From Altererythrobacter sp. B11 (GTDB lineage: Bacteria > Pseudomonadota > Alphaproteobacteria > Sphingomonadales > Sphingomonadaceae), in the NCBI RefSeq assembly GCF_003569745.1, contig NZ_AP018498.1:1215001-1279000 (forward strand): DNA of 64,000 nt, read 5' to 3'. The first letter of the stretch is position 1. Each line of letters begins with the position of its first letter. Made by a program: the position numbers and the translations under genes. Under the pieces are notes generated by a model that saw nothing but the letters and a program-made list of their open reading frames with translations, made no database searches and was not told the DNA's origin. Positions 1 to 64,000 of the stretch are shown here, piece after piece.

Positions 1-1554
1 CGTGCGTGCCAGCGCGGCGCTGAACTTGCCGGCGATGGCCCGCGGCACCTGGAAGTGCGTCTCGCTCGCGGCGATACGGATCGCGCCCACTTCGCCCCGT
101 GTGATGTGGCCGCGCCGGCACAGCAGCGGCAGGATCCAGCGCGGATCGGCATTCTGCCGCCGGCCGATATCCATGCGGAACCACACGACATCCTCGAAAC
201 CGGGGCGATGCCGCTCCTGCTGGGCGGCCCGGCGCGCTTCTGGCGTGTTCTCGATCAGCTCTTCGGGCTGGGGCATGGCCGCGCGATGCGACCGGACCAG
301 CGCGGCGGCGATATCCTCGGGCGAGCGCTCTTCCAGCAAGCGGCTGGCCAGCGCACGGTCTTCCTCGTCGAATTCGACGGGCTGAAGCAGGGCCGCGAGC
401 AGGCGTTCGCGATCCTGCGTGCGGATTTCGGCGGGCGAGGGGGCGCCGATCCATTCGGCCTCGATCCGCGCGCCACGCAGCATGGCTTCCACCCGCCGGC
501 GGCGCGGATAGGGCACGATCAGCACGGCCGTGCCCTTCTTGCCCGCGCGGCCCGTGCGGCCGGAGCGGTGCTGCAGCGTTTCCGCATCGCGCGGAATTTC
601 GACGTGAATGACGAGGCTGAGCGTGGGCAGGTCGATGCCGCGCGCGGCCACATCCGTGGCGACGCAGACGCGCGCGCGCCGGTCGCGCAGCGCCTGAAGC
701 GCGTGGTTGCGTTCGGATTGCGAATGTTCGCCCGACAGCGCCACCACGGCGAAGCCCCGCTCCTGCAGCATGGCGTGCAGGCGGCGGACATTGTCGCGCG
801 TGGCGCAGAACAGGATAGCCGTTTCCGCCTCGTGGAAGCGCAGCAGATTGACCACGGCGGCCTCGATCTCTGCCGGGGCTACAGTGACAGCCTGATAGGC
901 GATATCGCCATGCCCGCGATCATCCCCCACGGTGGAGAGGCGCAGCGCATCGCGCTGATAACGCCGGGCCAGCGCCACGATCGGCTTCGGCATGGTGGCG
1001 GAAAACAGCAGCGTGCGCCGTTTGGCAGGCGTGGCATCGAGGATTTCCTCGAGATCCTCGCGGAAGCCCATGTCGAGCATCTCGTCCGCCTCGTCGAGCA
1101 CAACCGCCTTCAACGCGGAGAGATCGAGCGCGCCGCGTTCCAGATGGTCGCGCAGGCGGCCGGGCGTGCCGACCACGATATGCGCGCCGCCCTGCAGGTT
1201 CCGCCGCTCGCGCGAGGCATCCATCCCGCCCACGCAGGTGGCGATGCGCGCGCCGGCCCTGGCATAGAGCCAGGCGAGCTCGCGGCTCACCTGCAGCGCC
1301 AGTTCACGCGTGGGGGCGATCACCAGCGCCAGCGGGGTCAGCGCGAACGGCAGCTTGCCCTCCGCATCCAGCAGATCGGAGGCGAAGGCGAGGCCGAAGG
1401 CCACGGTCTTGCCCGATCCGGTCTGCGCGGAGACGACAAGGTCACGGCCCGCGGCTTCGGGCGAAAGTACGGCCGCCTGCACGGCGGTGGGGGCGGCATA
1501 GCCCCGCTCGGTAAGCGCCTCGGCAAGCACGGGCGGAAGATCGGTAAAGGTCAT
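1..1554 (-). CDS. DEAD-box ATP-dependent RNA helicase (3' end outside window)
   Basis: Cytoplasmic RNA helicase that remodels structured RNA, as in ribosome assembly or mRNA decay. The reading frame is open from an ATG at 1554 down to base 1 without a stop, so 518 codons are visible and the C-terminus is missing. Visible motifs are Walker A AQTGSGKT (residues 43-50), PTREL, DEAD (154-157), SAT, and motif VI HRSGRTGRAG. The last visible part (EVGAIRIAASETHFQVPRAI) resembles the DbpA/CsdA-type RNA-binding domain, so a DeaD/DbpA-like protein is more likely than RhlE. It lies downstream of the flavoprotein gene on the same strand, separated by a hairpin. Family is certain; the exact RNA substrate is not. 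Confidence 0.93.
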   Translation of the reverse strand, partial: MTFTDLPPVLAEALTERGYAAPTAVQAAVLSPEAAGRDLVVSAQTGSGKTVAFGLAFASDLLDAEGKLPFALTPLALVIAPTRELALQVSRELAWLYARAGARIATCVGGMDASRERRNLQGGAHIVVGTPGRLRDHLERGALDLSALKAVVLDEADEMLDMGFREDLEEILDATPAKRRTLLFSATMPKPIVALARRYQRDALRLSTVGDDRGHGDIAYQAVTVAPAEIEAAVVNLLRFHEAETAILFCATRDNVRRLHAMLQERGFAVVALSGEHSQSERNHALQALRDRRARVCVATDVAARGIDLPTLSLVIHVEIPRDAETLQHRSGRTGRAGKKGTAVLIVPYPRRRRVEAMLRGARIEAEWIGAPSPAEIRTQDRERLLAALLQPVEFDEEDRALASRLLEERSPEDIAAALVRSHRAAMPQPEELIENTPEARRAAQQERHRPGFEDVVWFRMDIGRRQNADPRWILPLLCRRGHITRGEVGAIRIAASETHFQVPRAIAGKFSAALART

Positions 1555-1570
1555 GATACTCACAAACAGT

Positions 1571-1592
1571 CCGGGCCGCTTCGGCGGCCGGG
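1571..1592 (-). terminator. GC-rich hairpin between flavoprotein and helicase genes
   Basis: An inverted repeat CCGGGCCGC / GCGGCCGGG with a 4-base loop and one mismatch lies in the 44-base gap between the stop of the flavoprotein gene and the start of the helicase gene, both on the minus strand. On that strand it is followed only by a short ACTGTTTG stretch, so it is at best a weak terminator or an attenuator. Confidence 0.4.
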
Positions 1593-1598
1593 GGATTT

Positions 1599-2771
1599 TC
1601 AAAGCGATTGTGCGGCAGCCCATCCGCTGGACCAGGCCCACTGGAAGTTATAGCCGCCCAGCCAGCCGGTCACATCGACGGCTTCGCCGATCGCATACAG
1701 CCCCGGAACGCGTTTGGCTTCCATTGTTTTCGAAGAAAGTTCGGCGGTGCTGATCCCGCCGGCCGTTACCTCCGCCTTGGCGAAGCCTTCGGTTCCGTTC
1801 GGATGGAAGCGCCACTGCGCCAGCCGCGCCTCCGCTTCGCGCAGTCGCGCATCCGTGGTGTTCGCCAGCGTGCCATCGATCCCAAGCCGTTCGGAAAGCA
1901 CTATGGCCAGCCTATCGGGCAATGCGCTGCGCAGGACCGCCCTGACGGTCGCTTGCGGCTGCGTGCGTTTCGCCTCCACCAGCCATCCGGCCGCGCTGTC
2001 GGGCAGGAAGTCGATGCCGATGGGCTCTCCGTGCCGCCAGTAAGACGAGATCTGCAGGATAGCCGGGCCCGACAGGCCACGATGGGTGAACAGTGCCGCC
2101 TCCCGAAATGCGGCCTTGCCGGCGGTGGCGATGACCTCCGTGGCGACGCCCGAAAGATCGCGGAACAGCGCTTCGCCTCCGCCCAGCGTCAGCGGCACCA
2201 GGGCCGGGCGCGGCTCCACCACCTTCAGGCCGAACTGCCGGGCAAGGTCATAGGCGAAAGCGGTGGCGCCCATCTTGGGAATGGAAGGGCCGCCGGTGGC
2301 GATCACCAGTGCAGGGGCGGCAAAGGCGCCGCGCTGGGTGGTGACGGTGAAGCGGCCATCGGCATGGCTCACGGCGGTGATGCCATGGCCGCATTCCACT
2401 CGCCCGCCGCTCTGCTCCGTCTCTCGCAGCAGCATCTCGAGCACTTCGCGCGCGGAGCCGTCACAAAACAGCTGGCCCAGCGTCTTTTCATGCCAGGCGA
2501 TGCCGTGCGCTTCCACCAGCGCGAGGAAATCCGCGGCCGTGTAGCGGCTCAGCGCCGAGAGGGCGAAATGCGGATTGGCCGAGAGATACCGCTCCGGCGT
2601 CGCCTCCAGATTGGTGAAATTGCAGCGCCCGCCGCCGGAAATCAGGATCTTCTTGCCCGGCCCCTCGGCGTGGTCGAGCACCAGCACGCGCCGACCGCGC
2701 TTGCCCGCTTCGGCGGCGCAGAACAGCCCGGCGGCCCCGGCACCCAGTATGATCGCGTCGTATTCGCTCAT
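1599..2771 (-). CDS. NAD(P)/FAD-dependent oxidoreductase, HI0933/YhiN (BaiN) family
   Basis: A soluble flavoprotein of 390 residues. The N-terminus carries a dinucleotide-binding GAGAAG (residues 10-15) after a beta strand, then the family signature GKKILISGGGRCNFTN. The C-terminus has the second FAD contact GLYAIGEAVDVTGWLGGYN. Length and motifs match the HI0933-like family, whose members are annotated as aminoacetone oxidase-like or BaiN-like; the physiological substrate is generally unknown. It stands alone on the minus strand upstream of the helicase gene and is divergent from the efflux operon. Family certain, function not. Confidence 0.9.
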   Translation of the reverse strand: MSEYDAIILGAGAAGLFCAAEAGKRGRRVLVLDHAEGPGKKILISGGGRCNFTNLEATPERYLSANPHFALSALSRYTAADFLALVEAHGIAWHEKTLGQLFCDGSAREVLEMLLRETEQSGGRVECGHGITAVSHADGRFTVTTQRGAFAAPALVIATGGPSIPKMGATAFAYDLARQFGLKVVEPRPALVPLTLGGGEALFRDLSGVATEVIATAGKAAFREAALFTHRGLSGPAILQISSYWRHGEPIGIDFLPDSAAGWLVEAKRTQPQATVRAVLRSALPDRLAIVLSERLGIDGTLANTTDARLREAEARLAQWRFHPNGTEGFAKAEVTAGGISTAELSSKTMEAKRVPGLYAIGEAVDVTGWLGGYNFQWAWSSGWAAAQSL

Positions 2772-3204
2772 GCCGGGCGCTTAGTCGATTTGCGGTGTCT
2801 GTGCGCCCCTTAATAGCGGGGCGCCGGTTGCCGGACGTTGCGTTCCGCCATGCCCTTGGAACACGCTGGAACAGGGTTCATGCCAAAAAATTCCTTTGCC
2901 AAACCATGGACTTGCAAAAGGGGCGTGGGGGCGTGGGGGCGCGGAGGGGGCGGATCGACATCGCACCATTCAGCAGCACCACCGGAAGGTAGGAAAGCCC
3001 GCCGCTGTCTCGGGAGAGATTGCCGCCGTGTGCGCCACCGCGCTGCAGCTTATGCGACAAATGGATACGAACGCCCCATTGACGAGCTTTCGCAAACGCA
3101 GCATGCGCCGGGACTGGCAATGGCGCGAACCGCTGCGCGCCTCGGCCGGGCTGAACGCTCGCTTCGCGCTGGCCTTTGTCCGATCGTTTGACAGGAGGTC
3201 CAGC
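2772..3204. other. Divergent intergenic region upstream of the efflux operon
   Basis: About 430 bases between the divergent flavoprotein gene and the RND adaptor gene. The only clear element is a perfect Shine-Dalgarno AGGAGG at 3192-3197 just before the adaptor coding frame. No local TetR, MarR or two-component regulator gene for the efflux operon and no clear palindromic operator was recognised. Reading frames across the stretch have no family-like sequence. Confidence 0.5.
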
Positions 3205-4446
3205 ATTTTCCGCAAGCTGTCGCACTGCCTGATACGCTTTCCCTCGCTCGATCCCCTCGTTCGCCTGGGTGCGGCTTTACGCGCGATCAACCTGCGCACG
3301 TCCTCCGCATTTGCGGCCGGGCCGCTTGTGCTGGCCCTCTCGGCCTGCTCCGGCGGCGACCAGCCGCCTGCGCGCCCCGCGCCGGAGGTCGGCTATGTGG
3401 TCGCAAAGGCGTCGGCAGTGCCGATCCCCGTTTCGCTGTCCGGCCGGACGGTGGCCTATGAAACCAGCGAGGTGCGGCCGCAGGTTACCGGCATCATCCG
3501 CCGCCGCCTGTTCGAAGAAGGCGGGCTGGTGCGTGCCGGGCAGCCGCTCTACCAGATCGACGACCGGCTGTTCGTGGCGGCGGTGAACCAGGCGGAGGCC
3601 AATCTTGCCAGCGCCAAGGCCACGGCCGAAGCGGCAGAGGCACGCGCCAAGCGTTATCGCCCGCTGGCCGAGATCGAGGCGGTGGCGCAGCAGGATTATA
3701 CCGATGCGCAGGCGCAGGCACGCGAGGCACAGGCCGCCGTGGCGCAGGCTTCCGCCGCGCTGCAGACGGCGCGGGTCAATCTGGCCTTCACCAAGGTCGC
3801 CGCGCCGATCAGCGGGCGGATCGGCCGTTCGCTCCAGACCATCGGTGCGCTGGCCAGCGCCAATCAGGCGGAGCCGCTGGCGATCATCCAGCGGCTGGAT
3901 CCGATATTCGTCGACATGCAGGAATCGAGTTCCAACATGGTCGCGCTGCAGCAGGCGCTGGCGAAAGGGCGGTTGCAGCCTGGCAGCACCAGCGTGCGGC
4001 TGAAGCTGGAGGATGGGGGCGAATACCCGTATCGCGGGACCGTGCAGTTTTCCGAAGTCACCGTGGACCAGAGCACGGGCACGGTGACGCTGCGCGCGCG
4101 CTTCCCCAATCCCGACGGACTTCTGCTGCCCGGGATGTTCGTTACGGCGACGTTCGAACAGGCGGTGCAGCCATCGGCCATCCTCGTGCCGCAGCCGGCA
4201 GTGCAGCGCGATTTCGACGGTTCGGCCTTCGTCTATATCGTGGATGCCGAGAACAAGGCGAAGCGGCGCAAGGTCTCTGCGGAGCGGACCCAGGGCACCG
4301 ACTGGGTGATTACCAGCGGGCTCAAGACCGGGGACAAGGTAATCACGCAGGCGCCCTCCACGCTGCGGCAGGATACCGAAGTGCGCGCCGTGCCGCAGGA
4401 CACCCCGCAGCGCGTGGGCGCACCCCAGGGCGCGAAGCCGGGCTGA
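3205..4446 (+). CDS. RND efflux periplasmic adaptor (membrane fusion protein, AcrA/MexA type)
   Basis: Periplasmic lipoprotein adaptor joining the inner-membrane RND pump to the outer-membrane channel. A lipobox LALSAC precedes the mature part; then come the lipoyl/hairpin region with long Ala/Glu-rich coiled coils (QAEANLASAKATAEAAEARA), and the beta-barrel domain ending PGMFVTATFEQ. The frame is open much further upstream, but the only good ribosome site (AGGAGG, 3192-3197) sits 7 bases before an ATT at 3205. The nearest upstream ATG, 3103, would give an 80-residue leader and has no ribosome site. I therefore place the start at 3205 with reservation. The stop is 4 bases before the pump gene, so the two are co-transcribed. 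Confidence 0.88.
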   Translation: MFRKLSHCLIRFPSLDPLVRLGAALRAINLRTSSAFAAGPLVLALSACSGGDQPPARPAPEVGYVVAKASAVPIPVSLSGRTVAYETSEVRPQVTGIIRRRLFEEGGLVRAGQPLYQIDDRLFVAAVNQAEANLASAKATAEAAEARAKRYRPLAEIEAVAQQDYTDAQAQAREAQAAVAQASAALQTARVNLAFTKVAAPISGRIGRSLQTIGALASANQAEPLAIIQRLDPIFVDMQESSSNMVALQQALAKGRLQPGSTSVRLKLEDGGEYPYRGTVQFSEVTVDQSTGTVTLRARFPNPDGLLLPGMFVTATFEQAVQPSAILVPQPAVQRDFDGSAFVYIVDAENKAKRRKVSAERTQGTDWVITSGLKTGDKVITQAPSTLRQDTEVRAVPQDTPQRVGAPQGAKPG

Positions 4447-4450
4447 GACA

Positions 4451-7400
4451 ATGTCGCGGGTATTCATCGACCGGCCGATTTTCGCCTGGGTGCTGGCGAT
4501 CATTGTGATGTTGGCGGGGCTGGGTGCGCTGCGCGCCCTGCCGATCGAGCAATATCCCGACATCGCGCCGACCAACGTCAACATCAACGCGAACTATCCC
4601 GGCGCCTCGGCCGAGACGGTGGAGAACAGCGTCACCCAGGTGCTGGAGCAGCAGCTCACCGGGCTGGACGGCATGCTCTATTTCAGCTCGCAATCGAGCT
4701 CGCGCGGGCAGGCCAGCATCACCGTCACCTTTGCCAAGGGCGTCGATCCCGACATCGCGCAGGTGCAGGTGCAGAACAAGATCCAGACCGCGATACCCCG
4801 TTTGCCGCAGGATGTGCAGGCGCAGGGCGTGCGGGTGACCAAGTCGAATGCGGACACGCTGCTGCTCGTCGCCGTCTATGACCTCACCGACACGCGATCC
4901 TTCCAGGACGTGTCGGATTATCTCTCATCGAACATCCAGGATCCGCTCTCGCGCGTGGAGGGCGTGGGCGATGTGAATGTGTTCGGCGCGCCGCATGCCA
5001 TGCGCATCTGGCTCAACCCCAATCGGCTGGCCGCCTATTCGCTGATGCCGGGCGATGTGATCGACGCGATCCGCACGCAGAATTCGGAAGTTGCCGCCGG
5101 CGACGTGGGCGGCTTGCCCGCGCCGGAGGGACAATTGCTCAGCGCCACCGTAACTGCGCAGTCACGGTTGCAAACGCCCGAACAGTTCCGCGCGATCGTG
5201 CTCAAGACGCTGAGCAACGGCTCCAGCGTCACCGTGGGCGATGTGGCGCGGGTGGAAATCGGCGCGCAGAGCTACACCACGATCCTGCAGATGAACGGCC
5301 ATCCCGGCGCGGGCATGGCGATCCAGCTTTCGCCCGGATCGGACGCGCTGCGCACCGCCGATCTGGTCAAGGCGAAGATGGATGAACTGGCGCAGTCGCT
5401 GCCGGACGGCATGGAATATGCCTATGCCAACGATGCCACGAGTTTCATCCGCCTTTCCGTCAGCGAGGTGCAGAAATCGCTGCTGGAAGCGGTGGTGCTC
5501 GTCGTCATTGTCATGTTCGTCTTCCTGCAGAGCTGGCGCGCGTTGCTGGTGCCGGCGATCGCCGTGCCTGTTGTCCTCCTCGGCACGCTGGCCGTGTTCT
5601 ATCTCGCGGGCTTCTCGCTCAATACGCTGACCCTGTTCGGCATGGTGCTCGCCATCGGCCTGCTGGTGGATGACGCCATCGTGGTGGTCGAGAATGTCGA
5701 GCGCCTGATGGAAGAGAATCCCGGGATGACCGCCCGGGAAGCGACGATCGAATCCATGGGCGAGCTGCAGGTGGCGCTGGTTGCCATCGCGCTGGTCCTT
5801 TCCGCCGTGTTCCTGCCCATGGCTTTCTTCGGCGGCTCCACCGGCGTGATCTATCGTCAGTTCTCCGTCACCATCATTTCCGCCATGGTGCTTTCGGTGA
5901 TGGTAGCGCTGGTGCTGAGCCCGGCGATCACTGCCACGCTGATGAAGCCGAAGAAGGCGCGGGCGGAGCATGTGGAGGGCGCGCCGCGGAGCCGCTTCGC
6001 CGGCATCCAGAGGGTGCTTTACCGCGCGCAGGACGGCTTCAATCGCAATTTCGAGCGGCTGGTGGAGCGCTATCTGCGCGCGGTGCGTGCGGTGGTGGAC
6101 CGCAAATGGCTGTTCATCGGCATCTACCTCCTCGTCGTGGCAGTGCTGGTGCTGCTGTTCCTGCGCCTGCCCGGGGGCTTCCTCCCGAACGAGGATCAGG
6201 GGCGGGTGATGATCCAGTATCGCCTCCCCGCCGGCGCGACGCAGACACGCACGCTGGAAGTGCGCGACAAGATCTACAAATATCTCCGCGAGAACGAGGG
6301 GGCGAACACGGATTCGATCTTTCTTGTGGCGGGCGGCGGCACCTCCGGCCAGAACAGCGGGCAGGGCTTCGTCAATTTGAAGCACTGGGACGATCGCCCG
6401 GGGGCGGAAAACACCGCGGCGGCAATCTCGCAGCGCGCGACCATGGCCTTTTCGGGCCTGCGCGATGCGCAGGTGTTCACGCTGGTGCCCGGCGCAGTGC
6501 GCGGGCTCGGCAGTTCCGCCGGCTTCGACATGCAGTTCCAGAACGTCAGCGGGATGAGCCACGAGGCTTTCCTGAAGGCGCGCGACGAGTTGATCGCGGC
6601 GGCCAATGCCGATCCCCGGCTGGCGCAGGTGCGCGAGAGCGAACTGCCCGATGAAGCGACGCTGAAGGTCGATCTCGACACCCAGCGGCTGACCGCCTTC
6701 GGGCTTTCGCCCAATGATGTGAACACCACTCTCTCCGCCGCATGGGGCGGGCGCTATGTGAACGACTTCATCGACAAGGGCCGGGTGAAGCGCGTTTACG
6801 TGCAGGGCGATGCGCAATACCGCGCCGCGCCGGAGGATCTCTCGCAATGGTTCGTCCGTTCGAGCGATGGCGGAATGGCGCCGTTTTCGGCATTCTCCAC
6901 CCTCAGCTGGGCGACCACGCCATCCACCACCGGCCGTTTCCAGGGCGTGCCCTCCTTCGGGATTTCCGGGCAGGCGGCCCCGGGCGTGAGTTCGGGCCAG
7001 GCGATGGACGAGATGGTCCAGCTCGCCAGCCGCTTCCCGGGCACGGCTGTCGCATGGTCGGGGGCGTCCTATGAGGAGCGCCAGTCTTCGGGGCAGGCGC
7101 CGCTTCTCTATGCGCTGTCGCTGCTGGTGGTGTTCCTGTGCCTTGCGGCGCTTTATGAAAGCTGGTCGATCCCCGTGGCCGTGCTGCTGGTGATCCCGCT
7201 CGGGCTGGTCGGCGCGGTGTTCGCCGCCACTCTGCGCGGGCTGGAAAACGACGTCTTCCTGCAGATCGGCCTGCTGACGACGATGGGCCTTGCTTCCAAG
7301 AACGCGATCCTGATGATCGAATTCGCGGAACAGGAAGAGAAGAAGGGCGCGCGGATCATCGATGCCGTGGTCACTGCGGCCAGGATCCGCCTGCGGCCGA

Positions 7401-7642
7401 TCCTGATGACCAGCTTCGCCTTCATCTTCGGCGTGCTGCCGCTGGCAATTTCCACCGGTGCGGGCGCAAACAGCCGCATCGCCATCGGCACCTCGGTGAT
7501 CGGCGGCATGCTGACGGCGAGCCTGCTGGCCGTGTTCTATATCCCGCTGCTGTTCGTCCTGGTGCGGCGCGGCACCCGCGATACGCTGAAGGCGCTGCAC
7601 CAGCGCTTCCGCCGCCGGCGGGACGGGGAGGCGGCCGCCTGA
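4451..7642 (+). CDS. RND multidrug efflux pump, HAE1 family (AcrB/MexB type)
   Basis: Inner-membrane proton/drug antiporter of 1063 residues, the normal family length. The N-terminus MSRVFIDRPIFAWVLAI and the paired acidic residues D407-D408 in GLLVDDAIVVVENV (proton relay, TM4) match AcrB. The second half repeats the fold, with GLASKNAILMIEFA in TM10. Large periplasmic loops follow TM1 and TM7. It sits between the adaptor gene and the outer-membrane channel gene with 4-base spacing and a 1-base stop/start overlap, so it forms a complete tripartite export operon. The substrate cannot be read from sequence; solvents, antibiotics or phenolics are typical. Confidence 0.97.
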   Translation: MSRVFIDRPIFAWVLAIIVMLAGLGALRALPIEQYPDIAPTNVNINANYPGASAETVENSVTQVLEQQLTGLDGMLYFSSQSSSRGQASITVTFAKGVDPDIAQVQVQNKIQTAIPRLPQDVQAQGVRVTKSNADTLLLVAVYDLTDTRSFQDVSDYLSSNIQDPLSRVEGVGDVNVFGAPHAMRIWLNPNRLAAYSLMPGDVIDAIRTQNSEVAAGDVGGLPAPEGQLLSATVTAQSRLQTPEQFRAIVLKTLSNGSSVTVGDVARVEIGAQSYTTILQMNGHPGAGMAIQLSPGSDALRTADLVKAKMDELAQSLPDGMEYAYANDATSFIRLSVSEVQKSLLEAVVLVVIVMFVFLQSWRALLVPAIAVPVVLLGTLAVFYLAGFSLNTLTLFGMVLAIGLLVDDAIVVVENVERLMEENPGMTAREATIESMGELQVALVAIALVLSAVFLPMAFFGGSTGVIYRQFSVTIISAMVLSVMVALVLSPAITATLMKPKKARAEHVEGAPRSRFAGIQRVLYRAQDGFNRNFERLVERYLRAVRAVVDRKWLFIGIYLLVVAVLVLLFLRLPGGFLPNEDQGRVMIQYRLPAGATQTRTLEVRDKIYKYLRENEGANTDSIFLVAGGGTSGQNSGQGFVNLKHWDDRPGAENTAAAISQRATMAFSGLRDAQVFTLVPGAVRGLGSSAGFDMQFQNVSGMSHEAFLKARDELIAAANADPRLAQVRESELPDEATLKVDLDTQRLTAFGLSPNDVNTTLSAAWGGRYVNDFIDKGRVKRVYVQGDAQYRAAPEDLSQWFVRSSDGGMAPFSAFSTLSWATTPSTTGRFQGVPSFGISGQAAPGVSSGQAMDEMVQLASRFPGTAVAWSGASYEERQSSGQAPLLYALSLLVVFLCLAALYESWSIPVAVLLVIPLGLVGAVFAATLRGLENDVFLQIGLLTTMGLASKNAILMIEFAEQEEKKGARIIDAVVTAARIRLRPILMTSFAFIFGVLPLAISTGAGANSRIAIGTSVIGGMLTASLLAVFYIPLLFVLVRRGTRDTLKALHQRFRRRRDGEAAA

Positions 7643-9057
7643 TGCGCGGGCTCGTCGTTCTCCTGCTTGGCACCGCGCTGGCGGGCTGCTCGCTCGCGCC
7701 CGACTATGCGCGGCCCCAGGCGCCGGTGCCGGAAAGCCTGCCGACCGGCGATGCCTATCTGCGCCAGAGCGAAGAGGCGCTGCCCACGGTGACCTATCGC
7801 GACGTGTTCCGCGATCCGCGCCTGCTGCGCCTGATCGGGCAGGCGCTGGAGAACAATCGCGACCTGCGCATCGCAGCCGCCAATCTGGCGGAGGCGCGGG
7901 CGCAGGTGCGCGTGACGCGTGCGGCGCAGTTCCCCGCGCTCGCGGTGGGCGCCTCCACCGATTATCGCGATCAGGGGGTGCAGGAGGGGCAGACCTACGC
8001 TCTGCAGGGCGGCATCTCCAATTTCGAGCTAGATCTGTTCGGCCGGCTGGCCAATGCCACGGCCGCACAGCGGGAACGCGCGCTGGCGACCGAAGCGGCG
8101 GCACGCACGGTGCGGATCGGCCTGGTGGGCGACATCGCTTCCACCTGGGCGACCTATGCGGCGGATCGCGACCTGCTGGAGATTGCGCAGGAGACGGCCA
8201 GCAATGCGCGCCGCAGCGTCGAGCTCACCCGGGCGCGGCTGGAAGGCGGCATCGCCCCGCGCACCGATCTGCGGCAGGCGGAGCAGGTGCTGGCGACGGC
8301 CGAAGGCGATCTGGCGCAGCAGACCGCAGCTCTCGCTGAAGACATAAACCTGATGCAGCTACTGGTGGGGGCGCCGTTTGACCGCGCCCTGCTACCTTCG
8401 GGGCTGGGAGAAATTGCCGAGACGATCGCCACGCTCCCGGCCGGCACCAGTTCAGATGTGCTGTTGCGGCGCCCGGACGTGATTCAGGCGGAATATCTCC
8501 TGCGTGCGGCCAATGCGGATATCGGCGTGGCGCGCGCGGCGCTGTTCCCTTCGATTTCGCTCACCGGCTTGCTGGGCGCCGCCAGCGGAGCGCTGGGGGA
8601 TCTCTTTACCGGCGATGCCTTTGGCGTGACCGCCACCGCCAGTGCCAGCGCCACGGTCTTCGACGCCGGTGGCCGCCGCGCCAATGTTGCGGCCACCCAG
8701 GCGCGTCGCGATGCCGCACTCGCCAGCTATGAGCGGGCGATCCAGACGGCATTTCGCGAAGTGTCCGATGCGCTGGCGACCCAGGGGACGATCGGAGATC
8801 GGCTGGCGGCGGCACGGCGCAACACCGATGCAGCGGCGGATACCGCGCGGCTGACCGAGGCCCGCTATCGCGGCGGGGTGGACAGTTTCCTGGCCAATCT
8901 GGTCGCGCAGCGCAGCCTCTATACGGCGCGGCGCTCGGAAGTGGCGGTGGCGCTGATCGGGCTGCAGAGCCGCATAGAGCTGTACCGCGTGCTGGGCGGC
9001 GATGCGGAGCTGGCGAGCCCGGCCACCGAACCCCCTCTTCCCGTGGCAGAGCCATAA
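7642..9057 (+). CDS. RND efflux outer-membrane channel lipoprotein (NodT/OprM family)
   Basis: TolC-like outer-membrane factor of 471 residues. It has a lipoprotein signal with lipobox LAGC (Cys16) and the family opening SLAPDYARPQAPVPES, with two repeats of the coiled-coil/barrel unit. The repeats are seen as LIGQALENNRDLRIAAANL and LLRRPDVIQAEYLLRAANAD. Its ATG overlaps the TGA of the pump gene (ATGA-type junction), so translation is coupled. It completes the export complex with the two preceding genes. Confidence 0.95.
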   Translation: MRGLVVLLLGTALAGCSLAPDYARPQAPVPESLPTGDAYLRQSEEALPTVTYRDVFRDPRLLRLIGQALENNRDLRIAAANLAEARAQVRVTRAAQFPALAVGASTDYRDQGVQEGQTYALQGGISNFELDLFGRLANATAAQRERALATEAAARTVRIGLVGDIASTWATYAADRDLLEIAQETASNARRSVELTRARLEGGIAPRTDLRQAEQVLATAEGDLAQQTAALAEDINLMQLLVGAPFDRALLPSGLGEIAETIATLPAGTSSDVLLRRPDVIQAEYLLRAANADIGVARAALFPSISLTGLLGAASGALGDLFTGDAFGVTATASASATVFDAGGRRANVAATQARRDAALASYERAIQTAFREVSDALATQGTIGDRLAAARRNTDAAADTARLTEARYRGGVDSFLANLVAQRSLYTARRSEVAVALIGLQSRIELYRVLGGDAELASPATEPPLPVAEP

Positions 9058-9123
9058 GGCGGCTGGAACGGCGCCGCAGCGCTCCTATCTTGTCGGTGAA
9101 GCCAGCCGAGAAGGGGACGAGCG

Positions 9124-10515
9124 ATGAGTGCGACGCGGATCGAAAGCGACACCATGGGGCAGATCGCTGTCCCGGCGGACCGCCTGTGGGGCGCGCAGAC
9201 GCAGCGATCGCTGGAGAACTTCCGCATCGGTGAAGAGCGTATGCCCCGGCCCATCATCCGCGCCCTGGGCACGATCAAGCGCGCGGCCGCACTGGCCAAT
9301 CGCCATCTCGGCCTGCTCGATCCGCGGCTGGAAGAGGCGATCGTCGCGGCGGCGGATGAGGTGATCTCCGGCGATCTGGACGAGGAGTTTCCCCTGGTCG
9401 TGTGGCAGACCGGATCGGGCACCCAAAGCAACATGAACGCCAATGAAGTGATCGCCAACCGCGCCAATCTGGCGCTGGGCGGGGAACTGGGGACGAAATC
9501 GCCCGTGCACCCCAACGATCACGTCAATATGAGCCAATCCTCCAACGACACCTTTCCCACGGCCATCCATGTCGCGGCCGCCATGGAAGTGGTGCATCAT
9601 CTCGTGCCGGCGCTGGCGGCCATGCGCGACGAGCTGGCCAGCAAGGCTGCCGCGTGGAACGGCATCGTAAAGATCGGCCGCACCCATACGCAGGATGCCA
9701 CACCGCTGACGCTGGGGCAGGAGTTTTCCGGCTATGCTCGGCAGGTCGCCGCGGGGATCGAGCGGATCGAGCTGACGCTGCCCGGCCTGTGCCAGCTGGC
9801 GCAGGGCGGCACCGCAGTGGGCACGGGGCTGAACGCGCCGAAGGGCTTTGCCGAGGAAGTGGCGGCCCGCATCGCCGATGCCACCGGCCTGCCCTTCGTT
9901 ACCGCACCCAACAAGTTCGAAGCGCTGGCGGGGCAGGATGCGTTGCTGTTCTGCCACGGCGCGATCAACGCGCTGGCTGCCGCGCTCTACAAGATCGCCA
10001 ATGACATCCGGCTGCTCGGGTCCGGCCCGCGCTCCGGCCTCGGCGAGCTCGCCCTGCCGGAGAACGAACCCGGCAGCTCGATAATGCCGGGCAAGGTGAA
10101 TCCCACCCAGTGCGAAGCGATGACGCAGGTCTGCGCGCAGATATTCGGCAATCACGCCGCGCTGACCTTTGCTGACAGCCAGGGGCAGTTCGAGCTCAAT
10201 GTCTATCGCCCGGTCATGGCGTACAACTTCCTCCAGTCGGTGCGGTTGATGGGCGATGCTGCGCGCAGCTTCACCGCCAATCTGTTGCAGGGGCTGGAGC
10301 CGCGTAAAGACAACATTGCCCGGGGCGTCGCCAATTCGCTGATGCTGGTGACGGCGCTGGCGCCGGAGATCGGCTATGACCGCGCGGCCGCGATCGCGAA
10401 GAATGCGCATAAGCAGGGCATCACGCTGCGCGAAGCCGCCGTCGCCAGCGGGCATGTGACCGAGGAGGATTACGACCGGATCGTCCGTCCGGAAGACATG
10501 ATCGGGCCGGGCTGA
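9124..10515 (+). CDS. fumC: Fumarate hydratase class II
   Basis: Cytosolic, iron-independent fumarase interconverting fumarate and L-malate in the TCA cycle. The 463 residues match FumC length. The fumarase/aspartase superfamily signature [15 protein letters not shown] is intact, and the upstream active-site segments [14 protein letters not shown] and [16 protein letters not shown] are present. The start ATG at 9124 follows a purine-rich AGAAGGGGACGAGCG. It appears monocistronic: the gene before it is the efflux channel, and the gene after it has its own control region. Confidence 0.97.
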
Positions 10516-10572
10516 CGGATCATCTTTCCGGTGTGCGCCCGCCCATTGGTGCAGATTTGCAACGGTGGCTTC

Positions 10573-10601
10573 TTGTCATAAGTCTGCAGCAAATCTGTCG
10601 C
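10573..10601 (+). promoter_or_regulatory. Candidate Pho box (three 11-bp-spaced PhoB half-sites)
   Basis: Three heptamers resembling the PhoB half-site CTGTCAT lie exactly 11 bases apart: TTGTCAT (10573), CTGCAGC (10584) and CTGTCGC (10595), separated by AAGT and AAAT. The spacing and the A/T spacers are the hallmark of PhoB-bound direct repeats. The element is 58-86 bases upstream of the start of a receptor-phytase-phosphatase operon, which is what phosphate-starvation control would predict. Match is imperfect in the middle half-site. Confidence 0.6.
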
Positions 10602-10624
10602 GGCAGCTTCATCACCCCACCATA

Positions 10625-10656
10625 GGGGCGCTCCATCTTTGGATGGAGGGCACCCC
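10625..10656 (+). promoter_or_regulatory. Hairpin sequestering the ribosome site of the receptor gene
   Basis: GGGGCGCTCCATC (10625-10637) can pair with GATGGAGGGCACCCC (10642-10656) around a 4-base loop. The 7-base core CTCCATC/GATGGAG is perfect. The Shine-Dalgarno GGAGGG at 10645-10650 lies inside the right arm, 8 bases before the ATG, so the fold would limit translation start of the TonB receptor. Confidence 0.45.
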
Positions 10657-10658
10657 GG

Positions 10659-13463
10659 ATGAAACTGAACCGCTTGCTGCTTGCGAGCAGCGCATTTGCT
10701 GGCGCGCTTGTTACCACCCCCGCTCTGGCGGGCGATGTGATCGGCGTGGTCGTGGACGATACCGACACCGTGGCGCTGGAATCCGCCAACATCCGCGTGG
10801 TGGAACTGAACCGCGCCACGACCAGCGAGCGTGACGGCAGCTTCCGCTTTCCCGATCTTCCGGCCGGCACTTACACGCTGGAAGCGAGCTATGTGGGGGC
10901 CGAGCCGCAGATCCTGACCGTCGACGTGCCGGAGAAAGGCGCCGTGCGCGCCGATTTCGCGCTGGGCGGTGTCGGCAGCGCGCCGGCCATTCTGGTTGTC
11001 GGCCAGACGGCCAACCAGGCCAGCGCCCTCTCCAGCAAGCGCGCCGGTGACGGCGTCAGCGACGTGCTGACGCGCGACGCGGTGGGCCAGTTTCCCGATC
11101 AGAACGTGGCGGAATCGCTGCGCCGCCTGCCCGGCATCAACGTGCTGAACGATCAGGGCGAGGGCCGGTTCGTCTCCGTCCGCGGCCTCGATCCCGAACT
11201 TAACGCCACCTCGCTGAACGGCGTGCGCGTTCCGGCGCCGGAGAGCGATGTCCGCTCGGTCGCGCTGGACGTGATTTCCTCCGAACTCATCGATTCGGTG
11301 GTGGTGAAGAAGTCGCTGACGCCGGACATGGACGCCGACACGATCGGCGCCTCCATCGAGATCAAGACGACGAGCGCGCTCGACCGGGTAAAGCCGCTTT
11401 ACAAGGCCAAGCTGGAAGGCAGCTACAATGACTATTCCGGGGATGTGACGCCGAAGGGCAGCGTGGATATTTCCACGCGGCTGGGCGACGATGTCGGCGT
11501 TTCGGCGGGCGTGTCCTTCTACCAGCGCAAGTTCGAGACGGATAACAGCGAGTCCGAGGATTGGGGCCTCACCGACGACGGCGTCCTCTATGCGGAAAAG
11601 CTTGAATATCGGGACTATGACGTGGAGCGGAAGCGCTTCAACGCGTCGCTCGGCTTCGACTTCCGGGCCGGTGACACGACGACGCTCTTCGCGCGCGGCA
11701 TCTACAGCCAGTTCGACGATCACGAATATCGCCGCCGCCTGACCTTCGACCTGGGCGATGCGGCCGATCCCACCGGCACCATGACCTCCGCCACCTTCTC
11801 GGCGGCCGATCTGGATGCCGATGACGAGGAAGAGATCGTGATCGAGCGCGACCTGAAGGATCGCCTCGAAAGCCAGAAGATCCGCTCCATCGTGCTGGGT
11901 GGCGACACCGATGCCGGCCCATGGAAGGCGGACTACTCGGTCAGCTGGTCTAAATCGAGCGAGCGTGAGAACGGCTCTATCGATCCGGCGGGCTATGCCC
12001 GGTCCTACGAAAGCGGCGACGATTTCGGTGTGACCTTCGATTACAGCGATCCGCGTTTCACCACCTATTCGATCACCTCGGGCGCGGCTGGGTTCAACGA
12101 TCCGTCGGAATATGAATTCGACAAGCTGGAACGCACGACGCTGAGCGATGCCACCGACGAGGAGTGGGCGGTCAAGGCCGACATCAGCCGCCTGTTCGCG
12201 GGCGATGGCGGTGACTTCACGATCCAGGCGGGCGGCAAGATCCGCTGGCGCACCAAGCAGTATGACGCCAATATCGACGTGTTCGAAGCGGCCGATGATC
12301 TTACCATGGCCGATGGGGACATCCTCGGCGAACAGACCTATCGCCTGGCGGATCTGGGGCCGGTGATCGCCAAGAAGGATGTGTGGAAGGACTTCTTCTA
12401 CGCCAACCAAGATCTGTTCGAACTGGACGATGGCGACACTTTCGAAGGCAGCAATGCCTCCGATTATCGCGCCGACGAGGATATCTATGCCGCCTATCTG
12501 CTCGGGCGCTGGGATTCCGATACGCTGCGCGTGATCGGCGGCGTGCGCATGGAGCACACCGAGAACAAGCTGACCGGCTACCTCACCGACCTCGACGAGG
12601 AAGAGGTGGTCGCGCTCAACTACGACCGCAGCTACACCGACTGGCTGCCGAGCCTGACGATCCGCTATTCGCCGACGCCGGACCTGATCTTCCGCGCCGC
12701 CGGTTCGAAGAGCCTCGTGCGGCCCAAGCTCTCCAATCTCGCCCCGCGCGCCTTGGTGGAGGACGAGGAGCTGGAAACCGGCAATCCGGAACTCGAGCCC
12801 TATGAGGCCTGGAACCTCGACCTCGCGGCCGAATATTACTTCTCCAGCACCGGCGGCATCACGGCGGGCTTCTTCTACAAGGACGTGAAGAACTACGTCG
12901 CTGAAGTGCAGCGCGAGGAGGACGGTGTTCTCGGTGGCAAGGAATATAGCCAGATCACGACCTTCGTGAATGGCGAGAGCGCCGAGATCTATGGCTTCGA
13001 GGCGAGCTACAGCCAGTCCTACACCTTCCTGCCGGCGCCCTTCGACGGGCTGCTGACGCAGCTCAACTACACCTACACCGATGCCACCGGCACCGTGTTC
13101 GAGGATGGCGATATTGGCGATCCGCGCGACATTCCGCTGCCCTCCGCCTCCAAGCACACGCTCAACGCGGTGCTGGGTTATGAGAAGGGGCCGCTCAGCC
13201 TGCGCGCCGCCGGTACCTATCGGTCGAAATATCTCGACGAACTGGGCGGCGAGGCGGAAGAGGATCGCTATGTCGACAATCACTTCCAGCTCGACCTGTC
13301 GGCCAAGTACCGCGTGACTCCGCAGGTTCAGCTGTTCGCGGAGTGGATCAACGTGAACAACGCCAAATACTATGCCTATCAGAACTTCGAAGGCGGCAAC
13401 CGCCTGCTGCAGTATGAAGAATATGGGCCGACCGTGAAATTCGGCGCGAATGTGACCTTCTGA
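10659..13463 (+). CDS. TonB-dependent receptor with N-terminal carboxypeptidase-regulatory-like domain
   Basis: Outer-membrane active transporter of 934 residues. A signal peptide (MKLNRLLLASSAFAGALVTT) is followed by a carboxypeptidase-regulatory-like Ig fold (about residues 26-80, ending DGSFRFPDLPAGTYTLEASY). Next come a plug domain (QFPDQNVAESLRRLPGINV) and a beta-barrel ending in TVKFGANVTF. The stop overlaps the start of a phytase gene, and a PhoX-like phosphatase follows. Import of phytate, inositol phosphates or other organophosphates is therefore the best guess. The start is fixed by GGAGGG at 10645. Confidence 0.92.
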   Translation: MKLNRLLLASSAFAGALVTTPALAGDVIGVVVDDTDTVALESANIRVVELNRATTSERDGSFRFPDLPAGTYTLEASYVGAEPQILTVDVPEKGAVRADFALGGVGSAPAILVVGQTANQASALSSKRAGDGVSDVLTRDAVGQFPDQNVAESLRRLPGINVLNDQGEGRFVSVRGLDPELNATSLNGVRVPAPESDVRSVALDVISSELIDSVVVKKSLTPDMDADTIGASIEIKTTSALDRVKPLYKAKLEGSYNDYSGDVTPKGSVDISTRLGDDVGVSAGVSFYQRKFETDNSESEDWGLTDDGVLYAEKLEYRDYDVERKRFNASLGFDFRAGDTTTLFARGIYSQFDDHEYRRRLTFDLGDAADPTGTMTSATFSAADLDADDEEEIVIERDLKDRLESQKIRSIVLGGDTDAGPWKADYSVSWSKSSERENGSIDPAGYARSYESGDDFGVTFDYSDPRFTTYSITSGAAGFNDPSEYEFDKLERTTLSDATDEEWAVKADISRLFAGDGGDFTIQAGGKIRWRTKQYDANIDVFEAADDLTMADGDILGEQTYRLADLGPVIAKKDVWKDFFYANQDLFELDDGDTFEGSNASDYRADEDIYAAYLLGRWDSDTLRVIGGVRMEHTENKLTGYLTDLDEEEVVALNYDRSYTDWLPSLTIRYSPTPDLIFRAAGSKSLVRPKLSNLAPRALVEDEELETGNPELEPYEAWNLDLAAEYYFSSTGGITAGFFYKDVKNYVAEVQREEDGVLGGKEYSQITTFVNGESAEIYGFEASYSQSYTFLPAPFDGLLTQLNYTYTDATGTVFEDGDIGDPRDIPLPSASKHTLNAVLGYEKGPLSLRAAGTYRSKYLDELGGEAEEDRYVDNHFQLDLSAKYRVTPQVQLFAEWINVNNAKYYAYQNFEGGNRLLQYEEYGPTVKFGANVTF

Positions 13464-14479
13464 TGCGCAGGATCGTCATGGCATCGGCGCTTGCGGCCTC
13501 GCTCGCCGCTTGCGCCGCCACTCCGCCGATCGCCGGTCTGCCGGCGGTCCCCGTCACCGCGTCCGGGGAGACGAAGCCCGTCGGCACCGCCAATGCCGAC
13601 GCGGCGGACGATCCCGCGATCTGGCGCAATCCCGCCGATCCGGCCGCCAGCTATATCGTGGCGACGGACAAGAAGGCGGGGCTGCAGGTCTATGACCTTG
13701 CCGGCAAGCTGGTCTTCGCCGAGGAATCGGGGCGGGTGAACAATGTCGATCTGGCCGATATGGGGCCGGACGGCGTGATCGTGGTCGCCAGCGACCGCAA
13801 CGACCTGGCCAATGCCCATCTGGTGATCTGGCGCCTGGACAAGGCCACGGGCCATCTGGCGCGGCTGGGCCGGGTGCCCGGCGGCACCGGCGAAGGCTAT
13901 GGGCTGTGCCTGTGGAAGGGGGCGGACGGGCTCTACGCCTTCTCCGTGCTGAAAGACGGGACGGTGGAGGAGTTCCTGCTCTCGCTCGGCAGCGAGCCGG
14001 CCTCGCGCATGGTGCGCAAGATGAAGGTGCCGACGCAGGCCGAAGGCTGCGTGGTCGATCCGCGTGACGGCACGCTCTATGTGGGCGAGGAAGATGCGGG
14101 CATCTGGCGCTTCGCCCCCGGCGAGACGGCGGGAACGGTTGTGGCCCCGGCCGACAACAAATATCTCGTCGCCGATGTGGAAGGGCTGGCGCTGCTGCCC
14201 GATGGCGCACGGGGCGGCTATCTGCTCGCCTCCAGCCAGGGCGATAACAGCTACGCCGTGTTCTCGCTGCCGGACGTCGCGCCGATCGGCCGCTTCCGGA
14301 TCGCCGCCGGCACATTCGGCGCGACCGAAGAGACCGACGGCATCGAAGTGATGGGAGGCAGCTTCGGGCCGGAATATCCCGAAGGTCTGTTCGTGGCGCA
14401 GGATGGGCACAACGCCCCGCAGGCACAGAACTTCAAGCTGGTTTCGTGGAAAGCGATCAGGGAAGCGCTCGGCCTGTGA
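13463..14479 (+). CDS. Beta-propeller phytase-like lipoprotein
   Basis: Predicted extracytoplasmic, Ca-dependent 3-phytase releasing phosphate from phytate. The 338-residue protein begins with a lipoprotein signal (lipobox LAAC, Cys17). The mature part opens TANADAADDPAIWRNPADP and continues with a repeated propeller pattern (YIVATDKKAGLQVYDLAGK, GCVVDPRDGTLYVGEEDAGIW, EGLALLPDG). These are the characteristic segments of the beta-propeller phytase family. The ATG overlaps the TGA of the TonB receptor gene (ATGA), so the two products are made together. A neighbouring phosphatase supports phosphate scavenging. Confidence 0.9.
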   Translation: MRRIVMASALAASLAACAATPPIAGLPAVPVTASGETKPVGTANADAADDPAIWRNPADPAASYIVATDKKAGLQVYDLAGKLVFAEESGRVNNVDLADMGPDGVIVVASDRNDLANAHLVIWRLDKATGHLARLGRVPGGTGEGYGLCLWKGADGLYAFSVLKDGTVEEFLLSLGSEPASRMVRKMKVPTQAEGCVVDPRDGTLYVGEEDAGIWRFAPGETAGTVVAPADNKYLVADVEGLALLPDGARGGYLLASSQGDNSYAVFSLPDVAPIGRFRIAAGTFGATEETDGIEVMGGSFGPEYPEGLFVAQDGHNAPQAQNFKLVSWKAIREALGL

Positions 14480-14549
14480 TCCTGTCGTAGCCGCGGCCTT
14501 GGCTTTGGCGCGCGGCCGTGCTTGGAAAGGGAGCAGAGGAGAAGCGCCC

Positions 14550-15860
14550 ATGTTCACTGACCGCCGTCGTTTCCTGCGTGCCACCGGCAGCGCCTTCGCC
14601 GCGCTGGCGGCCAGCAGCTGCATGCGCGAAGGGATCGCGAGCACCGCACCGGGCGGCTTCAGCTATGGCCCCTTGCAGCCCGATCCGGCCGGTCTCGTCG
14701 ATCTGCCGGCGGGCTTTTCCTATCGCATCATCTCCAAGCTGGGCGATGCGATGGACGATGGCGCCACCGTGCCGGATCGGGCGGACGGCATGGGCTGCTT
14801 CGATCTGGGCGGGGGCCGCATCGCGCTGGTGCGCAACCATGAATTGCAGGCCAAGCATGACAGCGGCGGGGCCCATGGCCCGGCCTATGACACGGTGGCA
14901 CGCAGCCTGGTCCCGCTGCCGGGCGGCACCACCACCGTGGTGCTGGACGCGGCGACGCTGGCGGTGGAGCGGCAGTTCCGTTCGCTGAACGGCACGATTC
15001 GCAATTGTGCCGGCGGCACCACGCCCTGGGGCAGCTGGCTGACCTGCGAGGAAGATCTCTCCACGCCTAACGGCCGGATCAACAAGGTCCATGGCTGGGT
15101 GTTCGAAGTGCCCGCCGCCGCCACCGGCCCGGTGGACCCGGTACCGCTGAAGGCCATGGGCCGCTTCAACCACGAGGCGGCCTGCGTCGATCCGGCAACC
15201 GGCATCGTCTACATGACGGAAGATCGCGGTGATGGCCTGCTGTATCGCTTCATCCCCACGCATCCGGGCCAGCTGGCACAGGGTGGTGTGCTGCAGGCGC
15301 TGTCGATCCCCGGCGTGCCCGATGCGCGCAACTGGGATGCGCCCGCCGTTGCGGTGGGCGAATGGCAGGGTGCGCGGTGGGTCACGCTGAGCGATGTCGA
15401 AGCGCCGGAAGATGATCTGCGCCAGCGGGGCGCTGCCGCCGGGGCGACCGTGTTCGCACGGGGCGAGGGCATCCACATGGGCGAAGGGGAGCTGTATTTC
15501 TGCTGCACCAATGGCGGTGCGGCCCAGCTGGGGCAGATCTTCCGCCTCGCGCCGCGCAAACATGGCGCGGATGGGCTGCAGCTGTTCTTCGAAAGCGCCA
15601 GCCGCGAACAGTTCAACTATGGCGACAATCTCACCGTGGCGCCGAACGGCCATCTGATCGTGTGCGAGGATCAATATACCGATCTGGTGGAGAACCACCT
15701 GCGCGGCATCACGCCAGAGGGCACGGCCTACACGCTGGCCTTCCTGCACGACCAGACCGAGTGGGCCGGCGCCTGCTTCTCGCCCGACGGCAAGACGCTG
15801 TTCGTCAACCTCTACAGTCCGGCGCGCACGCTGGCGATCACCGGCCCGTGGACCGTATAG
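14550..15860 (+). CDS. PhoX-like phosphatase (DUF839), Tat-exported
   Basis: Predicted exported alkaline phosphatase or phosphodiesterase of the PhoX/DUF839 family, 436 residues. The start at 14550 is chosen because AGAGGAG lies just upstream and the product then begins with a twin-arginine signal RRRFLRA (residues 5-11), followed by SSC at 22-24 that could be lipidated. Family segments include LPAGFSYRIISKLG, RNHEL, NCAGGTTPWGSWLTCEE, GRFNHEAACVDP, VYMTEDRGDGLLYRF and a C-terminal AGACFSPDGKTLFVN. PhoX enzymes use Ca and Fe in the periplasm. It follows the phytase by 70 bases on the same strand, so it probably belongs to the phosphate operon. Confidence 0.88.
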   Translation: MFTDRRRFLRATGSAFAALAASSCMREGIASTAPGGFSYGPLQPDPAGLVDLPAGFSYRIISKLGDAMDDGATVPDRADGMGCFDLGGGRIALVRNHELQAKHDSGGAHGPAYDTVARSLVPLPGGTTTVVLDAATLAVERQFRSLNGTIRNCAGGTTPWGSWLTCEEDLSTPNGRINKVHGWVFEVPAAATGPVDPVPLKAMGRFNHEAACVDPATGIVYMTEDRGDGLLYRFIPTHPGQLAQGGVLQALSIPGVPDARNWDAPAVAVGEWQGARWVTLSDVEAPEDDLRQRGAAAGATVFARGEGIHMGEGELYFCCTNGGAAQLGQIFRLAPRKHGADGLQLFFESASREQFNYGDNLTVAPNGHLIVCEDQYTDLVENHLRGITPEGTAYTLAFLHDQTEWAGACFSPDGKTLFVNLYSPARTLAITGPWTV

Positions 15861-15884
15861 CGCCCCGCCTGCTATAGGCGGGAC

Positions 15885-16532
15885 ATGCCCTTTACCGATC
15901 CCGCCGTCGCCGCCGTCTTCGCCGAATATCAGGAGCGCCATCAGCGCGAGCGGGAACGGATGGCCACGTTGCCGCCGGGCGCCTTCGGCGAATTGCGGGA
16001 TGAATTCCTGCTGCCGGTGGGCGCGGCGGTGGGGGATTTCCTCCACTCGCTGGCGGTTGCCCGCGCGCCCCGCCGCATTCTCGAGCTTGGCACAAGCTAT
16101 GGTTATTCCACGCTGTTCCTGGCTGACGCCGCCCGCGCCTGCGGGGCGCGGCTGGTGACGGTGGATGTGGACCCCGACAAGCAGACCTATGCGCGCATCA
16201 TGCTGGAGCGGGCGGGCCTTGCCGAGCATGTGGAGCTGCGCTGCGGCGACGCGCTGGAGATCATCGCCGCCGATGCGGGCGAGTGGGATTTGGTGCTGCT
16301 GGACATTTGGAAGAACCTCTATCTGCCCTGCTTCGAAGCGGTTTATCCGAAGCTGGCGGAGGAAGGCATCATCGTCTCCGATAACATGATCCAGCCAGAA
16401 AGCGCGCGAGAGGCGGTGCGCGCCTATCGCCGCGCCGTGCGCGAGAAGCCCGATCTGCAGACCACGCTGCTGCCATTGGGCAGCGGGATCGAGCTGTCGA
16501 TCCGCTGGACCGCAGGCAACCCCAAGCTGTGA
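15885..16532 (+). CDS. SAM-dependent O-methyltransferase (class I fold)
   Basis: Cytosolic methyltransferase of 215 residues resembling the caffeoyl-CoA/catechol O-methyltransferase group. SAM-binding motif I reads ILELGTSYGYSTLFLA, the acidic ribose contact is LVTVDVDPDK, and the metal-site-like stretch is WDLVLLDIWKNLYLPC. The substrate is unknown. It begins 24 bases after the phosphatase gene, and its stop overlaps the GTG start of the phosphatase-like gene that follows, so the next three genes form a tight unit. Confidence 0.85.
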   Translation: MPFTDPAVAAVFAEYQERHQRERERMATLPPGAFGELRDEFLLPVGAAVGDFLHSLAVARAPRRILELGTSYGYSTLFLADAARACGARLVTVDVDPDKQTYARIMLERAGLAEHVELRCGDALEIIAADAGEWDLVLLDIWKNLYLPCFEAVYPKLAEEGIIVSDNMIQPESAREAVRAYRRAVREKPDLQTTLLPLGSGIELSIRWTAGNPKL

Positions 16533-16999
16533 GCCGGCGCGCATCGGTGCTGTTCGTGTGCCTCGGCAATATCTGCCGTTCCCCGCTGGCGGAGGCGGCG
16601 TTTCGGGCCGAGGCCGAGCGGCGGGGGCTCGATGTCGAGGTCGATTCCGCCGGCACGGGCGACTGGCATGTGGGCGAGCCGCCCGATCCACGCGCCCGTG
16701 CGCTGGCCCGGGCTAAGGGCCTGCCGATCGACGATCTGCGCGCGCGCCAGCTGGCGGAGGAGGATTTCTACCGCTTCACGCATATCTTCGCGCTGGATGA
16801 GCAGAATCTTGAGGGCATTCGGGCACGGGCGCCGGCCGGTGTCGCTTGCCGCATCGGCCTGCTGCTCGATCTTGTGCCGGGGCGGGAAGGAGAGGCTGTG
16901 GCCGATCCCTATTTCGGTGAGGAAGCTGGTTTCGAAGTCACCTGGGCCGATGTCAGTGCCGCCGCGCGCGCCTTTGCCGAGCGATTGGAGCGGGAGTGA
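16529..16999 (+). CDS. Low-molecular-weight protein-tyrosine phosphatase
   Basis: A 156-residue phosphatase with the catalytic loop VCLGNICRS (nucleophile Cys11, Arg17; CX5R) near the N-terminus and the general-acid loop ADPYFG near residue 127. Both match the LMW-PTP family, to which the arsenate reductase ArsC is also related. It starts with GTG at 16529, overlapping the previous stop, and its own stop overlaps the GTG of the kinase-like gene. Role could be exopolysaccharide regulation or small-molecule dephosphorylation; neighbours do not decide. Confidence 0.93.
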   Translation: MSRRASVLFVCLGNICRSPLAEAAFRAEAERRGLDVEVDSAGTGDWHVGEPPDPRARALARAKGLPIDDLRARQLAEEDFYRFTHIFALDEQNLEGIRARAPAGVACRIGLLLDLVPGREGEAVADPYFGEEAGFEVTWADVSAAARAFAERLERE

Positions 17000-17802
17000 A
17001 CTGGACCGCCGAGATCGCCCGCATCACCGGCAGCGCGGTGATCGGCGGGCGGCGGCTGGCTGGTGGCGACCTGGGCGGGGCGACGTTGGTCGAACTGGCC
17101 GACGGACGGCGGATCGTGGCCAAGGACGGCGCGCTGGCAGAGGCTGAAGGCGCCATGCTGCGCGCGATCGCCGAGACCGGCGCGCCGGCGCCGGCAGTGA
17201 TCCATGCCGGCGGCGGCTTGCTGCTGATGGATCACGTGGAGACGGACGGCAGCGCCCCGGGCGCGAGCGGCTGGGCCGATCTGGCACGCGTGCTGGAGCT
17301 GCTGCATGGACCGACCGGCGAAACCTATGGCTGGGGAACGGATCACGCCTTCGGCCCGGTGGCGATCCCCAACGCCGCCAGCCCGAGCTGGACGGCCTTC
17401 TGGCGAGACAATCGCCTGCTGTGCCATCTTGATCGGCTGGGGCCGCGGCTAGGCGGGCGGCTGGAGCAGTTGGGGGCGCGGCTGGGCGAACTGATCCCCG
17501 AGCATCCGCCGGCGGCGCTGCTGCATGGCGATTTGTGGGGCGGCAATTTGCTGTTCAATGGGGGGCGCGTGGCTGCGCTGATCGACCCGGCCTGCTATCG
17601 CGGCCACCGCGAGGTTGATCTGGCGATGCTGACGCTGTTCGACCATCCGCCGGAGGAGTTCTTCGCCGCGCTCGATCTGGAACCCGGCTGGCGCGAGCGG
17701 TTGCCCGTCTATCGCCTCTGGCCGCTGCTGGTGCATCTGCGGCTGTTCGGCCAATCCTATCGCGGCGCGGTGGAGCGCGCCCTGGATGCCTGCGGAGTGT
17801 GA
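16996..17802 (+). CDS. Fructosamine-kinase-like / aminoglycoside phosphotransferase fold protein
   Basis: Cytosolic small-molecule kinase of 268 residues. Visible motifs are the catalytic loop LLHGDLWGGNLLFN, the metal-binding ALIDPACYRGHREVDLAML, and the N-lobe lysine in RRIVAKDG, with WGTDHAFGPVAIPN. All are typical of the fructosamine kinase family, which phosphorylates sugar groups on glycated amines so that they can be removed. It starts at GTG 16996, 4 bases inside the preceding phosphatase gene. That coupling fits the frequent pairing of fructosamine kinase with LMW-PTP genes, where protein deglycation has been proposed. Confidence 0.88.
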   Translation: MNWTAEIARITGSAVIGGRRLAGGDLGGATLVELADGRRIVAKDGALAEAEGAMLRAIAETGAPAPAVIHAGGGLLLMDHVETDGSAPGASGWADLARVLELLHGPTGETYGWGTDHAFGPVAIPNAASPSWTAFWRDNRLLCHLDRLGPRLGGRLEQLGARLGELIPEHPPAALLHGDLWGGNLLFNGGRVAALIDPACYRGHREVDLAMLTLFDHPPEEFFAALDLEPGWRERLPVYRLWPLLVHLRLFGQSYRGAVERALDACGV

Positions 17803-17836
17803 GGACGCGGGCGGCACCGAACCGCCCCAGTCCATG

Positions 17837-18553
17837 CTAGCTTGGCGTAGCGCGCTTCTGCGCATGCCATCCGCGAATCATAAATGCCTGGAAGAACTCG
17901 ACCGGAGGGGTGAAGCCGGCGTCATTCCATAAATCCGCGGTTCTTCCCGGCGACACGACGCTCAGCACGTTACGGAGCATATCTGGCAGCGAGGCCAGCG
18001 ATGCCTCTGTCGCCCCCATCCGCGCCTGCACGCGGCCCCAATCCTGCAGCATCGCCGCGAAATCGGGCGCGTCCAGCTCGCAACTGATTTCGGCGCTGAC
18101 GAAGCGCCCGTCCGGCCTCAGGCGCTGGTGAATGGCGCTGTAGAAGGCCGGGCGATCGGGCAAGGGGATGAAGTGGGCCACGAGCATCGCCGTCACTGCA
18201 TCGAAGCCCTGCTCCGGGACATCCTCCACATAGCCGGCCACGAGCTCGCACCGATTGGCAAGTCCGGCTTCCTCCAGGCGCTTCCGCGCAACCTCCAGCA
18301 TCTCTGCTGAAGGATCGACGCCCACGAAGGACCATCCGGGATGATCCTGCGCAAGCGACAGGATTTCCGCAGCCGTCCCCACACCCACGCAGAGCAAGCG
18401 CGCGTCGTCCGGAAGATCGGTCAGCACGAGGCCGGTGAGAAAATGCAGGCAGTCGGAAATCGGTTTGAGGCCGCTGTTCCGCTGATCGTAGGCCGCGGCC
18501 ATGTCCCGATCGAAGAAGCGGGCGGGATCTCGGGGAGAAGGGCTCTCGGTCAT
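17837..18553 (-). CDS. Class I SAM-dependent methyltransferase
   Basis: A 238-residue soluble protein with SAM motif I LLCVGVGTAAEILSLA, the acidic loop WSFVGVDPSAEMLEVARKRL and motif post-I DAVTAMLVAHFI. These identify a generic Methyltransf_12/25 type enzyme. The substrate cannot be inferred. It faces the convergent kinase gene, and a short AT-rich stretch at 18556-18568 separates it from the valine-degradation genes on the same strand. Confidence 0.85.
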   Translation of the reverse strand: MTESPSPRDPARFFDRDMAAAYDQRNSGLKPISDCLHFLTGLVLTDLPDDARLLCVGVGTAAEILSLAQDHPGWSFVGVDPSAEMLEVARKRLEEAGLANRCELVAGYVEDVPEQGFDAVTAMLVAHFIPLPDRPAFYSAIHQRLRPDGRFVSAEISCELDAPDFAAMLQDWGRVQARMGATEASLASLPDMLRNVLSVVSPGRTADLWNDAGFTPPVEFFQAFMIRGWHAQKRATPS

Positions 18554-18568
18554 GGATATATTATATCA

Positions 18569-19669
18569 TTAGGTTCTGTCGGCCGCCTTCTCAACCGCTA
18601 TTCGCCTCCCCTGCCTCCAATCCGGAAAGGGCGTCCATCGCTCGCTATCGGGCAGTTCGGCAAAGATGGCGTCCAGCATCTCGCCGGTCACGCCTGCCGC
18701 TTCGGCCGGTTGCCAGCTGGGCACGCCATCCTTGTCCACCAGCACGGCGCGCACGCCCTCAGCGAAGTCGGGCCGCAGCATCATGCGGGCGGCGAGGCGG
18801 TATTCCAGTTCCATCTCGGCGGCAAAGTCCGCCTTGGTCGCGCTCTCGGCAAATTGCCGCAGCGCGACCTTCGCCGTGGTCGGGCATTTCGCCCGCACCG
18901 CCTTCAGTTCCTTCGCGGCCCAGTCGGACGGATCGGCGGCCAGTGCGCTCTCGATCTCTTCCAGCGTCTCGCCAGTGAACAGGCGGTCGATCCGTTCGGC
19001 ATTGCCGGCTAGGCGCGCCTTGGGCGGTTCGATGCTCAGCTCTTCCAGAACGGCGGCAGCAGTGGCGGGATCGGCGGCGATGCGCGCCTTGGCTTCGGCC
19101 AGTGCGGCGGCGGGGAGGTAATGCGTCGCAAGCCCGGCCCACAGGCATTCGGCCCCGTCCAGCCGCGCGCCGGTAAGGGCAAGGAAGCTGCCGATCCGGC
19201 CCGGCAGGCGTGGCAGATACCAGCCCGCGCCGACGTCGGGGAATAGGCCGATGGCCCCTTCAGGCATGGCGAAAAGCGTGTTTTCCGTTGCCACGCGATA
19301 GCGCGCGGGCAAGGCAAGGCCCACGCCGCCGCCCATGGTCACCCCGTCCATGAAGGCGATGACCGGGATGGGAGAGGTGAACAGCAGATGGTTGAGCCGG
19401 TATTCGGCATGGAAGAAGGCGCGACCCTGCGCCCCGCCGTCCTCCAGCGCGGAGCGGCGCACCATCGCCACATCGCCGCCGGCGCAAAAGCCGCGCCCTT
19501 CCGCATGATCCAGCAGGATCGCCTCCACGCTTCCATCCTGCCGCCATTGCAGCAGGGCGGCGGAAATCGCCTCGCACATATCCAGCGTCAGGGCGTGAAG
19601 CGCGCGGGGCCGGTTGAGCGAGACATGGCCGATGCGGCCATGGCGATGGATCAGAACATCCTGTGTCAT
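18569..19669 (-). CDS. Enoyl-CoA hydratase/isomerase family, 3-hydroxyisobutyryl-CoA hydrolase type
   Basis: Crotonase-fold enzyme of 366 residues that probably hydrolyses 3-hydroxyisobutyryl-CoA in valine catabolism. The frame is open further upstream, but the ATG at 19669 overlaps the stop of the acyl-CoA dehydrogenase gene by 4 bases and gives the normal HIBCH length. Oxyanion-hole segments are GRGFCAGGDVAMV and MDGVTMGGGVGLA. The substrate Glu/Asp pair lies in FAMPEGAIGLFPDVGAGWYL. The C-terminal extension (FAEGVRAVLVDKDGVPSW) is typical of HIBCH rather than of short enoyl-CoA hydratases. Confidence 0.93.
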   Translation of the reverse strand: MTQDVLIHRHGRIGHVSLNRPRALHALTLDMCEAISAALLQWRQDGSVEAILLDHAEGRGFCAGGDVAMVRRSALEDGGAQGRAFFHAEYRLNHLLFTSPIPVIAFMDGVTMGGGVGLALPARYRVATENTLFAMPEGAIGLFPDVGAGWYLPRLPGRIGSFLALTGARLDGAECLWAGLATHYLPAAALAEAKARIAADPATAAAVLEELSIEPPKARLAGNAERIDRLFTGETLEEIESALAADPSDWAAKELKAVRAKCPTTAKVALRQFAESATKADFAAEMELEYRLAARMMLRPDFAEGVRAVLVDKDGVPSWQPAEAAGVTGEMLDAIFAELPDSERWTPFPDWRQGRRIAVEKAADRT

Positions 19670-20811
19670 TCTTTCAGCAGATCCCGCCCGATGATCAGCC
19701 GCATGATCTGGTTCGTTCCTTCCAGGATCGAATGCACGCGCAGATCGCGCCAGAAGCGCTCCACCGGATAATCCTGCAGATAGCCATAACCGCCATGCAA
19801 CTGCAGCGCGCGGTCCACCACGGCGCTGCCTATGTCGGTCGCCAGCCGTTTGGCCATGGCGGCAAAGCGCGTCTTGTCGGGCGCATCGTCGCTCACCTTG
19901 GCGGCGGCGAGATAGAGCAGCGCCCGCGCCGCCTCCAGCTCGGTCGCCATGTCGGCCAGGGTGAACTGGGTGTTCTGAAAATCGGCGATGGCGCGGCCGA
20001 ATTGCCGGCGCTCCTTCGTGTAGCCGATGGCCTCGTCCAGGCATCGCTGCGCACCGCCCAGCGAGCAGGCGCCGATGTTGAGCCGCCCGCCATCGAGCCC
20101 CGCCATGGCGATCCGGAAGCCTTCGCCCTCCGCGCCCACCATGTTTTCTGCCGGCACCCGCACCTGATCCAGAATGAGCGAAGCGGTTGGCTGGGCATGC
20201 CAGCCCAGCTTGCGCTCGGGCGCGCCGAAGGAAACGCCGGGCATGCCCTTCTCGATGGCGAGGCAGGAGATGCCGCCGGCGCCCTCATCTCCGGTCCGCA
20301 CCATGGTGAGGTAGAGCTCGTTCTCCCCCGCGCCGGAGATAAATTGCTTGGTGCCCGAGACCACCCAGTCATCCCCATCGCGCACGGCGCGTGTCTTGAG
20401 CGCCGCCGCGTCGGAGCCGGAACCGGGCTCCGTCAGGCAGTAGCTGGCCATCCATTCCATTCCGGTGAGCCGGGGGAGATATTTCGCCTGCAGCTCCGCC
20501 GATCCGAAGCGGTCGACCATCCAGCTCGCCATGTTGTGGATCGAAATGAAGGCGCTGGTGGCAGGGCAGCCATAGGCCATCGCCTCCATGATCAGCGCCG
20601 ATTCCAGCCGGCCCAGGCCGATGCCGCCATTCTCCTCCGAGACATAGATGGCGGCAAAGCCAAGCTCGGCCGCGCTGCGGATCACCTCCCGCGGGAAAAT
20701 ATGCTTCTCGTCCCACTCCGCGGCGCGGGGGGTGATGTTATCCGCCGTGAAGCGCCGTGCCAGTTCCTGAATGGCAAGCTGGTCCTCGGTAAGCTGGAAC
20801 TGGCCGGTCAT
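19666..20811 (-). CDS. Acyl-CoA dehydrogenase (isobutyryl-CoA dehydrogenase-like)
   Basis: FAD enzyme of 381 residues introducing a double bond into short branched acyl-CoA. Family signatures are MASYCLTEPGSGSDAAALKT (FAD/substrate), the central LGGAQRCLDEAIGYTKERRQFG, and the C-terminal HGGYGYLQDYPVERFWRDLR with a nearby ILEGTNQIMRLIIGR. Coupling to a 3-hydroxyisobutyryl-CoA hydrolase gene (4-base overlap) argues for the isobutyryl-CoA branch of valine breakdown; a broad short-chain role remains possible. Confidence 0.93.
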   Translation of the reverse strand: MTGQFQLTEDQLAIQELARRFTADNITPRAAEWDEKHIFPREVIRSAAELGFAAIYVSEENGGIGLGRLESALIMEAMAYGCPATSAFISIHNMASWMVDRFGSAELQAKYLPRLTGMEWMASYCLTEPGSGSDAAALKTRAVRDGDDWVVSGTKQFISGAGENELYLTMVRTGDEGAGGISCLAIEKGMPGVSFGAPERKLGWHAQPTASLILDQVRVPAENMVGAEGEGFRIAMAGLDGGRLNIGACSLGGAQRCLDEAIGYTKERRQFGRAIADFQNTQFTLADMATELEAARALLYLAAAKVSDDAPDKTRFAAMAKRLATDIGSAVVDRALQLHGGYGYLQDYPVERFWRDLRVHSILEGTNQIMRLIIGRDLLKE

Positions 20812-20836
20812 TGCATTCCTCTCCGTGCCGGGCGGT

Positions 20837-21367
20837 TCAGCCGCTCAGCGTGTTTTCAACTCGCCGCCCGGTCATGCCGAGGCTGAGGAAGGCGAAGCCG
20901 GCGAACAGCAGGTCCACGCCCAGATAGATACCCAGGAAGACCATCGCGGACTCGGGATATTGCCACAGGATCAGGAAGGCCAGCACGCCCGAGACCAGCG
21001 CGGAGACGAGCAGGCCCCAGAACGCCGGTGAGTTGCGATAGCTTATGGCCAGCACCAGGCGAATGATCGCGGAGATCGCCAGCACCAGCGCCACTGCGAA
21101 GGTCAGCGTGAACATGCCCGCCAGCGGATTGGCGAGCAGGGTGATGGCGAGGAAGATCGCGACCGCGCCCCACAGTCCGTGGAACAGCTTGTTGCCCGCC
21201 CCACGGTCGGTGAACACGGCCAGCAGCTGGAACACGCCGGCGATAAGGAAGAACCACGCCGCAAGGAAAACCGCTGAAATGCTCGCCGCCATCGGGTTGA
21301 GCAGGGCGAGGACGCCCCCGAGCAACATCAGTACGCCGCCTATCGTCCACCAAGTCGATCGCTTCAT
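20837..21367 (-). CDS. HdeD/DUF308 family integral membrane protein
   Basis: A 176-residue inner-membrane protein with about six hydrophobic helices (WWTIGGVLMLLGGVLALLN, AVFLAAWFFLIAGVFQLLA, and others), similar to HdeD acid-resistance proteins (DUF308 repeats). The start at 21367 is preferred over 21400 because GGGAGACGC precedes it and the product then begins MKRSTWW. It lies between the acyl-CoA dehydrogenase and the frameshifted RidA gene, on the same strand. Molecular role unknown. Confidence 0.85.
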   Translation of the reverse strand: MKRSTWWTIGGVLMLLGGVLALLNPMAASISAVFLAAWFFLIAGVFQLLAVFTDRGAGNKLFHGLWGAVAIFLAITLLANPLAGMFTLTFAVALVLAISAIIRLVLAISYRNSPAFWGLLVSALVSGVLAFLILWQYPESAMVFLGIYLGVDLLFAGFAFLSLGMTGRRVENTLSG

Positions 21368-21401
21368 TTTGCGTCTCCCATCAGGGTTGCCGAACGTCAA
21401 T

Positions 21402-21796
21402 TCACGCGATGATCGCTTCCGCTTCGATCTCTACCTTCCAGCGCGGATCGTAAAGTCCTGCGATGCCACCAGTGTGGCAACGGGGCGCACATGGCCGAGC
21501 GCACGGGTGAAGGCGGCGGTCACGGCATCGGCATGGGTAATGTCGGTCACGAACATGCGCACCCGCACCACATCGGCCATGCTTCCGCCCAGCTCCTCCA
21601 CATGAGAGGCGATCAGGGCGAAGCACCGGTCTGCCTGCGCGCCCGCATCTTCGGCGACGCTGCCGTCCGCCTCCACGCCTACCGTGCCGGAGACGAGGAT
21701 ACGATCTCCCGCGCGCAACGCGCGGGTGAAGCCTGCGGCCTCCTCGAAAGGGGAGAGCGGGGCGATGCGCTGGCGCTGCGTCTGCTTCTCAGCCAC
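21402..21796 (-). pseudogene. RidA/YjgF-family gene with a frameshift near its 3' end
   Basis: RidA-family proteins are small trimeric enamine/imine deaminases. The first frame, from GTG 21796, reads VAEKQTQRQRIAPLS, then GFTRALRAGDRILVSGTVGV and LGHVRPVATLVA, and then turns into a non-family tail that stops at 21431. The expected family ending GLYDPRWKVEIEAEAIIA is present in a different frame and stops at 21402. One missing base at about 21458-21468 explains both. The usual active-site Arg of archetypal RidA is not evident (PVAT in place of PAR). The GTG start overlaps the stop of the upstream gene. Either a real lesion or a sequencing error. Confidence 0.8.
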
Positions 21797-22094
21797 AGCT
21801 GATCCGGTCGATGACCATCTCGTCATCATAGGACACGGTCAGCCGATCGGCGCGGTAATCCATGGTGAGGGCGCTGTTCGGCGGAGCCCAGCGCAGCTGC
21901 CGCGCGCCGGTGAGCCGGAGCAGCTGCGTGCCCACTTCGCCGGTCGCCTTTGTGCCAACCAGCTTCTGCGCCGGGGCGGCATCGCACTGGCCTTCTGCTG
22001 AACCGGTCGAAGTGCCGTCGGTGCTCCCCTGCGGCGTCGCGCAGGCCGAAAGGGCGATCGCCGCCAGTGGCGGGGCGGCCAAAAGGGCCTTCAT
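21789..22094 (-). CDS. Peptidase inhibitor I78 family lipoprotein
   Basis: A 101-residue predicted lipoprotein (lipobox ALSAC) whose mature part QKLVGTKATGEVGTQLLRLT and DYRADRLTVSYDDEMVIDRI followed by SCG match the I78 potato-inhibitor-like family. These proteins protect the periplasm or surface against serine proteases. The start at 22094 gives 8-base spacing from GGAGA; a second ATG at 22100 is too close to it. Its stop overlaps the GTG of the RidA gene. Confidence 0.85.
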   Translation of the reverse strand: MKALLAAPPLAAIALSACATPQGSTDGTSTGSAEGQCDAAPAQKLVGTKATGEVGTQLLRLTGARQLRWAPPNSALTMDYRADRLTVSYDDEMVIDRISCG

Positions 22095-22110
22095 CTGCAT
22101 TCTCCTCACC

Positions 22111-22587
22111 TCAATTACAGCGGCTATAGCGGAACGGTTGTGGGGCCGCATCATCCCCGAACTCCCGGCGGACCAGAGTCTCCCCCCCGTCGGCCAGCGT
22201 CAGCGTCATGTCGCGGCTCCAGCTCATGCCTTCACCGGAAAAATCGAAATCGGCCTTCAGCCTGTCGGCACCGCCTTCCTCGATATCGTCGAGCACGCCG
22301 ACCGATTCGTAAAACTCCAGTTGCTGCGCGGTCACTGTCATCAGGCCTGTCGCGTCATCGCGGCCGTCGCAATCCTGTGAGGTGAGGCCCCAGCGGCCGC
22401 GCATCGTTGCCGGGATCGCATCCGCCGCCGCGGCGGTGCCGGGCGTTGCCGCTGGAGTGCCGGTCCTGGGGGCGGCGCCCGCCGTGTCGGCTGTGTCACG
22501 CGGTGGTGCCTGCTCTTCGCTGCTGCCGCCGCATGCGCTGAGGCACAGGGCGAGGGCGAGGCTGATGGGCCATGCCGATCGGTTCAT
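22111..22587 (-). CDS. Small lipoprotein of unknown function
   Basis: A 158-residue predicted lipoprotein. The signal MNRSAWPISLALALCLSAC precedes a low-complexity Ala/Thr/Pro linker, and then a compact domain beginning IPATMRGRWGLTSQDCDGRD and ending PQPFRYSRCN, with two cysteines that could bridge. The start at 22587 follows GGAGGAACAT. It is 16 bases upstream of the I78-inhibitor gene on the same strand, so the two are probably co-transcribed. I do not recognise a named family. Confidence 0.8.
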   Translation of the reverse strand: MNRSAWPISLALALCLSACGGSSEEQAPPRDTADTAGAAPRTGTPAATPGTAAAADAIPATMRGRWGLTSQDCDGRDDATGLMTVTAQQLEFYESVGVLDDIEEGGADRLKADFDFSGEGMSWSRDMTLTLADGGETLVRREFGDDAAPQPFRYSRCN

Positions 22588-22685
22588 ATGTTCCTCCATC
22601 CAACAATGATGGAAACGAGCGGGGCCCCTTTCCTTTCCCCGCCGTCATAGCCGCGCTAGACCACGTAGCGAGAGGAGAAAGATGC

Positions 22686-23147
22686 ATGGCCGGATTGTGG
22701 TTTGACGAGCTGGAGGTTGGGCAGGTGTTCCATCACGCCATCCGACGCACGGTGACGGAAAGCGACAATCTGCTGTTCTCCACCCTGACGCACAATCCCG
22801 CGCAGCTGCATCTGGATGCAGACTATATGCGCGGCACGGAATTCGGCCGCATCATCGTCAATTCCACATTCGTGCTGGGTCTGATGGTCGGCGTGTCGGT
22901 GGGCGACACCACGCTGGGCACCGCCGTGGCCAATCTCGGCTGGGATGAGGTGCGCTTCCCGCTGCCGGTGTTCATCGGCGATACGCTGCGGATCGAAACC
23001 GAGGTGCTCGAACTGCGCGAAAGCCGTTCCCGCCCGCGTCAGGGCATCGTCACCTTTGCCCATCGCGCGTATAACCAGAAGGAGGAGCTGGTTGCGCATT
23101 GCCGCCGGACGGGATTGCAACACAAGCGCCCAGCGAGTATTGATTAG
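22686..23147 (+). CDS. MaoC-like hot-dog-fold dehydratase
   Basis: A 153-residue hydratase of the MaoC family. Features are the N-terminal WFDELEVGQVFHHAIRRTVT, the active-site-like DNLLFSTLTHNPAQLHLDAD (Asp/His dyad region) and VRFPLPVFIGDTLRIETEVL. Homologues hydrate enoyl-CoA, mesaconyl-CoA or beta-methylmalyl-CoA-type substrates. The start ATG at 22686 follows AGAGGAGAAAG. It is divergent from the lipoprotein genes and is followed at 27 bases by a dioxygenase gene. The exact substrate is open. Confidence 0.85.
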   Translation: MAGLWFDELEVGQVFHHAIRRTVTESDNLLFSTLTHNPAQLHLDADYMRGTEFGRIIVNSTFVLGLMVGVSVGDTTLGTAVANLGWDEVRFPLPVFIGDTLRIETEVLELRESRSRPRQGIVTFAHRAYNQKEELVAHCRRTGLQHKRPASID

Positions 23148-23174
23148 CGAGCTAACTATATCCCGGAGAGTGCC

Positions 23175-24125
23175 ATGCCTTTGACCGCCACCCCGATCCT
23201 GCCGCGCTTTGGCGCGGAATGTTCCGGCCTCGACCTTACCAAGCCCCTCTCACCGGAGGAGGTGAAGCAAGTCACGGATGCCATGGACAAGTGGGGCATC
23301 TGCGTGTTCCGCGACACCGGGATGACGAACGAGCAGCATGTCGAATTCAGCCGCAATTTCGGCTATCTCGAGCGTGTGCCCAAGCGTGAAGGGCAGCGCA
23401 TGCGGCTCCCCTGTCGCGAACTGTTCGATGCCTCCAATCTCAACGTGGATGGCGAGATCACGCAGGACAAGGCGGCGATCCAGTATCGCAAGGGCGATCG
23501 CCTGTGGCACACCGACAGCGCCTTCCTGGAGAAGCGCACCTCCTATTCCTTGTTGCTGGCGCATCAGGTGCCGAGCAAGGGCGGGGAAACCTGGTTCGCC
23601 GACACGCGCAGCGCCTATGAGGATCTGTCGGAGGAGATGAAGGCCTTTCTCGAGGACAAGATCGGCATCAACTCGCTGTGGTGGAGCCGCAAGATGGCCG
23701 GCGCCGACATCCCGGACGAGGAGATCGAGACGCGCTTCCTGGCGAAGCATCCGCTGGTCCATGTGCACAAGGGCTCCGGCCGGAAGGCGCTGTTCATCGC
23801 TGCGCACACAATGGACATCGAAGGCATGGAGAAGGAGAAGGGCCGCGAGCTGATCCGCGAACTGATCGCGCACTGCACGCAGCCGCAGTACACCTTCAGC
23901 GTGACCTGGCACCCCGGCGACCTAGTGATCTGGGATAATCTCTGCTCGATGCATCGCGGCGGCGATTTCGATTTCGAACATCAAAAGCGCGACATGCGCC
24001 GGACCACCGTGCGCGAGGGGACGGAGCCGCACATGATGGAAACCGGCGACGATCCCTATACCGAGCTGTTCAGTTCCTCCCCCAAGGTGGTCGACATCCA
24101 GGGCGCGCGGGCGGACGGCCGCTGA
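23175..24125 (+). CDS. TauD/TfdA family alpha-ketoglutarate-dependent dioxygenase
   Basis: Non-haem Fe(II) oxygenase of 316 residues. The iron facial triad is visible as H112 and D114 in LWHTDSAF and H260 in DNLCSMHRGG, with the 2-oxoglutarate Arg in RDMRRTTVREG. The sequence resembles the 2,4-D/alpha-ketoglutarate dioxygenase TfdA and alkylsulfate/taurine relatives (SYSLLLAHQVPSKGGETWFA). The substrate is not fixed by context; the MaoC hydratase gene 27 bases upstream suggests a joint catabolic role. A GC-rich hairpin follows the stop. Confidence 0.92.
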   Translation: MPLTATPILPRFGAECSGLDLTKPLSPEEVKQVTDAMDKWGICVFRDTGMTNEQHVEFSRNFGYLERVPKREGQRMRLPCRELFDASNLNVDGEITQDKAAIQYRKGDRLWHTDSAFLEKRTSYSLLLAHQVPSKGGETWFADTRSAYEDLSEEMKAFLEDKIGINSLWWSRKMAGADIPDEEIETRFLAKHPLVHVHKGSGRKALFIAAHTMDIEGMEKEKGRELIRELIAHCTQPQYTFSVTWHPGDLVIWDNLCSMHRGGDFDFEHQKRDMRRTTVREGTEPHMMETGDDPYTELFSSSPKVVDIQGARADGR

Positions 24126-24139
24126 GCGCAGATACGTAA

Positions 24140-24169
24140 ACGGGCGCCTCCCCGCAGGGAGACGCCCGT
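24140..24169 (+). terminator. Hairpin after the dioxygenase gene
   Basis: ACGGGCGCCTCCC / GGGAGACGCCCGT pair over 12 of 13 positions around a CGCA loop, 15 bases past the dioxygenase stop. No strong U-tract follows on the plus strand; on the minus strand GTTTA follows. It may serve both this gene and the small gene that converges on it. Confidence 0.55.
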
Positions 24170-24228
24170 CGTAATCGGCCCCGCCCTATAGGGGGGTGGG
24201 CAGGGTCGAAACTGGTGTCCTGTCTGGC

Positions 24229-24312
24229 TTAGCCGAGCACGATGGCGAACAGCGCGGTGCTGATCGAAAGTGCCCCCATCGCCGAAAGGACATGATTTGC
24301 GAAATAGCGCAT
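24229..24312 (-). CDS. Small 27-residue hydrophobic protein (unlisted small gene)
   Basis: An ATG at 24312 is preceded at 5 bases by a perfect AAGGAGG. The product begins MRYFANHVLSAMGALS and continues with the hydrophobic ISTALFAIVLG before a TAA at 24229. Residues about 8-27 could form one membrane helix. The gene faces the dioxygenase gene, with a hairpin between their ends, and a palindrome-rich stretch lies upstream of it. I know no function; the combination of ribosome site, clean frame and helix is the support. Confidence 0.6.
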   Translation of the reverse strand: MRYFANHVLSAMGALSISTALFAIVLG

Positions 24313-24386
24313 ATATGCCTCCTTCGTTCGGGCCCGCCCAAATGGCGGCGCCGTGGCGTGAGTTGCAAATGGCGATGGAAGGAAAG

Positions 24387-24435
24387 TTTCGCAATCGCGA
24401 AATATTGTAACGCTGTTGCAAGTTACGCAACAGCG
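24387..24435. promoter_or_regulatory. Two adjacent palindromes upstream of the small gene
   Basis: TTTCGCAATCGCGAAA (24387-24402) is an inverted repeat with 6-base arms. Nine bases on, CGCTGTTGC (24411-24419) pairs with GCAACAGCG (24427-24435) around 7 bases. TTTCGCAA-like repeats are used by XRE-family acyl-CoA-sensing regulators in this group of bacteria, but no such regulator is encoded nearby, so operator function is inference. Confidence 0.4.
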
Positions 24436-24505
24436 GCGGGCCGAAGTTGCGCCCTCCGCATCGTGGCACGCACTCTGCCTGCTTGCGCCTTGCTACCGGA
24501 AGAAA

Positions 24506-24535
24506 AGCGGGCGCCTCCCTGCGGAAGCGCCCGCT
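24506..24535 (-). terminator. Rho-independent-type terminator for the NTF2-like gene
   Basis: AGCGGGCGC (24506-24514) and GCGCCCGCT (24527-24535) form a perfect 9-bp stem with a 12-base loop. Read on the minus strand, the stem is followed by TTTCTTCC. It lies 122 bases beyond the stop of the minus-strand gene at 24657. Confidence 0.65.
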
Positions 24536-24592
24536 CTCTGGCTCCTCACGAGGAGGCGCCGGGACTGCGGCGCTCAGATGGAGTGCGTTACG

Positions 24593-24651
24593 AAGTTTCG
24601 CAAGTGAGAAACTTTCGGAAAATTTTGCACAACGCCGGGAACGATTTTCCG
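24593..24651. repeat. Inverted repeats in the gap before the NTF2-like gene end
   Basis: AAGTTTC (24593-24599) / GAAACTT (24608-24614) and CGGAAAAT (24616-24623) / ATTTTCCG (24644-24651) are two consecutive perfect palindromes. They lie in an AT-richer patch directly after the stop of the minus-strand gene. No ORF of note crosses them; function unknown. Confidence 0.35.
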
Positions 24652-24656
24652 GCGCG

Positions 24657-25121
24657 TCACAGTCCCATTTCGCTAAGCGACGGGTGATCATCGGGTCGCC
24701 GCCCGAGCGGCCAACGGAAGCAGCGCTCCGCTTCGCTGATCGGCAGATCGTTGATCGAAGCAATGCGCAGGCGCATCAGTCCATCGGCGGCGAACTCCCA
24801 GTTCTCGTTTCCGTAGGAGCGGAACCAGTGGCCGGAATCGTCGCGCCATTCGTAGGCAAAGCGCACCGCGATGCGGTTGTCGGTGAAGGCCCACAGTTCC
24901 TTGCACAGCCGGTACTCCAGCTCCCCCGCCCATTTGCGAGTGAGGAAGGCGGCGATCTCCGCCCGCCCCTGCAGGAACTCGGCACGGTTGCGCCACTTGC
25001 TATCCTCCGAATAGGCGAGTGCCACCTTTTCCGGATCGCGCGTGTTCCAGCCATCCTCGGCCGCACGCACCTTCTGCGCGGCGGTTTCCTCGGTGAAGGG
25101 TGGCAGGGGCGGGCGGGACAT
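24657..25121 (-). CDS. NTF2-fold / DUF1348 family protein
   Basis: A 154-residue soluble protein of the nuclear-transport-factor-2 (SnoaL-like) fold, DUF1348 type. Recognisable stretches are [40 protein letters not shown], then [20 protein letters not shown] and NENWEF. Family function is not established. The start at 25121 follows AGAGGA with 8-base spacing and matches homologue starts better than the upstream ATG at 25178. It lies downstream of the dihydroxyacetone kinase operon but is separated from it by a strong terminator. Confidence 0.87.
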
Positions 25122-25213
25122 GGTGCTGTTCCTCTGCATGGAAGAACCTTGTTTCGCGGTTTGCGGCAGCAAAGGCAATTCACCAACCGCTTCGTCAGCA
25201 GGCCGAAAACAAA

Positions 25214-25243
25214 GCGCCCGACTTCCGCGAGGAAGCCGGGCGC
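25214..25243 (-). terminator. Strong terminator of the dhaKL operon
   Basis: GCGCCCGACTTCC (25214-25226) and GGAAGCCGGGCGC (25231-25243) form a 13-bp stem with one mismatch and a 4-base loop. On the minus strand it is followed by TTTGTTTT. It lies 29 bases beyond the stop of dhaK. Confidence 0.8.
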
Positions 25244-25271
25244 CCTTGTTCTTGTGCCGAGTTCGGCGTTC

Positions 25272-26267
25272 TTAGAAGACGCGGGTCGCGATTTCCGCCG
25301 GCGCGGCCAGCATCTCTTCCAGTTCGCTGTCGAGCTTGAGCATGGTCAGCGAAGCGCCGGCCATTTCGAGGCTGGTGCAATATTCGCCGACATAGTTGCG
25401 GGCGACGGTCAGGCCCTTGCCCTCGGCCAGTTCATGCGCCTTGGCATAGAGCACGTAAAGTTCGGCCGGCGGGGTGCCGCCCAGGCCGTTGATCATCAGT
25501 GCCACGCGGTCGCCGCTCTGGAACGGCAGGTCGGTCTGCACCGCTTCGAACAGCGTCTCGGTGATCTGGTCGGCGCTGGTGATCTTGGCCCGCTGGCGGC
25601 CCGGCTCGCCGTGGATGCCCACGCCGACTTCCATCTCGTCCTCGCCGATCTCGAAGATCGGCGTGCCCTTGGCCGGCGGGGTGCAACTGGTCAGGGCAAC
25701 GCCCATGGTGCGGACATTGTTGTTCACCTTCTCCGCCACCGCATAGACCTCGTCCAGGCTCTTGCCGGCTTCGGCGGCGGCGCCGCAGGCCTTGATGACG
25801 AAGAAATTGCCCGCCACGCCGCGACGGCCCACGGTGTAGAGGCTGTCCTTCACGGCCACGTCGTCATTGATGATGAACTGCTTTACCTTGATGCCTTCGG
25901 CCTCGGCCATTTCGCAGGCCATGTCCCAGGCCATGCGATCGCCCTGGTAATTGTTAACCAGCACCAGCACGCCCGCATCGGAGGCAAGCGCCTTGATCGT
26001 TTCATAGCAGGCATCCACCGGCGGGGCGGCGAAGACCGGGCCCTGGCACGCGCCGTCGAGCATGCCCGGGCCGACCGCCATCACATGCGCGGGTTCATGG
26101 CCGGAGCCGGAACCCTGCACGATGGAGACCTTGTCCGCCACCGGCCGGTCCTTGCGCTTGATCATCTGGAATTCCGGCACCGCTTCCAGCAGGTCCGGAT
26201 TGGCCAGCACCACGCCCTTCATGAACTCGGGCACGAAATTGGCGGGATCGTTGACGAACTTCTTCAT
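25272..26267 (-). CDS. dhaK: Dihydroxyacetone kinase, DhaK (substrate-binding) subunit
   Basis: Cytosolic subunit of 331 residues that binds the triose hemiaminally through a histidine, visible in VGVGIHGEPG. Other DhaK segments are VQGSGSGHEPAHVM, GVLVLVNNYQGDRMAWDMA, IINDDVAVKDS and GRRGVAGNFFVIK. The start at 26267 follows AGAGGA and gives the standard length. The split DhaK/DhaL layout is that of PTS-dependent kinases, yet no dhaM is present here, so the phosphoryl donor is not clear. The gene is last in a four-gene operon and is followed by a strong terminator. Confidence 0.94.
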   Translation of the reverse strand: MKKFVNDPANFVPEFMKGVVLANPDLLEAVPEFQMIKRKDRPVADKVSIVQGSGSGHEPAHVMAVGPGMLDGACQGPVFAAPPVDACYETIKALASDAGVLVLVNNYQGDRMAWDMACEMAEAEGIKVKQFIINDDVAVKDSLYTVGRRGVAGNFFVIKACGAAAEAGKSLDEVYAVAEKVNNNVRTMGVALTSCTPPAKGTPIFEIGEDEMEVGVGIHGEPGRQRAKITSADQITETLFEAVQTDLPFQSGDRVALMINGLGGTPPAELYVLYAKAHELAEGKGLTVARNYVGEYCTSLEMAGASLTMLKLDSELEEMLAAPAEIATRVF

Positions 26268-26295
26268 GGATGAATCCTCTCCCTGGATGGCTTGA

Positions 26296-26967
26296 TCAGG
26301 CGGTTGCGCGGTTGAGTTCCGGCGCTTTGGGCGCGTGCTCCACGCCGAATTCCCGGCACCAGTCGTGCAGGATGGTGGCGATGGCCACGATGCCCGGATC
26401 GGGCGTGTTGGCGCTGCGATCGCCCACCTGGCTGGCGCGGCCACGATGGGCCACCAGCGTGCGGGTTTCGTCGATCGCATTGTCGGCCACCTGCGCGCAG
26501 GCGGCCAGCACGGCACCGAGATCCTCGCTGCCGGCCATTTCCTTCATCTTCTCATGCACGGGGATCAGCGCATCCAGCAGGGTCTTGTCGCCCAGCTTGG
26601 CGCCGCCGCGGGCCATGATGCCGTCCACCGCCGCGCCGACCATCTCGGTCAGTTCGGGCAGGGTCACTTCGGTCTTGCCCTTGCTGACCATCGCGGCCTT
26701 CATGAAGCCGGTGCCCCAGATGGGGCCGGAACTGCCGCCCACATGCTTGGAACACAGCATGCTGATCTTCAGCAGCTTGGCGCCAATTTCACCGTCGATC
26801 TGCGGCAGCTCGGCCTTGATCACCTTGAAGCCGGTGGCCAGCGAATTGCCGAAGTCGCCGTCGCCGGCGAGCCCGTCGAGATCGCAGAAATAGTGTTCGT
26901 TGCGGATCGCCGTGTCGGCGGTCAGGTCGATCGCCTTTTCGATCTTGGCTTGCGAGATTTCAGCCAT
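26296..26967 (-). CDS. dhaL: Dihydroxyacetone kinase, DhaL (nucleotide-binding) subunit
   Basis: Cytosolic subunit of 223 residues that holds ADP/ATP and Mg. The acidic nucleotide-site motif DLDGLAGDGDFGNSLATGF, the SKHVGGSSGPIWGTGFMKAA loop and the C-terminal GRASQVGDRSANTPDPG are all family hallmarks. The start at 26967 follows GGGAGAGAC. It lies 28 bases upstream of dhaK in the same operon and 11 bases after the HAD phosphatase gene. Confidence 0.94.
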   Translation of the reverse strand: MAEISQAKIEKAIDLTADTAIRNEHYFCDLDGLAGDGDFGNSLATGFKVIKAELPQIDGEIGAKLLKISMLCSKHVGGSSGPIWGTGFMKAAMVSKGKTEVTLPELTEMVGAAVDGIMARGGAKLGDKTLLDALIPVHEKMKEMAGSEDLGAVLAACAQVADNAIDETRTLVAHRGRASQVGDRSANTPDPGIVAIATILHDWCREFGVEHAPKAPELNRATA

Positions 26968-26978
26968 GTCTCTCTCCC

Positions 26979-27704
26979 TCAGGCCGCCTGCTCGGCGGCG
27001 AGCTCGCGCAGATCGGCGAGCGTCACGCGCACATTCGGCTCGTCGCCCAGTTCCGGCACCACCTTGGCAGCTTCGGCGAAATCCTCGTCGACCGTATAGG
27101 TGCTGGTGGTGATCAGCGTCGGCAGGCCGGCGCCGGTGGCGGCGAGCAGGCCGTTGCGGCTGTCCTCGATCACCACGCAATCCTGCGCGGGCAGACCCAG
27201 CGTTTCGAGCGCCAGCAGGTAGATTTCCGGGTTCGGCTTCTTCTTGCTCACCACGTCGCCGGCATGGACGAATTCGAACGCTGCCTTGCGCTCCGCCCCG
27301 AAGAGGTCGAGCACCGCGTCGATGAACTTGGGGTTGGAGGTGGTGCATACGCCCAGCCGCACGCCAGCCTCCCGCGCTTCATCGATGATGCGCAGGATGC
27401 CGGGGCGGACAGGAAGGCTCGACACGAGATCGGCGGTGATCTGGGTCTTCGCCTTGTGCAGTTCGAGGATCAGCGCATCCTTCTTCGCGTCCGTATTGGC
27501 AGCCGCGGGCCAGCCGAACTCGTCGAAATAGCTGCGCATCCGCTCCTTGCCCCCGGCGACGAGCACCAGCTGGCCATAGAGCTCGACGCTCCATTCGGCG
27601 TCGATGCCGAACTGCTCGAACGCCTTGTTGAAGCCCACGCGGTGCGCGTCACGCTCGGTATCCACCAGCACGCCGTCGCAATCGAATATGATAGCCTTTA
27701 CCAT
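26979..27704 (-). CDS. HAD-superfamily phosphatase (CbbY/beta-phosphoglucomutase-like)
   Basis: A 241-residue soluble hydrolase. Motif I IIFDCDGVLVDTE supplies nucleophile Asp8 and acid Asp10. The remaining motifs are GVCTTSN (II), KKKPNPEIYLLALETLG (III) and DCVVIEDSRNGLLAATGAG (IV). These identify a sugar-phosphate phosphatase or phosphomutase of subfamily IA. Its place between the aldolase and DhaL genes (14- and 11-base gaps) suggests it acts on a phosphorylated ketose or triose in the same pathway. The substrate is unknown. Confidence 0.9.
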   Translation of the reverse strand: MVKAIIFDCDGVLVDTERDAHRVGFNKAFEQFGIDAEWSVELYGQLVLVAGGKERMRSYFDEFGWPAAANTDAKKDALILELHKAKTQITADLVSSLPVRPGILRIIDEAREAGVRLGVCTTSNPKFIDAVLDLFGAERKAAFEFVHAGDVVSKKKPNPEIYLLALETLGLPAQDCVVIEDSRNGLLAATGAGLPTLITTSTYTVDEDFAEAAKVVPELGDEPNVRVTLADLRELAAEQAA

Positions 27705-27718
27705 GCTCCTGGCGCTCC

Positions 27719-28606
27719 TCAGGCGGCTTCTTTGATAGAAGCGAGGAAGGCGGAGCCGCGATCCTTGCCGCCGAACTTCTCGATGAAGCCGGCGAACAGC
27801 GACTTGCAGGCCTGATACTGGGCGTCGATCACGCGGAGCGGTTCGAAGTCGGTCGGCTTTTCCTTGTGATAGTTCACGAAGCTTTCCACGAAGACGTGCT
27901 TCAGATTGGTAGAGATGTTCACCTTGGCCGCGCCGCGCGCGATCGCCTTCGCGAAGGTCTCGTCCGACAGGCCGGTGCCGCCATGCAGCGCCATCGGCGT
28001 CTTGGTGAGGCTGTTGATCGCGGCGATGCGATCGAAATCCACGACCGGCTCGCCCTTGTAGAAGCCGTGAGCGGTGCCAACGGCGCAGGCGAAGGCGGAC
28101 AGGTCCAGCGCCTCGCAGAAGCGCTTGGCATCTTCCGGGTCGGTCAGCACGGAATCAGCTTCATCCACCACCATGTCGTCTTCCACGCCCATGATCTGGC
28201 CCAGCTCGGCTTCCATGCCGACGTTGTATTTCTCCGCGATGTCACGCACGCGCTTGGACATTTCCAGGTTCTGTTCGAACGGATATTCCGAAGCGTCGAT
28301 CATGATCGAGGTCCAGCCCGCCTTGGCGCAGGCTTCGATCATCTCGATATCCTTGCAGTGGTCGAGGTGCAGGACCACGGGCACCGGCGAATCCTCAGCC
28401 GCAGTGCGCACCCAAGAGACGATTTCCTTGTGGCTCCAGTATTTGATCGTCTTCGCGCTCGTCTGGCAGATCACCGGCGCGTTGAGTTCTTCTGCAGCCT
28501 GGACCATCGCCTTGGTGGTGCCGTAATCGACAAGGTTGAAGGCGGCGACCGCATAATGCTTTTCCATCGCGTCGCGCAGCAACGGCTTCATATTGACCAT
28601 TGGCAT
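27719..28606 (-). CDS. Class II (metal-dependent) ketose-bisphosphate aldolase
   Basis: A 295-residue zinc aldolase of the fructose/tagatose-bisphosphate family. Zinc ligands are seen in VVLHLDHCKD, GTAHGFYKGEPVVDF and MALHGGTGLSDE, and phosphate contacts in AAKVNISTNLKH. The frame continues upstream without relation; the ATG at 28606 follows GGGGAG and starts MPMVNMKPLLRDAMEKHY, the usual N-terminus. It is the first gene of the operon aldolase, HAD phosphatase, dhaL, dhaK. The product could be fructose-1,6-bisphosphate or another ketose phosphate. Confidence 0.92.
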   Translation of the reverse strand: MPMVNMKPLLRDAMEKHYAVAAFNLVDYGTTKAMVQAAEELNAPVICQTSAKTIKYWSHKEIVSWVRTAAEDSPVPVVLHLDHCKDIEMIEACAKAGWTSIMIDASEYPFEQNLEMSKRVRDIAEKYNVGMEAELGQIMGVEDDMVVDEADSVLTDPEDAKRFCEALDLSAFACAVGTAHGFYKGEPVVDFDRIAAINSLTKTPMALHGGTGLSDETFAKAIARGAAKVNISTNLKHVFVESFVNYHKEKPTDFEPLRVIDAQYQACKSLFAGFIEKFGGKDRGSAFLASIKEAA

Positions 28607-28853
28607 GGTGCTTACTCCCCTAGTTTCCTGTGTGCGGCCGTGGCCGTCCTTCCGAATCGGGTCCATAGCCATCATCCGCTCCCCGCTCCACCGGAGATTG
28701 TCGCGATTGATGCCGCGAAATTGAAAATGTCCAAAAAGGGTGCGTCTGTCACGGCCGTGCCGTGCGATCCGGCGCGGGCTTTCGTCTCCGCACAGCACAA
28801 GGCATGATCCGTTCCATGCCATTCCTCCTTTCAAACTCGGCCCACGAAGCTGC

Positions 28854-29765
28854 ATGATCCCGAAGCAGAGCTTCACGCGGGCGCGGATCGCATTTGGCCT
28901 GCTCCTGGGGAGTCTGGCTGTTCTCGCCGGCATGGGGGCGGCCCGGGAAACCGCCCCTGCTGCCGTCGCGGAGCTGCACGGCGCGCCGTCGCAGCGGATC
29001 ATGTCCGCCAATCTGTGCACCGATCTGCTGCTGCTGATGTTGGTGCCGCGCAGCCGCATAACCTCGATCACCCATCTCGCGCATGAGCCGGTGGCGGCGC
29101 TCATGCCCGGCGCCGATGCCGGCGTGCCGGTCAACCACGGCACGGCGGAAGAGGTGGTGCGCGACAGGCCCGACCTCATCCTCGCCAGCCCATGGACCAC
29201 GCCGGCCATGCGTCGGCTGGCGCGCAAGGCGGGGGCCCGCGTTGTCGAGGTCGGTGATGCCAACAGCTTTGCCGATATTCGCCGGGTAACGCGCGCTGTC
29301 GGCGCGGCGGTGGGGGAGCGCCACCGCGCGGAGTCGCTGATCGCCGCCATGGACCGTGATCTTACCGATCTCGCCGCCAATGCGCCGGCGCGCGCGCGCC
29401 GGGTGGTGGTATGGAACGGCGACGGTTCGGTGCCGGGGGAGGGCACGCTGGCCGATGCGATCATCCGCGCCGCAGGCGGCGTGAATGTCGCCGCGAAGTT
29501 CCCCGATACTCGCTATTCCACTTACAGCATGGAGGAATTGCTGATGGTCCGCCCGGATGCGATCCTGCGCGGCGTGGATGGCTACGACCGCCCGTCGCTG
29601 CGCGATACGGCCGGAGAACATCCGCTGATCTGGAAGGCCTTTGCCGGGCGGCGGCTGACCTATCCTGCATCGCTCTATGCCTGCGGCACGCCACTGAGCG
29701 GGCGGCTGGCGCGGGATTTGCGTGCGGAACTGGCGCGTGTGCCGGAGGGCGGCGTGGCATGGTGA
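28854..29765 (+). CDS. ABC importer periplasmic binding protein (BtuF/FecB type)
   Basis: A 303-residue exported solute-binding protein (signal RIAFGLLLGSLAVLAGMGAA). The helical-backbone fold is seen as RIMSANLCTDLLLLMLVPRS, VRDRPDLILASPWTTPAMRR and VVVWNGDGSVPGEGTLADAI, typical of the cobalamin/Fe-siderophore group. The start at 28854 gives the signal peptide. The permease and ATPase genes follow with overlapping ends. No cobalamin riboswitch was recognised upstream, and the neighbouring FecI/FecR/TonB genes favour an iron or haem substrate. Confidence 0.86.
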   Translation: MIPKQSFTRARIAFGLLLGSLAVLAGMGAARETAPAAVAELHGAPSQRIMSANLCTDLLLLMLVPRSRITSITHLAHEPVAALMPGADAGVPVNHGTAEEVVRDRPDLILASPWTTPAMRRLARKAGARVVEVGDANSFADIRRVTRAVGAAVGERHRAESLIAAMDRDLTDLAANAPARARRVVVWNGDGSVPGEGTLADAIIRAAGGVNVAAKFPDTRYSTYSMEELLMVRPDAILRGVDGYDRPSLRDTAGEHPLIWKAFAGRRLTYPASLYACGTPLSGRLARDLRAELARVPEGGVAW

Positions 29766-30745
29766 AGGCAACCGGGTGGTGGCTGCTTGCCGCGGCTCTG
29801 CTGCTGGCGCTGGTGCTCGCCTCGCTCGGGATCGGCCGGGTGTGGATCGATCCCGCGCTGCTGTTCGCAGGCGCCTTCGAACGCAAGCCCAACCTGCCGT
29901 GGCTGATCCTGTGGGAACTGCGCGCGCCGCGTACACTGCTCGGTCTGCTGATCGGCGCGACGCTGGGCCTGTCGGGCGCCGTGCTACAGGGGCTGCTGCG
30001 CAATCCATTGGCGGAGCCGGGGCTGCTTGGCGTTTCCGCCGGCGCAGCACTGGGCGCGGTGGTGGCGATCTATTTCGGCCTCTCCGCCGTTATCGCGCTC
30101 GCCACCCCCGTCCTCGGCATAGCGGGAGCGCTCGGCGCTGCGGGTCTGACCCTCGCGGTGGGACGCGGCGGTACGCTGAGCATGATTCTCGCGGGCGCCG
30201 CTGTATCGGGCCTCATGGGCGCAGGCCTCGCCCTCGCGCTCAATTTCGCGTCGAGCCCCTATGCCGCTTATGAAATCACCACCTGGCTGCTGGGATCGCT
30301 GGCGGACCGAAGCTGGGACCAGCTGTTGCTGGCATTGCCCTTCATTGCCGCGGGCTGGCTGTGCCTTCTGGTCACCGCGCGCGACCTGGACGCCTTGACC
30401 CTGGGGGAAGCGCAGGCGGAAAGCCTCGGCGTCCATCTCGCGCGCACGCGCATGCTGGCGCTGGCGGGAACGGCGCTGGCGGTGGGCGCGGCCACGGCGG
30501 TTACCGGGGCGATCGGATTCATCGGGCTGGTGGCGCCGCATCTGGTGCGCCCCTTCGTGGGGCACCAGCCCAGCCGCGTGCTGCTGCCTTCCGCTGTCTT
30601 CGGGGCGATCCTGCTGCTGGGCGCCGATGTGGCGACGCGGCTGATCCCCACGGCCCAGGAGCTGAAGCTGGGCGTGCTCACCAGCCTGGCGGGCACGCCC
30701 TTCTTCTTCTGGCTGGTGCTGCGGCTGAGGAGGATGGCGCCATGA
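29759..30745 (+). CDS. ABC importer permease (BtuC/FecCD family)
   Basis: A 328-residue inner-membrane protein with about ten transmembrane helices and the family segments LRAPRTLLGLLIGATLGLSG, LQGLLRNPLAEPGLLGVSAG and VTGAIGFIGLVAPHLVRPFV. The ATG at 29759 overlaps the stop of the binding-protein gene by 7 bases. A longer upstream frame exists but lies inside that gene. Works with the adjacent binding protein and ATPase to import a cobalamin- or siderophore-sized ligand. Confidence 0.95.
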   Translation: MVKATGWWLLAAALLLALVLASLGIGRVWIDPALLFAGAFERKPNLPWLILWELRAPRTLLGLLIGATLGLSGAVLQGLLRNPLAEPGLLGVSAGAALGAVVAIYFGLSAVIALATPVLGIAGALGAAGLTLAVGRGGTLSMILAGAAVSGLMGAGLALALNFASSPYAAYEITTWLLGSLADRSWDQLLLALPFIAAGWLCLLVTARDLDALTLGEAQAESLGVHLARTRMLALAGTALAVGAATAVTGAIGFIGLVAPHLVRPFVGHQPSRVLLPSAVFGAILLLGADVATRLIPTAQELKLGVLTSLAGTPFFFWLVLRLRRMAP

Positions 30746-31551
30746 CCGTGCTGCGCGCAGAGGGCGTAACGATCCGCCGGGGTGGGCGAGCTATCCTGGA
30801 CGGCATCACGCTGGAGGGCCGGGGCGGAATGCTGCTGGCCCTGATCGGCCCGAACGGTGCCGGCAAGTCCACGCTGATGTCTGTCATCGCCGGGCTCTTG
30901 TCCCCGGACGGCGGGAAGGTGACGCTCGACGGGGCGCCGCTGCCCGCGATGGGCCGCCGTGCGCTGGCCGAAGCGAGAGCCTACCTGCCGCAAAATCCGC
31001 GCGCGGAATGGCCGCTATCCGTGGAGCGGCTGGTAGCGTTGGGCCTCACGCCCCGTCTGCCGGCCTTCGGCAGGCTGCCTGCCGCGATGGAAGCCCGAGT
31101 GGCCGAGGCCATCATGCAATTCGACATGAGCGAGCAGGCGCAGCAGCCGGTAACGACGCTTTCGGGCGGGGAGCTTGCACGGGTGATGCTTGCCCGCGCG
31201 GTGGTGGGCGATCCGCGGATCGTGATGGCGGACGAGCCGCTGGCCGGGCTCGACCCGCGCCATGCGCTGGAAAGTGCCGCCCGGCTGCGCGCCCTGGCCG
31301 ATTCCGGCAAGCTGGTGATCACTGCCCTGCAAGAGCTGACCATCGCGGCTCGCTTCGCCACACATCTTGGTGTGATGCGCGAGGGGCGGCTGGTGGCCTT
31401 CGGCACCACGGGCGAAACGCTCTCCTCCACGCTGCTGCGCGAGGTGTTCGAGGTGGAAGCCTGTGTCACCGCCCCGGGAACTCCGACGGCGGTGGTAGAC
31501 TTCGTTGTCGCGCAGCCAGCGGCCTCGGTAGTAACGCGAGGCGGCGCGTAA
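30742..31551 (+). CDS. ABC importer ATPase (BtuD/FecE type) with unusual H-loop
   Basis: A 269-residue ATPase energising the importer. Walker A GPNGAGKST, Q-loop YLPQN, signature LSGGELARV and Walker B RIVMADEPLAGLD are all intact. The switch (H-loop) histidine that follows Walker B is not visible: the usual LHDL reads LQEL in ITALQELTIAARFATHLGVM. The ATG overlaps the permease stop (ATGA). This change would be expected to slow or alter hydrolysis, but activity cannot be judged from sequence. Family assignment is firm. Confidence 0.94.
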   Translation: MTVLRAEGVTIRRGGRAILDGITLEGRGGMLLALIGPNGAGKSTLMSVIAGLLSPDGGKVTLDGAPLPAMGRRALAEARAYLPQNPRAEWPLSVERLVALGLTPRLPAFGRLPAAMEARVAEAIMQFDMSEQAQQPVTTLSGGELARVMLARAVVGDPRIVMADEPLAGLDPRHALESAARLRALADSGKLVITALQELTIAARFATHLGVMREGRLVAFGTTGETLSSTLLREVFEVEACVTAPGTPTAVVDFVVAQPAASVVTRGGA

Positions 31552-31873
31552 CAAGGCGTTACTCTGCTACGGGCCCGCTTTCATAGCCGCTGGGTCGGGT
31601 GGAAAGCAGGGGGAGGCGACGCCCAGAAAGTGGGCGCCGCGCGGTGGCTTGCCTCGTGCGAGGCGGAGAGCGGACCGGCGCGGCGCCAGTGGGGTGGGAT
31701 CGCGAGCGGGTCAGAACCCTTCGCGACCTCCCCAGCTTGGTGCATCGGCCGGAGTCGCATAAGTTATTTACGGTTATTTGCCCGCAACAGCGCGTTGCCG
31801 CGCGCAGTGTTACGGCGAAACCGGGTGAGAGCGTGCGATCGGGCTTGCAAAGCGTCTGGCCCGGCGCAATCCC
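31552..31873. other. GC-rich structured gap between the ABC importer and the sigma factor
   Basis: No convincing gene. Several nested inverted repeats are present: GGCGCCGCGC (31633-31642) pairs perfectly with GCGCGGCGCC (31678-31687) and encloses GCCTCG-TG-CGAGGC (31651-31664). A further imperfect hairpin covers about 31701-31733. This could be a leader RNA for the sigma-factor operon or a small RNA. A cobalamin riboswitch was looked for and not matched. Confidence 0.4.
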
Positions 31874-32437
31874 GTGCGCTCGCGCGCAAGTTATCCAGTC
31901 GGGTGCCGATTGTCGGAAGAGAAATCCAGTGCTGGCTTAGAGGCGGCGTTCCACGCGAACCGCAGCCGCTTGCTGCGCTTTCTGCAAGCGCGCGGCGCGG
32001 GCGACGCGGCGGAGGACTTGCTGCAGGAGCTCTGGCTGAAGATTTCGGCAGCCCGCACCGGGCCGGTGGCCGCTCCCGAAGCCTATCTGTTCCGCGCGGC
32101 CAACAGCCTGATGATCGACCGCTATCGCGCGCGGCGGCAGGCCGAACTGCGCGAGCGAGATTGGGTGGAGGTGAACGGTGAGGGCGACAGGGATGTGTCG
32201 GACGCGCCATTGCCGGACCGGGCGCTGATCGCCCGGCAGCAGGCGGAGCTGGTGGATCGCACCCTGGAAGAGCTCGGCAGCCGCCCGGCCGCCATCTTCC
32301 GGCGGCACCGCGTGGACGGCGTCCCCCAACGCCAGGTGGCGGTGGAATTCGGCGTGAGCCTGAGCACGGTGGAAAGCGATCTGCGGACTGCCTATGCCGC
32401 GCTGGCACGATTGCGGGAGCGCTTGGATGAGGTTTGA
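31874..32437 (+). CDS. ECF sigma factor, FecI-like
   Basis: A 187-residue alternative sigma factor. Region 2 is seen as LEAAFHANRSRLLRFLQARG, DLLQELWLKI and YLFRAANSLMIDRYRARRQA. Region 4 is seen as IFRRHRVDGVPQRQVAVEFG followed by VSLSTVESDLR. It is followed with overlap by a FecR-type anti-sigma gene and then by an STN-domain TonB receptor, the classic cell-surface-signalling trio. Start is uncertain: GTG 31874 or TTG 31910; neither has a good ribosome site. It should transcribe the downstream receptor gene and perhaps the upstream importer. Confidence 0.9.
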   Translation: MRSRASYPVGCRLSEEKSSAGLEAAFHANRSRLLRFLQARGAGDAAEDLLQELWLKISAARTGPVAAPEAYLFRAANSLMIDRYRARRQAELRERDWVEVNGEGDRDVSDAPLPDRALIARQQAELVDRTLEELGSRPAAIFRRHRVDGVPQRQVAVEFGVSLSTVESDLRTAYAALARLRERLDEV

Positions 32438-32475
32438 GGTGCCCGGCTCCGTCCTGTCGGCAGGAGGTGCCCCGG

Positions 32476-33399
32476 ATGGCGCATGACGAGACGATTCTTC
32501 AGCAGGCTGCAGGCTGGGCGGCGCGCACCGGGAATCCCGACTTCGACGACTGGGAGGAATTCACCCTCTGGCTCGAGGCGGACCCCGCGCATGGCCGTGC
32601 GTATGACCATGTGATGTTCGCCGCCGCCCAGGCGGCGGAGAGCATCGAGCGCTCGGTGCCTGCCGCAAATGATGGAGCCGAGGCTGCGCCCCGCTTCGCT
32701 GCGCCGCGCCGATGGATCGGCAGCGCCATCGCGGCGTGCCTGCTCGCCGTGGTCGCTATCGCCCTGTGGCCGGGCGGGCGGGAGCGGTTCGAGACGGCGC
32801 CGGGTGAAACGCGGGTCATCGCGCTTGCGGATGGCGGCCGCATCGCGCTCGCGGGCGGCACGGTGCTGCAGGTCGATCCGGAGAACCCGCGGGAAGCCAG
32901 CCTCGAAGCAGGGCAGGCGCTGTTCACCATCCCCCACGATCCGGCGCGGCCTTTCCGGCTGGCTGTGGGTGGCGATACAGTGATGGACGTGGGCACGGTG
33001 TTCGACGTGAAGCGCGATCCACAGGCGGTGATTGTGGCCGTGGCCGAGGGGGCCGTGCTGTTCAATCCGGATGGGCAGAAGGTGACGCTGCGCCCGGGGC
33101 AGATGCTGTCCAGCCCGGTGGGATCGGACAGCTATCGGATCGAGGCGGTGCCGCCGGTGCAGGTCGGCGAATGGCAGGACGGTCGGCTGACCTTCCGCGA
33201 TGCGCCGCTGGAGCAGGTGGCGGCCGATCTGGCGCGGGCCACCGGCATCGCTTTTCGTCCAGCCGCGGGCGCGGAGCAGCGGCGCATCTCAGGCAGCGTG
33301 CTGTTGCCACCGATCCGCGAAGATCCCCGGGCGCTGGGCCAACTGCTCGGCACGCGGCTTGATCGGGTGGATGAGGCCTGGGTGATCCAGGCCCCCTGA
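32476..33399 (+). CDS. FecR-family anti-sigma / signal transducer
   Basis: A 307-residue single-pass inner-membrane protein. The N-terminal cytosolic part (AAGWAARTGNPDFDDWEEFT, LEADPAHGRAYDHV) binds the sigma factor. A membrane helix spans IGSAIAACLLAVVAIALW. The periplasmic FecR domain contains GGRIALAGGTVLQVD and DVGTVFDVKRDP, and the C-terminal part resembles an STN-like domain (FRDAPLEQVAADLARATGIA). The ATG at 32476 has AGGAGG at 8 bases, which decides the start over the in-frame ATG at 32434. It lies between the sigma factor and the receptor genes. Confidence 0.93.
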   Translation: MAHDETILQQAAGWAARTGNPDFDDWEEFTLWLEADPAHGRAYDHVMFAAAQAAESIERSVPAANDGAEAAPRFAAPRRWIGSAIAACLLAVVAIALWPGGRERFETAPGETRVIALADGGRIALAGGTVLQVDPENPREASLEAGQALFTIPHDPARPFRLAVGGDTVMDVGTVFDVKRDPQAVIVAVAEGAVLFNPDGQKVTLRPGQMLSSPVGSDSYRIEAVPPVQVGEWQDGRLTFRDAPLEQVAADLARATGIAFRPAAGAEQRRISGSVLLPPIREDPRALGQLLGTRLDRVDEAWVIQAP

Positions 33400-33401
33400 T
33401 C

Positions 33402-35846
33402 GTGCGGCTGGCCGGCATATTAATCCCGGTCGCGGTCGCCGGCGCGATAGCGCCGGCGACCGCCGAAGCCCGCGGCGTGACGCTGGACGTCCCGGCCGGG
33501 AGCGCCGCCGACGCCGCCGTTGTGATCGCCCGGCAGACGGGGATCAGCATCGTCATCGCAGATTCCGCCGTGGCGAAGCGCCGCGTCGGGCCCTGGCGCG
33601 GCACCTTCACGCCGCAGCAGGCGGTGGAGCGGCTGGCCCGCGCCGCCGGTGCCCGGGCGATCCCCGTGGGTACGCTGGGCTGGCGGCTGGTGGCGCGGGA
33701 GGCTGGCGCTTCGCCCCGCCGCGCCGCCCCCTCGGCCCCGCCACCTCCACCTCCGCCGCCGGAGGCAGTGGGCGCGCCGATCCTGGTGGTGGCGAGCAAG
33801 CGCGACACCCCGCTGGCGGAACTGGCCGGGCAGGTATCCATCCTCGATGGGGAGGAACTGACCTTCGGCGGTGTTGGCGGCACCGAGAAGATCAGCCAGC
33901 GGCTGGCCACTGTGTCTTCCACGCATCTCGGCAGCGGGCGCAACAAGCTGTTCATTCGCGGCATTGCCGATTCCAGCTTCACCGGGCCCACGCAGGCCAC
34001 GGTGGGGCAATATCTGGGCGATCTCAGGATCAGCTACAACGCTCCCGATCCCGACCTGCGCCTGTCCGACCTTGAGCGGGTGGAAGTGATGGAGGGGCCG
34101 CAGGGCACGCTCTACGGCGCCGGCTCGCTTGGTGGCATCATCCGCATGGTGCCGAACGCCCCCGAACCCGGCGTGTTCGTGGCTTCCGCCATGGTCGGCG
34201 GCAGCGCAACGCAGCACGGCGCGCCCGGCGGCGATGCCAGTGCCATGATGAATCTCCCGTTTGCAGGAGAGAATGGTGCCCTCCGCCTGTCGCTCGATGC
34301 CGAAAGCCAGGGTGGCTATATCGATAAGCCGGCGATGGGGCGCGATGATGTCAACCGCACCACCATCCTCGGCGGGCGAGCAGCCGCGCGGATGCGCATC
34401 GCGCCCGATTGGACTGTCGATGTAATTGCCGTCGGCCAGTCCAACCGTGGGCGGGATAGCCAATATACCGATCGCGGCGGGCCACCGCTCCAAAGCGCCT
34501 CGCCCATGCAGGAAGGCTTCGATGCCGATTATGCGCAGGCACAACTGGTCGTGTCCGGCCTGATCGGCGACATCCACTTCCGGTCCTCCACCGGCCGGAC
34601 ATGGCAGCAGCTGGAGGAGCGCTATGATGCCACGCTGCCCGACATGGAACCGCGGCTGTTCACCCAGAACAATGACACGCGGATGTTCGCCAACGAGACG
34701 CGGCTGTGGCAGCCGCTGGGCGACCAGTTCGGCTGGTTGCTCGGGGCAAGCTATACACACAATTCGACGCAGCTGACTCGCGAACTCGAAACGGAAGCCG
34801 TGGTCACCTCCACCGCCGGCGTCCGCAATGTGGTGGACGAGATCACGGTATATGGGGAGGCGAGCCTGCGCCTTTCCGACGGGCTGATTGCCACCGGCGG
34901 TGCCCGCATCACTGATTCCCATCTCGGCGGCGCGGGGGAAGATATCGCCCCCATGCTGGCGGCCGAGCTGCGCGGGGTGACCGCGGACCGCGGCGAGACG
35001 GTATTTCTCCCCTCAGGCTCGCTGGTCGCCACGGTACTGCCCCGGACCAACCTTTACCTCCGCTATCAGGAAGGTTTCCGCCCGGGCGGACTTTCCATTG
35101 ATGGCGAGATCGTGCGCCGCTTCCGCAACGATCATGTGCGCACCTTCGAAGTGGGCGCGCGCCACGGCCAGCCCGGCCGGGGGGATTTCGATCTCGCGGC
35201 CAGCATCTCCTACACAAGGTGGGACGATATCCAGGCCGACTTCATCGACCGGTCGGGCTTTCCGAGCACGGCGAATATTGGCGATGGCCGGATATGGAGC
35301 CTTACGCTGGCGGGCGGCGTTCGGTTGATGCCCGGCCTGCGGCTTGACGCGGGGATCAGCTATAACGACAGCGAGGTGAGCGAGCCCGATTTCCTGTTCG
35401 TATCGCTGGCCAGCCTGCCCGCCGTCGCCGCGCCGGAGCTGCCGGTGGGCACCGTGGTTTCGGACCTCGGACAGCAGCGCTATGCCGCGGCCTCGCAGCT
35501 TGGCCGCGTCCCGAACATTGCCGATATCAGTGCCCGCGCAGGCTTCTCCTGGGATCGGCCGCTGACCGACACGCTCGATCTCAGCGCGCGGGGATGGGCA
35601 AGTTATATCGGCAAGTCCCGCCTCGGCATCGGGCCTGAGCTGGGGGCGCTGCAGGGTGGTTATGTGGACAGCGGCCTAACCGTTCGGATCGGCCGGCCGA
35701 CGCTGGGAATCTCCGTGGGGCTTGCCAATATTGCGGACGTGCAGGGCAATCGCTTTGCGCTGGGCACCCCGTTCGCGATCGGGCGCGAGCAGATCACGCC
35801 GCTGCGCCCGCGCACGGTGCGGATCGGCCTCGACGCATCCTGGTAG
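33402..35846 (+). CDS. TonB-dependent receptor with N-terminal STN signalling domain
   Basis: An 814-residue outer-membrane transducer-type receptor (FecA-like). After a short signal sequence comes the STN domain (TLDVPAGSAADAAVVIARQT, QQAVERLARAAGARAI). A proline-rich linker of about ten prolines follows, then the TonB-box region ILVVASKRDT, the plug (LERVEVMEGPQGTLYGAGSL) and the barrel. The start is GTG 33402, three bases after the FecR stop. The STN domain passes ligand occupancy to FecR and the sigma factor. Ligand is unknown; ferric siderophore or haem is likely. Confidence 0.92.
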   Translation: MRLAGILIPVAVAGAIAPATAEARGVTLDVPAGSAADAAVVIARQTGISIVIADSAVAKRRVGPWRGTFTPQQAVERLARAAGARAIPVGTLGWRLVAREAGASPRRAAPSAPPPPPPPPEAVGAPILVVASKRDTPLAELAGQVSILDGEELTFGGVGGTEKISQRLATVSSTHLGSGRNKLFIRGIADSSFTGPTQATVGQYLGDLRISYNAPDPDLRLSDLERVEVMEGPQGTLYGAGSLGGIIRMVPNAPEPGVFVASAMVGGSATQHGAPGGDASAMMNLPFAGENGALRLSLDAESQGGYIDKPAMGRDDVNRTTILGGRAAARMRIAPDWTVDVIAVGQSNRGRDSQYTDRGGPPLQSASPMQEGFDADYAQAQLVVSGLIGDIHFRSSTGRTWQQLEERYDATLPDMEPRLFTQNNDTRMFANETRLWQPLGDQFGWLLGASYTHNSTQLTRELETEAVVTSTAGVRNVVDEITVYGEASLRLSDGLIATGGARITDSHLGGAGEDIAPMLAAELRGVTADRGETVFLPSGSLVATVLPRTNLYLRYQEGFRPGGLSIDGEIVRRFRNDHVRTFEVGARHGQPGRGDFDLAASISYTRWDDIQADFIDRSGFPSTANIGDGRIWSLTLAGGVRLMPGLRLDAGISYNDSEVSEPDFLFVSLASLPAVAAPELPVGTVVSDLGQQRYAAASQLGRVPNIADISARAGFSWDRPLTDTLDLSARGWASYIGKSRLGIGPELGALQGGYVDSGLTVRIGRPTLGISVGLANIADVQGNRFALGTPFAIGREQITPLRPRTVRIGLDASW

Positions 35847-35941
35847 CCGCTGCGGCGCGCGCCGCAGCCAAACGCCACCACCGCCAAGGCTTGCCGGGTG
35901 CGGCTCCGTCTCCCCTCTCGAATGACCGGAAGAGGGATTTG

Positions 35942-38900
35942 ATGCACCGCTATCTGCTTGCCACCACCGCGGCGCTGGCCATTGCCACGCCTGCTGCGGC
36001 GACGACTGTTTCCACCAAGCGGACCGATCCGCTGAGGACCTCCACCATCAACAACGGCGCGGCCGACGCGATTACGCTGGACGACAAGGGCTCGGTGGTT
36101 CTGACTGCCGGCACGGCGGTCACCATGGACAGCGACAACGCCGTCACCAACGGCGGCGCGATCAGCGTCGGCAATGCCGCAGGCGGTGCGGGTATCGTCG
36201 CCGCGGCTGGTACCAATGGGGACATCGTGAACACCGGTACGATCACCGTGGACGAAAGCTACACCCCGACGGATAGCGACAATGACGGTGATCTGGATGG
36301 CCCTTTCGCTATCGGGGCAAATCGCTTCGGCATCCGCACCGATGGCGCGCACACGGGCAAGGTCACCAATGGCGGCACGATCACCGTGGAAGGCAACCAG
36401 TCCGCCGGCATATGGCTGGGCGGGCCGCTGACCGGCACCTTCACCCACAGCGGGAAGACGCTGGTCACCGGCGACAATTCCGTGGGCGTTCGTGCCGGCG
36501 ATATCGCGGGCAATGTGCGGCTGGCCGGCTCCGTCACTGCGCAGGGCGCCAATTCCATGGGCGCGCAATTCACCGGGAACATCAATGGTGCGCTGGTGGT
36601 GCAAGGCGCGATCAGCGCCACTGGCTATCGCGCCACCACCGCGCCGTCGAACACCAGCAAGCTTGATGCCGACGACCTGCTGCAGGGCGGATCGGCACTG
36701 GTGGTGGAAGGCGATGTGACTGGCGGAATCCTGCTGGCAGTCGCGCCTGCCGATACGGATTCGGCGAAGGACGACGAGGATGGCGACGGGATCAAGGATG
36801 CCGAGGAAGGCAACGCCCTGGTCACCTCCTTCGGTGCGGCACCGGCGATGGTGATCGGCGCGCAGTCGCGGGACATCACCATCGGTTCCGTCGCGGGCAC
36901 GGCCAGCGGTTATGGCCTGATCGTGGACGGCGTCGTGGCCGGCAAGGGCGTCTATCCGGGCGTGGATGGCAATGGGCTGGTGATCGGCGGGCGCGGCGGC
37001 GCGGTGACCATTGCGAAGGGCATTGGTATCGCGGGCTCGGTGACGGCCGATTCCGCTGGGGCCAATGCTACCGCTCTCCGGCTGGGCGCAGGTGCGGCGA
37101 CGCCGGAAATGCACGTTTCGGGCACCATCTCCGCCACCGGGGCAGCCAGCGCGGACAAGGCCGCGCGGGCGCTGGTTATCGATACCGGTGCCAGTCTTCC
37201 TACCCTGCGCAACAGCGGCACGATCAAGGCTGCTGCCACGGGCAAGGAAGGCGTGGCCACGGCGATCCTTGACCAGAGCGGCGGCCTTGCCCTGATCGAG
37301 AACAGCGGGACGATCTCTGCGACGGGTCCTGAGGGATCGACCGGGGCGCGCGTCGCCATCGATCTTTCCGCAAACGCTACGGGCGCTACGATCCGCCAGA
37401 CGGAAGTCGCCGCCGGAAAGACTGCGCCTGCGATCCTCGGCGACGTGCGGTTCGGTGCGGGGAACGACCGGCTGGAGGTTGCCGACGGCACTGTGGCCGG
37501 CACCGTCACCTTCGGAAGCGGGGCCAACACGCTCGCCCTCTCGGGCGATGCCCGGCAGAGCGGAACGCTGGTGTTCGGCGCGGGGAACGACAGCGTGACG
37601 CTGGCGGGCTCCGCCGGCTTCAACGGCACGGCCGATTTCGGCGGCGGGGCGGATACGCTGACCCTCGGCGGAACCTCCTATTTCTCCGGTACGCTGGTCA
37701 ACGCCACCGGACTGGCCGTGAATGTGACGGGCGGGGTGCTGGACATTACCAAGCCCGCTTCGATCGCGTCGTTGAATGTCGGCGCCTCGGGAACATTGGT
37801 GGCCACGCTGGACAAGACGGCGGGCGCGGGGTCGCTCTACAGCGTCTCCGGCACGGCCAGCTTCGCCAAGGGTTCGCAGCTGGCTCTTCGCATTTCCGAT
37901 ACGGACAATGCCGAAGGGCATTATGTGGTGCTGGAGGCCGGGTCACTGGAAGGCGTGGGCGATCTGGAAACGACCGCCGACACCATCCCCTTCATGTTCA
38001 AGGCCAAGCTGGACAGCGGTGCGCCCGCCAACCAGATCGCCGTCGACATCTCGCGCCGTACCACGGCGGAGCTCGGCCTAAACCGTTCGCAAAGCGCGGC
38101 CTACGGCGCCATCTTCCAGGCACTGGGCCAGGACGATGATATCGAACAGGTGTTCCTTGGCATCACTGACGGCGACCAGTTTCGTTCGGCTGTGCGGCAG
38201 CTCCTCCCCGATCACGCCGGCGGCGTGTTCGAAGGGCTGAGCCTCGGCGCGCGCGCCTTCGCCCGCCGGGTGGCCGACCCGCAGAGCCCGGTCTATTCGC
38301 TCGGCGGCCTCGATGTCATCGTCAGTTCCGCCTTCTGGAGCATGGACAAGTCCGAAGGGCTGACCTCCGCCTATGATGTGGACGGGCTCGGCTTCTCGGC
38401 CGCGGGCGAAGTGGATACGGGCCTCGGCGCATTCGGCGTTTCGGCCAGCTGGCTGTGGAACGAGACCACCAACGGGTCCGACAATCACCTCGTGCAGTCG
38501 GATACCTATGAGTTGGCAGCCTATTGGCGCGGGAACTGGGGCGGCTTCACCGCCTATGGCCGCGGCTCCTACGGCCTCGCCAGCTTCCGCGGGCGGCGCA
38601 GCTTCTTCGGCGCTGCCGGCACCAAGCAGATCGAACGCAATTCCACCGCCAAGTGGGATGGCACCATGGTGACCTTCAGCGGCGGCGCTTCCTACGAAAG
38701 CGGCAAGTATCTGTTTTTCCGCCCGGCCGTGCCCTTCGACTACACGAAGCTGGACGAGGACGGCTACACCGACAAGGGCGGCGGCAAGGGGCTCGACCTC
38801 GTCGTGGCGGATCGCAAGAGCGACGAATTCGCAGCGAACGGCGGCCTCACCGTGGGCGTGAACTTCCTCGGCGCTGGCCGCACGGACAGCAACTGGTTCC

Positions 38901-39142
38901 GCGTGGAGGGCGAGGGCGGCTGGCGCGAGATCGTCGGCGGTTCGCTCGGCGCCACCACTGCCCACTTCGCCGGAGGGGAGGACTTCACCCTCGATCCCGA
39001 ACAGCCGGACAGCGGTTGGTACGGCCGCCTGCGCGCCGTCGGTGGCAGCCGCGTGTTCGAGATGAGCGGAGAGGCCGGGGCCGAGAAGCAGTATGACGGG
39101 ACCGCGCTTTCGCTGCGTGGGACCTTGCGGATGGCGTTCTGA
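35942..39142 (+). CDS. Autotransporter (type Va) with beta-helix passenger and Ca-binding-like loops
   Basis: A 1066-residue surface protein. A signal peptide ends at about residue 20 (ATPAAA). The passenger carries repeated rungs such as NTGTITVDE, NGGTITVEGNQSAGIW and SGTISATG, typical of a right-handed beta-helix. The last ~270 residues form a translocator barrel (LSLGARAFARRVA) ending in the outer-membrane sorting residue Phe (TLRMAF). Two Asp-rich loops at about 110-120 (TDSDNDGDLDG) and 271-289 (DDEDGDGIKDAEE) resemble calcium-binding repeats. The start at 35942 is chosen for its signal peptide. Role could be adhesion or a surface enzyme; no catalytic motif was seen. Confidence 0.9.
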   Translation: MHRYLLATTAALAIATPAAATTVSTKRTDPLRTSTINNGAADAITLDDKGSVVLTAGTAVTMDSDNAVTNGGAISVGNAAGGAGIVAAAGTNGDIVNTGTITVDESYTPTDSDNDGDLDGPFAIGANRFGIRTDGAHTGKVTNGGTITVEGNQSAGIWLGGPLTGTFTHSGKTLVTGDNSVGVRAGDIAGNVRLAGSVTAQGANSMGAQFTGNINGALVVQGAISATGYRATTAPSNTSKLDADDLLQGGSALVVEGDVTGGILLAVAPADTDSAKDDEDGDGIKDAEEGNALVTSFGAAPAMVIGAQSRDITIGSVAGTASGYGLIVDGVVAGKGVYPGVDGNGLVIGGRGGAVTIAKGIGIAGSVTADSAGANATALRLGAGAATPEMHVSGTISATGAASADKAARALVIDTGASLPTLRNSGTIKAAATGKEGVATAILDQSGGLALIENSGTISATGPEGSTGARVAIDLSANATGATIRQTEVAAGKTAPAILGDVRFGAGNDRLEVADGTVAGTVTFGSGANTLALSGDARQSGTLVFGAGNDSVTLAGSAGFNGTADFGGGADTLTLGGTSYFSGTLVNATGLAVNVTGGVLDITKPASIASLNVGASGTLVATLDKTAGAGSLYSVSGTASFAKGSQLALRISDTDNAEGHYVVLEAGSLEGVGDLETTADTIPFMFKAKLDSGAPANQIAVDISRRTTAELGLNRSQSAAYGAIFQALGQDDDIEQVFLGITDGDQFRSAVRQLLPDHAGGVFEGLSLGARAFARRVADPQSPVYSLGGLDVIVSSAFWSMDKSEGLTSAYDVDGLGFSAAGEVDTGLGAFGVSASWLWNETTNGSDNHLVQSDTYELAAYWRGNWGGFTAYGRGSYGLASFRGRRSFFGAAGTKQIERNSTAKWDGTMVTFSGGASYESGKYLFFRPAVPFDYTKLDEDGYTDKGGGKGLDLVVADRKSDEFAANGGLTVGVNFLGAGRTDSNWFRVEGEGGWREIVGGSLGATTAHFAGGEDFTLDPEQPDSGWYGRLRAVGGSRVFEMSGEAGAEKQYDGTALSLRGTLRMAF

Positions 39143-39150
39143 CGCCAGTC

Positions 39151-39187
39151 GGCGGCGGATTGCGCGCCCCCCGCGCGGTCCGCCGCC
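39151..39187 (+). terminator. Long hairpin after the autotransporter gene
   Basis: A 16-base arm beginning GGCGGCGGAT pairs fully with a matching arm ending GTCCGCCGCC, with two G-U wobbles in the plus-strand RNA and a 5-base C loop. It starts 8 bases after the stop. No U-tract follows, so it may act as a processing or transcript-end structure rather than a standard terminator. Confidence 0.5.
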
Positions 39188-39299
39188 GGCGAACCCTCTC
39201 CTGCCGCCGGCCCCTGTCCCCACCCCCCGACGGCCGGCGGCGGGGGAACCCCTGACTCGGTTGCTGACACACGCGGCGTGAGCGCCTATTGCAACGGCC

Positions 39300-39704
39300 A
39301 TGCAGCGCCTGCGCAATTGTTTACTCCTGCACGGCCGGCTGGCCGCCCTGCTGGTGGCAGTCGCGCTGGCGCTGAAGCTGCTGATTCCGGCCGGCTACAT
39401 GATTACGCCGGCGGCCGGTGGGGTGGCCACCATCACCATCTGTTCAGCCAGCACCGGCACGGTGGATCTGCGCGGGATCGCCGTTCCGCTTCGCGATGAT
39501 GGCGGCAAGGGGCAGGCGCACAAGCAGGGATCCTGCAACTTTACCGCCCTCGCCAAGGCTGCTGCCGGCGGCGCCGCGCTGCCGTTGCTGGTGCTGTCCC
39601 TCTCCTTTGCACTGCTGTTGCAAAGCGCGCCTGTCCCCCTGCCGGCGCTGCTGCGGCTGGCGCGCCTGCGCCCGCCGCTGCGCGGGCCCCCGACCCGGGC
39701 CTGA
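39300..39704 (+). CDS. DUF2946-like membrane protein of a copper locus
   Basis: A 134-residue protein with an N-terminal hydrophobic segment (LAALLVAVALALKLLIPAGY) and a second near residues 92-115 (LPLLVLSLSFALLLQS). The spacing with TICSASTGT and QGSCNF resembles DUF2946-type proteins often found beside copper chaperone genes. It is followed on the same strand by PCu(A)C and SCO1 genes, which supports a part in copper handling. The mature function is unknown. Confidence 0.72.
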   Translation: MQRLRNCLLLHGRLAALLVAVALALKLLIPAGYMITPAAGGVATITICSASTGTVDLRGIAVPLRDDGGKGQAHKQGSCNFTALAKAAAGGAALPLLVLSLSFALLLQSAPVPLPALLRLARLRPPLRGPPTRA

Positions 39705-39765
39705 GTCACCCCAGCAGCTTTTTTCCGTGGCGGCACCGCCCGCGGCATGTTTTTCGGAGATCACC

Positions 39766-40329
39766 ATGTATCGCATTCCCCTGCGCGCGGCTGCGCGCCC
39801 CCTGCCTGCCATGCTGGCGCTTGCCGGCGCGGCCCTGCTGGCCGGCTGCAATGGCACGCCGACCGAGGAAACCAGCCACATCACGATCACCGACCCCTGG
39901 TCGCGCGAGACGGCGCCGGGGCAGGAGGTCGGCGGCGCCTTCATGACCATCACCAACAGCGGCAATGCCGCGGACCGGCTGGTTTCGGGCGAGAGCTCCG
40001 TCGTCACGGAGGTGCAGCTTCACACCATGTCGATGGATCAGGGCGTGATGAAGATGCGCCAGGTGGATGGCGGGCTGGAGATCCCGGCCGGCGGCACCGT
40101 TACGCTCGCGCCCGGCGGCTATCACCTGATGCTGACGGGCCTCACCCAGCCGCTGGAGCAGGGCCGCCCCATCCCGCTGACGCTGCATTTCGAGCGCGCG
40201 GGCGATGTCGAGATCCAGCTGCCCGTCGGCCCCATCGGCGCGACCGGCCCCGGCACAGCGACGGCTTCAGCCAGCCAAGCCCCCGACGCCGCCATGGATC
40301 ACGCGGGAATGGAGATGCAGCATGATTGA
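39766..40329 (+). CDS. Periplasmic copper chaperone PCu(A)C
   Basis: A 187-residue lipoprotein-type chaperone (lipobox LLAGC) delivering Cu(I) to the Cu-A site of cytochrome c oxidase. Metal-ligand segments are SSVVTEVQLHTMSMDQGVMK and PGGYHLMLTGL, i.e. the H-x(n)-M-x(n)-H-x-M pattern of DUF461. The C-terminus adds a Met/His-rich tail (MDHAGMEMQHD) that could bind more copper. The start at 39766 follows GGAGATCACC. The stop overlaps the SCO1 gene. Confidence 0.92.
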   Translation: MYRIPLRAAARPLPAMLALAGAALLAGCNGTPTEETSHITITDPWSRETAPGQEVGGAFMTITNSGNAADRLVSGESSVVTEVQLHTMSMDQGVMKMRQVDGGLEIPAGGTVTLAPGGYHLMLTGLTQPLEQGRPIPLTLHFERAGDVEIQLPVGPIGATGPGTATASASQAPDAAMDHAGMEMQHD

Positions 40330-40939
40330 CGCAGGCGCCAAAAGCCGGCTCGGCAAGCTGCGGCTGGTGCTGTGGGCCGGGGTATTCCTGGTGGCCGGCA
40401 TCGCCCTGTCGCTGTGGTTCACCGGCTCACGCCCGGCCGCCGAGCAGGCGACCGATTACGGGGATAGCGTCGGCGGGCCGTTCGAAATGGTGGCCTCGGA
40501 CGGGTCGACCGTCACCGACAAGACACTCGCCGGCAAGCCCTATGCCATCTTCTTCGGCTTCACCCGCTGCCCCGACGTCTGCCCCACCACGCTGGCGCGC
40601 ATGGCCCGGCTGCGGCAGGAACTCGGCCCCGATGGGGAGAAGTTCCGGCTGGTGTTCGTCTCCGTCGATCCCGAACATGACAAGCCGGAGGATGTGGGCC
40701 GCTATGTCGATCTCTTCGCCACGCCCATCCTCGGGCTTACCGGCAGCGAGAGGCAGCTGGCGCAAATCGTGAAGGCCTATCACGTCTATTACCAGAAGGT
40801 GCCGGAGGGGGACGATTACACGATCGACCACTCGGCCGGCGTCTATCTGATGGACGCAAAGGGCAAGCTGCGATCCATGATCGACTATCAGGAGGACGAC
40901 GAGGCTGCGCTCGCCAAGCTCAGGAACCTGATCGCCTGA
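40322..40939 (+). CDS. SCO1/SenC-family cytochrome oxidase assembly protein
   Basis: A 205-residue membrane-anchored thioredoxin-fold protein. One N-terminal helix (LRLVLWAGVFLVAGIALSLW) is followed by the copper motif CPDVC and a later His in DYTIDHSAGVYLMD. It delivers copper to subunit II of the aa3 oxidase together with PCu(A)C, whose stop it overlaps by 8 bases. The fold markers FFGFTRCPDVCPTTL and VFVSVDPEHDKPEDVGRYVD are intact. Confidence 0.94.
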   Translation: MIDAGAKSRLGKLRLVLWAGVFLVAGIALSLWFTGSRPAAEQATDYGDSVGGPFEMVASDGSTVTDKTLAGKPYAIFFGFTRCPDVCPTTLARMARLRQELGPDGEKFRLVFVSVDPEHDKPEDVGRYVDLFATPILGLTGSERQLAQIVKAYHVYYQKVPEGDDYTIDHSAGVYLMDAKGKLRSMIDYQEDDEAALAKLRNLIA

Positions 40940-41045
40940 AGCGGGCCGCGCGGGGTTGGAGCGGCACGGCGCCGCTCTGCCCTGCTGCCACGGCGGTTTG
41001 TCGATGTGGACCGTCGGCCTTCCCTGTTACGCTTCGGGCGTGCGC

Positions 41046-41348
41046 TCAGCGCTTGCGGACAAACTCGGCGCGCAGCACGAGGCCCTTAATGCCCTCGTAC
41101 CGGCAGTCGATCTCCTGTGGGTCCCCGGTCAGGCGGATCGATTTGATGAGCGTGCCGCGCTTCAGCGTCTGGCCGGCGCCCTTGACGTCGAGATCCTTGA
41201 TGAGCGTTACCTGATCCCCGTCAGCCAGCAAATTGCCCACTGCGTCGCGCACCTCCACCTGCTCGGCAAGCTGGCGCTTTGCCGCCAGCTCGGAGGCCGG
41301 CATCCACTCGCCGCTCTCCTCGTCATAGACATAATCGTCGTCGGACAT
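41046..41348 (-). CDS. PhnA/YjdM-like protein lacking the zinc ribbon
   Basis: A 100-residue soluble protein whose C-terminal two thirds (VRDAVGNLLADGDQVTLIKD, then LDVKGAGQTLKRGTLIKSIR and DCRYEGIKGLVLRAEFV) match the PhnA/YjdM domain, an SH3-like barrel. The family's N-terminal four-cysteine ribbon is replaced by the acidic MSDDDYVYDEESGEWMPASE. The family name refers to phosphonate utilisation but its function is unresolved. It stands alone between the SCO1 gene and the MarR gene. Confidence 0.85.
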   Translation of the reverse strand: MSDDDYVYDEESGEWMPASELAAKRQLAEQVEVRDAVGNLLADGDQVTLIKDLDVKGAGQTLKRGTLIKSIRLTGDPQEIDCRYEGIKGLVLRAEFVRKR

Positions 41349-41485
41349 GCGGTCTCCTTGTCGGTGCGCGTTGTAAGCCAGGCCCCATAGGCCGCGCGCC
41401 GAGCCATTACCATGCCGGACGACCGCGGACTCGGTCAGCCGGCGAACTGCCGGTGGCTACGCAACCGAATGGCCCTGGAACTGCA

Positions 41486-41950
41486 TTATTCGCCGGCGGA
41501 TGTTTCGAGCCTCGTCCGTAGTGCCGACAGCACGCGTTGTGCGGCCCGGATATCCTCGGCAGGCAGTCCCTCCGCCAATTCCCGTACCAGCGGATCGTAG
41601 AAGCTGATCGCGGCCTCGTAGGTCTGCTGCCCCTTGGGGGTCAGCACGACAAGCTGTGCCCGCTTGTGATGCGGGTTGAGCTCGAACGACACTAGTCCCT
41701 CTTTCTCAAGGTCGTTCACGATCCGCTGCACGTTCTGCCGGTTCGCCCCGAGATCGCGCGCCAGCCAGGCCACCGGCTGAGGTCGGTCGGCCTGAACGAT
41801 CGCGCCGAGGATCTGCCAGCGGGCGCTCGTGAGGCCGAGCGGTGACACGATGCGGTCGCCCCATGCGAGTGTGGCATTGTTGGTCCGGAACATGGTCAGG
41901 ATCAGTTCGGTCAACGCTTCTGCTTTCGACTGTCCGCTCGAGCGCGGCAT
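41486..41950 (-). CDS. MarR-family transcriptional regulator
   Basis: A 154-residue dimeric winged-helix repressor. The recognition part is SARWQILGAIVQADRPQPVA, then WLARDLGANRQNVQRIVNDL, followed by the wing EKEGLVSFELNPHHKRAQLV. It is divergent from a small membrane-protein gene, and a perfect palindrome lies between them. The usual arrangement is repression of both genes with release by a small phenolic or oxidative ligand; the ligand is unknown. Confidence 0.92.
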   Translation of the reverse strand: MPRSSGQSKAEALTELILTMFRTNNATLAWGDRIVSPLGLTSARWQILGAIVQADRPQPVAWLARDLGANRQNVQRIVNDLEKEGLVSFELNPHHKRAQLVVLTPKGQQTYEAAISFYDPLVRELAEGLPAEDIRAAQRVLSALRTRLETSAGE

Positions 41951-41969
41951 ATGACACCTTCCATTTATA

Positions 41970-41987
41970 TTGACATCATCATGTCAA
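41970..41987. promoter_or_regulatory. Perfect palindrome, probable MarR operator
   Basis: TTGACATCATCATGTCAA has 7-base perfect arms and lies between the divergent MarR and membrane-protein genes, 20 bases from the MarR start. A TTGACA -35-like sequence is embedded in it, so binding would block initiation. Confidence 0.7.
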
Positions 41988-42030
41988 ATATGCTTCATGG
42001 TTCCAATATCGCAATTAAGGACGCGTGACC

Positions 42031-42483
42031 ATGAAAAAGCTGATTCATCCCATAGCGGGCGCAATCGCGCTGCTGACGATTGCGACCTTCTGGCTTTCGA
42101 CGGCGCTCAGCGAAGTGGTCGGTTCGAAGGAAGCGATCGTGGCCGTCAAGACGGCGATCCCGTGGGGGTTCCTGCTGCTCGTGCCCGCTCTTGCCGTTAC
42201 GGGCGGAACGGGCTTTTCGCTGGCAGGGGGGCGGAAGGTGGGACTGGTCGCCGCCAAACTGAAGCGCATGCCGTTCATCGCCGCCAATGGATTGCTGGTG
42301 CTCATCCCATGCGCGCTGTTCCTCGCCTCGAAGGCCAAAGCGGCGGATTTCGATACGGCGTTCTACGGGGTGCAGGCGCTCGAACTGGCTGCAGGCGCGG
42401 CCAACCTGATCCTCCTTTGCCTTAACATGCGCGACGGGTTCAGAATGACCGGGCGGTTGAAAGTCCGGAGGACAAGCGCGTAG
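42031..42483 (+). CDS. Four-helix membrane protein, probable MarR target
   Basis: A 150-residue inner-membrane protein with about four hydrophobic helices (HPIAGAIALLTIATFWLSTA, WGFLLLVPALAVTGGTGF, FIAANGLLVLIPCALFLASK, ALELAAGAANLILLCLNM). I do not recognise a named family. The ATG at 42031 is used; a GTG two codons earlier (42025) is equally possible. It is divergent from the MarR gene across the palindrome, so it is probably the regulated transporter or stress protein. Confidence 0.78.
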   Translation: MKKLIHPIAGAIALLTIATFWLSTALSEVVGSKEAIVAVKTAIPWGFLLLVPALAVTGGTGFSLAGGRKVGLVAAKLKRMPFIAANGLLVLIPCALFLASKAKAADFDTAFYGVQALELAAGAANLILLCLNMRDGFRMTGRLKVRRTSA

Positions 42484-42690
42484 CGGTGAATTCGGCTTAC
42501 GTGCCTAAAGACCTCCTCGATCCTCCTCGGCCCTTTCCCATCTGGATCGTCGCGAAACCACCCGCTCTCGGCGTTCGGGCGGCGTGGCAGTCCATGTTTG
42601 AACCTGCTGATCTCTTTGGCTCATTAACGAAGGGCAGCTTTCAACGAGCTGATTGGGGTATGCTCTCACGTCGGCCCAAGTCGCAGTCGC

Positions 42691-43641
42691 TCACTCCGGC
42701 GCATGCCGCTTGCGCCAGGCGGCGGGTGGCTGAGCATGTGCCTTCTTGAACGCGCGCGCAAACGCAGCTTCCGAACCGTAGCCCATGCGGTGGGCGATCT
42801 CGGGGATGCTCTCGCGCCCTTCACGGAGCAGTTTCGCAGCGCGGCGCATCCGCCAGCGTGTACGATAACGCATCGGCGGGTCGCCGAAGGCGGTGATAAA
42901 ACGCTCGGCGAGCACGGTGCGTGAAACCCCTGCTGCACGCGCAAGTGCGTCGAGACTGAGATCGTCTTCGCCTTCCCGATGCAGAAGCCGCAAGGCCCGC
43001 CCGATTGCGGGATCTCGCAGGGCTGTCATCCGGCGCCCATCCTCTTCGGGCAGGCTCGACAGATAGCGCAGGACCGCTTCTTCGAAAAATAGCTGGGAGA
43101 GCCGAGCGACGAGAGCGGGATCGGCGCCGAGGTCCTTGGCTGCATAACGCAGCGTGGTGGCGAGAAATTCGCCCTTACCGCCATTTTCTAAAGAGGCAAC
43201 TAGCATCGCTGGCAGAGCCCCGAGGAGCATTTCGTCGCTGTCCGACACACCCAGCCAGCCACAGAAGATCGCGCATTCGTCACCCTTTTCGCCGACCCTT
43301 ACCTGATTGGGGCCGTGCTTGCCGTCCGAGGTAAAGACATCCTCCGCGGGCGTGGGGGGGACCGTGATATCGCTACAGATTACATGCGCGTCGTTCCTTG
43401 GGAACAGCACCATGGTGCCCGGCCCCGCAACGATCGGCTGCGTGCCGGGGAGCGCGCATGTCAGCTTACCACGACGGACATAGTGATAGGCGACGATTCG
43501 TTCAGGTACGGGGAAGATCGGCCGGCAGTGCTCCGGTTCGAAGCGCGAGATGATCGACCATGGCCCGCGCATAACCGCGTCGTAAACGATTCCGCCGACG
43601 AGGCGGTGCGAAGTCAGCATGTCCTGAACGATGCTCGTCAC
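42691..43641 (-). CDS. AraC-family transcriptional regulator with cupin sensor domain
   Basis: A 316-residue activator. The N-terminal cupin-like sensor (ERIVAYHYVRRGKLTCALPG) is followed by the C-terminal pair of helix-turn-helix motifs (DLSLDALARAAGVSRTVLAE, ESIPEIAHRMGYGSEAAFAR). The layout resembles AraC_binding/AraC_6-type regulators. It is divergent from the 38-codon gene and the methyltransferase gene, which it probably controls. The effector is unknown. Confidence 0.92.
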   Translation of the reverse strand: MTSIVQDMLTSHRLVGGIVYDAVMRGPWSIISRFEPEHCRPIFPVPERIVAYHYVRRGKLTCALPGTQPIVAGPGTMVLFPRNDAHVICSDITVPPTPAEDVFTSDGKHGPNQVRVGEKGDECAIFCGWLGVSDSDEMLLGALPAMLVASLENGGKGEFLATTLRYAAKDLGADPALVARLSQLFFEEAVLRYLSSLPEEDGRRMTALRDPAIGRALRLLHREGEDDLSLDALARAAGVSRTVLAERFITAFGDPPMRYRTRWRMRRAAKLLREGRESIPEIAHRMGYGSEAAFARAFKKAHAQPPAAWRKRHAPE

Positions 43642-43772
43642 GGCAGGCCTTTCGATCCTGCATCCGGGTCAAGTTTTCCGGCAGCCAGACAATACACTGC
43701 TCAACGTGCGCTGCCTAGACGGGCGGCATCGGCCGGGGCGTCCCCAAGGCCGCGTTTGGACGGAGAAGACCG

Positions 43773-43889
43773 ATGTTGCCCATCCCCAATTTTCCTATGT
43801 TACGTTCGATGAACGCGTTGCTCGGCGCGCTCGCTTCGACCACACTGATGCTGGCCTCACTCCTCGTCATCATGGGAGGCGTCGCATGA
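43773..43889 (+). CDS. Small 38-residue hydrophobic protein coupled to the methyltransferase gene
   Basis: An ATG at 43773 has GGAG (43762-43765) at 7 bases, within CGGAGAAGACCG. The product reads MLPIPNFPMLRSMNALLGAL and then a hydrophobic ASTTLMLASLLVIMGGVA. Its TGA overlaps the ATG of the methyltransferase gene (ATGA), so the two would be translationally coupled. It could be a leader peptide or a small membrane protein. A second in-frame ATG at 43797 is possible. No family recognised. Confidence 0.6.
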   Translation: MLPIPNFPMLRSMNALLGALASTTLMLASLLVIMGGVA

Positions 43890-44944
43890 GCGTGCACGAA
43901 GCCACTTTGCAGTCCCTGTTCGGCCGCATGTTCGAAGAACTCTCCGCCAACTACGGCGGAGTGATGATCTCGATCGGCCACCGGCTCGGCCTGTATCGCT
44001 TGATGGCCGAGGCCGGGCCGCTCGGCTGCGAAGCCATCGCGGAGCGCAGCGGCTGCGCGACACGCTACATCCAAGAATGGCTTGCAAGCCAAGTGGCAGG
44101 AGGTTGCGTCGCGTATGACCCGGAGGGCGGAACCTGTCGTTTGACGCCAGAGCAGGCGGCAATCTTCGCCGACCCCTCCAGTTCGACTTACCTTGCTCCC
44201 GCCTGGCAATGCGTCGCCGCGCTGTGGGCGGGCGAGGAGCGCACACTCGAAGCCTTTCGCACCGGACGGGGCGTGGCTTGGGGAGAGCAGGACAAGCGCA
44301 TGATTTGCGGCTCGGCTGCCTTTTACCGCAACGGCTATGCCGCCAGCCTGGTGCAGGATTGGCTTCCCGCCTTGTCAGGCGTCGTTGAGCGGCTCGAGGA
44401 GGGCTGCCATGTCGCTGACATCGGCTGCGGGCACGGCCATTCGACGCTTCTGATGGCAGAGGCCTTTCCAGACAGCCGCTTTATCGGGATCGACGCAGAT
44501 CTAGGTTCGATCGCGGTGGCGCGCCAGCTCGTGGAGGAGCGCGGGCTTGCAGAGCGCGTTTCGTTCGTAGCGAGGGATGCGCGGGAACTGCCCGCCCAGA
44601 GCTACGACCTCATCTGCTTCTTCGACTGCCTGCACGATATGGGTTTCCCAGTGGAGACCGCCCTCGCGGCCCGGCGGGCGCTGCGACTGGGCGGCTCTGT
44701 GCTGCTGGTTGAGCCATACGCGCGCGACCGCCTCGAGGATAATGTCGGTGCTGTGGCGAGGACCTTTTACGCCGCCTCTACCGCAGTATGCTGCGCGCAT
44801 GCGATATCAGAAGCTGGCTCGCACGTACTGGGCGCGCAAGCCGGTTTCTCGGCACTGCGTGGCGTCCTTGAGGAGGCTGGTTTCGGCTCGGTCTCGATCG
44901 CGCTGGAGACCCCCTTCAATCTCGTCATCGAGGCCAGGGCCTGA
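43886..44944 (+). CDS. Class I SAM-dependent methyltransferase with N-terminal winged-helix-like domain
   Basis: A 352-residue soluble enzyme. The N-terminal part (GVMISIGHRLGLYRLMAEAG, then CEAIAERSGCATRYIQEWLA) resembles the winged-helix dimerisation domain of plant-type O-methyltransferases. SAM motif I is VADIGCGHGHSTLLMAEAFP, followed by FIGIDADLGSIAVARQL and DLICFFDCLHDMG. The start at 43886 is fixed by GGGAGG at 6 bases and by its overlap with the small gene upstream. It is divergent from an AraC regulator. Substrate unknown. Confidence 0.88.
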   Translation: MSVHEATLQSLFGRMFEELSANYGGVMISIGHRLGLYRLMAEAGPLGCEAIAERSGCATRYIQEWLASQVAGGCVAYDPEGGTCRLTPEQAAIFADPSSSTYLAPAWQCVAALWAGEERTLEAFRTGRGVAWGEQDKRMICGSAAFYRNGYAASLVQDWLPALSGVVERLEEGCHVADIGCGHGHSTLLMAEAFPDSRFIGIDADLGSIAVARQLVEERGLAERVSFVARDARELPAQSYDLICFFDCLHDMGFPVETALAARRALRLGGSVLLVEPYARDRLEDNVGAVARTFYAASTAVCCAHAISEAGSHVLGAQAGFSALRGVLEEAGFGSVSIALETPFNLVIEARA

Positions 44945-45156
44945 CCACTCAAAGTCCCGAAGCGGTCGAAGCGACTCCTAGGACGCGCGCCCGTTATCGG
45001 CGCGCGTCCCAAGGCCAAACAACTCGAAAGCCGGATTGTGGGGCGACGTTACTTGGGCTCAGCGATTGTCCGACGAAGTTACCCAAACCGGACCCAAGCC
45101 GGGTCCCAGCGCAAAAGCGCTTCGGCTGCACTAATCGGCGTCGTCTTATGAAAGGA

Positions 45157-45232
45157 TGGTGCCGCTTAGGTGACTCGAACACCTGACCCCATCATTACGA
45201 ATGATGTGCTCTACCAACTGAGCTAAAGCGGC
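45157..45232 (-). tRNA. tRNA-Thr(CGT)
   Basis: The minus strand folds as GCCGCTT acceptor / AAGCGGC with discriminator A and an encoded CCA. The D arm is TAGCTCAGTTGGTAGAGCA. The anticodon arm CATCA-TTCGTAA-TGATG carries CGT, which reads ACG threonine codons. The T arm GGTGTTCGAGTCACC is canonical. Confidence 0.96.
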
Positions 45233-45291
45233 ACTGGCTGGCGCCCTTAGATCGCTTGGGCGCGGGCTGCAATGGGTGAATGCAGATTTGG

Positions 45292-45696
45292 CTAGGGCTC
45301 TTCGAAGCCCGTCGCGCGGAGCTGCAGCTTGCCACCGGCGGGATCCTGCGTGAAGATCAGGCCCCCGCGTCGTTCCGATCCGCCGGGGACGTAGGCAAGG
45401 CTCGACTGGCTGGTCTCGATCACCTGCCCTCCTTGTTCCAGCTGCCCTTCGATCTGCACGTCGGCGGCCGTGTGGGGGGAGGCGTTGCGGGCGACGAATT
45501 CCACCACATAGCCGTCAGCACCCCGGACGGTTCGCTCCGCCACCACGCTGATCTCCGGCGGGCCTGCGTCGGCGGCAGTCAGCGCGGTCCAGGTGATGAA
45601 ACCCAGCAAAGCGGCCGAGATGGCGAGGCCAGCTGCCGCCGCAAGCTTTTGCAGCAGTGAATCCCCGGTGGGCGGATGGGGGCGCCGGTTTGCCAT
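45292..45696 (-). CDS. TIGR02588 family protein
   Basis: A 134-residue protein with one N-terminal membrane helix (LAAAAGLAISAALLGFITWT) and a periplasmic Ig-like domain (PPEISVVAERTVRGADGYVV, GQVIETSQSSLAYVPGGS). These features match TIGR02588, which is regularly found beside TIGR02587. The ATG at 45696 lies 8 bases after the stop of the TIGR02587 gene, and I prefer it to the in-frame start at 45816. Function unknown. Confidence 0.85.
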   Translation of the reverse strand: MANRRPHPPTGDSLLQKLAAAAGLAISAALLGFITWTALTAADAGPPEISVVAERTVRGADGYVVEFVARNASPHTAADVQIEGQLEQGGQVIETSQSSLAYVPGGSERRGGLIFTQDPAGGKLQLRATGFEEP

Positions 45697-45704
45697 GTGG
45701 CCCG

Positions 45705-46601
45705 TCAGACCACCAGCCGCGCTACGGCGGCGCCGATGGTGGAGGGAAAGGCGAGCACCGCCGTCATCATCGCGATCTCGGCGGGCGAACTGCCGACCGT
45801 GCGGCCGAAGGTCCACAGCACATAGAGGCTCACCAGCACGGCGATGGCGTATCCGGCGATGCTGAAGCGCACGAACAGCGGCACGGTGCGGGCATCCCCC
45901 ACGTCGGGCTGACCGGCAAAGCCCAGGCCGTAGACGAAGGCATGGATCAGCAGGATGGAGACGATCACCAGCACTACGCCATGCCAGGCGCTCATCCGAT
46001 AGGCGATCAGCACCATCTCTTCCGTGGGCGCGACGTTGAAGGAAAGGAACAGCGCGCCCGCGGTCATCAGGAACAGTTCGCCCGCGTAGCTCGGGCCTGG
46101 GCGGGCGCGGTCCTGATCATCATTGCCGCTGCCGCTCAGCTGCTTGTTCGCGATCATCGCCCCGAAGCTCGCCGGTACGGCCTGGATGGCGATCTTGCCG
46201 AGTATCTCGTCCGTGGACATGCCGGGTGCGATGAGCGCGAAGAGCGCAAGCACTGCAGCCGAGGCAAGAGCGCCGACGGCAAAGGCGGCCAAGGCGTCAT
46301 GCACGTCCTCCCGCCAGTTGCGGGTTTCCTCGAAGCCGGCGACGCGCGACAGGCCAACCAACACGGCGAAGTTCACGAGGATGAACTGCGCGAGCTTCCA
46401 GCGGTCGAGATAGAAGCCGAGCCACCACATCTCCATCGTCATCAGCAGGGGTAGGCTGAACAGGATGGCACCGGCAAAGGCGCGCGCAAGGCCGCGCAGA
46501 TATTCGCGGTCCTGAGAGCGGGATTGTTGCTGGCTCGCGGCCATTTCGGGGCTGGTGAAGTCGGCGGTCGGGGAGGGGGCGCAGGGCCGGGCAGAAGACA
46601 C
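45705..46601 (-). CDS. TIGR02587 family integral membrane protein (DUF2391)
   Basis: A 298-residue inner-membrane protein with about seven or eight helices (GAILFSLPLLMTMEMWWLGF, then FILVNFAVLVGLSRVAGF, VVLVIVSILLIHAFVYGLGF and others), including the family segments LFLSFNVAPTEEMVLI and MSAWHG. The start is GTG 46601, with an internal ATG at 46544 as an alternative. It follows a hemerythrin gene by 20 bases and precedes TIGR02588 on the same strand. No function has been shown for the family; the linkage with hemerythrin suggests a stress role. Confidence 0.88.
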   Translation of the reverse strand: MSSARPCAPSPTADFTSPEMAASQQQSRSQDREYLRGLARAFAGAILFSLPLLMTMEMWWLGFYLDRWKLAQFILVNFAVLVGLSRVAGFEETRNWREDVHDALAAFAVGALASAAVLALFALIAPGMSTDEILGKIAIQAVPASFGAMIANKQLSGSGNDDQDRARPGPSYAGELFLMTAGALFLSFNVAPTEEMVLIAYRMSAWHGVVLVIVSILLIHAFVYGLGFAGQPDVGDARTVPLFVRFSIAGYAIAVLVSLYVLWTFGRTVGSSPAEIAMMTAVLAFPSTIGAAVARLVV

Positions 46602-46621
46602 GCGTCAGCCCTGCGCAGCCG

Positions 46622-47119
46622 TTACATCGTGCGCATCTCGGCCTTGCCGAGCCCGCCCGCTTCGGCCTGCTTCATCAGCTCTGCCTTGCGGGCCAGCATC
46701 TTTTCGCCAAGCGCGTTGAGATCGACATCGGCGGCGCGGGCTTGCTGGAACATGTTGTCCCGCTCCTTCTCTTCCTCCTTCACGTGGTGCGTGATCTCCT
46801 CTTTCAGGACCTTCACCTTCGCGTCGTAGAAGTCTTCGTCGGGGCTGGCGTCGGCGATCTCGTTGACGAGGAACTTCGCCCCGTCATGCTCCACGCAGGC
46901 TTCGTCGATCAGGTCGTCGTCGATCTTGCCACGCAGCGCGGGATAGAAAATTTCTTCCTCGATCATCGTGTGGATCTTCAGTTCGTTGCAGATCTGCTGG
47001 GCGAGCTTGGCCTTCTGTTCGCTGCCGCTCGCTTTCTCGAACTTGTCGAACAGATCCTCCACCAGACGGTGGTCCTGGGTAAGGATGTGGGTGGCGTCGG
47101 TATCGGTCTGGGTGGCCAT
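46622..47119 (-). CDS. Hemerythrin HHE cation-binding domain protein
   Basis: A 165-residue soluble four-helix di-iron protein. Iron-ligand histidines and carboxylates are in ILTQDHRLVEDLFDKFEK, NELKIHTMIEEEIFYP, DEACVEHDGAKFLVNEI and EEITHHVKEEEKERDNMF. Such proteins bind or sense O2, NO or reactive oxygen. The start at 47119 follows GGAGAAACCG. It is the first gene of the run hemerythrin, TIGR02587, TIGR02588, and a GGAAC-N17-GGTT element lies upstream. Confidence 0.92.
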   Translation of the reverse strand: MATQTDTDATHILTQDHRLVEDLFDKFEKASGSEQKAKLAQQICNELKIHTMIEEEIFYPALRGKIDDDLIDEACVEHDGAKFLVNEIADASPDEDFYDAKVKVLKEEITHHVKEEEKERDNMFQQARAADVDLNALGEKMLARKAELMKQAEAGGLGKAEMRTM

Positions 47120-47161
47120 CGGTTTCTCCGTGGTGAAACTGAGCTTGGGGACTTGCCGATC

Positions 47162-47187
47162 AACCCGCACGGGGGGCGCCGGGTTCC
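47162..47187 (-). promoter_or_regulatory. Candidate sigma-EcfG promoter for the hemerythrin/TIGR02587 operon
   Basis: On the minus strand GGAAC (complement of 47183-47187), a 17-base spacer and GGTT (complement of 47162-47165) match the general-stress consensus GGAAC-N16/17-CGTT in 8 of 9 positions. It is placed 43 bases upstream of the hemerythrin start. Confidence 0.5.
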
Positions 47188-47288
47188 TGTGGCGTGTGTT
47201 TTTGGCGGCGGCGGCGCAAGTACGTGAGTTTTCCGGCAAACTCCTGAGCCGAAACGGTGCTGGGATGCGGCGGGGGACTTGCGCCTCC

Positions 47289-47314
47289 GGAACAGGAGCA
47301 GCCCCCGGCGCGCT
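47289..47314 (+). promoter_or_regulatory. Candidate sigma-EcfG promoter for the second hemerythrin gene
   Basis: GGAAC (47289-47293), a 17-base spacer and CGCT (47311-47314) match the consensus in 8 of 9 positions. The element is 31 bases before the start of the plus-strand hemerythrin gene and is divergent from the similar element on the other strand. Confidence 0.45.
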
Positions 47315-47345
47315 GTTTTGCCATAAGCAAACAGGAGAGCTTCCC

Positions 47346-47933
47346 ATGTCCTTCCTTGATAGACTGGCCGCCGCCATTACCCCCGCCGCGTCCGACGAGA
47401 CCCGTGCCGAAGCCCGCCGGAAGGCAGAACAGCTTGCGCAATCAGAGGAATGGCTGGCGCTGATCCTGCGCCACCACAAGCAGATCGAGGCCTTGGTGGA
47501 CGAGGCGCTGGGCGCCACCGGGGCCGAGCCGCGGTTCCAGGCCGTAAGGGAACTGGAACGCGTTCTCACCGGCCATGCAACGGCAGAAGAAGCGGTTATT
47601 TATCCTGACGTCTCCGAATTCAGCGGCAAGACCCATGCCGGCATGGGCTATGAAGAGCATGCTATGACCAAGGTCCAGATGGCCAAGCTGGAGAAGATGG
47701 ACCCGATGAGCCAGGAATGGCGCGAGAAGCTGGAGCATATCCGCAGCGCTCTGCAGCAGCATATGTATCAGGAAGAGGATAGCTGGCTGCCCGACCTCGT
47801 CCACACGCTTCCCGCCGACGAGAAGGCGCGGATGACGCGGCGGTATGTGGAGGAATACGATCGCTATTGCGGCAAGGGCGCGGCGCGGGACGAGGCGCAG
47901 GGCTCGCAGCTGACCATGCCGGTAGGGGCCTGA
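47346..47933 (+). CDS. Hemerythrin-like HHE domain protein
   Basis: A 195-residue soluble protein with a second, distinct HHE domain. Metal-ligand stretches are LILRHHKQIEALVDEALG, ERVLTGHATAEEAVIYPDVS, MGYEEHAMTKVQMAKLEK and ALQQHMYQEEDSWLPDLV. The start at 47346 has AGGAGAG at 6 bases. It is divergent from the other hemerythrin gene, with a shared control region of 226 bases, and is followed immediately by a small glycine-rich gene. Confidence 0.92.
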   Translation: MSFLDRLAAAITPAASDETRAEARRKAEQLAQSEEWLALILRHHKQIEALVDEALGATGAEPRFQAVRELERVLTGHATAEEAVIYPDVSEFSGKTHAGMGYEEHAMTKVQMAKLEKMDPMSQEWREKLEHIRSALQQHMYQEEDSWLPDLVHTLPADEKARMTRRYVEEYDRYCGKGAARDEAQGSQLTMPVGA

Positions 47934-47935
47934 TC

Positions 47936-48226
47936 ATGGCAGAGGAGGCAAAGAACGCCACCCAGTCCATGCCGAAGGACGGACTCAAGGGCGCACCCGA
48001 TGGCGTGAACAGCCAGGCAGAGTGGGGCGGCACCGGCGGTTCCGACGCCGGTGCGCCGCATCCGGGTTCGCGCACCGGTTCCTCCAGCGGCAAGGGCACT
48101 GCCTTCGCCCAGGGTGCGCTCAGCCATGGCGGGCAATCGACCATCGGCTATCACGGCGGCGGCCAGCTGGGCGATCAGGAGGTGCGGCCGGGCGGCAATA
48201 AGAACGCCGGGACGGAGAAGGGTTGA
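47936..48226 (+). CDS. Small glycine-rich disordered protein
   Basis: A 96-residue hydrophilic protein rich in Gly, Ser and Ala (TGGSDAGAPHPGSRTGSSSG, STIGYHGGGQLGDQEVRPGG) with no predicted fold. The ATG at 47936 is 2 bases past the stop of the hemerythrin gene, so the two are co-transcribed. Composition is like small stress or desiccation proteins; no named family was recognised. Confidence 0.7.
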   Translation: MAEEAKNATQSMPKDGLKGAPDGVNSQAEWGGTGGSDAGAPHPGSRTGSSSGKGTAFAQGALSHGGQSTIGYHGGGQLGDQEVRPGGNKNAGTEKG

Positions 48227-48254
48227 GCCTGCGGGTAGCGGGTTGGCACGCATG

Positions 48255-48365
48255 CTTCGACAGGCTCAGCATGAGCGGGTGTGGTATGCCCGCGCAGGCC
48301 CGGATTGAACGGCTTGCGTTGCCGGCCACGCCTTCCCCGCTCCGCTCGTGCTGAGCCTGTCGAAG
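48255..48365. repeat. REP-type palindromic pair (CTTCGACAGGCTCAG units)
   Basis: A unit reading CTTCGACAGGCTCAGCATGA at 48255-48277 and its inverted partner CTCGTGCTGAGCCTGTCGAA at 48343-48365 flank about 65 bases between the hemerythrin locus and tRNA-Cys. The same unit recurs at 60.5 kb, so this is a dispersed extragenic repeat rather than a gene-specific structure. It may also act as a convergent transcript end. Confidence 0.85.
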
Positions 48366-48401
48366 CACGCGCGCGAGGTGGCATCAAATGAGGAAAGAGA
48401 G

Positions 48402-48475
48402 TGGAGGCCCGAGCCGGAATCGAACCGGCGTGCAAGGATTTGCAGTCCTCTGCGTAACCACTCCGCCATCGGGCC
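48402..48475 (-). tRNA. tRNA-Cys(GCA)
   Basis: The minus strand folds with acceptor GGCCCGA / TCGGGCC, discriminator U and an encoded CCA. The anticodon arm AGGA-CTGCAAA-TCCT holds GCA for cysteine. The T arm GCCGGTTCGAATCCGGC is canonical. Confidence 0.96.
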
Positions 48476-48559
48476 GGAGCGGGGGGCTCTAGCGAAAGCG
48501 GGCGGGCGGCGCAACGGGCTTCGTCCACGCTTGCCGCCGCTGTCGCAGCGCCGCCCCGT

Positions 48560-50014
48560 TCAGGCGGCGCTGGCGGCTTCCGCCTCCGGCTCGGTGAGGA
48601 GAGTCTGCTCCCGGCCGGCATGCAGGCGGCGCGCGAACTGCGCCAGCGCCAGCAGGCAGACGATGATTCCCAGCAGGCAGGCCGCCGAGAACAGATAGCC
48701 ATCCAGCACCGCCTGCCGGTCCGCCAGGAAGAGCCGCGACCCGATCAGCGGCGCGGCGACGGCGGCGAACTTGGCCATGAAGCTGGCCCAGCCACCGCCG
48801 GTGGAGCGCACGCCGCTGGGGTAATAGACGCTGGTGATCGAGATCACCCCGGCATGGCCCGCGCCGACGAGGATGGTGCCGATGAAGATCACCGGCACGA
48901 ACAGCGCGCCGTCGAGGATGATGCCAAAGCCGACCAGCAGCAGGAAGGGGATGGCTAGCAGGGGCGCCAGCGCAATGCCCGCCGGCCCGCGCTTTTCCGT
49001 CAGCATCAGCAGGAATACGCCGGCCACCGCACCCACCAGCCCGCCGAAGGAACTGATCCAGGTCGCGTTCTGCACGGATATGCCCAGCTTCTCCAGGAAC
49101 AGCACGCCGAAGCTGGTCTTGAGATAGATCGCGAAGGAGGAGCAGAAATAGGCCAGCCAGATCAGCGGCGTGATGAAGGCCAGCCAGCCCTTGAACAATT
49201 CGCCGAACTTGCTGAGCGGCGAATCCGACGCGCCCGAACGGCGCTCGTCCGACAGGTGGAAGTGTTCATAGCGGCTGAGGTCCACGCCCGGATCGAAGCG
49301 GCTGAGCAATGGCATGATCAGCGCACGCGGCCGCGACTTGGCGACCATCCAGCGGGCCGATTCGGGCAGGGTGAACTGCAGCACCAGCGCCAGTGCGACG
49401 GTGAGGGCGCCGCAGATGAAGAACACCAGATGCCAGCCCGGCGCCGGCAGGATCGAAAGCGCGGAAAGGTGCTGGCCATAGAGGCCTGCCGCCGGGGCGA
49501 AGATATTGGTGATCGGCCCCGCCGCCGATGCGCCTGCGCTGAAGCCCAGCATGATCACCGTCACCGCCGTGGCGCGCTTTCCCGCCGGCATGGCTTCGAT
49601 GTTGAGCGCCCATGCAGGGGCCAGCAGGCCGCCGATCGTCAGACCGCCCAGAAAGCGCAGCACCATCAGCGTTTCGGGCGTCTGCGCGAAGCCGGTGATG
49701 AAGGTGAACAGCGCGCTCAGCGCCGTGCAAGCCAGGATCACCGGCCGCCGGCCCAGGACATCGGCGATGTAGGAGCCGACCAGCGAACCGATCATCTGGC
49801 CCAGGAACGCGGCCGAGCTGACATTGCCCATCATCGCATCGGACAGATGCATCTCGTCCCGGATGTAGGGCAGCGTGTAGGAGATCAGGGAGAAATCCAG
49901 CCCGTCGAAAAAGGTGACGAGGCAGGAGAGGATCAGGATGCGCCGGTGGAACGGCGTGAATTCCAGCTGCTGCAGGAATTTCGCAACATCGAGCGTGGAT
50001 TGCGCCCCCGCCAT
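48560..50014 (-). CDS. MFS transporter, aromatic acid:H+ symporter (AAHS)-like
   Basis: A 484-residue inner-membrane transporter with about twelve helices. It shows the family motif DGLDFSLISYTLPYIRDEM after TM1 and GSYIADVLGRRPVILACTAL between TM2 and TM3, with RWMVAKSRPRA at the central loop. This is close to the aromatic acid/H+ symporters such as PcaK and BenK, so a carboxylate is a plausible substrate. It lies beside tRNA-Cys and has no catabolic neighbours that define it further. Confidence 0.9.
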   Translation of the reverse strand: MAGAQSTLDVAKFLQQLEFTPFHRRILILSCLVTFFDGLDFSLISYTLPYIRDEMHLSDAMMGNVSSAAFLGQMIGSLVGSYIADVLGRRPVILACTALSALFTFITGFAQTPETLMVLRFLGGLTIGGLLAPAWALNIEAMPAGKRATAVTVIMLGFSAGASAAGPITNIFAPAAGLYGQHLSALSILPAPGWHLVFFICGALTVALALVLQFTLPESARWMVAKSRPRALIMPLLSRFDPGVDLSRYEHFHLSDERRSGASDSPLSKFGELFKGWLAFITPLIWLAYFCSSFAIYLKTSFGVLFLEKLGISVQNATWISSFGGLVGAVAGVFLLMLTEKRGPAGIALAPLLAIPFLLLVGFGIILDGALFVPVIFIGTILVGAGHAGVISITSVYYPSGVRSTGGGWASFMAKFAAVAAPLIGSRLFLADRQAVLDGYLFSAACLLGIIVCLLALAQFARRLHAGREQTLLTEPEAEAASAA

Positions 50015-50209
50015 AGCCGTTCTCTCCCCATTTTTATTAGCAGGCTAAGCTTATCGGCCCATGCCTGCCGGCGCCAGCTATAACTCCGGCATCCGTTTCC
50101 TCACCCTGCGGGTATGCCAGAAGGAAGAGTCGCGTAAATAGGGATGATGCCGCGGGGGCGCAGAATATCGCGCCTTTCGCCCGCTTTGCCGGGCGAGTGC
50201 ACGCCCACA

Positions 50210-50242
50210 GGTGGGTGCCGCCCGCGGAGGCGAACACCCACC
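50210..50242 (-). terminator. Hairpin after the aminotransferase gene
   Basis: GGTGGGTG (50210-50217) and CACCCACC (50235-50242) are perfect 8-base arms enclosing a GC-rich loop, starting 10 bases past the stop of the minus-strand alaC gene. No U-tract is visible, so strength is uncertain. Confidence 0.45.
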
Positions 50243-50251
50243 CGAGCGCCG

Positions 50252-51451
50252 TTAGGCGGCGGAGCTGTTGACGCCCATGCTCTGGAGGTAGCGCTTCACA
50301 TTGCGCGCGGCCTGGCGCAGCCGCTGTTCGTTCTCCACCATGGCGATGCGCACATAGCCTTCGCCATCCTCGCCATAGCCAACGCCCGGCGCCACGGCGA
50401 CTTCGGCATGGGTCAGCAATTGCTTGGAGAATTCCAGGCTGCCCATCTCCCGCAGCGCCGGGGGCAGTGGCGCCCAGGCGAACATGGATGCGGGCGGCGG
50501 CGGAATGTCCCACCCGGCGCGGGCGAAGGCTTCCACCATCACGTCGCGCCGCTTGTGATACAACTGGCGGTTCTTCTCCACGATGTCCTGCGGCCCGTTC
50601 AGTGCGGCCACGGCGGCGGCCTGGATCGGGGTGAAGGCGCCATAATCGATATAGCTCTTCACGCGGGTCAGCGCGGCGATCAGCGTCTGGTTGCCCACGG
50701 CAAAGCCGATGCGCCACCCGGCCATGGAGAAGGTCTTGGACAGGCTGGTGAATTCCACCGCCACATCCTTCGCCCCCTTGGCCTGCAGGATGGAGGGGGT
50801 GGGCTGGCCGTTGTAATAGAGTTCCGAATAGGCAAGGTCGGACAGCACCCAGACCTTGTTCTCCTTCGCCCAGTCCACCAGCTTCTGGTAAAAGGCCAGA
50901 TCGACCACTTCGGCGGTGGGGTTGGACGGATAGTTCACCACCAGCACCGTGGGGCGCGGCGTGGTGAAGCGCATCGCCTTCTCCAGCGATTCCCAATAGC
51001 GATCATCCGGCGTGGTGGGCACGGCGCGGATCGTCGCGCCGGCGATGATGAAGCCGAACATATGGATGGGATAGCTGGGATTGGGCGCCAGGATCGTATC
51101 GCCCGGCGCGGTGATCGCCGTGGCCAGGCTGGCGAGCCCTTCCTTGGAGCCCAGCGTCACCACCACTTCGCTTTCGGGGTCCAGCTCCACTCCGAAGCGG
51201 CGCTGGTAGTAATTCGCCTGGGCCCGGCGCAGGCCAGGGATGCCCTTGGACTGGCTGTAGCCATGCGCATCCGGATTCTGCGCCACCTCGCACAGCTTGT
51301 CGATCACATGCTGCGGGGGCGGCAGGTCCGGATTGCCCATGCCGAGATCGATGATGTCCCGACCCGCCTGGCGTGCCGCGGCTCGCATCGCATTGACTTC
51401 GGCGATGACATAGGGCGGCAGTCGCTTGATGCGGTAGAATTCGGTTTCCAT
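50252..51451 (-). CDS. alaC: Alanine/LL-diaminopimelate-type aminotransferase
   Basis: A 399-residue PLP-dependent class I/II aminotransferase. The PLP lysine is in SLSKTFSMAGWRIGFAVG, preceded by VVNYPSNPTAEVV and DLAYSELYY. The N-terminus FYRIKRLPPYVIAEVNAM and the overall sequence match AlaC (glutamate-pyruvate aminotransferase). The start at 51451 is preferred to an upstream in-frame ATG because AGAGGTC lies next to it and the length becomes normal. It is divergent from the PHA synthase gene; no linked function is implied. Confidence 0.94.
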   Translation of the reverse strand: METEFYRIKRLPPYVIAEVNAMRAAARQAGRDIIDLGMGNPDLPPPQHVIDKLCEVAQNPDAHGYSQSKGIPGLRRAQANYYQRRFGVELDPESEVVVTLGSKEGLASLATAITAPGDTILAPNPSYPIHMFGFIIAGATIRAVPTTPDDRYWESLEKAMRFTTPRPTVLVVNYPSNPTAEVVDLAFYQKLVDWAKENKVWVLSDLAYSELYYNGQPTPSILQAKGAKDVAVEFTSLSKTFSMAGWRIGFAVGNQTLIAALTRVKSYIDYGAFTPIQAAAVAALNGPQDIVEKNRQLYHKRRDVMVEAFARAGWDIPPPPASMFAWAPLPPALREMGSLEFSKQLLTHAEVAVAPGVGYGEDGEGYVRIAMVENEQRLRQAARNVKRYLQSMGVNSSAA

Positions 51452-51578
51452 GACCTCTGCAATATCCAAAGCCCGCGCGCAGGATTGCGGCGGGACGGAG
51501 GCGATTGTGGCGGAATAGGCGGCGCGGTGCAATTGCGTGTTGCTTACCAGCCCCCTCCCAAATGTAATATTCTTGCCT

Positions 51579-53465
51579 ATGATAAAGGCGATGGCTGCAA
51601 AAGATGAGTCCGCCGCCGGCGCTGCCGACATTTTCACCGAGATGCTGCGCATCCAGGGAGAGGCTGCCCGGCAGGTGCTCGGCACCTTCCTGCCGGAAGC
51701 GGCGCAAGCCCTGCCGGAGGATCGCACGATCACCGAATGGGGCGAAGCGGCGATGCGCATCCAGAAGATGTGGGAGGATTTCCACGCGGAGCAGCGCACC
51801 TCGCACATCCGCCTGCCGCTGTTCGTCGATCCGGCGGAGTGGATGACGGTGATGCAGGGCCTCTATCGGCAGATGCCCCTGCTCGATCCCGATCGCCAGC
51901 GCCGCATCTTCGAGGAAGGCCTGCAATTGTGGGAGAACATCCTCGCGCAATACGAGCCGGGCGAAGGGGATTCGGCCGGGGCGCCGGCGCTGCCGCGCAG
52001 CGACAAGCGGTTCGCCGCCCCTGAATGGCGCGAGCGGCCGGTGTTCGCGCTGATCCACCAGACCTATCTGCTGCTGGCGCAGCGCATCGCCGAAGCGGTG
52101 GACGAGGTGGACGGGCTGGACGAGCAGGAGCGCGAGCAGCTGCGTTTCGCCACGCGCAGCGTGCTGGATGCGGTGAGCCCGGCGAACTTTCCGATGATGA
52201 ACCCGCTGGTGCTGGAGCGCACGCTGGAAACGCAGGGCGAGAACCTTGCCCGGGGGATGGAGCGGCTGGCGGCGGACCTTGAGAAGGGGCAGCTGACCCA
52301 CACCGATTCGACCGTGTTCCGCCTGGGGGAGAACATCGCCTCCACCCCCGGCAAAGTGGTGCATGAGACGGAGCTGTTCCAGCTGATCCAGTATTCGCCG
52401 GCGACGGAGGAGGTGCTGGAAACCCCGCTGCTGATCTTCCCGCCGTGGATCAACCGCTTCTACATCCTCGATCTCAATCCGAAGAAGAGCTTCGTCAAAT
52501 GGGCGGTGGAACAGGGGCTCACCGTGTTCATGGTCTCTTGGCGTTCGGCCGACGAAAGCCTCGCCCATGTTACCTGGGATCACTACATCCGCGCCCAGAT
52601 CGAAGCGATCGAAGTGGTGCGCCGCCGGCTGGGCGTGCCCTCCGTCCATACTGTGGGCTATTGCGTCGCCGGCACGACGCTGGCGGCCACGCTGGCGGTG
52701 CTGGCTCGACGCGGGCAGGGGGACCGGGTGGCGAGCGCCACCTTCCTCACCGCGCAGGTCGATTTCGAACAGGCGGGCGAGCTGAAGCTGTTCGTGGACG
52801 ATCGGCAGATGGACCTGATCCGGCAGGCCAGCAAGGGCGGCTTCCTCGACGGGCGCTATATGGCGGCGACCTTCAACCTGCTGCGCGGGACGGACCTCAT
52901 CTGGAACTACGTGGTCAATCACTACCTGCTGGGGGAGGATTATCCCGCCTTCGACCTGCTGCACTGGAACGGCGACGTCACCAATCTGCCGGCGCTGTGG
53001 CACGAAGCCTATCTGCGCGACCTCTATCGCGACAATCTGCTGGTCCAGCCCGATGCGCTGGAGGCGGACGGCACGCGCATCGACCTCGGGCTGGTGAAGA
53101 CGCCGGTCTATGTGCAGGCCGGGCGGGAGGATCACATCGCTCCGCCAGAGAGTGTGCTGCGCATGCTCTCCCATTTGTCTGGACCTGGACGCTTCGTGCT
53201 GGCTGGCAGCGGTCACATCGCCGGAGTGGTCAATCCGCCGGCGGCAGGCAAATACCAATACTGGACCGGCAGCTCTGACGCGCCCAGCATCGCCGCCTTT
53301 CTGGAAGGGGCGGAGGAGCATCCCGGCAGCTGGTGGAACGACTGGATCGCGTGGATCGCCGGCCACGGCGGCAAGCGCGTGCCCGCGCGCGGCAAGCGCC
53401 GTCCCGGCGGGCGGGGAGACCGCGTGATCGAGGATGCGCCGGGCCGCTATGTGGCGATGCGCTGA
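51579..53465 (+). CDS. phaC: Class I polyhydroxyalkanoate synthase
   Basis: A 628-residue cytosolic polymerase that joins hydroxyacyl-CoA into PHA granules. The lipase-box catalytic cysteine is Cys362 in VGYCVAGTTLAATL, and the Asp and His partners fit VYVQAGREDHIAPPE and GSGHIAGVVNPP. The N-terminal PhaC domain (TQVDFEQ-type downstream region, AEWMTVMQGLYRQM) is full length. A second in-frame ATG is at 51591. A phasin gene follows after a 129-base gap with its own promoter, which marks a storage-polymer locus. Confidence 0.95.
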   Translation: MIKAMAAKDESAAGAADIFTEMLRIQGEAARQVLGTFLPEAAQALPEDRTITEWGEAAMRIQKMWEDFHAEQRTSHIRLPLFVDPAEWMTVMQGLYRQMPLLDPDRQRRIFEEGLQLWENILAQYEPGEGDSAGAPALPRSDKRFAAPEWRERPVFALIHQTYLLLAQRIAEAVDEVDGLDEQEREQLRFATRSVLDAVSPANFPMMNPLVLERTLETQGENLARGMERLAADLEKGQLTHTDSTVFRLGENIASTPGKVVHETELFQLIQYSPATEEVLETPLLIFPPWINRFYILDLNPKKSFVKWAVEQGLTVFMVSWRSADESLAHVTWDHYIRAQIEAIEVVRRRLGVPSVHTVGYCVAGTTLAATLAVLARRGQGDRVASATFLTAQVDFEQAGELKLFVDDRQMDLIRQASKGGFLDGRYMAATFNLLRGTDLIWNYVVNHYLLGEDYPAFDLLHWNGDVTNLPALWHEAYLRDLYRDNLLVQPDALEADGTRIDLGLVKTPVYVQAGREDHIAPPESVLRMLSHLSGPGRFVLAGSGHIAGVVNPPAAGKYQYWTGSSDAPSIAAFLEGAEEHPGSWWNDWIAWIAGHGGKRVPARGKRRPGGRGDRVIEDAPGRYVAMR

Positions 53466-53504
53466 CGATCGCGTGACACTTATGGTGCACTGCACAAAAG
53501 TCAC

Positions 53505-53532
53505 TTGACAACGGCAAGCTCGCGCCTATTTT
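53505..53532 (+). promoter_or_regulatory. Promoter of the phasin gene with TGCA-rich operator-like repeats
   Basis: TTGACA (53505-53510), a 16-base spacer and TATTTT (53527-53532) form a strong -35/-10 pair. TGC/GCA-rich stretches lie on both sides: GGTGCACTGCACAAAA at 53484-53499 and TTGTGCGGTGCAGCA at 53531-53545. They resemble the sites bound by PhaR, the PHA-granule-sensing repressor of phasin genes. Binding is inferred. Confidence 0.6.
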
Positions 53533-53594
53533 GTGCGGTGCAGCAAGCACGGTATCTGTGCTGCCGCGCCGAACGCAGTTGAAGCGAGGACGAC

Positions 53595-54479
53595 ATGGCC
53601 GATTCTCCGAAGAAACCGGACGACAGTGCCGAGAAAGCCTATGCCGCAGCGGCTTCGGGATTGAAGCCGGCTGCCGAAGGCGGCGCGAAGGGCAAGTCTG
53701 CCGCCGCGCCGAAGAAGGCAGGCGGTGCCAAGGCCGCGCCCAAGCCAAATGTTCCGGTAAAGGCGCCCGTGAAGGCCAAGGCCCAGCCGAAGCCAAAGGT
53801 GCCCGCGCCGCAGAAGCCGGCACCGGTCGCTTCCGCGCCCGCGCCCAAGCCGGTCCCGGCGCCGCCCGCGGTCACCGCCGCTCCGGCGCCGAAGCTGGAG
53901 AGCAAGCCCGTGGCCGCCGCACCGGCGCCCGTGCCCGCTCCCCCCGTGAAGCCAGATGCCGTGAAGACAGAAACCCCAGAACCCACCCGCAGCGACGAAC
54001 CGACCGTCAGCGAATTGAAGGACAAGATCATGGCCACCGCCCCCAACATGACCCCCAACATGACCACGCCCGATTACAGCAGCATGCTGAGCGAAATGCA
54101 GTCCAAGGCCAAGGAAGCCTATGAGAAGAGCTCCGAAGCGATGGGCGAAGCCAGCGAATTCGCGAAGGGCAATGTCGAAGCCCTCGTGGAGAGCAGCAAG
54201 ATCTTCGCCGGCGGCATGCAGGACATGAGCAAGACCGTCGTCGAGGAAGCCAAGGCGGCTTACGAGACGATGACCGCCGACATGAAGGAAATGGCCGCGG
54301 TGAAGAGCCCGACCGAGCTGTTCCAGCTGCAGGGCAAGATCATGCGCCGCAATTTCGATGCGCTGGTCGCCACCAGCTCGAAGAACACCGAAGCGATGAT
54401 GAAGCTCGCCAACGATGCCTTCGCGCCGCTGTCCGGCCGCATGAACATGGCTGCCGAAAAGATGTCGAAGGTCGCCTGA
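53595..54479 (+). CDS. Phasin with Ala/Pro/Lys-rich N-terminal extension
   Basis: A 294-residue granule-surface protein. The C-terminal half is the phasin_2 amphipathic coil ([20 protein letters not shown], then [20 protein letters not shown] and [18 protein letters not shown]). Residues about 20-125 are a low-complexity Ala/Lys/Pro stretch like histone H1 tails, such as [20 protein letters not shown]. Such tails can bind DNA in PhaF-type proteins, where they are C-terminal. The ribosome site GCGAGG precedes the ATG, and a strong terminator follows. Confidence 0.92.
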
Positions 54480-54530
54480 GACCTGCGCACTTCATCCGCG
54501 GGAGCTCCTCTCCTCCCCCGCGGAACGGAC

Positions 54531-54568
54531 GGGCCGGGCGGTTTCATGCCGCCCGGCCCGATTGTTTT
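54531..54568 (+). terminator. Rho-independent terminator of the phasin gene
   Basis: GGGCCGGGCGG (54531-54541) and CCGCCCGGCCC (54549-54559) form a perfect 11-bp stem with a 7-base loop TTTCATG, followed by GATTGTTTT. Confidence 0.85.
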
Positions 54569-54673
54569 ACGGTCCCTTTCGAACCCTGTCAGACGGCAGG
54601 GCGCGGCTTTCCGGGCCGAATATCGCAGGCTGCATCTTGCAGCCTCGCCGCTCGATACGATATTTACGCGACC

Positions 54674-55072
54674 ATGCAGCAGATTCCCGCCACCCTGCCC
54701 GGAGAGGCGCACGCCCCCCGTGCCGTCGCGGTGCGCAGTGCGGGCGAGGATGACGAAGGCGGCAACGCCGGTGGCGGAAGCCAGGTCGGCCTCGCCACGC
54801 GCACCCGCGCCAAGCCGAAGAAGCCGAGCCAGTACAAGGTCTTGATGCTGAACGACGACTACACGCCGATGGAGTTCGTCGTCGTCGTGCTCAAGCGCTT
54901 CTTCCGCATGGACCTGGAACAGGCCACCCGCGTGATGCTCCATGTGCATCAGCGCGGCGTCGGCGTGTGCGGCATCTTCCCCTATGAAGTGGCCGAAACC
55001 AAGGTGAACCAGGTGATGGATTTCGCCCGCGAAAACCAGCACCCGCTCCAATGCACGCTGGAAAAGGCGTGA
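54674..55072 (+). CDS. clpS: ATP-dependent Clp protease adaptor ClpS
   Basis: A 132-residue adaptor that delivers N-degron substrates to ClpAP. The core [40 protein letters not shown] and [11 protein letters not shown] is intact, including the Asn/Asp pair that binds the substrate N-terminus. The first ~45 residues are a Gly/Ala-rich extension longer than in E. coli. The clpA gene is not adjacent here; the LptF/LptG genes follow. Confidence 0.96.
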
Positions 55073-55177
55073 CCGTGCCCGGCTCCCCCTGCCGATTGTT
55101 GAACCGGGGGGCATGACCTTCCACCGGGTCCGGGCTATAGCGCCGCACGACCTGCAGCCAGTGCGATTGCCCCGAGC

Positions 55178-56428
55178 TTGAAATTCATCACCGCCATTGA
55201 CCGCTACATCCTCCGGCTCGTGCTCGTGCCGATGATCGGCGTGTTCCTGCTCGCTGCCTCGCTGCTGATGCTGGAAAAGATGCTGCGCCTGTTCGAATTC
55301 GTCTCCACCGAGGGCGGGCCGATCAGCGTGGTGTTCCGCATGCTGATCAATCTGGTGCCCGAATATGCCGGGCTGGCGATCCCGCTGGGCGTGATGCTGG
55401 GCATATTGCTCGCCTTCCGCAAGCTGGCGACATCGAGCGAGCTCGACGTGATGCGCGCCGTGGGGCTCAGCTACACCCGCCTGCTGCGGGTGCCCTATAT
55501 GATCACGCTGGTGCTGATGGCGCTGAACTTCGCCATCGTGGGCTATTTGCAGCCGCTGGCACGCTATGGCTATGAACAGCTGCAGTTCGAACTGCGCTCC
55601 GGCGCGCTGGGCGCTTCGATCAAGGTGGGCGAATTCACCACGCTGGAAGACCGCGTGGCGCTGCGGATCGAAAAGAGCGAGGATGAGGGGCGCCGGCTGA
55701 TCGGCATCTTCGCCCGCGTGGCGGACAGCAAGGGGCAGGCGCTGGCGATCACCGCGCGCGAAGGCCGCTTCCTCGCCAATGCCGAGAACCGCAACACGAT
55801 CATCCTGCGGCTGACGGACGGCACGATCGTGCAGGAACTCGCCTCCGACAAGGATACGCCCCGCGTGCTCAGCTTCTCGCAGCACGATCTGCCGGTGGAT
55901 CTGCCGGCGATCGAGCGCTTCCGCGCGCGGGGGGACGAAAGCCGCGAATATCTGCTGCCCGAACTGTTGCGCATGGGCTGGAGCTCCGATGCCAGCATGG
56001 CGGAGCGGGACGCCAACCAGGCGAATTTCAACTATCGCATCGTGGAAGTGATCAGCATGCTGGTGCTGCCGCTGATGGCGGTGGCGCTGGCGATCCCGCC
56101 GAAGCGATCCACCAGCGCGCTGGGGGTGTTCGTTTCGATCATCTTCATCGTCGCCTATCACAAGGTGAACCAATACGGGCAGTCCATCGCCGAGATCGGC
56201 CAGGTGAGCCCGGCGGTGGGGCTGTGGGCGCCCTTCGTATTGTTCTGCACCACCGTGATCTGGATGTATTACCGCGTGGCCTTCGTGCCGGGCGGGCAGG
56301 CGATCGGCGCGCTGGAATCGGTCTATGCCAAGCTTGCGAAGCGAGTGCTGGCGCTGTTCCGCCGCTTCACCCGCTCGCGCGCGGGCGCCGTGCCCGCTCC
56401 CCCGCCAGAGAGTGCCGATGCTGTTTGA
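55178..56428 (+). CDS. lptF: LPS export ABC transporter permease LptF
   Basis: A 416-residue inner-membrane permease with three helices at each end and a periplasmic jellyroll between them. Helices are visible in LVPMIGVFLLAASLLMLEKM, VISMLVLPLMAVALAIPPKR and LWAPFVLFCTTVIWMYYRVA. The N-terminal half reads EYAGLAIPLGVMLGILLAFR. It starts with TTG at 55178. It is coupled to lptG by an 11-base overlap. Together with LptB elsewhere they move lipopolysaccharide (or the glycosphingolipid that replaces it in some sphingomonads) to the outer membrane. Confidence 0.9.
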   Translation: MKFITAIDRYILRLVLVPMIGVFLLAASLLMLEKMLRLFEFVSTEGGPISVVFRMLINLVPEYAGLAIPLGVMLGILLAFRKLATSSELDVMRAVGLSYTRLLRVPYMITLVLMALNFAIVGYLQPLARYGYEQLQFELRSGALGASIKVGEFTTLEDRVALRIEKSEDEGRRLIGIFARVADSKGQALAITAREGRFLANAENRNTIILRLTDGTIVQELASDKDTPRVLSFSQHDLPVDLPAIERFRARGDESREYLLPELLRMGWSSDASMAERDANQANFNYRIVEVISMLVLPLMAVALAIPPKRSTSALGVFVSIIFIVAYHKVNQYGQSIAEIGQVSPAVGLWAPFVLFCTTVIWMYYRVAFVPGGQAIGALESVYAKLAKRVLALFRRFTRSRAGAVPAPPPESADAV

Positions 56429-57518
56429 TTTCTTCCCCTCGGCGACACTGACGCGCTATCTCGCCAAGACCTTCGTGGTGCGCATCCTGGCCGTGCTGGT
56501 GATGCTGGTGCTGGTGCTGATGATGCTCGACCTGCTGAGCAACAGCGCCGACATCCTCGAGCATCCGGGCAACGGACAGGAGCAGATCCTCTATTACGTG
56601 TCGCTGCGCATCCCGCAGCTGGTGCAGCAATTCCTGCCCTACTCGGTCCTGCTGGCCACCATCATCACGCTGGCAACGCTCAACCAGAACAGCGAAGTGG
56701 TGGCGATGAAGGCGGCGGGGCTTTCCGCGCACCAGATCCTCGCGCCGCTGCTGCTCACTGCCTTCGTGATTTCCCTGTTCACCTTCGCTTTCAACGAGCG
56801 GGTCGTCACCCGCGCCACGGGGGCGCTCACGGCGTGGGAGAATGCGGAATATGGCCCGATTCCCAAGGATCCCGACGTCCGCGCCAATGTCTACATGAAC
56901 GATGGCAACGATATCCTGCTGGCCTCCACCATCAGCGGGTCGGGCGCCAACACCGTGATGCGGGGCATCAGCTATTACGAGGCGGACGACACCGGCATGA
57001 TCGTGCGCCAGCTGCGCGGCAGCGAAGCGGTGTGGGCCAACCCCGGCTGGCTGCTGAAGGACGCGCGCATCTTCGACGTGGGCACTGCGAGCCAGGAGGT
57101 CGCGACCGAGCCGGTGCTGATCGCCCCGGACCTGAGGCTGGAGCAGATCGCCCTGCGGAAGGTCGATCCCGATTCCGAAAACCTGTTCGAGCTGCGCCGC
57201 TCAATCGAGGCGCTGGGCGAGAGCGGGCGGATGACGGGGGAATTGCGCGGCAAGTGGTGGCACAAGATTTCGGGCCCGCTTTCGGCCCTGTTGATGCCCC
57301 TGCTCGGCGCGGTGGCGGGCTTCGGCCTCGCCCGGTCGGGCCATCTCTTCGCGCGCGCGGTGATCGGCATGGCGCTGGGCTTTGCCTATTTCGTGGTCGA
57401 CAATGCCGCGCTCGCGCTCGGCAGCTTCGGCGGATACACGCCGCTGCTCGCCGCCTGGGCGCCCTTCGTGCTGTTCCTGCTGATCGGCGAAACGGTGCTG
57501 ATCCGCACCGAGGAATAG
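56418..57518 (+). CDS. lptG: LPS export ABC transporter permease LptG
   Basis: A 366-residue partner of LptF with the same architecture. The N-terminus is TRYLAKTFVVRILAVLVMLV and the conserved LQNSEVV-type segment is ATLNQNSEVVAMKAAGLS. The periplasmic part ends LFELRRSIEALGESG, and the C-terminal helices are ISGPLSALLMPLLGAVAGFG and ALGFAYFVVDNAALALGSFG. The ATG at 56418 lies inside the end of lptF, so the frame open further upstream is not used. Confidence 0.93.
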   Translation: MLFDFFPSATLTRYLAKTFVVRILAVLVMLVLVLMMLDLLSNSADILEHPGNGQEQILYYVSLRIPQLVQQFLPYSVLLATIITLATLNQNSEVVAMKAAGLSAHQILAPLLLTAFVISLFTFAFNERVVTRATGALTAWENAEYGPIPKDPDVRANVYMNDGNDILLASTISGSGANTVMRGISYYEADDTGMIVRQLRGSEAVWANPGWLLKDARIFDVGTASQEVATEPVLIAPDLRLEQIALRKVDPDSENLFELRRSIEALGESGRMTGELRGKWWHKISGPLSALLMPLLGAVAGFGLARSGHLFARAVIGMALGFAYFVVDNAALALGSFGGYTPLLAAWAPFVLFLLIGETVLIRTEE

Positions 57519-57525
57519 CGGCCGC

Positions 57526-58611
57526 TCAGCGCTTCATCGTGCTGCGCGCGATGCGCAGGACCAGGAAGGTCATGCTCTTGTAGCTGGTGCGGCCATAGGT
57601 CGAATCCGCGCCCAGTTCGGCGCTGATCCGGCGGTGCGCTTCGGCCAGCGAATGATAGGGCAGGCTGGGCAGCAGGTGATGCAGCGCGTGATAGCGCAGC
57701 CCCACCGGCGCCCAGAGCGCGGCCATGGGGGAGGGCGGCGGCACATTCACCGAATCCAGATACTGGCCGGTCACCGTCATCTGTTCCCCCTCGTTCTCCC
57801 ACAGATGGGCAACCAACGTGCGCAGCTGATTGAACACCGCGACGATGGAGGCCACGCCCAGCGCGATCAGCAGCGGGCGCCATCCCAGCCAGAAAATGCT
57901 GGCGATCAGGGCCATCGCCCAGATGCTGGCGCCCACTTCCTGCCACAGGAAGCGGCGGGCCTGTTCGCCCTCCGCCGGGCGACGGCGGAAAGCGGGATTG
58001 ATGGACAGGGCGGAGAAGCGTTCCCACACGAAGCGGCGCAGCGGCGGGAAGATCGCGCCCAGCGGGGACAGGATGCCGAAGCGAATCACCAGCGCCGGCG
58101 GCGCGAGCAGCGCAACCAGCAGGAACAGCGGCAGCGACCACGGCTTCATCAGCGCCAGCGGCAGATATTCGGGATCCTCCACCGTGCCATAGCGCTGGCG
58201 CGCGTGATGCAGCGTGTGCACGCCTTCATACATGAAGCTGGGCGTCAGCATCGGAATGCCGACCAGCAGATTCCACGCAGTGCGGAAGCCGGGCAGGGCG
58301 GTGCGATGGAAATGCGAAATCTCGTGGATGAACAGCAGGGCGCGGTAGAGCGCCAGCACCGACACGATGCCACTGGCCACCGCCAGCACCGGATTGGCGA
58401 TCAGAATCGCACCTGCCAGGGCCGCATAGCCGAGGGCCGCGGACAGCAGCATGTCCGGCCAGTAGATTTCCGGCCGCGCCTCGTTGATGTCCCGCGTCAG
58501 CTCCGCCGCGGCGCGCAGCATCTGCCGATCGTCCGGGGTGGCGGACAGCGCCACGCGCCGCACGGCCTGCGGCTCGGCATCGGCGATCGGGAAGGCAGGT
58601 ATCGAAGACAT
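57526..58611 (-). CDS. Fatty acid/sphingolipid desaturase family membrane protein
   Basis: A 361-residue integral membrane di-iron enzyme. Three histidine boxes are visible: HEISH (96-100), HTLHH (132-136) and HALHH near the C-terminus in LRYHALHHLLPSLPYHSLAE. Hydrophobic spans lie between them. The family acts on acyl chains of fatty acids, carotenoids or sphingoid bases. The ATG at 58611 follows GGAATCTG and starts MSSIPAFPIADAEP; the upstream frame is non-coding. It is divergent from the GNAT-fold acyltransferase gene. Confidence 0.9.
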   Translation of the reverse strand: MSSIPAFPIADAEPQAVRRVALSATPDDRQMLRAAAELTRDINEARPEIYWPDMLLSAALGYAALAGAILIANPVLAVASGIVSVLALYRALLFIHEISHFHRTALPGFRTAWNLLVGIPMLTPSFMYEGVHTLHHARQRYGTVEDPEYLPLALMKPWSLPLFLLVALLAPPALVIRFGILSPLGAIFPPLRRFVWERFSALSINPAFRRRPAEGEQARRFLWQEVGASIWAMALIASIFWLGWRPLLIALGVASIVAVFNQLRTLVAHLWENEGEQMTVTGQYLDSVNVPPPSPMAALWAPVGLRYHALHHLLPSLPYHSLAEAHRRISAELGADSTYGRTSYKSMTFLVLRIARSTMKR

Positions 58612-58743
58612 CAGATTCCATTTTCCGAATTGGCTCGCGACCGGTATTCGCGAGCGGAGAGCCGGCTGCTGGCGGCGCCGGGGCCGCATCTTTCCGGCCT
58701 TGAAGCACAGCAAGGCCCAACCAAAACTGAACGAGGCCCATAA

Positions 58744-59898
58744 GTGTCAGCGCAGGAAATAGATATTGTCCCGGTAAGCGGCAAGCGTGAGCTCAATGAA
58801 TTCGTCGATCTCGCTTATCGATTGAATGAGGCAGATCAAAATTGGGTGCCGCCGTTGCGGGCCGAGGTGTTCGAATTGCTGACGCCGGGGAAGAACCCGT
58901 TTCACGAACATGCGCGCATGCAATTGTTCCTCGCCCGCCGCGGCGGCAAGGTGGTGGGGCGCATCTCCGCCCATATCGATGAGCTGGCGCTGGCTCAGCC
59001 GCCGGAACAGGGCATGGGGCCCGGCACCGGCAATTGGGGCCTGCTGGAGGCGGAGGACGAGGCGGTGACGCACGCCCTGATCGCCCGGGCGGAGGATTGG
59101 CTGCGCGAACAGGGGATGACGCGGGTGCTGGCGCCGATCAGCCTGTCGATCTGGGAGGAGCCGGGCCTGCTGGTGCATGGCCACGATCATCCGCCCATGG
59201 TGATGATGGGGCACCACTTGCCGCAATATCAGGGCTGGATCGAAAGCGCGGGCTATGAAACCGCCAAGCGACTGCTCACCTTTGAACTGCCGGTGGCCAG
59301 GGAATTCCCGCCGCTGATCCAGCGAATCGTCGCCTCCGGAGAGAAGAACAAGTCGATCGTGGTGCGCGAGGCGGACCCGAAAGAGTTTGCCCGCGATGCG
59401 GCGATCATCATCGACATCCTCAACGATGCCTGGTCCGGCAATTGGGGCTTCGTGCCTTTCACCGAGGCCGAGAAGGCCTATGGTGCGAAGAAGCTGAAGC
59501 CGCTGATCAAGCCCGGCGCGAACATGATCGCGGAACTGGATGGGGAGCCGGTGGCCTTCATGATGGCCCTGCCGGACGTGAATGCAGCGATCAAGCCGAT
59601 GAAAGGCCGGCTGTTCCCCTTCAACTGGATCAAGCTGTTGTGGTGGCTGCGCAACCCCCGCGCCGATTTCCGCGTGCCGCTGATGGGGGTGAAGCGCCGC
59701 CTGCAGAACAGCCGGCTGGCCAGCCAGATCGCCTTCATGATGATCGAATACATCCGGCGCTATGCCGTGAGCGCCCATGATGCGAAGCGCGGCGAGATCG
59801 GCTGGGTGCTGGAAGACAACAAGGGCATGATCGCCATTGCCGATGCGATCGACAGCAAGATGAACCGCGAATATCGCATCTATTCCAAGGCGCTGTAG
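58744..59898 (+). CDS. GNAT-fold acyltransferase, YghO-like (candidate bacterial ceramide synthase)
   Basis: A 384-residue protein of the acyl-CoA N-acyltransferase fold, opening IVPVSGKRELNEFVDLAYRL then NEADQNWVPPLRAEVF. It has the characteristic repeats GRISAHIDE, EEPGLLVHGHDHPPMVMMGH and NDAWSGNWGFVPFTEAE. Homologues are annotated as N-acetyltransferases. From memory of the literature, the bacterial ceramide synthase of Caulobacter belongs to a protein of this kind, so N-acylation of a sphingoid base is a candidate role. This is inference and needs a proper alignment. Confidence 0.7.
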   Translation: MSAQEIDIVPVSGKRELNEFVDLAYRLNEADQNWVPPLRAEVFELLTPGKNPFHEHARMQLFLARRGGKVVGRISAHIDELALAQPPEQGMGPGTGNWGLLEAEDEAVTHALIARAEDWLREQGMTRVLAPISLSIWEEPGLLVHGHDHPPMVMMGHHLPQYQGWIESAGYETAKRLLTFELPVAREFPPLIQRIVASGEKNKSIVVREADPKEFARDAAIIIDILNDAWSGNWGFVPFTEAEKAYGAKKLKPLIKPGANMIAELDGEPVAFMMALPDVNAAIKPMKGRLFPFNWIKLLWWLRNPRADFRVPLMGVKRRLQNSRLASQIAFMMIEYIRRYAVSAHDAKRGEIGWVLEDNKGMIAIADAIDSKMNREYRIYSKAL

Positions 59899-59982
59899 GC
59901 CGGGGCAGGGGAACGCCGGCCCCCTGCGGGCATTCCCTTACCATCAGGGTTGCGGGCAGCGTTGCCCGCCGGAAAGGCAGTG

Positions 59983-60420
59983 ATGGGCAGCGATCTTCAG
60001 GCAGGAGGGAAGGAACGGGCGGATCTCGGCCGGGTCCTCGTCGTCGAAGATGATCCCGTGCTGGCGCTGGAGATCGAGGAGGCCCTGCTGGCCCGAGGTG
60101 CCGCCGAGGTGGTGATATGCCCCACCGCCGCCTGTGCGATGAAGGCGTTGGAAGCCGGCACGGCCGACGCAGTCGTTCTGGATGTCCATCTGGGCGATTG
60201 CGACGCCGGCTGGGAACTGGCCGAACTCGTCACAATGCTCGGCGTGCGCCAGCCGCGCATTGTCTTCTCCACCGGTTCACCCGAAGCAATCCCGCCCGAT
60301 ATCGCGGCGATGGGGCCGGTGTTCGAAAAGCCCTATGACCCCGCCACGCTGGCCGATGTGCTGGCCGGGGACAACACCAAGCGCGGCCTGTTCTCGCTGC
60401 TCCGCAACGCCCGCGGCTAA
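59983..60420 (+). CDS. Single-domain response regulator
   Basis: A 145-residue stand-alone receiver. The acid pocket is E22-D23-D24 (VLVVEDDPV), the phosphoacceptor Asp67 is in VVLDVHLGD, and Lys116 is in FEKPYD. No output domain is present. The start at 59983 follows GGAAAGGCAG. Such proteins pass phosphoryl groups within phosphorelays or bind protein targets. The PhyR gene, another stress-signalling component, lies 590 bases downstream. Confidence 0.92.
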   Translation: MGSDLQAGGKERADLGRVLVVEDDPVLALEIEEALLARGAAEVVICPTAACAMKALEAGTADAVVLDVHLGDCDAGWELAELVTMLGVRQPRIVFSTGSPEAIPPDIAAMGPVFEKPYDPATLADVLAGDNTKRGLFSLLRNARG

Positions 60421-60476
60421 TTTTCTGATCATTGCGTTGGCATGCGTCCCCTCGCGGGGTGAGGCTGGCGCGCATG

Positions 60477-60627
60477 CTTCGACAGGCTCAGCATGCGCGG
60501 GTGGGCTCGTGGAGGGTGAGCCGGTGCCCCACACCCGCTCGTCCTGAGCCTGTCGAAGGACGCGCACGAGGTTTGCGACAGGGGTGGAGGGTAGCGCGTG
60601 GCCTTCGACAGGCTCAGGCTGAGCGGG
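60477..60627. repeat. Cluster of three REP-type palindromic units
   Basis: Units CTTCGACAGGCTCAGCATGC (60477-60500), an inverted CTCGTCCTGAGCCTGTCGAA (60536-60558) and CTTCGACAGGCTCAGGCTGA (60603-60627) lie in the 588-base gap after the response regulator. They are near copies of the pair at 48.25-48.37 kb. Confidence 0.85.
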
Positions 60628-60741
60628 GGTGGTTTATTTTAGGCCAAGCCCGGTCGGGGCACCTGCGCCTAAACCGCATTGCTGCTTACATTCCCATCGT
60701 CATCCCGCGCAGGCGAGAATCCAGTCCGGCATCGCCGCAAA

Positions 60742-60774
60742 GAAAAAGGCCTCCGCTCGGGGGGAGCGGAGGCC
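60742..60774 (-). terminator. Minus-strand terminator with no gene in front of it
   Basis: GGCCTCCGCTC (60748-60758) and GAGCGGAGGCC (60764-60774) form a perfect 11-bp stem with a 5-base G loop. On the minus strand the stem is followed by TTTTTC, a proper terminator. No minus-strand protein gene lies upstream of it before PhyR, so it would terminate an unannotated transcript of up to about 200 bases. Confidence 0.6.
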
Positions 60775-60949
60775 TCTCGGGATCGTATCACCAGCCGCTT
60801 GGACGGGAGGGGGGTATCGGCGGTGACATGAGCTAAATGAGCGTCCCGAAAAGCGGTTCCCGGGGGTGCAAAAAAATCGAGAAAAATTTCCGCTGCTCCC
60901 GTGACCGTCCTCGCCGAGCCTTCCAAAACGCCCGGAGCTTGCCTGATCC

Positions 60950-60974
60950 GGAACATTCGCTACCGCAGGGCGTT
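60950..60974 (+). promoter_or_regulatory. Sigma-EcfG (general stress) promoter of phyR
   Basis: GGAAC (60950-60954), exactly 16 bases of spacer and CGTT (60971-60974) match the alphaproteobacterial general-stress consensus perfectly. The element is 34 bases before the phyR start, consistent with positive autoregulation of the response. Confidence 0.85.
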
Positions 60975-61008
60975 AACCGCCAACCGTGCTTTTCGGGAAG
61001 GGATCCTA

Positions 61009-61803
61009 ATGTCAATCGGGGCAGAAGTCGCCGCACATCTACCGTTTCTCCGTCGCTATGCTCGTGCGCTCACAGGGTCGCAGAGCACCGGCGATGCTTT
61101 TGTTCGCGCTACCCTCGAAGCCGCCCTGGCGGATGAGGAACTGGCAAGTTCGCTCCGTGGCGGCCGCGTGCCGCTCTATCGTGCCTTCAACAAGGTATGG
61201 TCCAGCGCCTATCTCGATGTGGGGCCGGAGGACGGCGACCTCAATCCGCATGAAAGCGGCGCGCAGGCGCAGCTCAGCAAGATCACCCCGCTCAGCCGGC
61301 AGGCACTGCTGCTGACCACGGTCGAAGATTTCAACCGCGACGAAGCGGCGGAGATCATGGGCGTGGATGAAGAGACGATCGGCGATCTGGTGGCCGAGGC
61401 GATCGACGAGATCGAGCGCGAGAACACCACCAGTGTGCTCATCATCGAGGACGAACCGCTGATCTCCATGCAGCTGGAAGACCTCGTCCGCTCGCTGGGC
61501 CACGACATCTGCGGCACTGCCGCCACGCGCACCCAGGCGCAGGATGTGGTCGCCGAAAAGACGCCGGGCCTGGTGCTGGCGGATATCCAGCTGGCCGATG
61601 GCTCCTCCGGGCTGGACGCGGTGGACGATATCCTCGCCATCGACAGCGTGCCGGTGATCTTCATCACCGCCTACCCGGAGCGGCTGCTGACGGGCGACCG
61701 GCCGGAGCCGACCTATCTGGTCACCAAGCCGTTCCACGAGGACACCGTGCGCGCGGCGATCAGCCAGGCGCTGTTCTTCGGCTCCAGCCGCCCGCTCGAC
61801 TAA
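61009..61803 (+). CDS. phyR: PhyR-type general stress response regulator (sigma-like + receiver)
   Basis: A 264-residue anti-anti-sigma factor. The N-terminal 135 residues mimic an ECF sigma factor (LPFLRRYARALTGSQSTGDA, DFNRDEAAEIMGVDEETIGD), and the C-terminal receiver carries E147-D148, phosphoacceptor Asp192 (LADIQLADG) and Lys240 (TKPFHED). When phosphorylated it captures NepR and frees sigma-EcfG. The start at 61009 follows GGGAAGGGA. The usual neighbours nepR and ecfG are not present on either side within this window, so the rest of the switch must be elsewhere. Confidence 0.95.
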   Translation: MSIGAEVAAHLPFLRRYARALTGSQSTGDAFVRATLEAALADEELASSLRGGRVPLYRAFNKVWSSAYLDVGPEDGDLNPHESGAQAQLSKITPLSRQALLLTTVEDFNRDEAAEIMGVDEETIGDLVAEAIDEIERENTTSVLIIEDEPLISMQLEDLVRSLGHDICGTAATRTQAQDVVAEKTPGLVLADIQLADGSSGLDAVDDILAIDSVPVIFITAYPERLLTGDRPEPTYLVTKPFHEDTVRAAISQALFFGSSRPLD

Positions 61804-61820
61804 CTGGCAGAGGCCGGGGG

Positions 61821-62189
61821 GTGGCCCGCCTCAAGCTCAAGCTCCAGCTCTATTGCGGCGAAGAGATCGCAATGGGGCCGGGGAAGGCCGATCTGCTCGA
61901 TGCCATCGCGCGGGAGGGGTCGATCTCGGCCGCCGCCCGCGCGCTCGGCATGAGCTACCGGCGTGGCTGGCTGCTGGTCGATGCGATGAACCGCTGTTTC
62001 CGCGAACCGCTCGTGGCGGCGCAGCCCGGCGGCGGGAAGGGCGCGGGTGCCCGCGTCACGCCCGAGGGCGAGGCGGCGCTGGCTGCCTATCGCGCGTTGA
62101 CGGCGCGGTTGGCGGGCGATCTGGCGGGGGACGCGCGCGATGCGCTGGAAGCGGCGATCCGCGACGAGCCGCTGCCGCCGGGAAGCTAG
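61821..62189 (+). CDS. ModE-like winged-helix regulator (DNA-binding domain only)
   Basis: A 122-residue protein of the LysR-like ModE N-terminal type. The helix-turn-helix reads LLDAIAREGSISAAARALGM, then SYRRGWLLVDAMNRCFREPL. The wing reads GGGKGAGARVTPEGEAALAA. The molybdate-binding TOBE domains of full ModE are absent, as in many alphaproteobacterial homologues. Start is GTG 61821. Its stop overlaps the convergent dehydrogenase gene by 4 bases. Confidence 0.9.
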   Translation: MARLKLKLQLYCGEEIAMGPGKADLLDAIAREGSISAAARALGMSYRRGWLLVDAMNRCFREPLVAAQPGGGKGAGARVTPEGEAALAAYRALTARLAGDLAGDARDALEAAIRDEPLPPGS

Positions 62190-63187
62190 GGCGCGATCAG
62201 CACCTTGCATTGCCCGCTGCGCTGCTTGAGGCTTTCGAACACCGCCGGCACGTCATCCAGCGCGATCGTGTCGCTCACCAGCAGGCGCGGCTCGATGGCG
62301 CCGGCGGCCAGCGCATCGAGCGCCGCGCGATATTCGGCCACGGTGAAGAAGGCGCTGGTGACGAGGCGCACCTCCTTGGACAGCATGGCGAAGCTGTTGA
62401 AGGTATCGGGCCTGGTGCAGAGGCCGAGCAGCAGGATCGTACCGCGCGGGCGCAGCTGTTCCACCGCCTGCGCAACGAGGCCGGGCACGCCCACGCATTC
62501 GAACACGATATCGGCCTTGCCACCCAGCGCCGCCTCCGCGCTGCCCACCGGATCGGCAGGATCGACCACGAACACATTCGCGCCCATGTCCAGCGCGCGC
62601 TGCTGCTGGTGGTCGGCGATGTCCTGCACTGCCACCCGCCCCGCGCCGAAGCGCCGCGCCCAGAACGCCACCGCGAGGCCGATCGGGCCGGCGCCGAGCA
62701 CCAGCACCCGGTCGCCGCTCTGCAGGCCGGACAGGTTCACGCCATGCAGCGCCACGGCCAGCGGTTCGATGATCGCGCCATCCGCCAGCGAGAGGCCTTG
62801 CGGCAATTTCACGCATTGGTTGGGGCGGGTGAGGGCATATTCGGCATAGCCGCCGCCCTGCAGGCCGAAGCCGGCGCACCATTGCACCTCGCCCTTCCGG
62901 CAATGCTCGCAGGTGCCGCAGCTCTTGAGCGGGATCACGGAGACGAGATCGCCCGTCTTCAGCCCCTCGACATCGGCTCCGGCCGCGACCACCTCGCCGG
63001 CGAATTCATGGCCCAGTATGTCACCGTGGCGGCAGCCATAGGCGGCGTCCTCGGTCATGTGGAGGTCGCTGCCGCAGATGCCGCAGCGGCCCACCTGCAC
63101 CACCACATCGCCGCGCGACGGGGTGGGGTCGGGCAGATCCTCCAGCGCGAGCGGCTGGTGCAGGGCCTGAAACGTCGCCGCCTTCAC
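62186..63187 (-). CDS. Zinc-dependent alcohol dehydrogenase (butanediol/sorbitol dehydrogenase-like)
   Basis: A 333-residue medium-chain dehydrogenase. The catalytic zinc site is CGICGSDLHM with GHEFAGEV, the structural zinc cluster is CGTCEHCRKGEVQWC, and the NAD fold is VLVLGAGPIGLAVAFWARRF. These place it with threonine/2,3-butanediol/sorbitol-type enzymes. The substrate is undefined. Its start lies 4 bases past the stop of the next dehydrogenase on the same strand, so the two are co-transcribed. Confidence 0.92.
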   Translation of the reverse strand: MKAATFQALHQPLALEDLPDPTPSRGDVVVQVGRCGICGSDLHMTEDAAYGCRHGDILGHEFAGEVVAAGADVEGLKTGDLVSVIPLKSCGTCEHCRKGEVQWCAGFGLQGGGYAEYALTRPNQCVKLPQGLSLADGAIIEPLAVALHGVNLSGLQSGDRVLVLGAGPIGLAVAFWARRFGAGRVAVQDIADHQQQRALDMGANVFVVDPADPVGSAEAALGGKADIVFECVGVPGLVAQAVEQLRPRGTILLLGLCTRPDTFNSFAMLSKEVRLVTSAFFTVAEYRAALDALAAGAIEPRLLVSDTIALDDVPAVFESLKQRSGQCKVLIAP

Positions 63188-63191
63188 TGGG

Positions 63192-64000
63192 CTATTCCGT
63201 GCCGATCCGCAGCACCGGCTTCACCACCTCGCCGCTTTCGCTCGCTTCGATCGCCTCGTTGATCTCGTCGAATTCGAAATAGCGGATCAGCCGTTCGAAG
63301 GGGAAGCGGCCGGCGATGTGATGCTCGATCAGTTCGGGCAGGAAAGTCACCAGATCGCTGTCGCCGCCGAGGATGCCCATCACCCGGCGTCCGCCGCCCA
63401 TGAACTCCGCCTCGTTGAAGGTCAGCTGCGCGGCCGGATCGCTGGCGCCCACGATGCCGCAGATGCCCATCGGCGCCAGCAGCCCCCAGGCGCCCTGGAT
63501 CACCGTGTTGATGCCCGTGGTGTCGAAAGCATAGCCCAGCCCCTGCGGGCACAGCTCGCGGATCTTGCCCACCGCATCCTCGCGCGCGTTGAAGCTGTGC
63601 GTCGCGCCAAGTTCGCGCGCCAGGGCGAGGCGGCTCTCATGCACGTCCACCGCGATGATCGGGTCGGCGCCCGCGATCTTGGCCGCCATGATCGCGGCGA
63701 TGCCCACGGTGCCGGCGCCGAACACCGCAATGGGCAGCCCGGCGCGCACCTTCATCGCGCGCAACACGGCGCCCGCGCCGGTCATAAGGCCGCAGCCGAT
63801 CGGGGCCAGCCGCTCCAGCGGAATATCCGCCGCCGATGCGGGCACCTTCACCACATTGCGCTGATGCGCGATTGCCTGCGTGGCAAAGCTGGACTGGCCG
63901 AAGAAATTCGCATTCACCGGCTTGCCGTCACGATAGAGCGTGGCGCTGCCATCCGCGCGCGTGCCGGACCAATTGTGCGGAAAGAATTCGTAGCAATAGG
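63192..64000 (-). CDS. NAD(P)-dependent zinc alcohol dehydrogenase (5' end outside window)
   Basis: The C-terminal 269 codons of a medium-chain dehydrogenase that continues past the window end without a start. The first visible residues YCYEFFPHNWSGTRADGSAT follow where the structural zinc cluster would end. The Rossmann motif is GLPIAVFGAGTVGIAAIMAA, preceded by PIGCGLMTGAGAVLRAMKVR. Similar to aryl- or benzyl-alcohol dehydrogenases of the AdhC/XylB type. It sits just upstream of the second dehydrogenase, with a 4-base gap, as part of one operon. Confidence 0.92.
   Translation of the reverse strand, partial: YCYEFFPHNWSGTRADGSATLYRDGKPVNANFFGQSSFATQAIAHQRNVVKVPASAADIPLERLAPIGCGLMTGAGAVLRAMKVRAGLPIAVFGAGTVGIAAIMAAKIAGADPIIAVDVHESRLALARELGATHSFNAREDAVGKIRELCPQGLGYAFDTTGINTVIQGAWGLLAPMGICGIVGASDPAAQLTFNEAEFMGGGRRVMGILGGDSDLVTFLPELIEHHIAGRFPFERLIRYFEFDEINEAIEASESGEVVKPVLRIGTE

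Follow-up and report, generated by a model that had tools for sequence, protein, structure and literature searches.

The window, the whole 64-kb stretch of DNA analysed here (G000:C1:1215001-1279000), comes from a complete genome of 3.84 Mb and carries, in this order, genes for a class II fumarase, a TonB-dependent receptor (TBDR), a beta-propeller phytase, a PhoX-like phosphatase and a methyltransferase (Table 1). The initial annotation had described the receptor, phytase and phosphatase genes as consecutive between 10573 and 15860, with the first two overlapping, and this description holds: the stop codon of the receptor gene and the start codon of the phytase gene share a single base (TGATG), and a gap of 70 bp with no overlap separates the phytase gene from the PhoX-like gene. 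Start codons were set by rule. For the third gene, the start at 14403 of the mechanically derived open reading frame was dropped for the one in Table 1, because the latter yields a Tat-type signal that is also present in relatives.

Table 1. Coordinates of features at the locus and at related loci, with a short remark on each.
Feature	Position	Strand	Remark
Class II fumarase gene	9124-10515		
Pho box, four heptamers 11 bp apart	10573..10612	+	matrix scan, orthologue conservation, anchored profile
Putative -10 element CCATAG	10620..10625	+	aligned with CCTAG of relatives; presumed promoter role
Leader hairpin CTCCATC-tttg-GATGGAG	10631..10648	+	leader fold; perfect 7-bp stem
TBDR gene	10659-13463	+	934 aa; Pfam and NCBIfam
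Beta-propeller phytase gene	13463-14479	+	338 aa; lipoprotein signal (LAAC)
PhoX-like phosphatase gene, short form	14550-15860	+	436 aa, from ATG 14550
Receptor and purple acid phosphatase genes	L222:2024-6429, L223:4703-8907		phytase-less genomes
Phosphatase-flanked receptors near the clade	L347:8880-10445, L346:2130-3239, L344:8143-9624, L345:3778-5250		
Exported inorganic pyrophosphatase genes	L070:3593-4189, L120:5001-5549		PF00719, signal peptide; just after receptor
Phosphate-selective porin gene	L241:2580-3797		PF07396; directly upstream of pstS

The phytase matched PF02333 with 226 bits over residues 19-337, which is most of the protein, and could be aligned over its full length with the Bacillus phytase 1poo (E 2.4e-58). 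All ten residues that we take to form the active and metal sites of the Bacillus enzyme (D55, D56, K76, R122, Y159, K179, E211, E227, D258 and E260) are kept, as D49, D50, K70, R112, Y146, K164, E194, E210, D238 and E240. The gene occurs in a single copy in this genome, its nearest relatives are from Erythrobacteraceae-type sphingomonads, and at least 76 of 89 relatives carry a lipobox. Double-domain phytases, with two PF02333 domains in one open frame of 668-709 aa, occur in some relatives (L002-L006), and none of the genomes encoding them is among those with an orthologue of the receptor. The PhoX-like protein scored 275 bits against PF05787 (cut-off 24) and matched PhoX 4amf with an E-value of 2.9e-14; it is shorter than the solved PhoX, with the NC..G.TPWG and HE motifs aligned, and both the Cys of NCxxGxTPWG and the Glu of the HE motif are invariant among its relatives. 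Its signal consists of a Tat-type RRRFLR followed by a cysteine. One further, longer PhoX gene lies elsewhere in the genome, and no Pho box was seen for that gene.

The receptor scored 602 bits over plug and barrel against TIGR01782, the Xanthomonas-Caulobacter type of TBDR (cut-off 310). A CarboxypepD_reg domain precedes the plug and barrel at the N-terminus; searches with Pfam and NCBIfam profiles found no STN signalling domain of the kind carried by FecA-type signal transducers. An AlphaFold2 model (pLDDT 88, pTM 0.85) matched solved TBDRs in Foldseek, for example PhuR 8the (E 6.7e-33), and predicts an ordinary TBDR fold with a plug inside a barrel of 22 strands, as counted from the secondary structure. 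Among orthologues, there are 47 columns in which 90% or more of the residues are basic, and R318, R402 and R823 are kept in the phytase-linked clades and rare in controls. A candidate phosphate-binding signature, striking when the receptor was set against four paralogues from its own genome, was lost in a comparison with 40 control receptors, in which basic barrel residues were not specifically enriched in the phytase-linked clades (3 of 15, versus 6 of 17 for acidic residues). Because acidic columns behave like basic ones we make no claim for a phosphate pocket, and because the basic residues show no specific retention it is from gene linkage and regulation alone that the cargo is argued below.

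Orthologues of the receptor, defined by E <= 1e-200 among 249 genomes of the family, were present in 59 genomes, the phytase in 113 and both in 57. Phytase was found in 57 of the 59 genomes with the receptor versus 56 of the 190 without it (Fisher p 7e-22), a p-value that overstates the significance, as all such counts overstate independence, because related genomes share ancestry. The receptor gene lies directly upstream of the phytase gene in 47 genomes, and the one-base overlap recurs in 37 of 45 measured pairs. Across the class, seven sampled genomes encode a protein related to the receptor (E <= 1e-120), all of them within the 14 of 289 genomes that have the phytase, and the two genes are neighbours in all seven (one pair is divergent). 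Gene anatomy and this linkage across relatives support the operon structure and the coupling of receptor and phytase that had been proposed from the window.

In 58 of 59 clusters, the receptor gene is immediately followed by at least one gene for a secreted phosphatase; since the search for neighbours relied on similarity to a small set of representative proteins, other phosphatases may have been missed. In the exception (G052), a fragmented assembly, no phosphatase gene lies directly downstream and the phytase gene is on another contig. The identity of the partner varies from cluster to cluster. In nine genomes, the receptor and the phytase are separated by one or two genes, whose products are a purple acid phosphatase, an exported inorganic pyrophosphatase, or both; in two others (G149 and G194) a purple acid phosphatase gene comes after the receptor gene, with no phytase in the genome. 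The PhoX gene is an optional member, found in third place in 9 of 59 clusters. The site next to the receptor is an unusual location for an inorganic pyrophosphatase gene (Table 1).

A tree of 110 receptors placed the window receptor in a clade with other phytase-linked receptors (support 1.0), with a second set of phytase-linked receptors as its sister clade. The nearest relatives of both clades adjoin a purple acid phosphatase, PhoD or a Y_phosphatase3 enzyme of the tyrosine-phosphatase type, which suggests that a larger set of phosphatase-linked TBDRs surrounds the receptor clade. The flanks (∼1.5 kb) of 19 control TBDRs held none of the phosphatase families tested. One member of the first clade breaks the rule and adjoins peptidase genes (L304/L343).

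Upstream of the receptor gene, the heptamers TTGTCAT (10573), CTGCAGC (10584) and CTGTCGC (10595) recur with a period of exactly 11 bp, separated by AT-rich spacers of 4 bp (aagt and aaat). The outer two match CTGTCAY at 6 of 7 positions and the middle one is a poor match (4 of 7); a fourth, weaker heptamer, GCTTCAT, stands in the same register at 10606. The initial annotation had noted three CTGTCAT-like heptamers 11 bases apart and suggested a scan with a PhoB matrix. Under a matrix that was drawn up by hand on the model of the E. coli-type Pho box and left untuned thereafter, the array scored 34.0 and was the best three-unit site on both strands of the window (runner-up independent site, 29.5). 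Against dinucleotide-shuffled versions of the 160 bp that precede the receptor gene, its p-value was ∼3e-4, which is somewhat optimistic because the matrix was set after the window site had been seen; results for relatives are unaffected by this. A genome-wide scan with a two-unit pattern (up to 3 mismatches) returned 253 matches versus 140 for the reversed pattern and was for this reason dropped as too loose. Scans of the region for sigma-70 promoters and terminators gave no excess over shuffles.

It had also been proposed that the upstream regions of orthologous operons be compared, with a lack of the 11-bp repeats counting against Pho-box control, and the repeats proved to be conserved upstream of nearly all orthologues. 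In 42 orthologue upstream regions, the best array score exceeded that of shuffles by a mean z of 28, and a period of 11 was the sole optimum among periods of 8-14; at 53 of 58 loci, when the 160-bp stretches of the locus were ranked, the upstream region came within the top 5%. In many orthologues, a CTAG or ATAG element stands between the array and the start codon. Counted from where the best array begins, its distance is 38, 49 or 60 bp, and 34 of 37 such distances share one phase modulo 11. When 43 regions were anchored on CCTAG, heptamer scores peaked solely at 16, 27, 38 and 49 bp upstream (means 9.7, 7.9, 10.0 and 9.4; median 4.9). Because this profile has four peaks, we describe the conserved array as one of four units, one more than had been recognized in the window. 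The region thus has the feature by which PhoB-regulated promoters are judged, direct repeats with an 11-bp period (CTGTCAY and 4 further bases) set at a fixed distance from a putative -10 element, and the geometry of the repeats and the -10-like element is as expected of a PhoB-activated promoter, which argues, at the level of sequence, for Pho-box control. Outside the family, the box was clear at one locus (L249), fair at a second (L250) and weak at a third (L248), and none was seen at two others (L251 and L252).

The genome also encodes phoB (344 bits, above the curated cut-off), and its pstS gene is preceded by the same kind of box, TTGTCAGattaTTGTCGCaagaCCGTAAC, 76 bp before the start. A two-unit Pho-box-like site precedes the porin gene that adjoins pstS (Table 1).

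Given these results, we consider it likely that the locus is a PhoB-activated operon through which phytate serves as a source of phosphorus. Under phosphate limitation, phosphorylated PhoB would bind the four-heptamer Pho box and, judging from the site, its phase and the presence of phoB, would recruit RNA polymerase to a promoter just downstream. The one-base overlap would couple translation of the phytase to that of the receptor. Gene linkage suggests that the receptor would bind phytate, or a complex of phytate with metal, on the surface of the cell and, with energy from TonB, bring it into the periplasm, where the phytase lipoprotein would strip off phosphates and the exported PhoX-like enzyme, where present, would dephosphorylate the remaining monoesters. 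Free phosphate would then enter via the Pst system. Because the receptor is the constant part of the cluster and its phosphatase partner varies, linkage indicates that the cargo is probably an organic phosphate. Intact phytate, perhaps metal-bound, is the most likely candidate, since it is large, highly charged and cut by an envelope lipoprotein.

The pairing of a TBDR with a phytase is already known, and the locus is a further example of it, with better evidence. The initial annotation had regarded the receptor as the novel part; the same association and the same substrate proposal, however, had already been published (PMC3400609, PMC8115612, PMC11208175). In Citromicrobium bathyomarinum JL354, a TBDR adjoins the phytase gene and phytic acid was proposed as its substrate in 2012 (PMC3400609). 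The two loci are alike in the adjacency of a TBDR and a phytase gene in related sphingomonads (PMC3400609), but the sections of the JL354 account that deal with this pair, unlike the present work, include no analysis of a Pho box, operon or conservation (PMC3400609). In Flavobacterium johnsoniae, which likewise pairs a TBDR with a phytase but belongs to another phylum, both Fjoh_1367 (phytase) and Fjoh_1368 (TBDR) are strongly induced by phosphate depletion, and uptake of organic phosphorus has been proposed for the pair (PMC8115612). The PhoB regulon of Caulobacter crescentus, an alphaproteobacterium, includes several TBDRs and a phytase, and here the likeness lies in regulon content (PMC11208175). 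An experimentally shown phytate TBDR was not found in the literature searched, in which few subscription journals were covered. The present work adds to this a conserved promoter geometry, figures for the linkage and the observation that phosphatases are exchanged around a single receptor clade.

In that exchange the locus resembles the PusCD system of Bacteroidetes, in which an outer-membrane TBDR is likewise coupled to varying phosphatases under phosphate control, but the receptor is of the TIGR01782 type and not a SusC, and no SusD-like lipoprotein gene was found beside it, the adjacent genes being those for the fumarase, phytase, PhoX and methyltransferase. We put forward tentatively, at a little short of an even chance, that the receptor belongs to a widespread clade of outer-membrane transporters dedicated to organic phosphates, in which the partner phosphatase is freely exchanged and which is a proteobacterial counterpart of Pus that lacks the SusD-like lipoprotein.

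The cargo may be broader than phytate, because G149 and G194 have the receptor without a phytase, and the exchange of phosphatases makes a broader organic-phosphate receptor quite possible. In its strongest form, the receptor would be a general importer of organic phosphates (phosphoesters or pyrophosphate) and the adjacent phosphatase would reflect the substrates that each species meets, a reading to which we give appreciable but lesser credence. It accounts for the occurrence of one receptor clade before a purple acid phosphatase, an exported pyrophosphatase, a phytase or combinations of these, and it draws as well on the other phosphatases adjoining neighbouring clades and on the control flanks lacking these families. 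Phytase, however, accompanies the receptor far more often than any other partner, in all but two of the receptor genomes, which favours phytate.

A different division of labour is rather unlikely, namely that the phytase acts on the outside of the cell, with import by the receptor limited to the lower inositol phosphates or inositol released there. The phytase is a predicted lipoprotein, and some lipoproteins of its kind are surface-exposed. In Flavobacterium, moreover, the phytase is predicted at the outer membrane (PMC8115612). But there is no direct sign of surface exposure at this locus, and free phosphate and inositol could pass through porins, such as the phosphate-selective one whose gene adjoins pstS. 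We consider it improbable that what the receptor imports is a metal chelate, such as iron-phytate used as a source of metal, or an unrelated ligand, with the phytase simply co-expressed. Metal chelates are the classical ligands of TBDRs, and the PDB entries closest in fold are receptors for heme and siderophores, yet a Pho box lies upstream and the linkage to phosphatases is strict. Finally, that the heptamers arose upstream of the receptor gene by chance, as the poor middle unit and the many matches to the two-unit pattern might suggest, is contradicted by their conservation, unique period, phase with CCTAG and counterpart at pstS, and we regard it as highly improbable.

Among the forms of organic phosphorus in soils, phytate is a major one. 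Because the control site and the partner enzymes are widely conserved, the cargo of the receptor can be put to the test: under the proposed phytate-use operon, a receptor clade whose cargo is predictable from phosphatase linkage and a Pho box offers a gene set testable in culturable sphingomonads and could serve as a marker for phytate use in metagenomes.

The leader of the operon contains a further feature, a hairpin that sits just before the receptor start and includes the likely ribosome-binding sequence (Table 1). Leaders of orthologues fold more stably (mean z of -1.21) than two sets of controls (-0.48 and -0.32). The stem sequences differ among these leaders, 28 of 39 of which have a paired ribosome site. 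It is possible that the hairpin contributes to translational control or to protection of the 5′ end.
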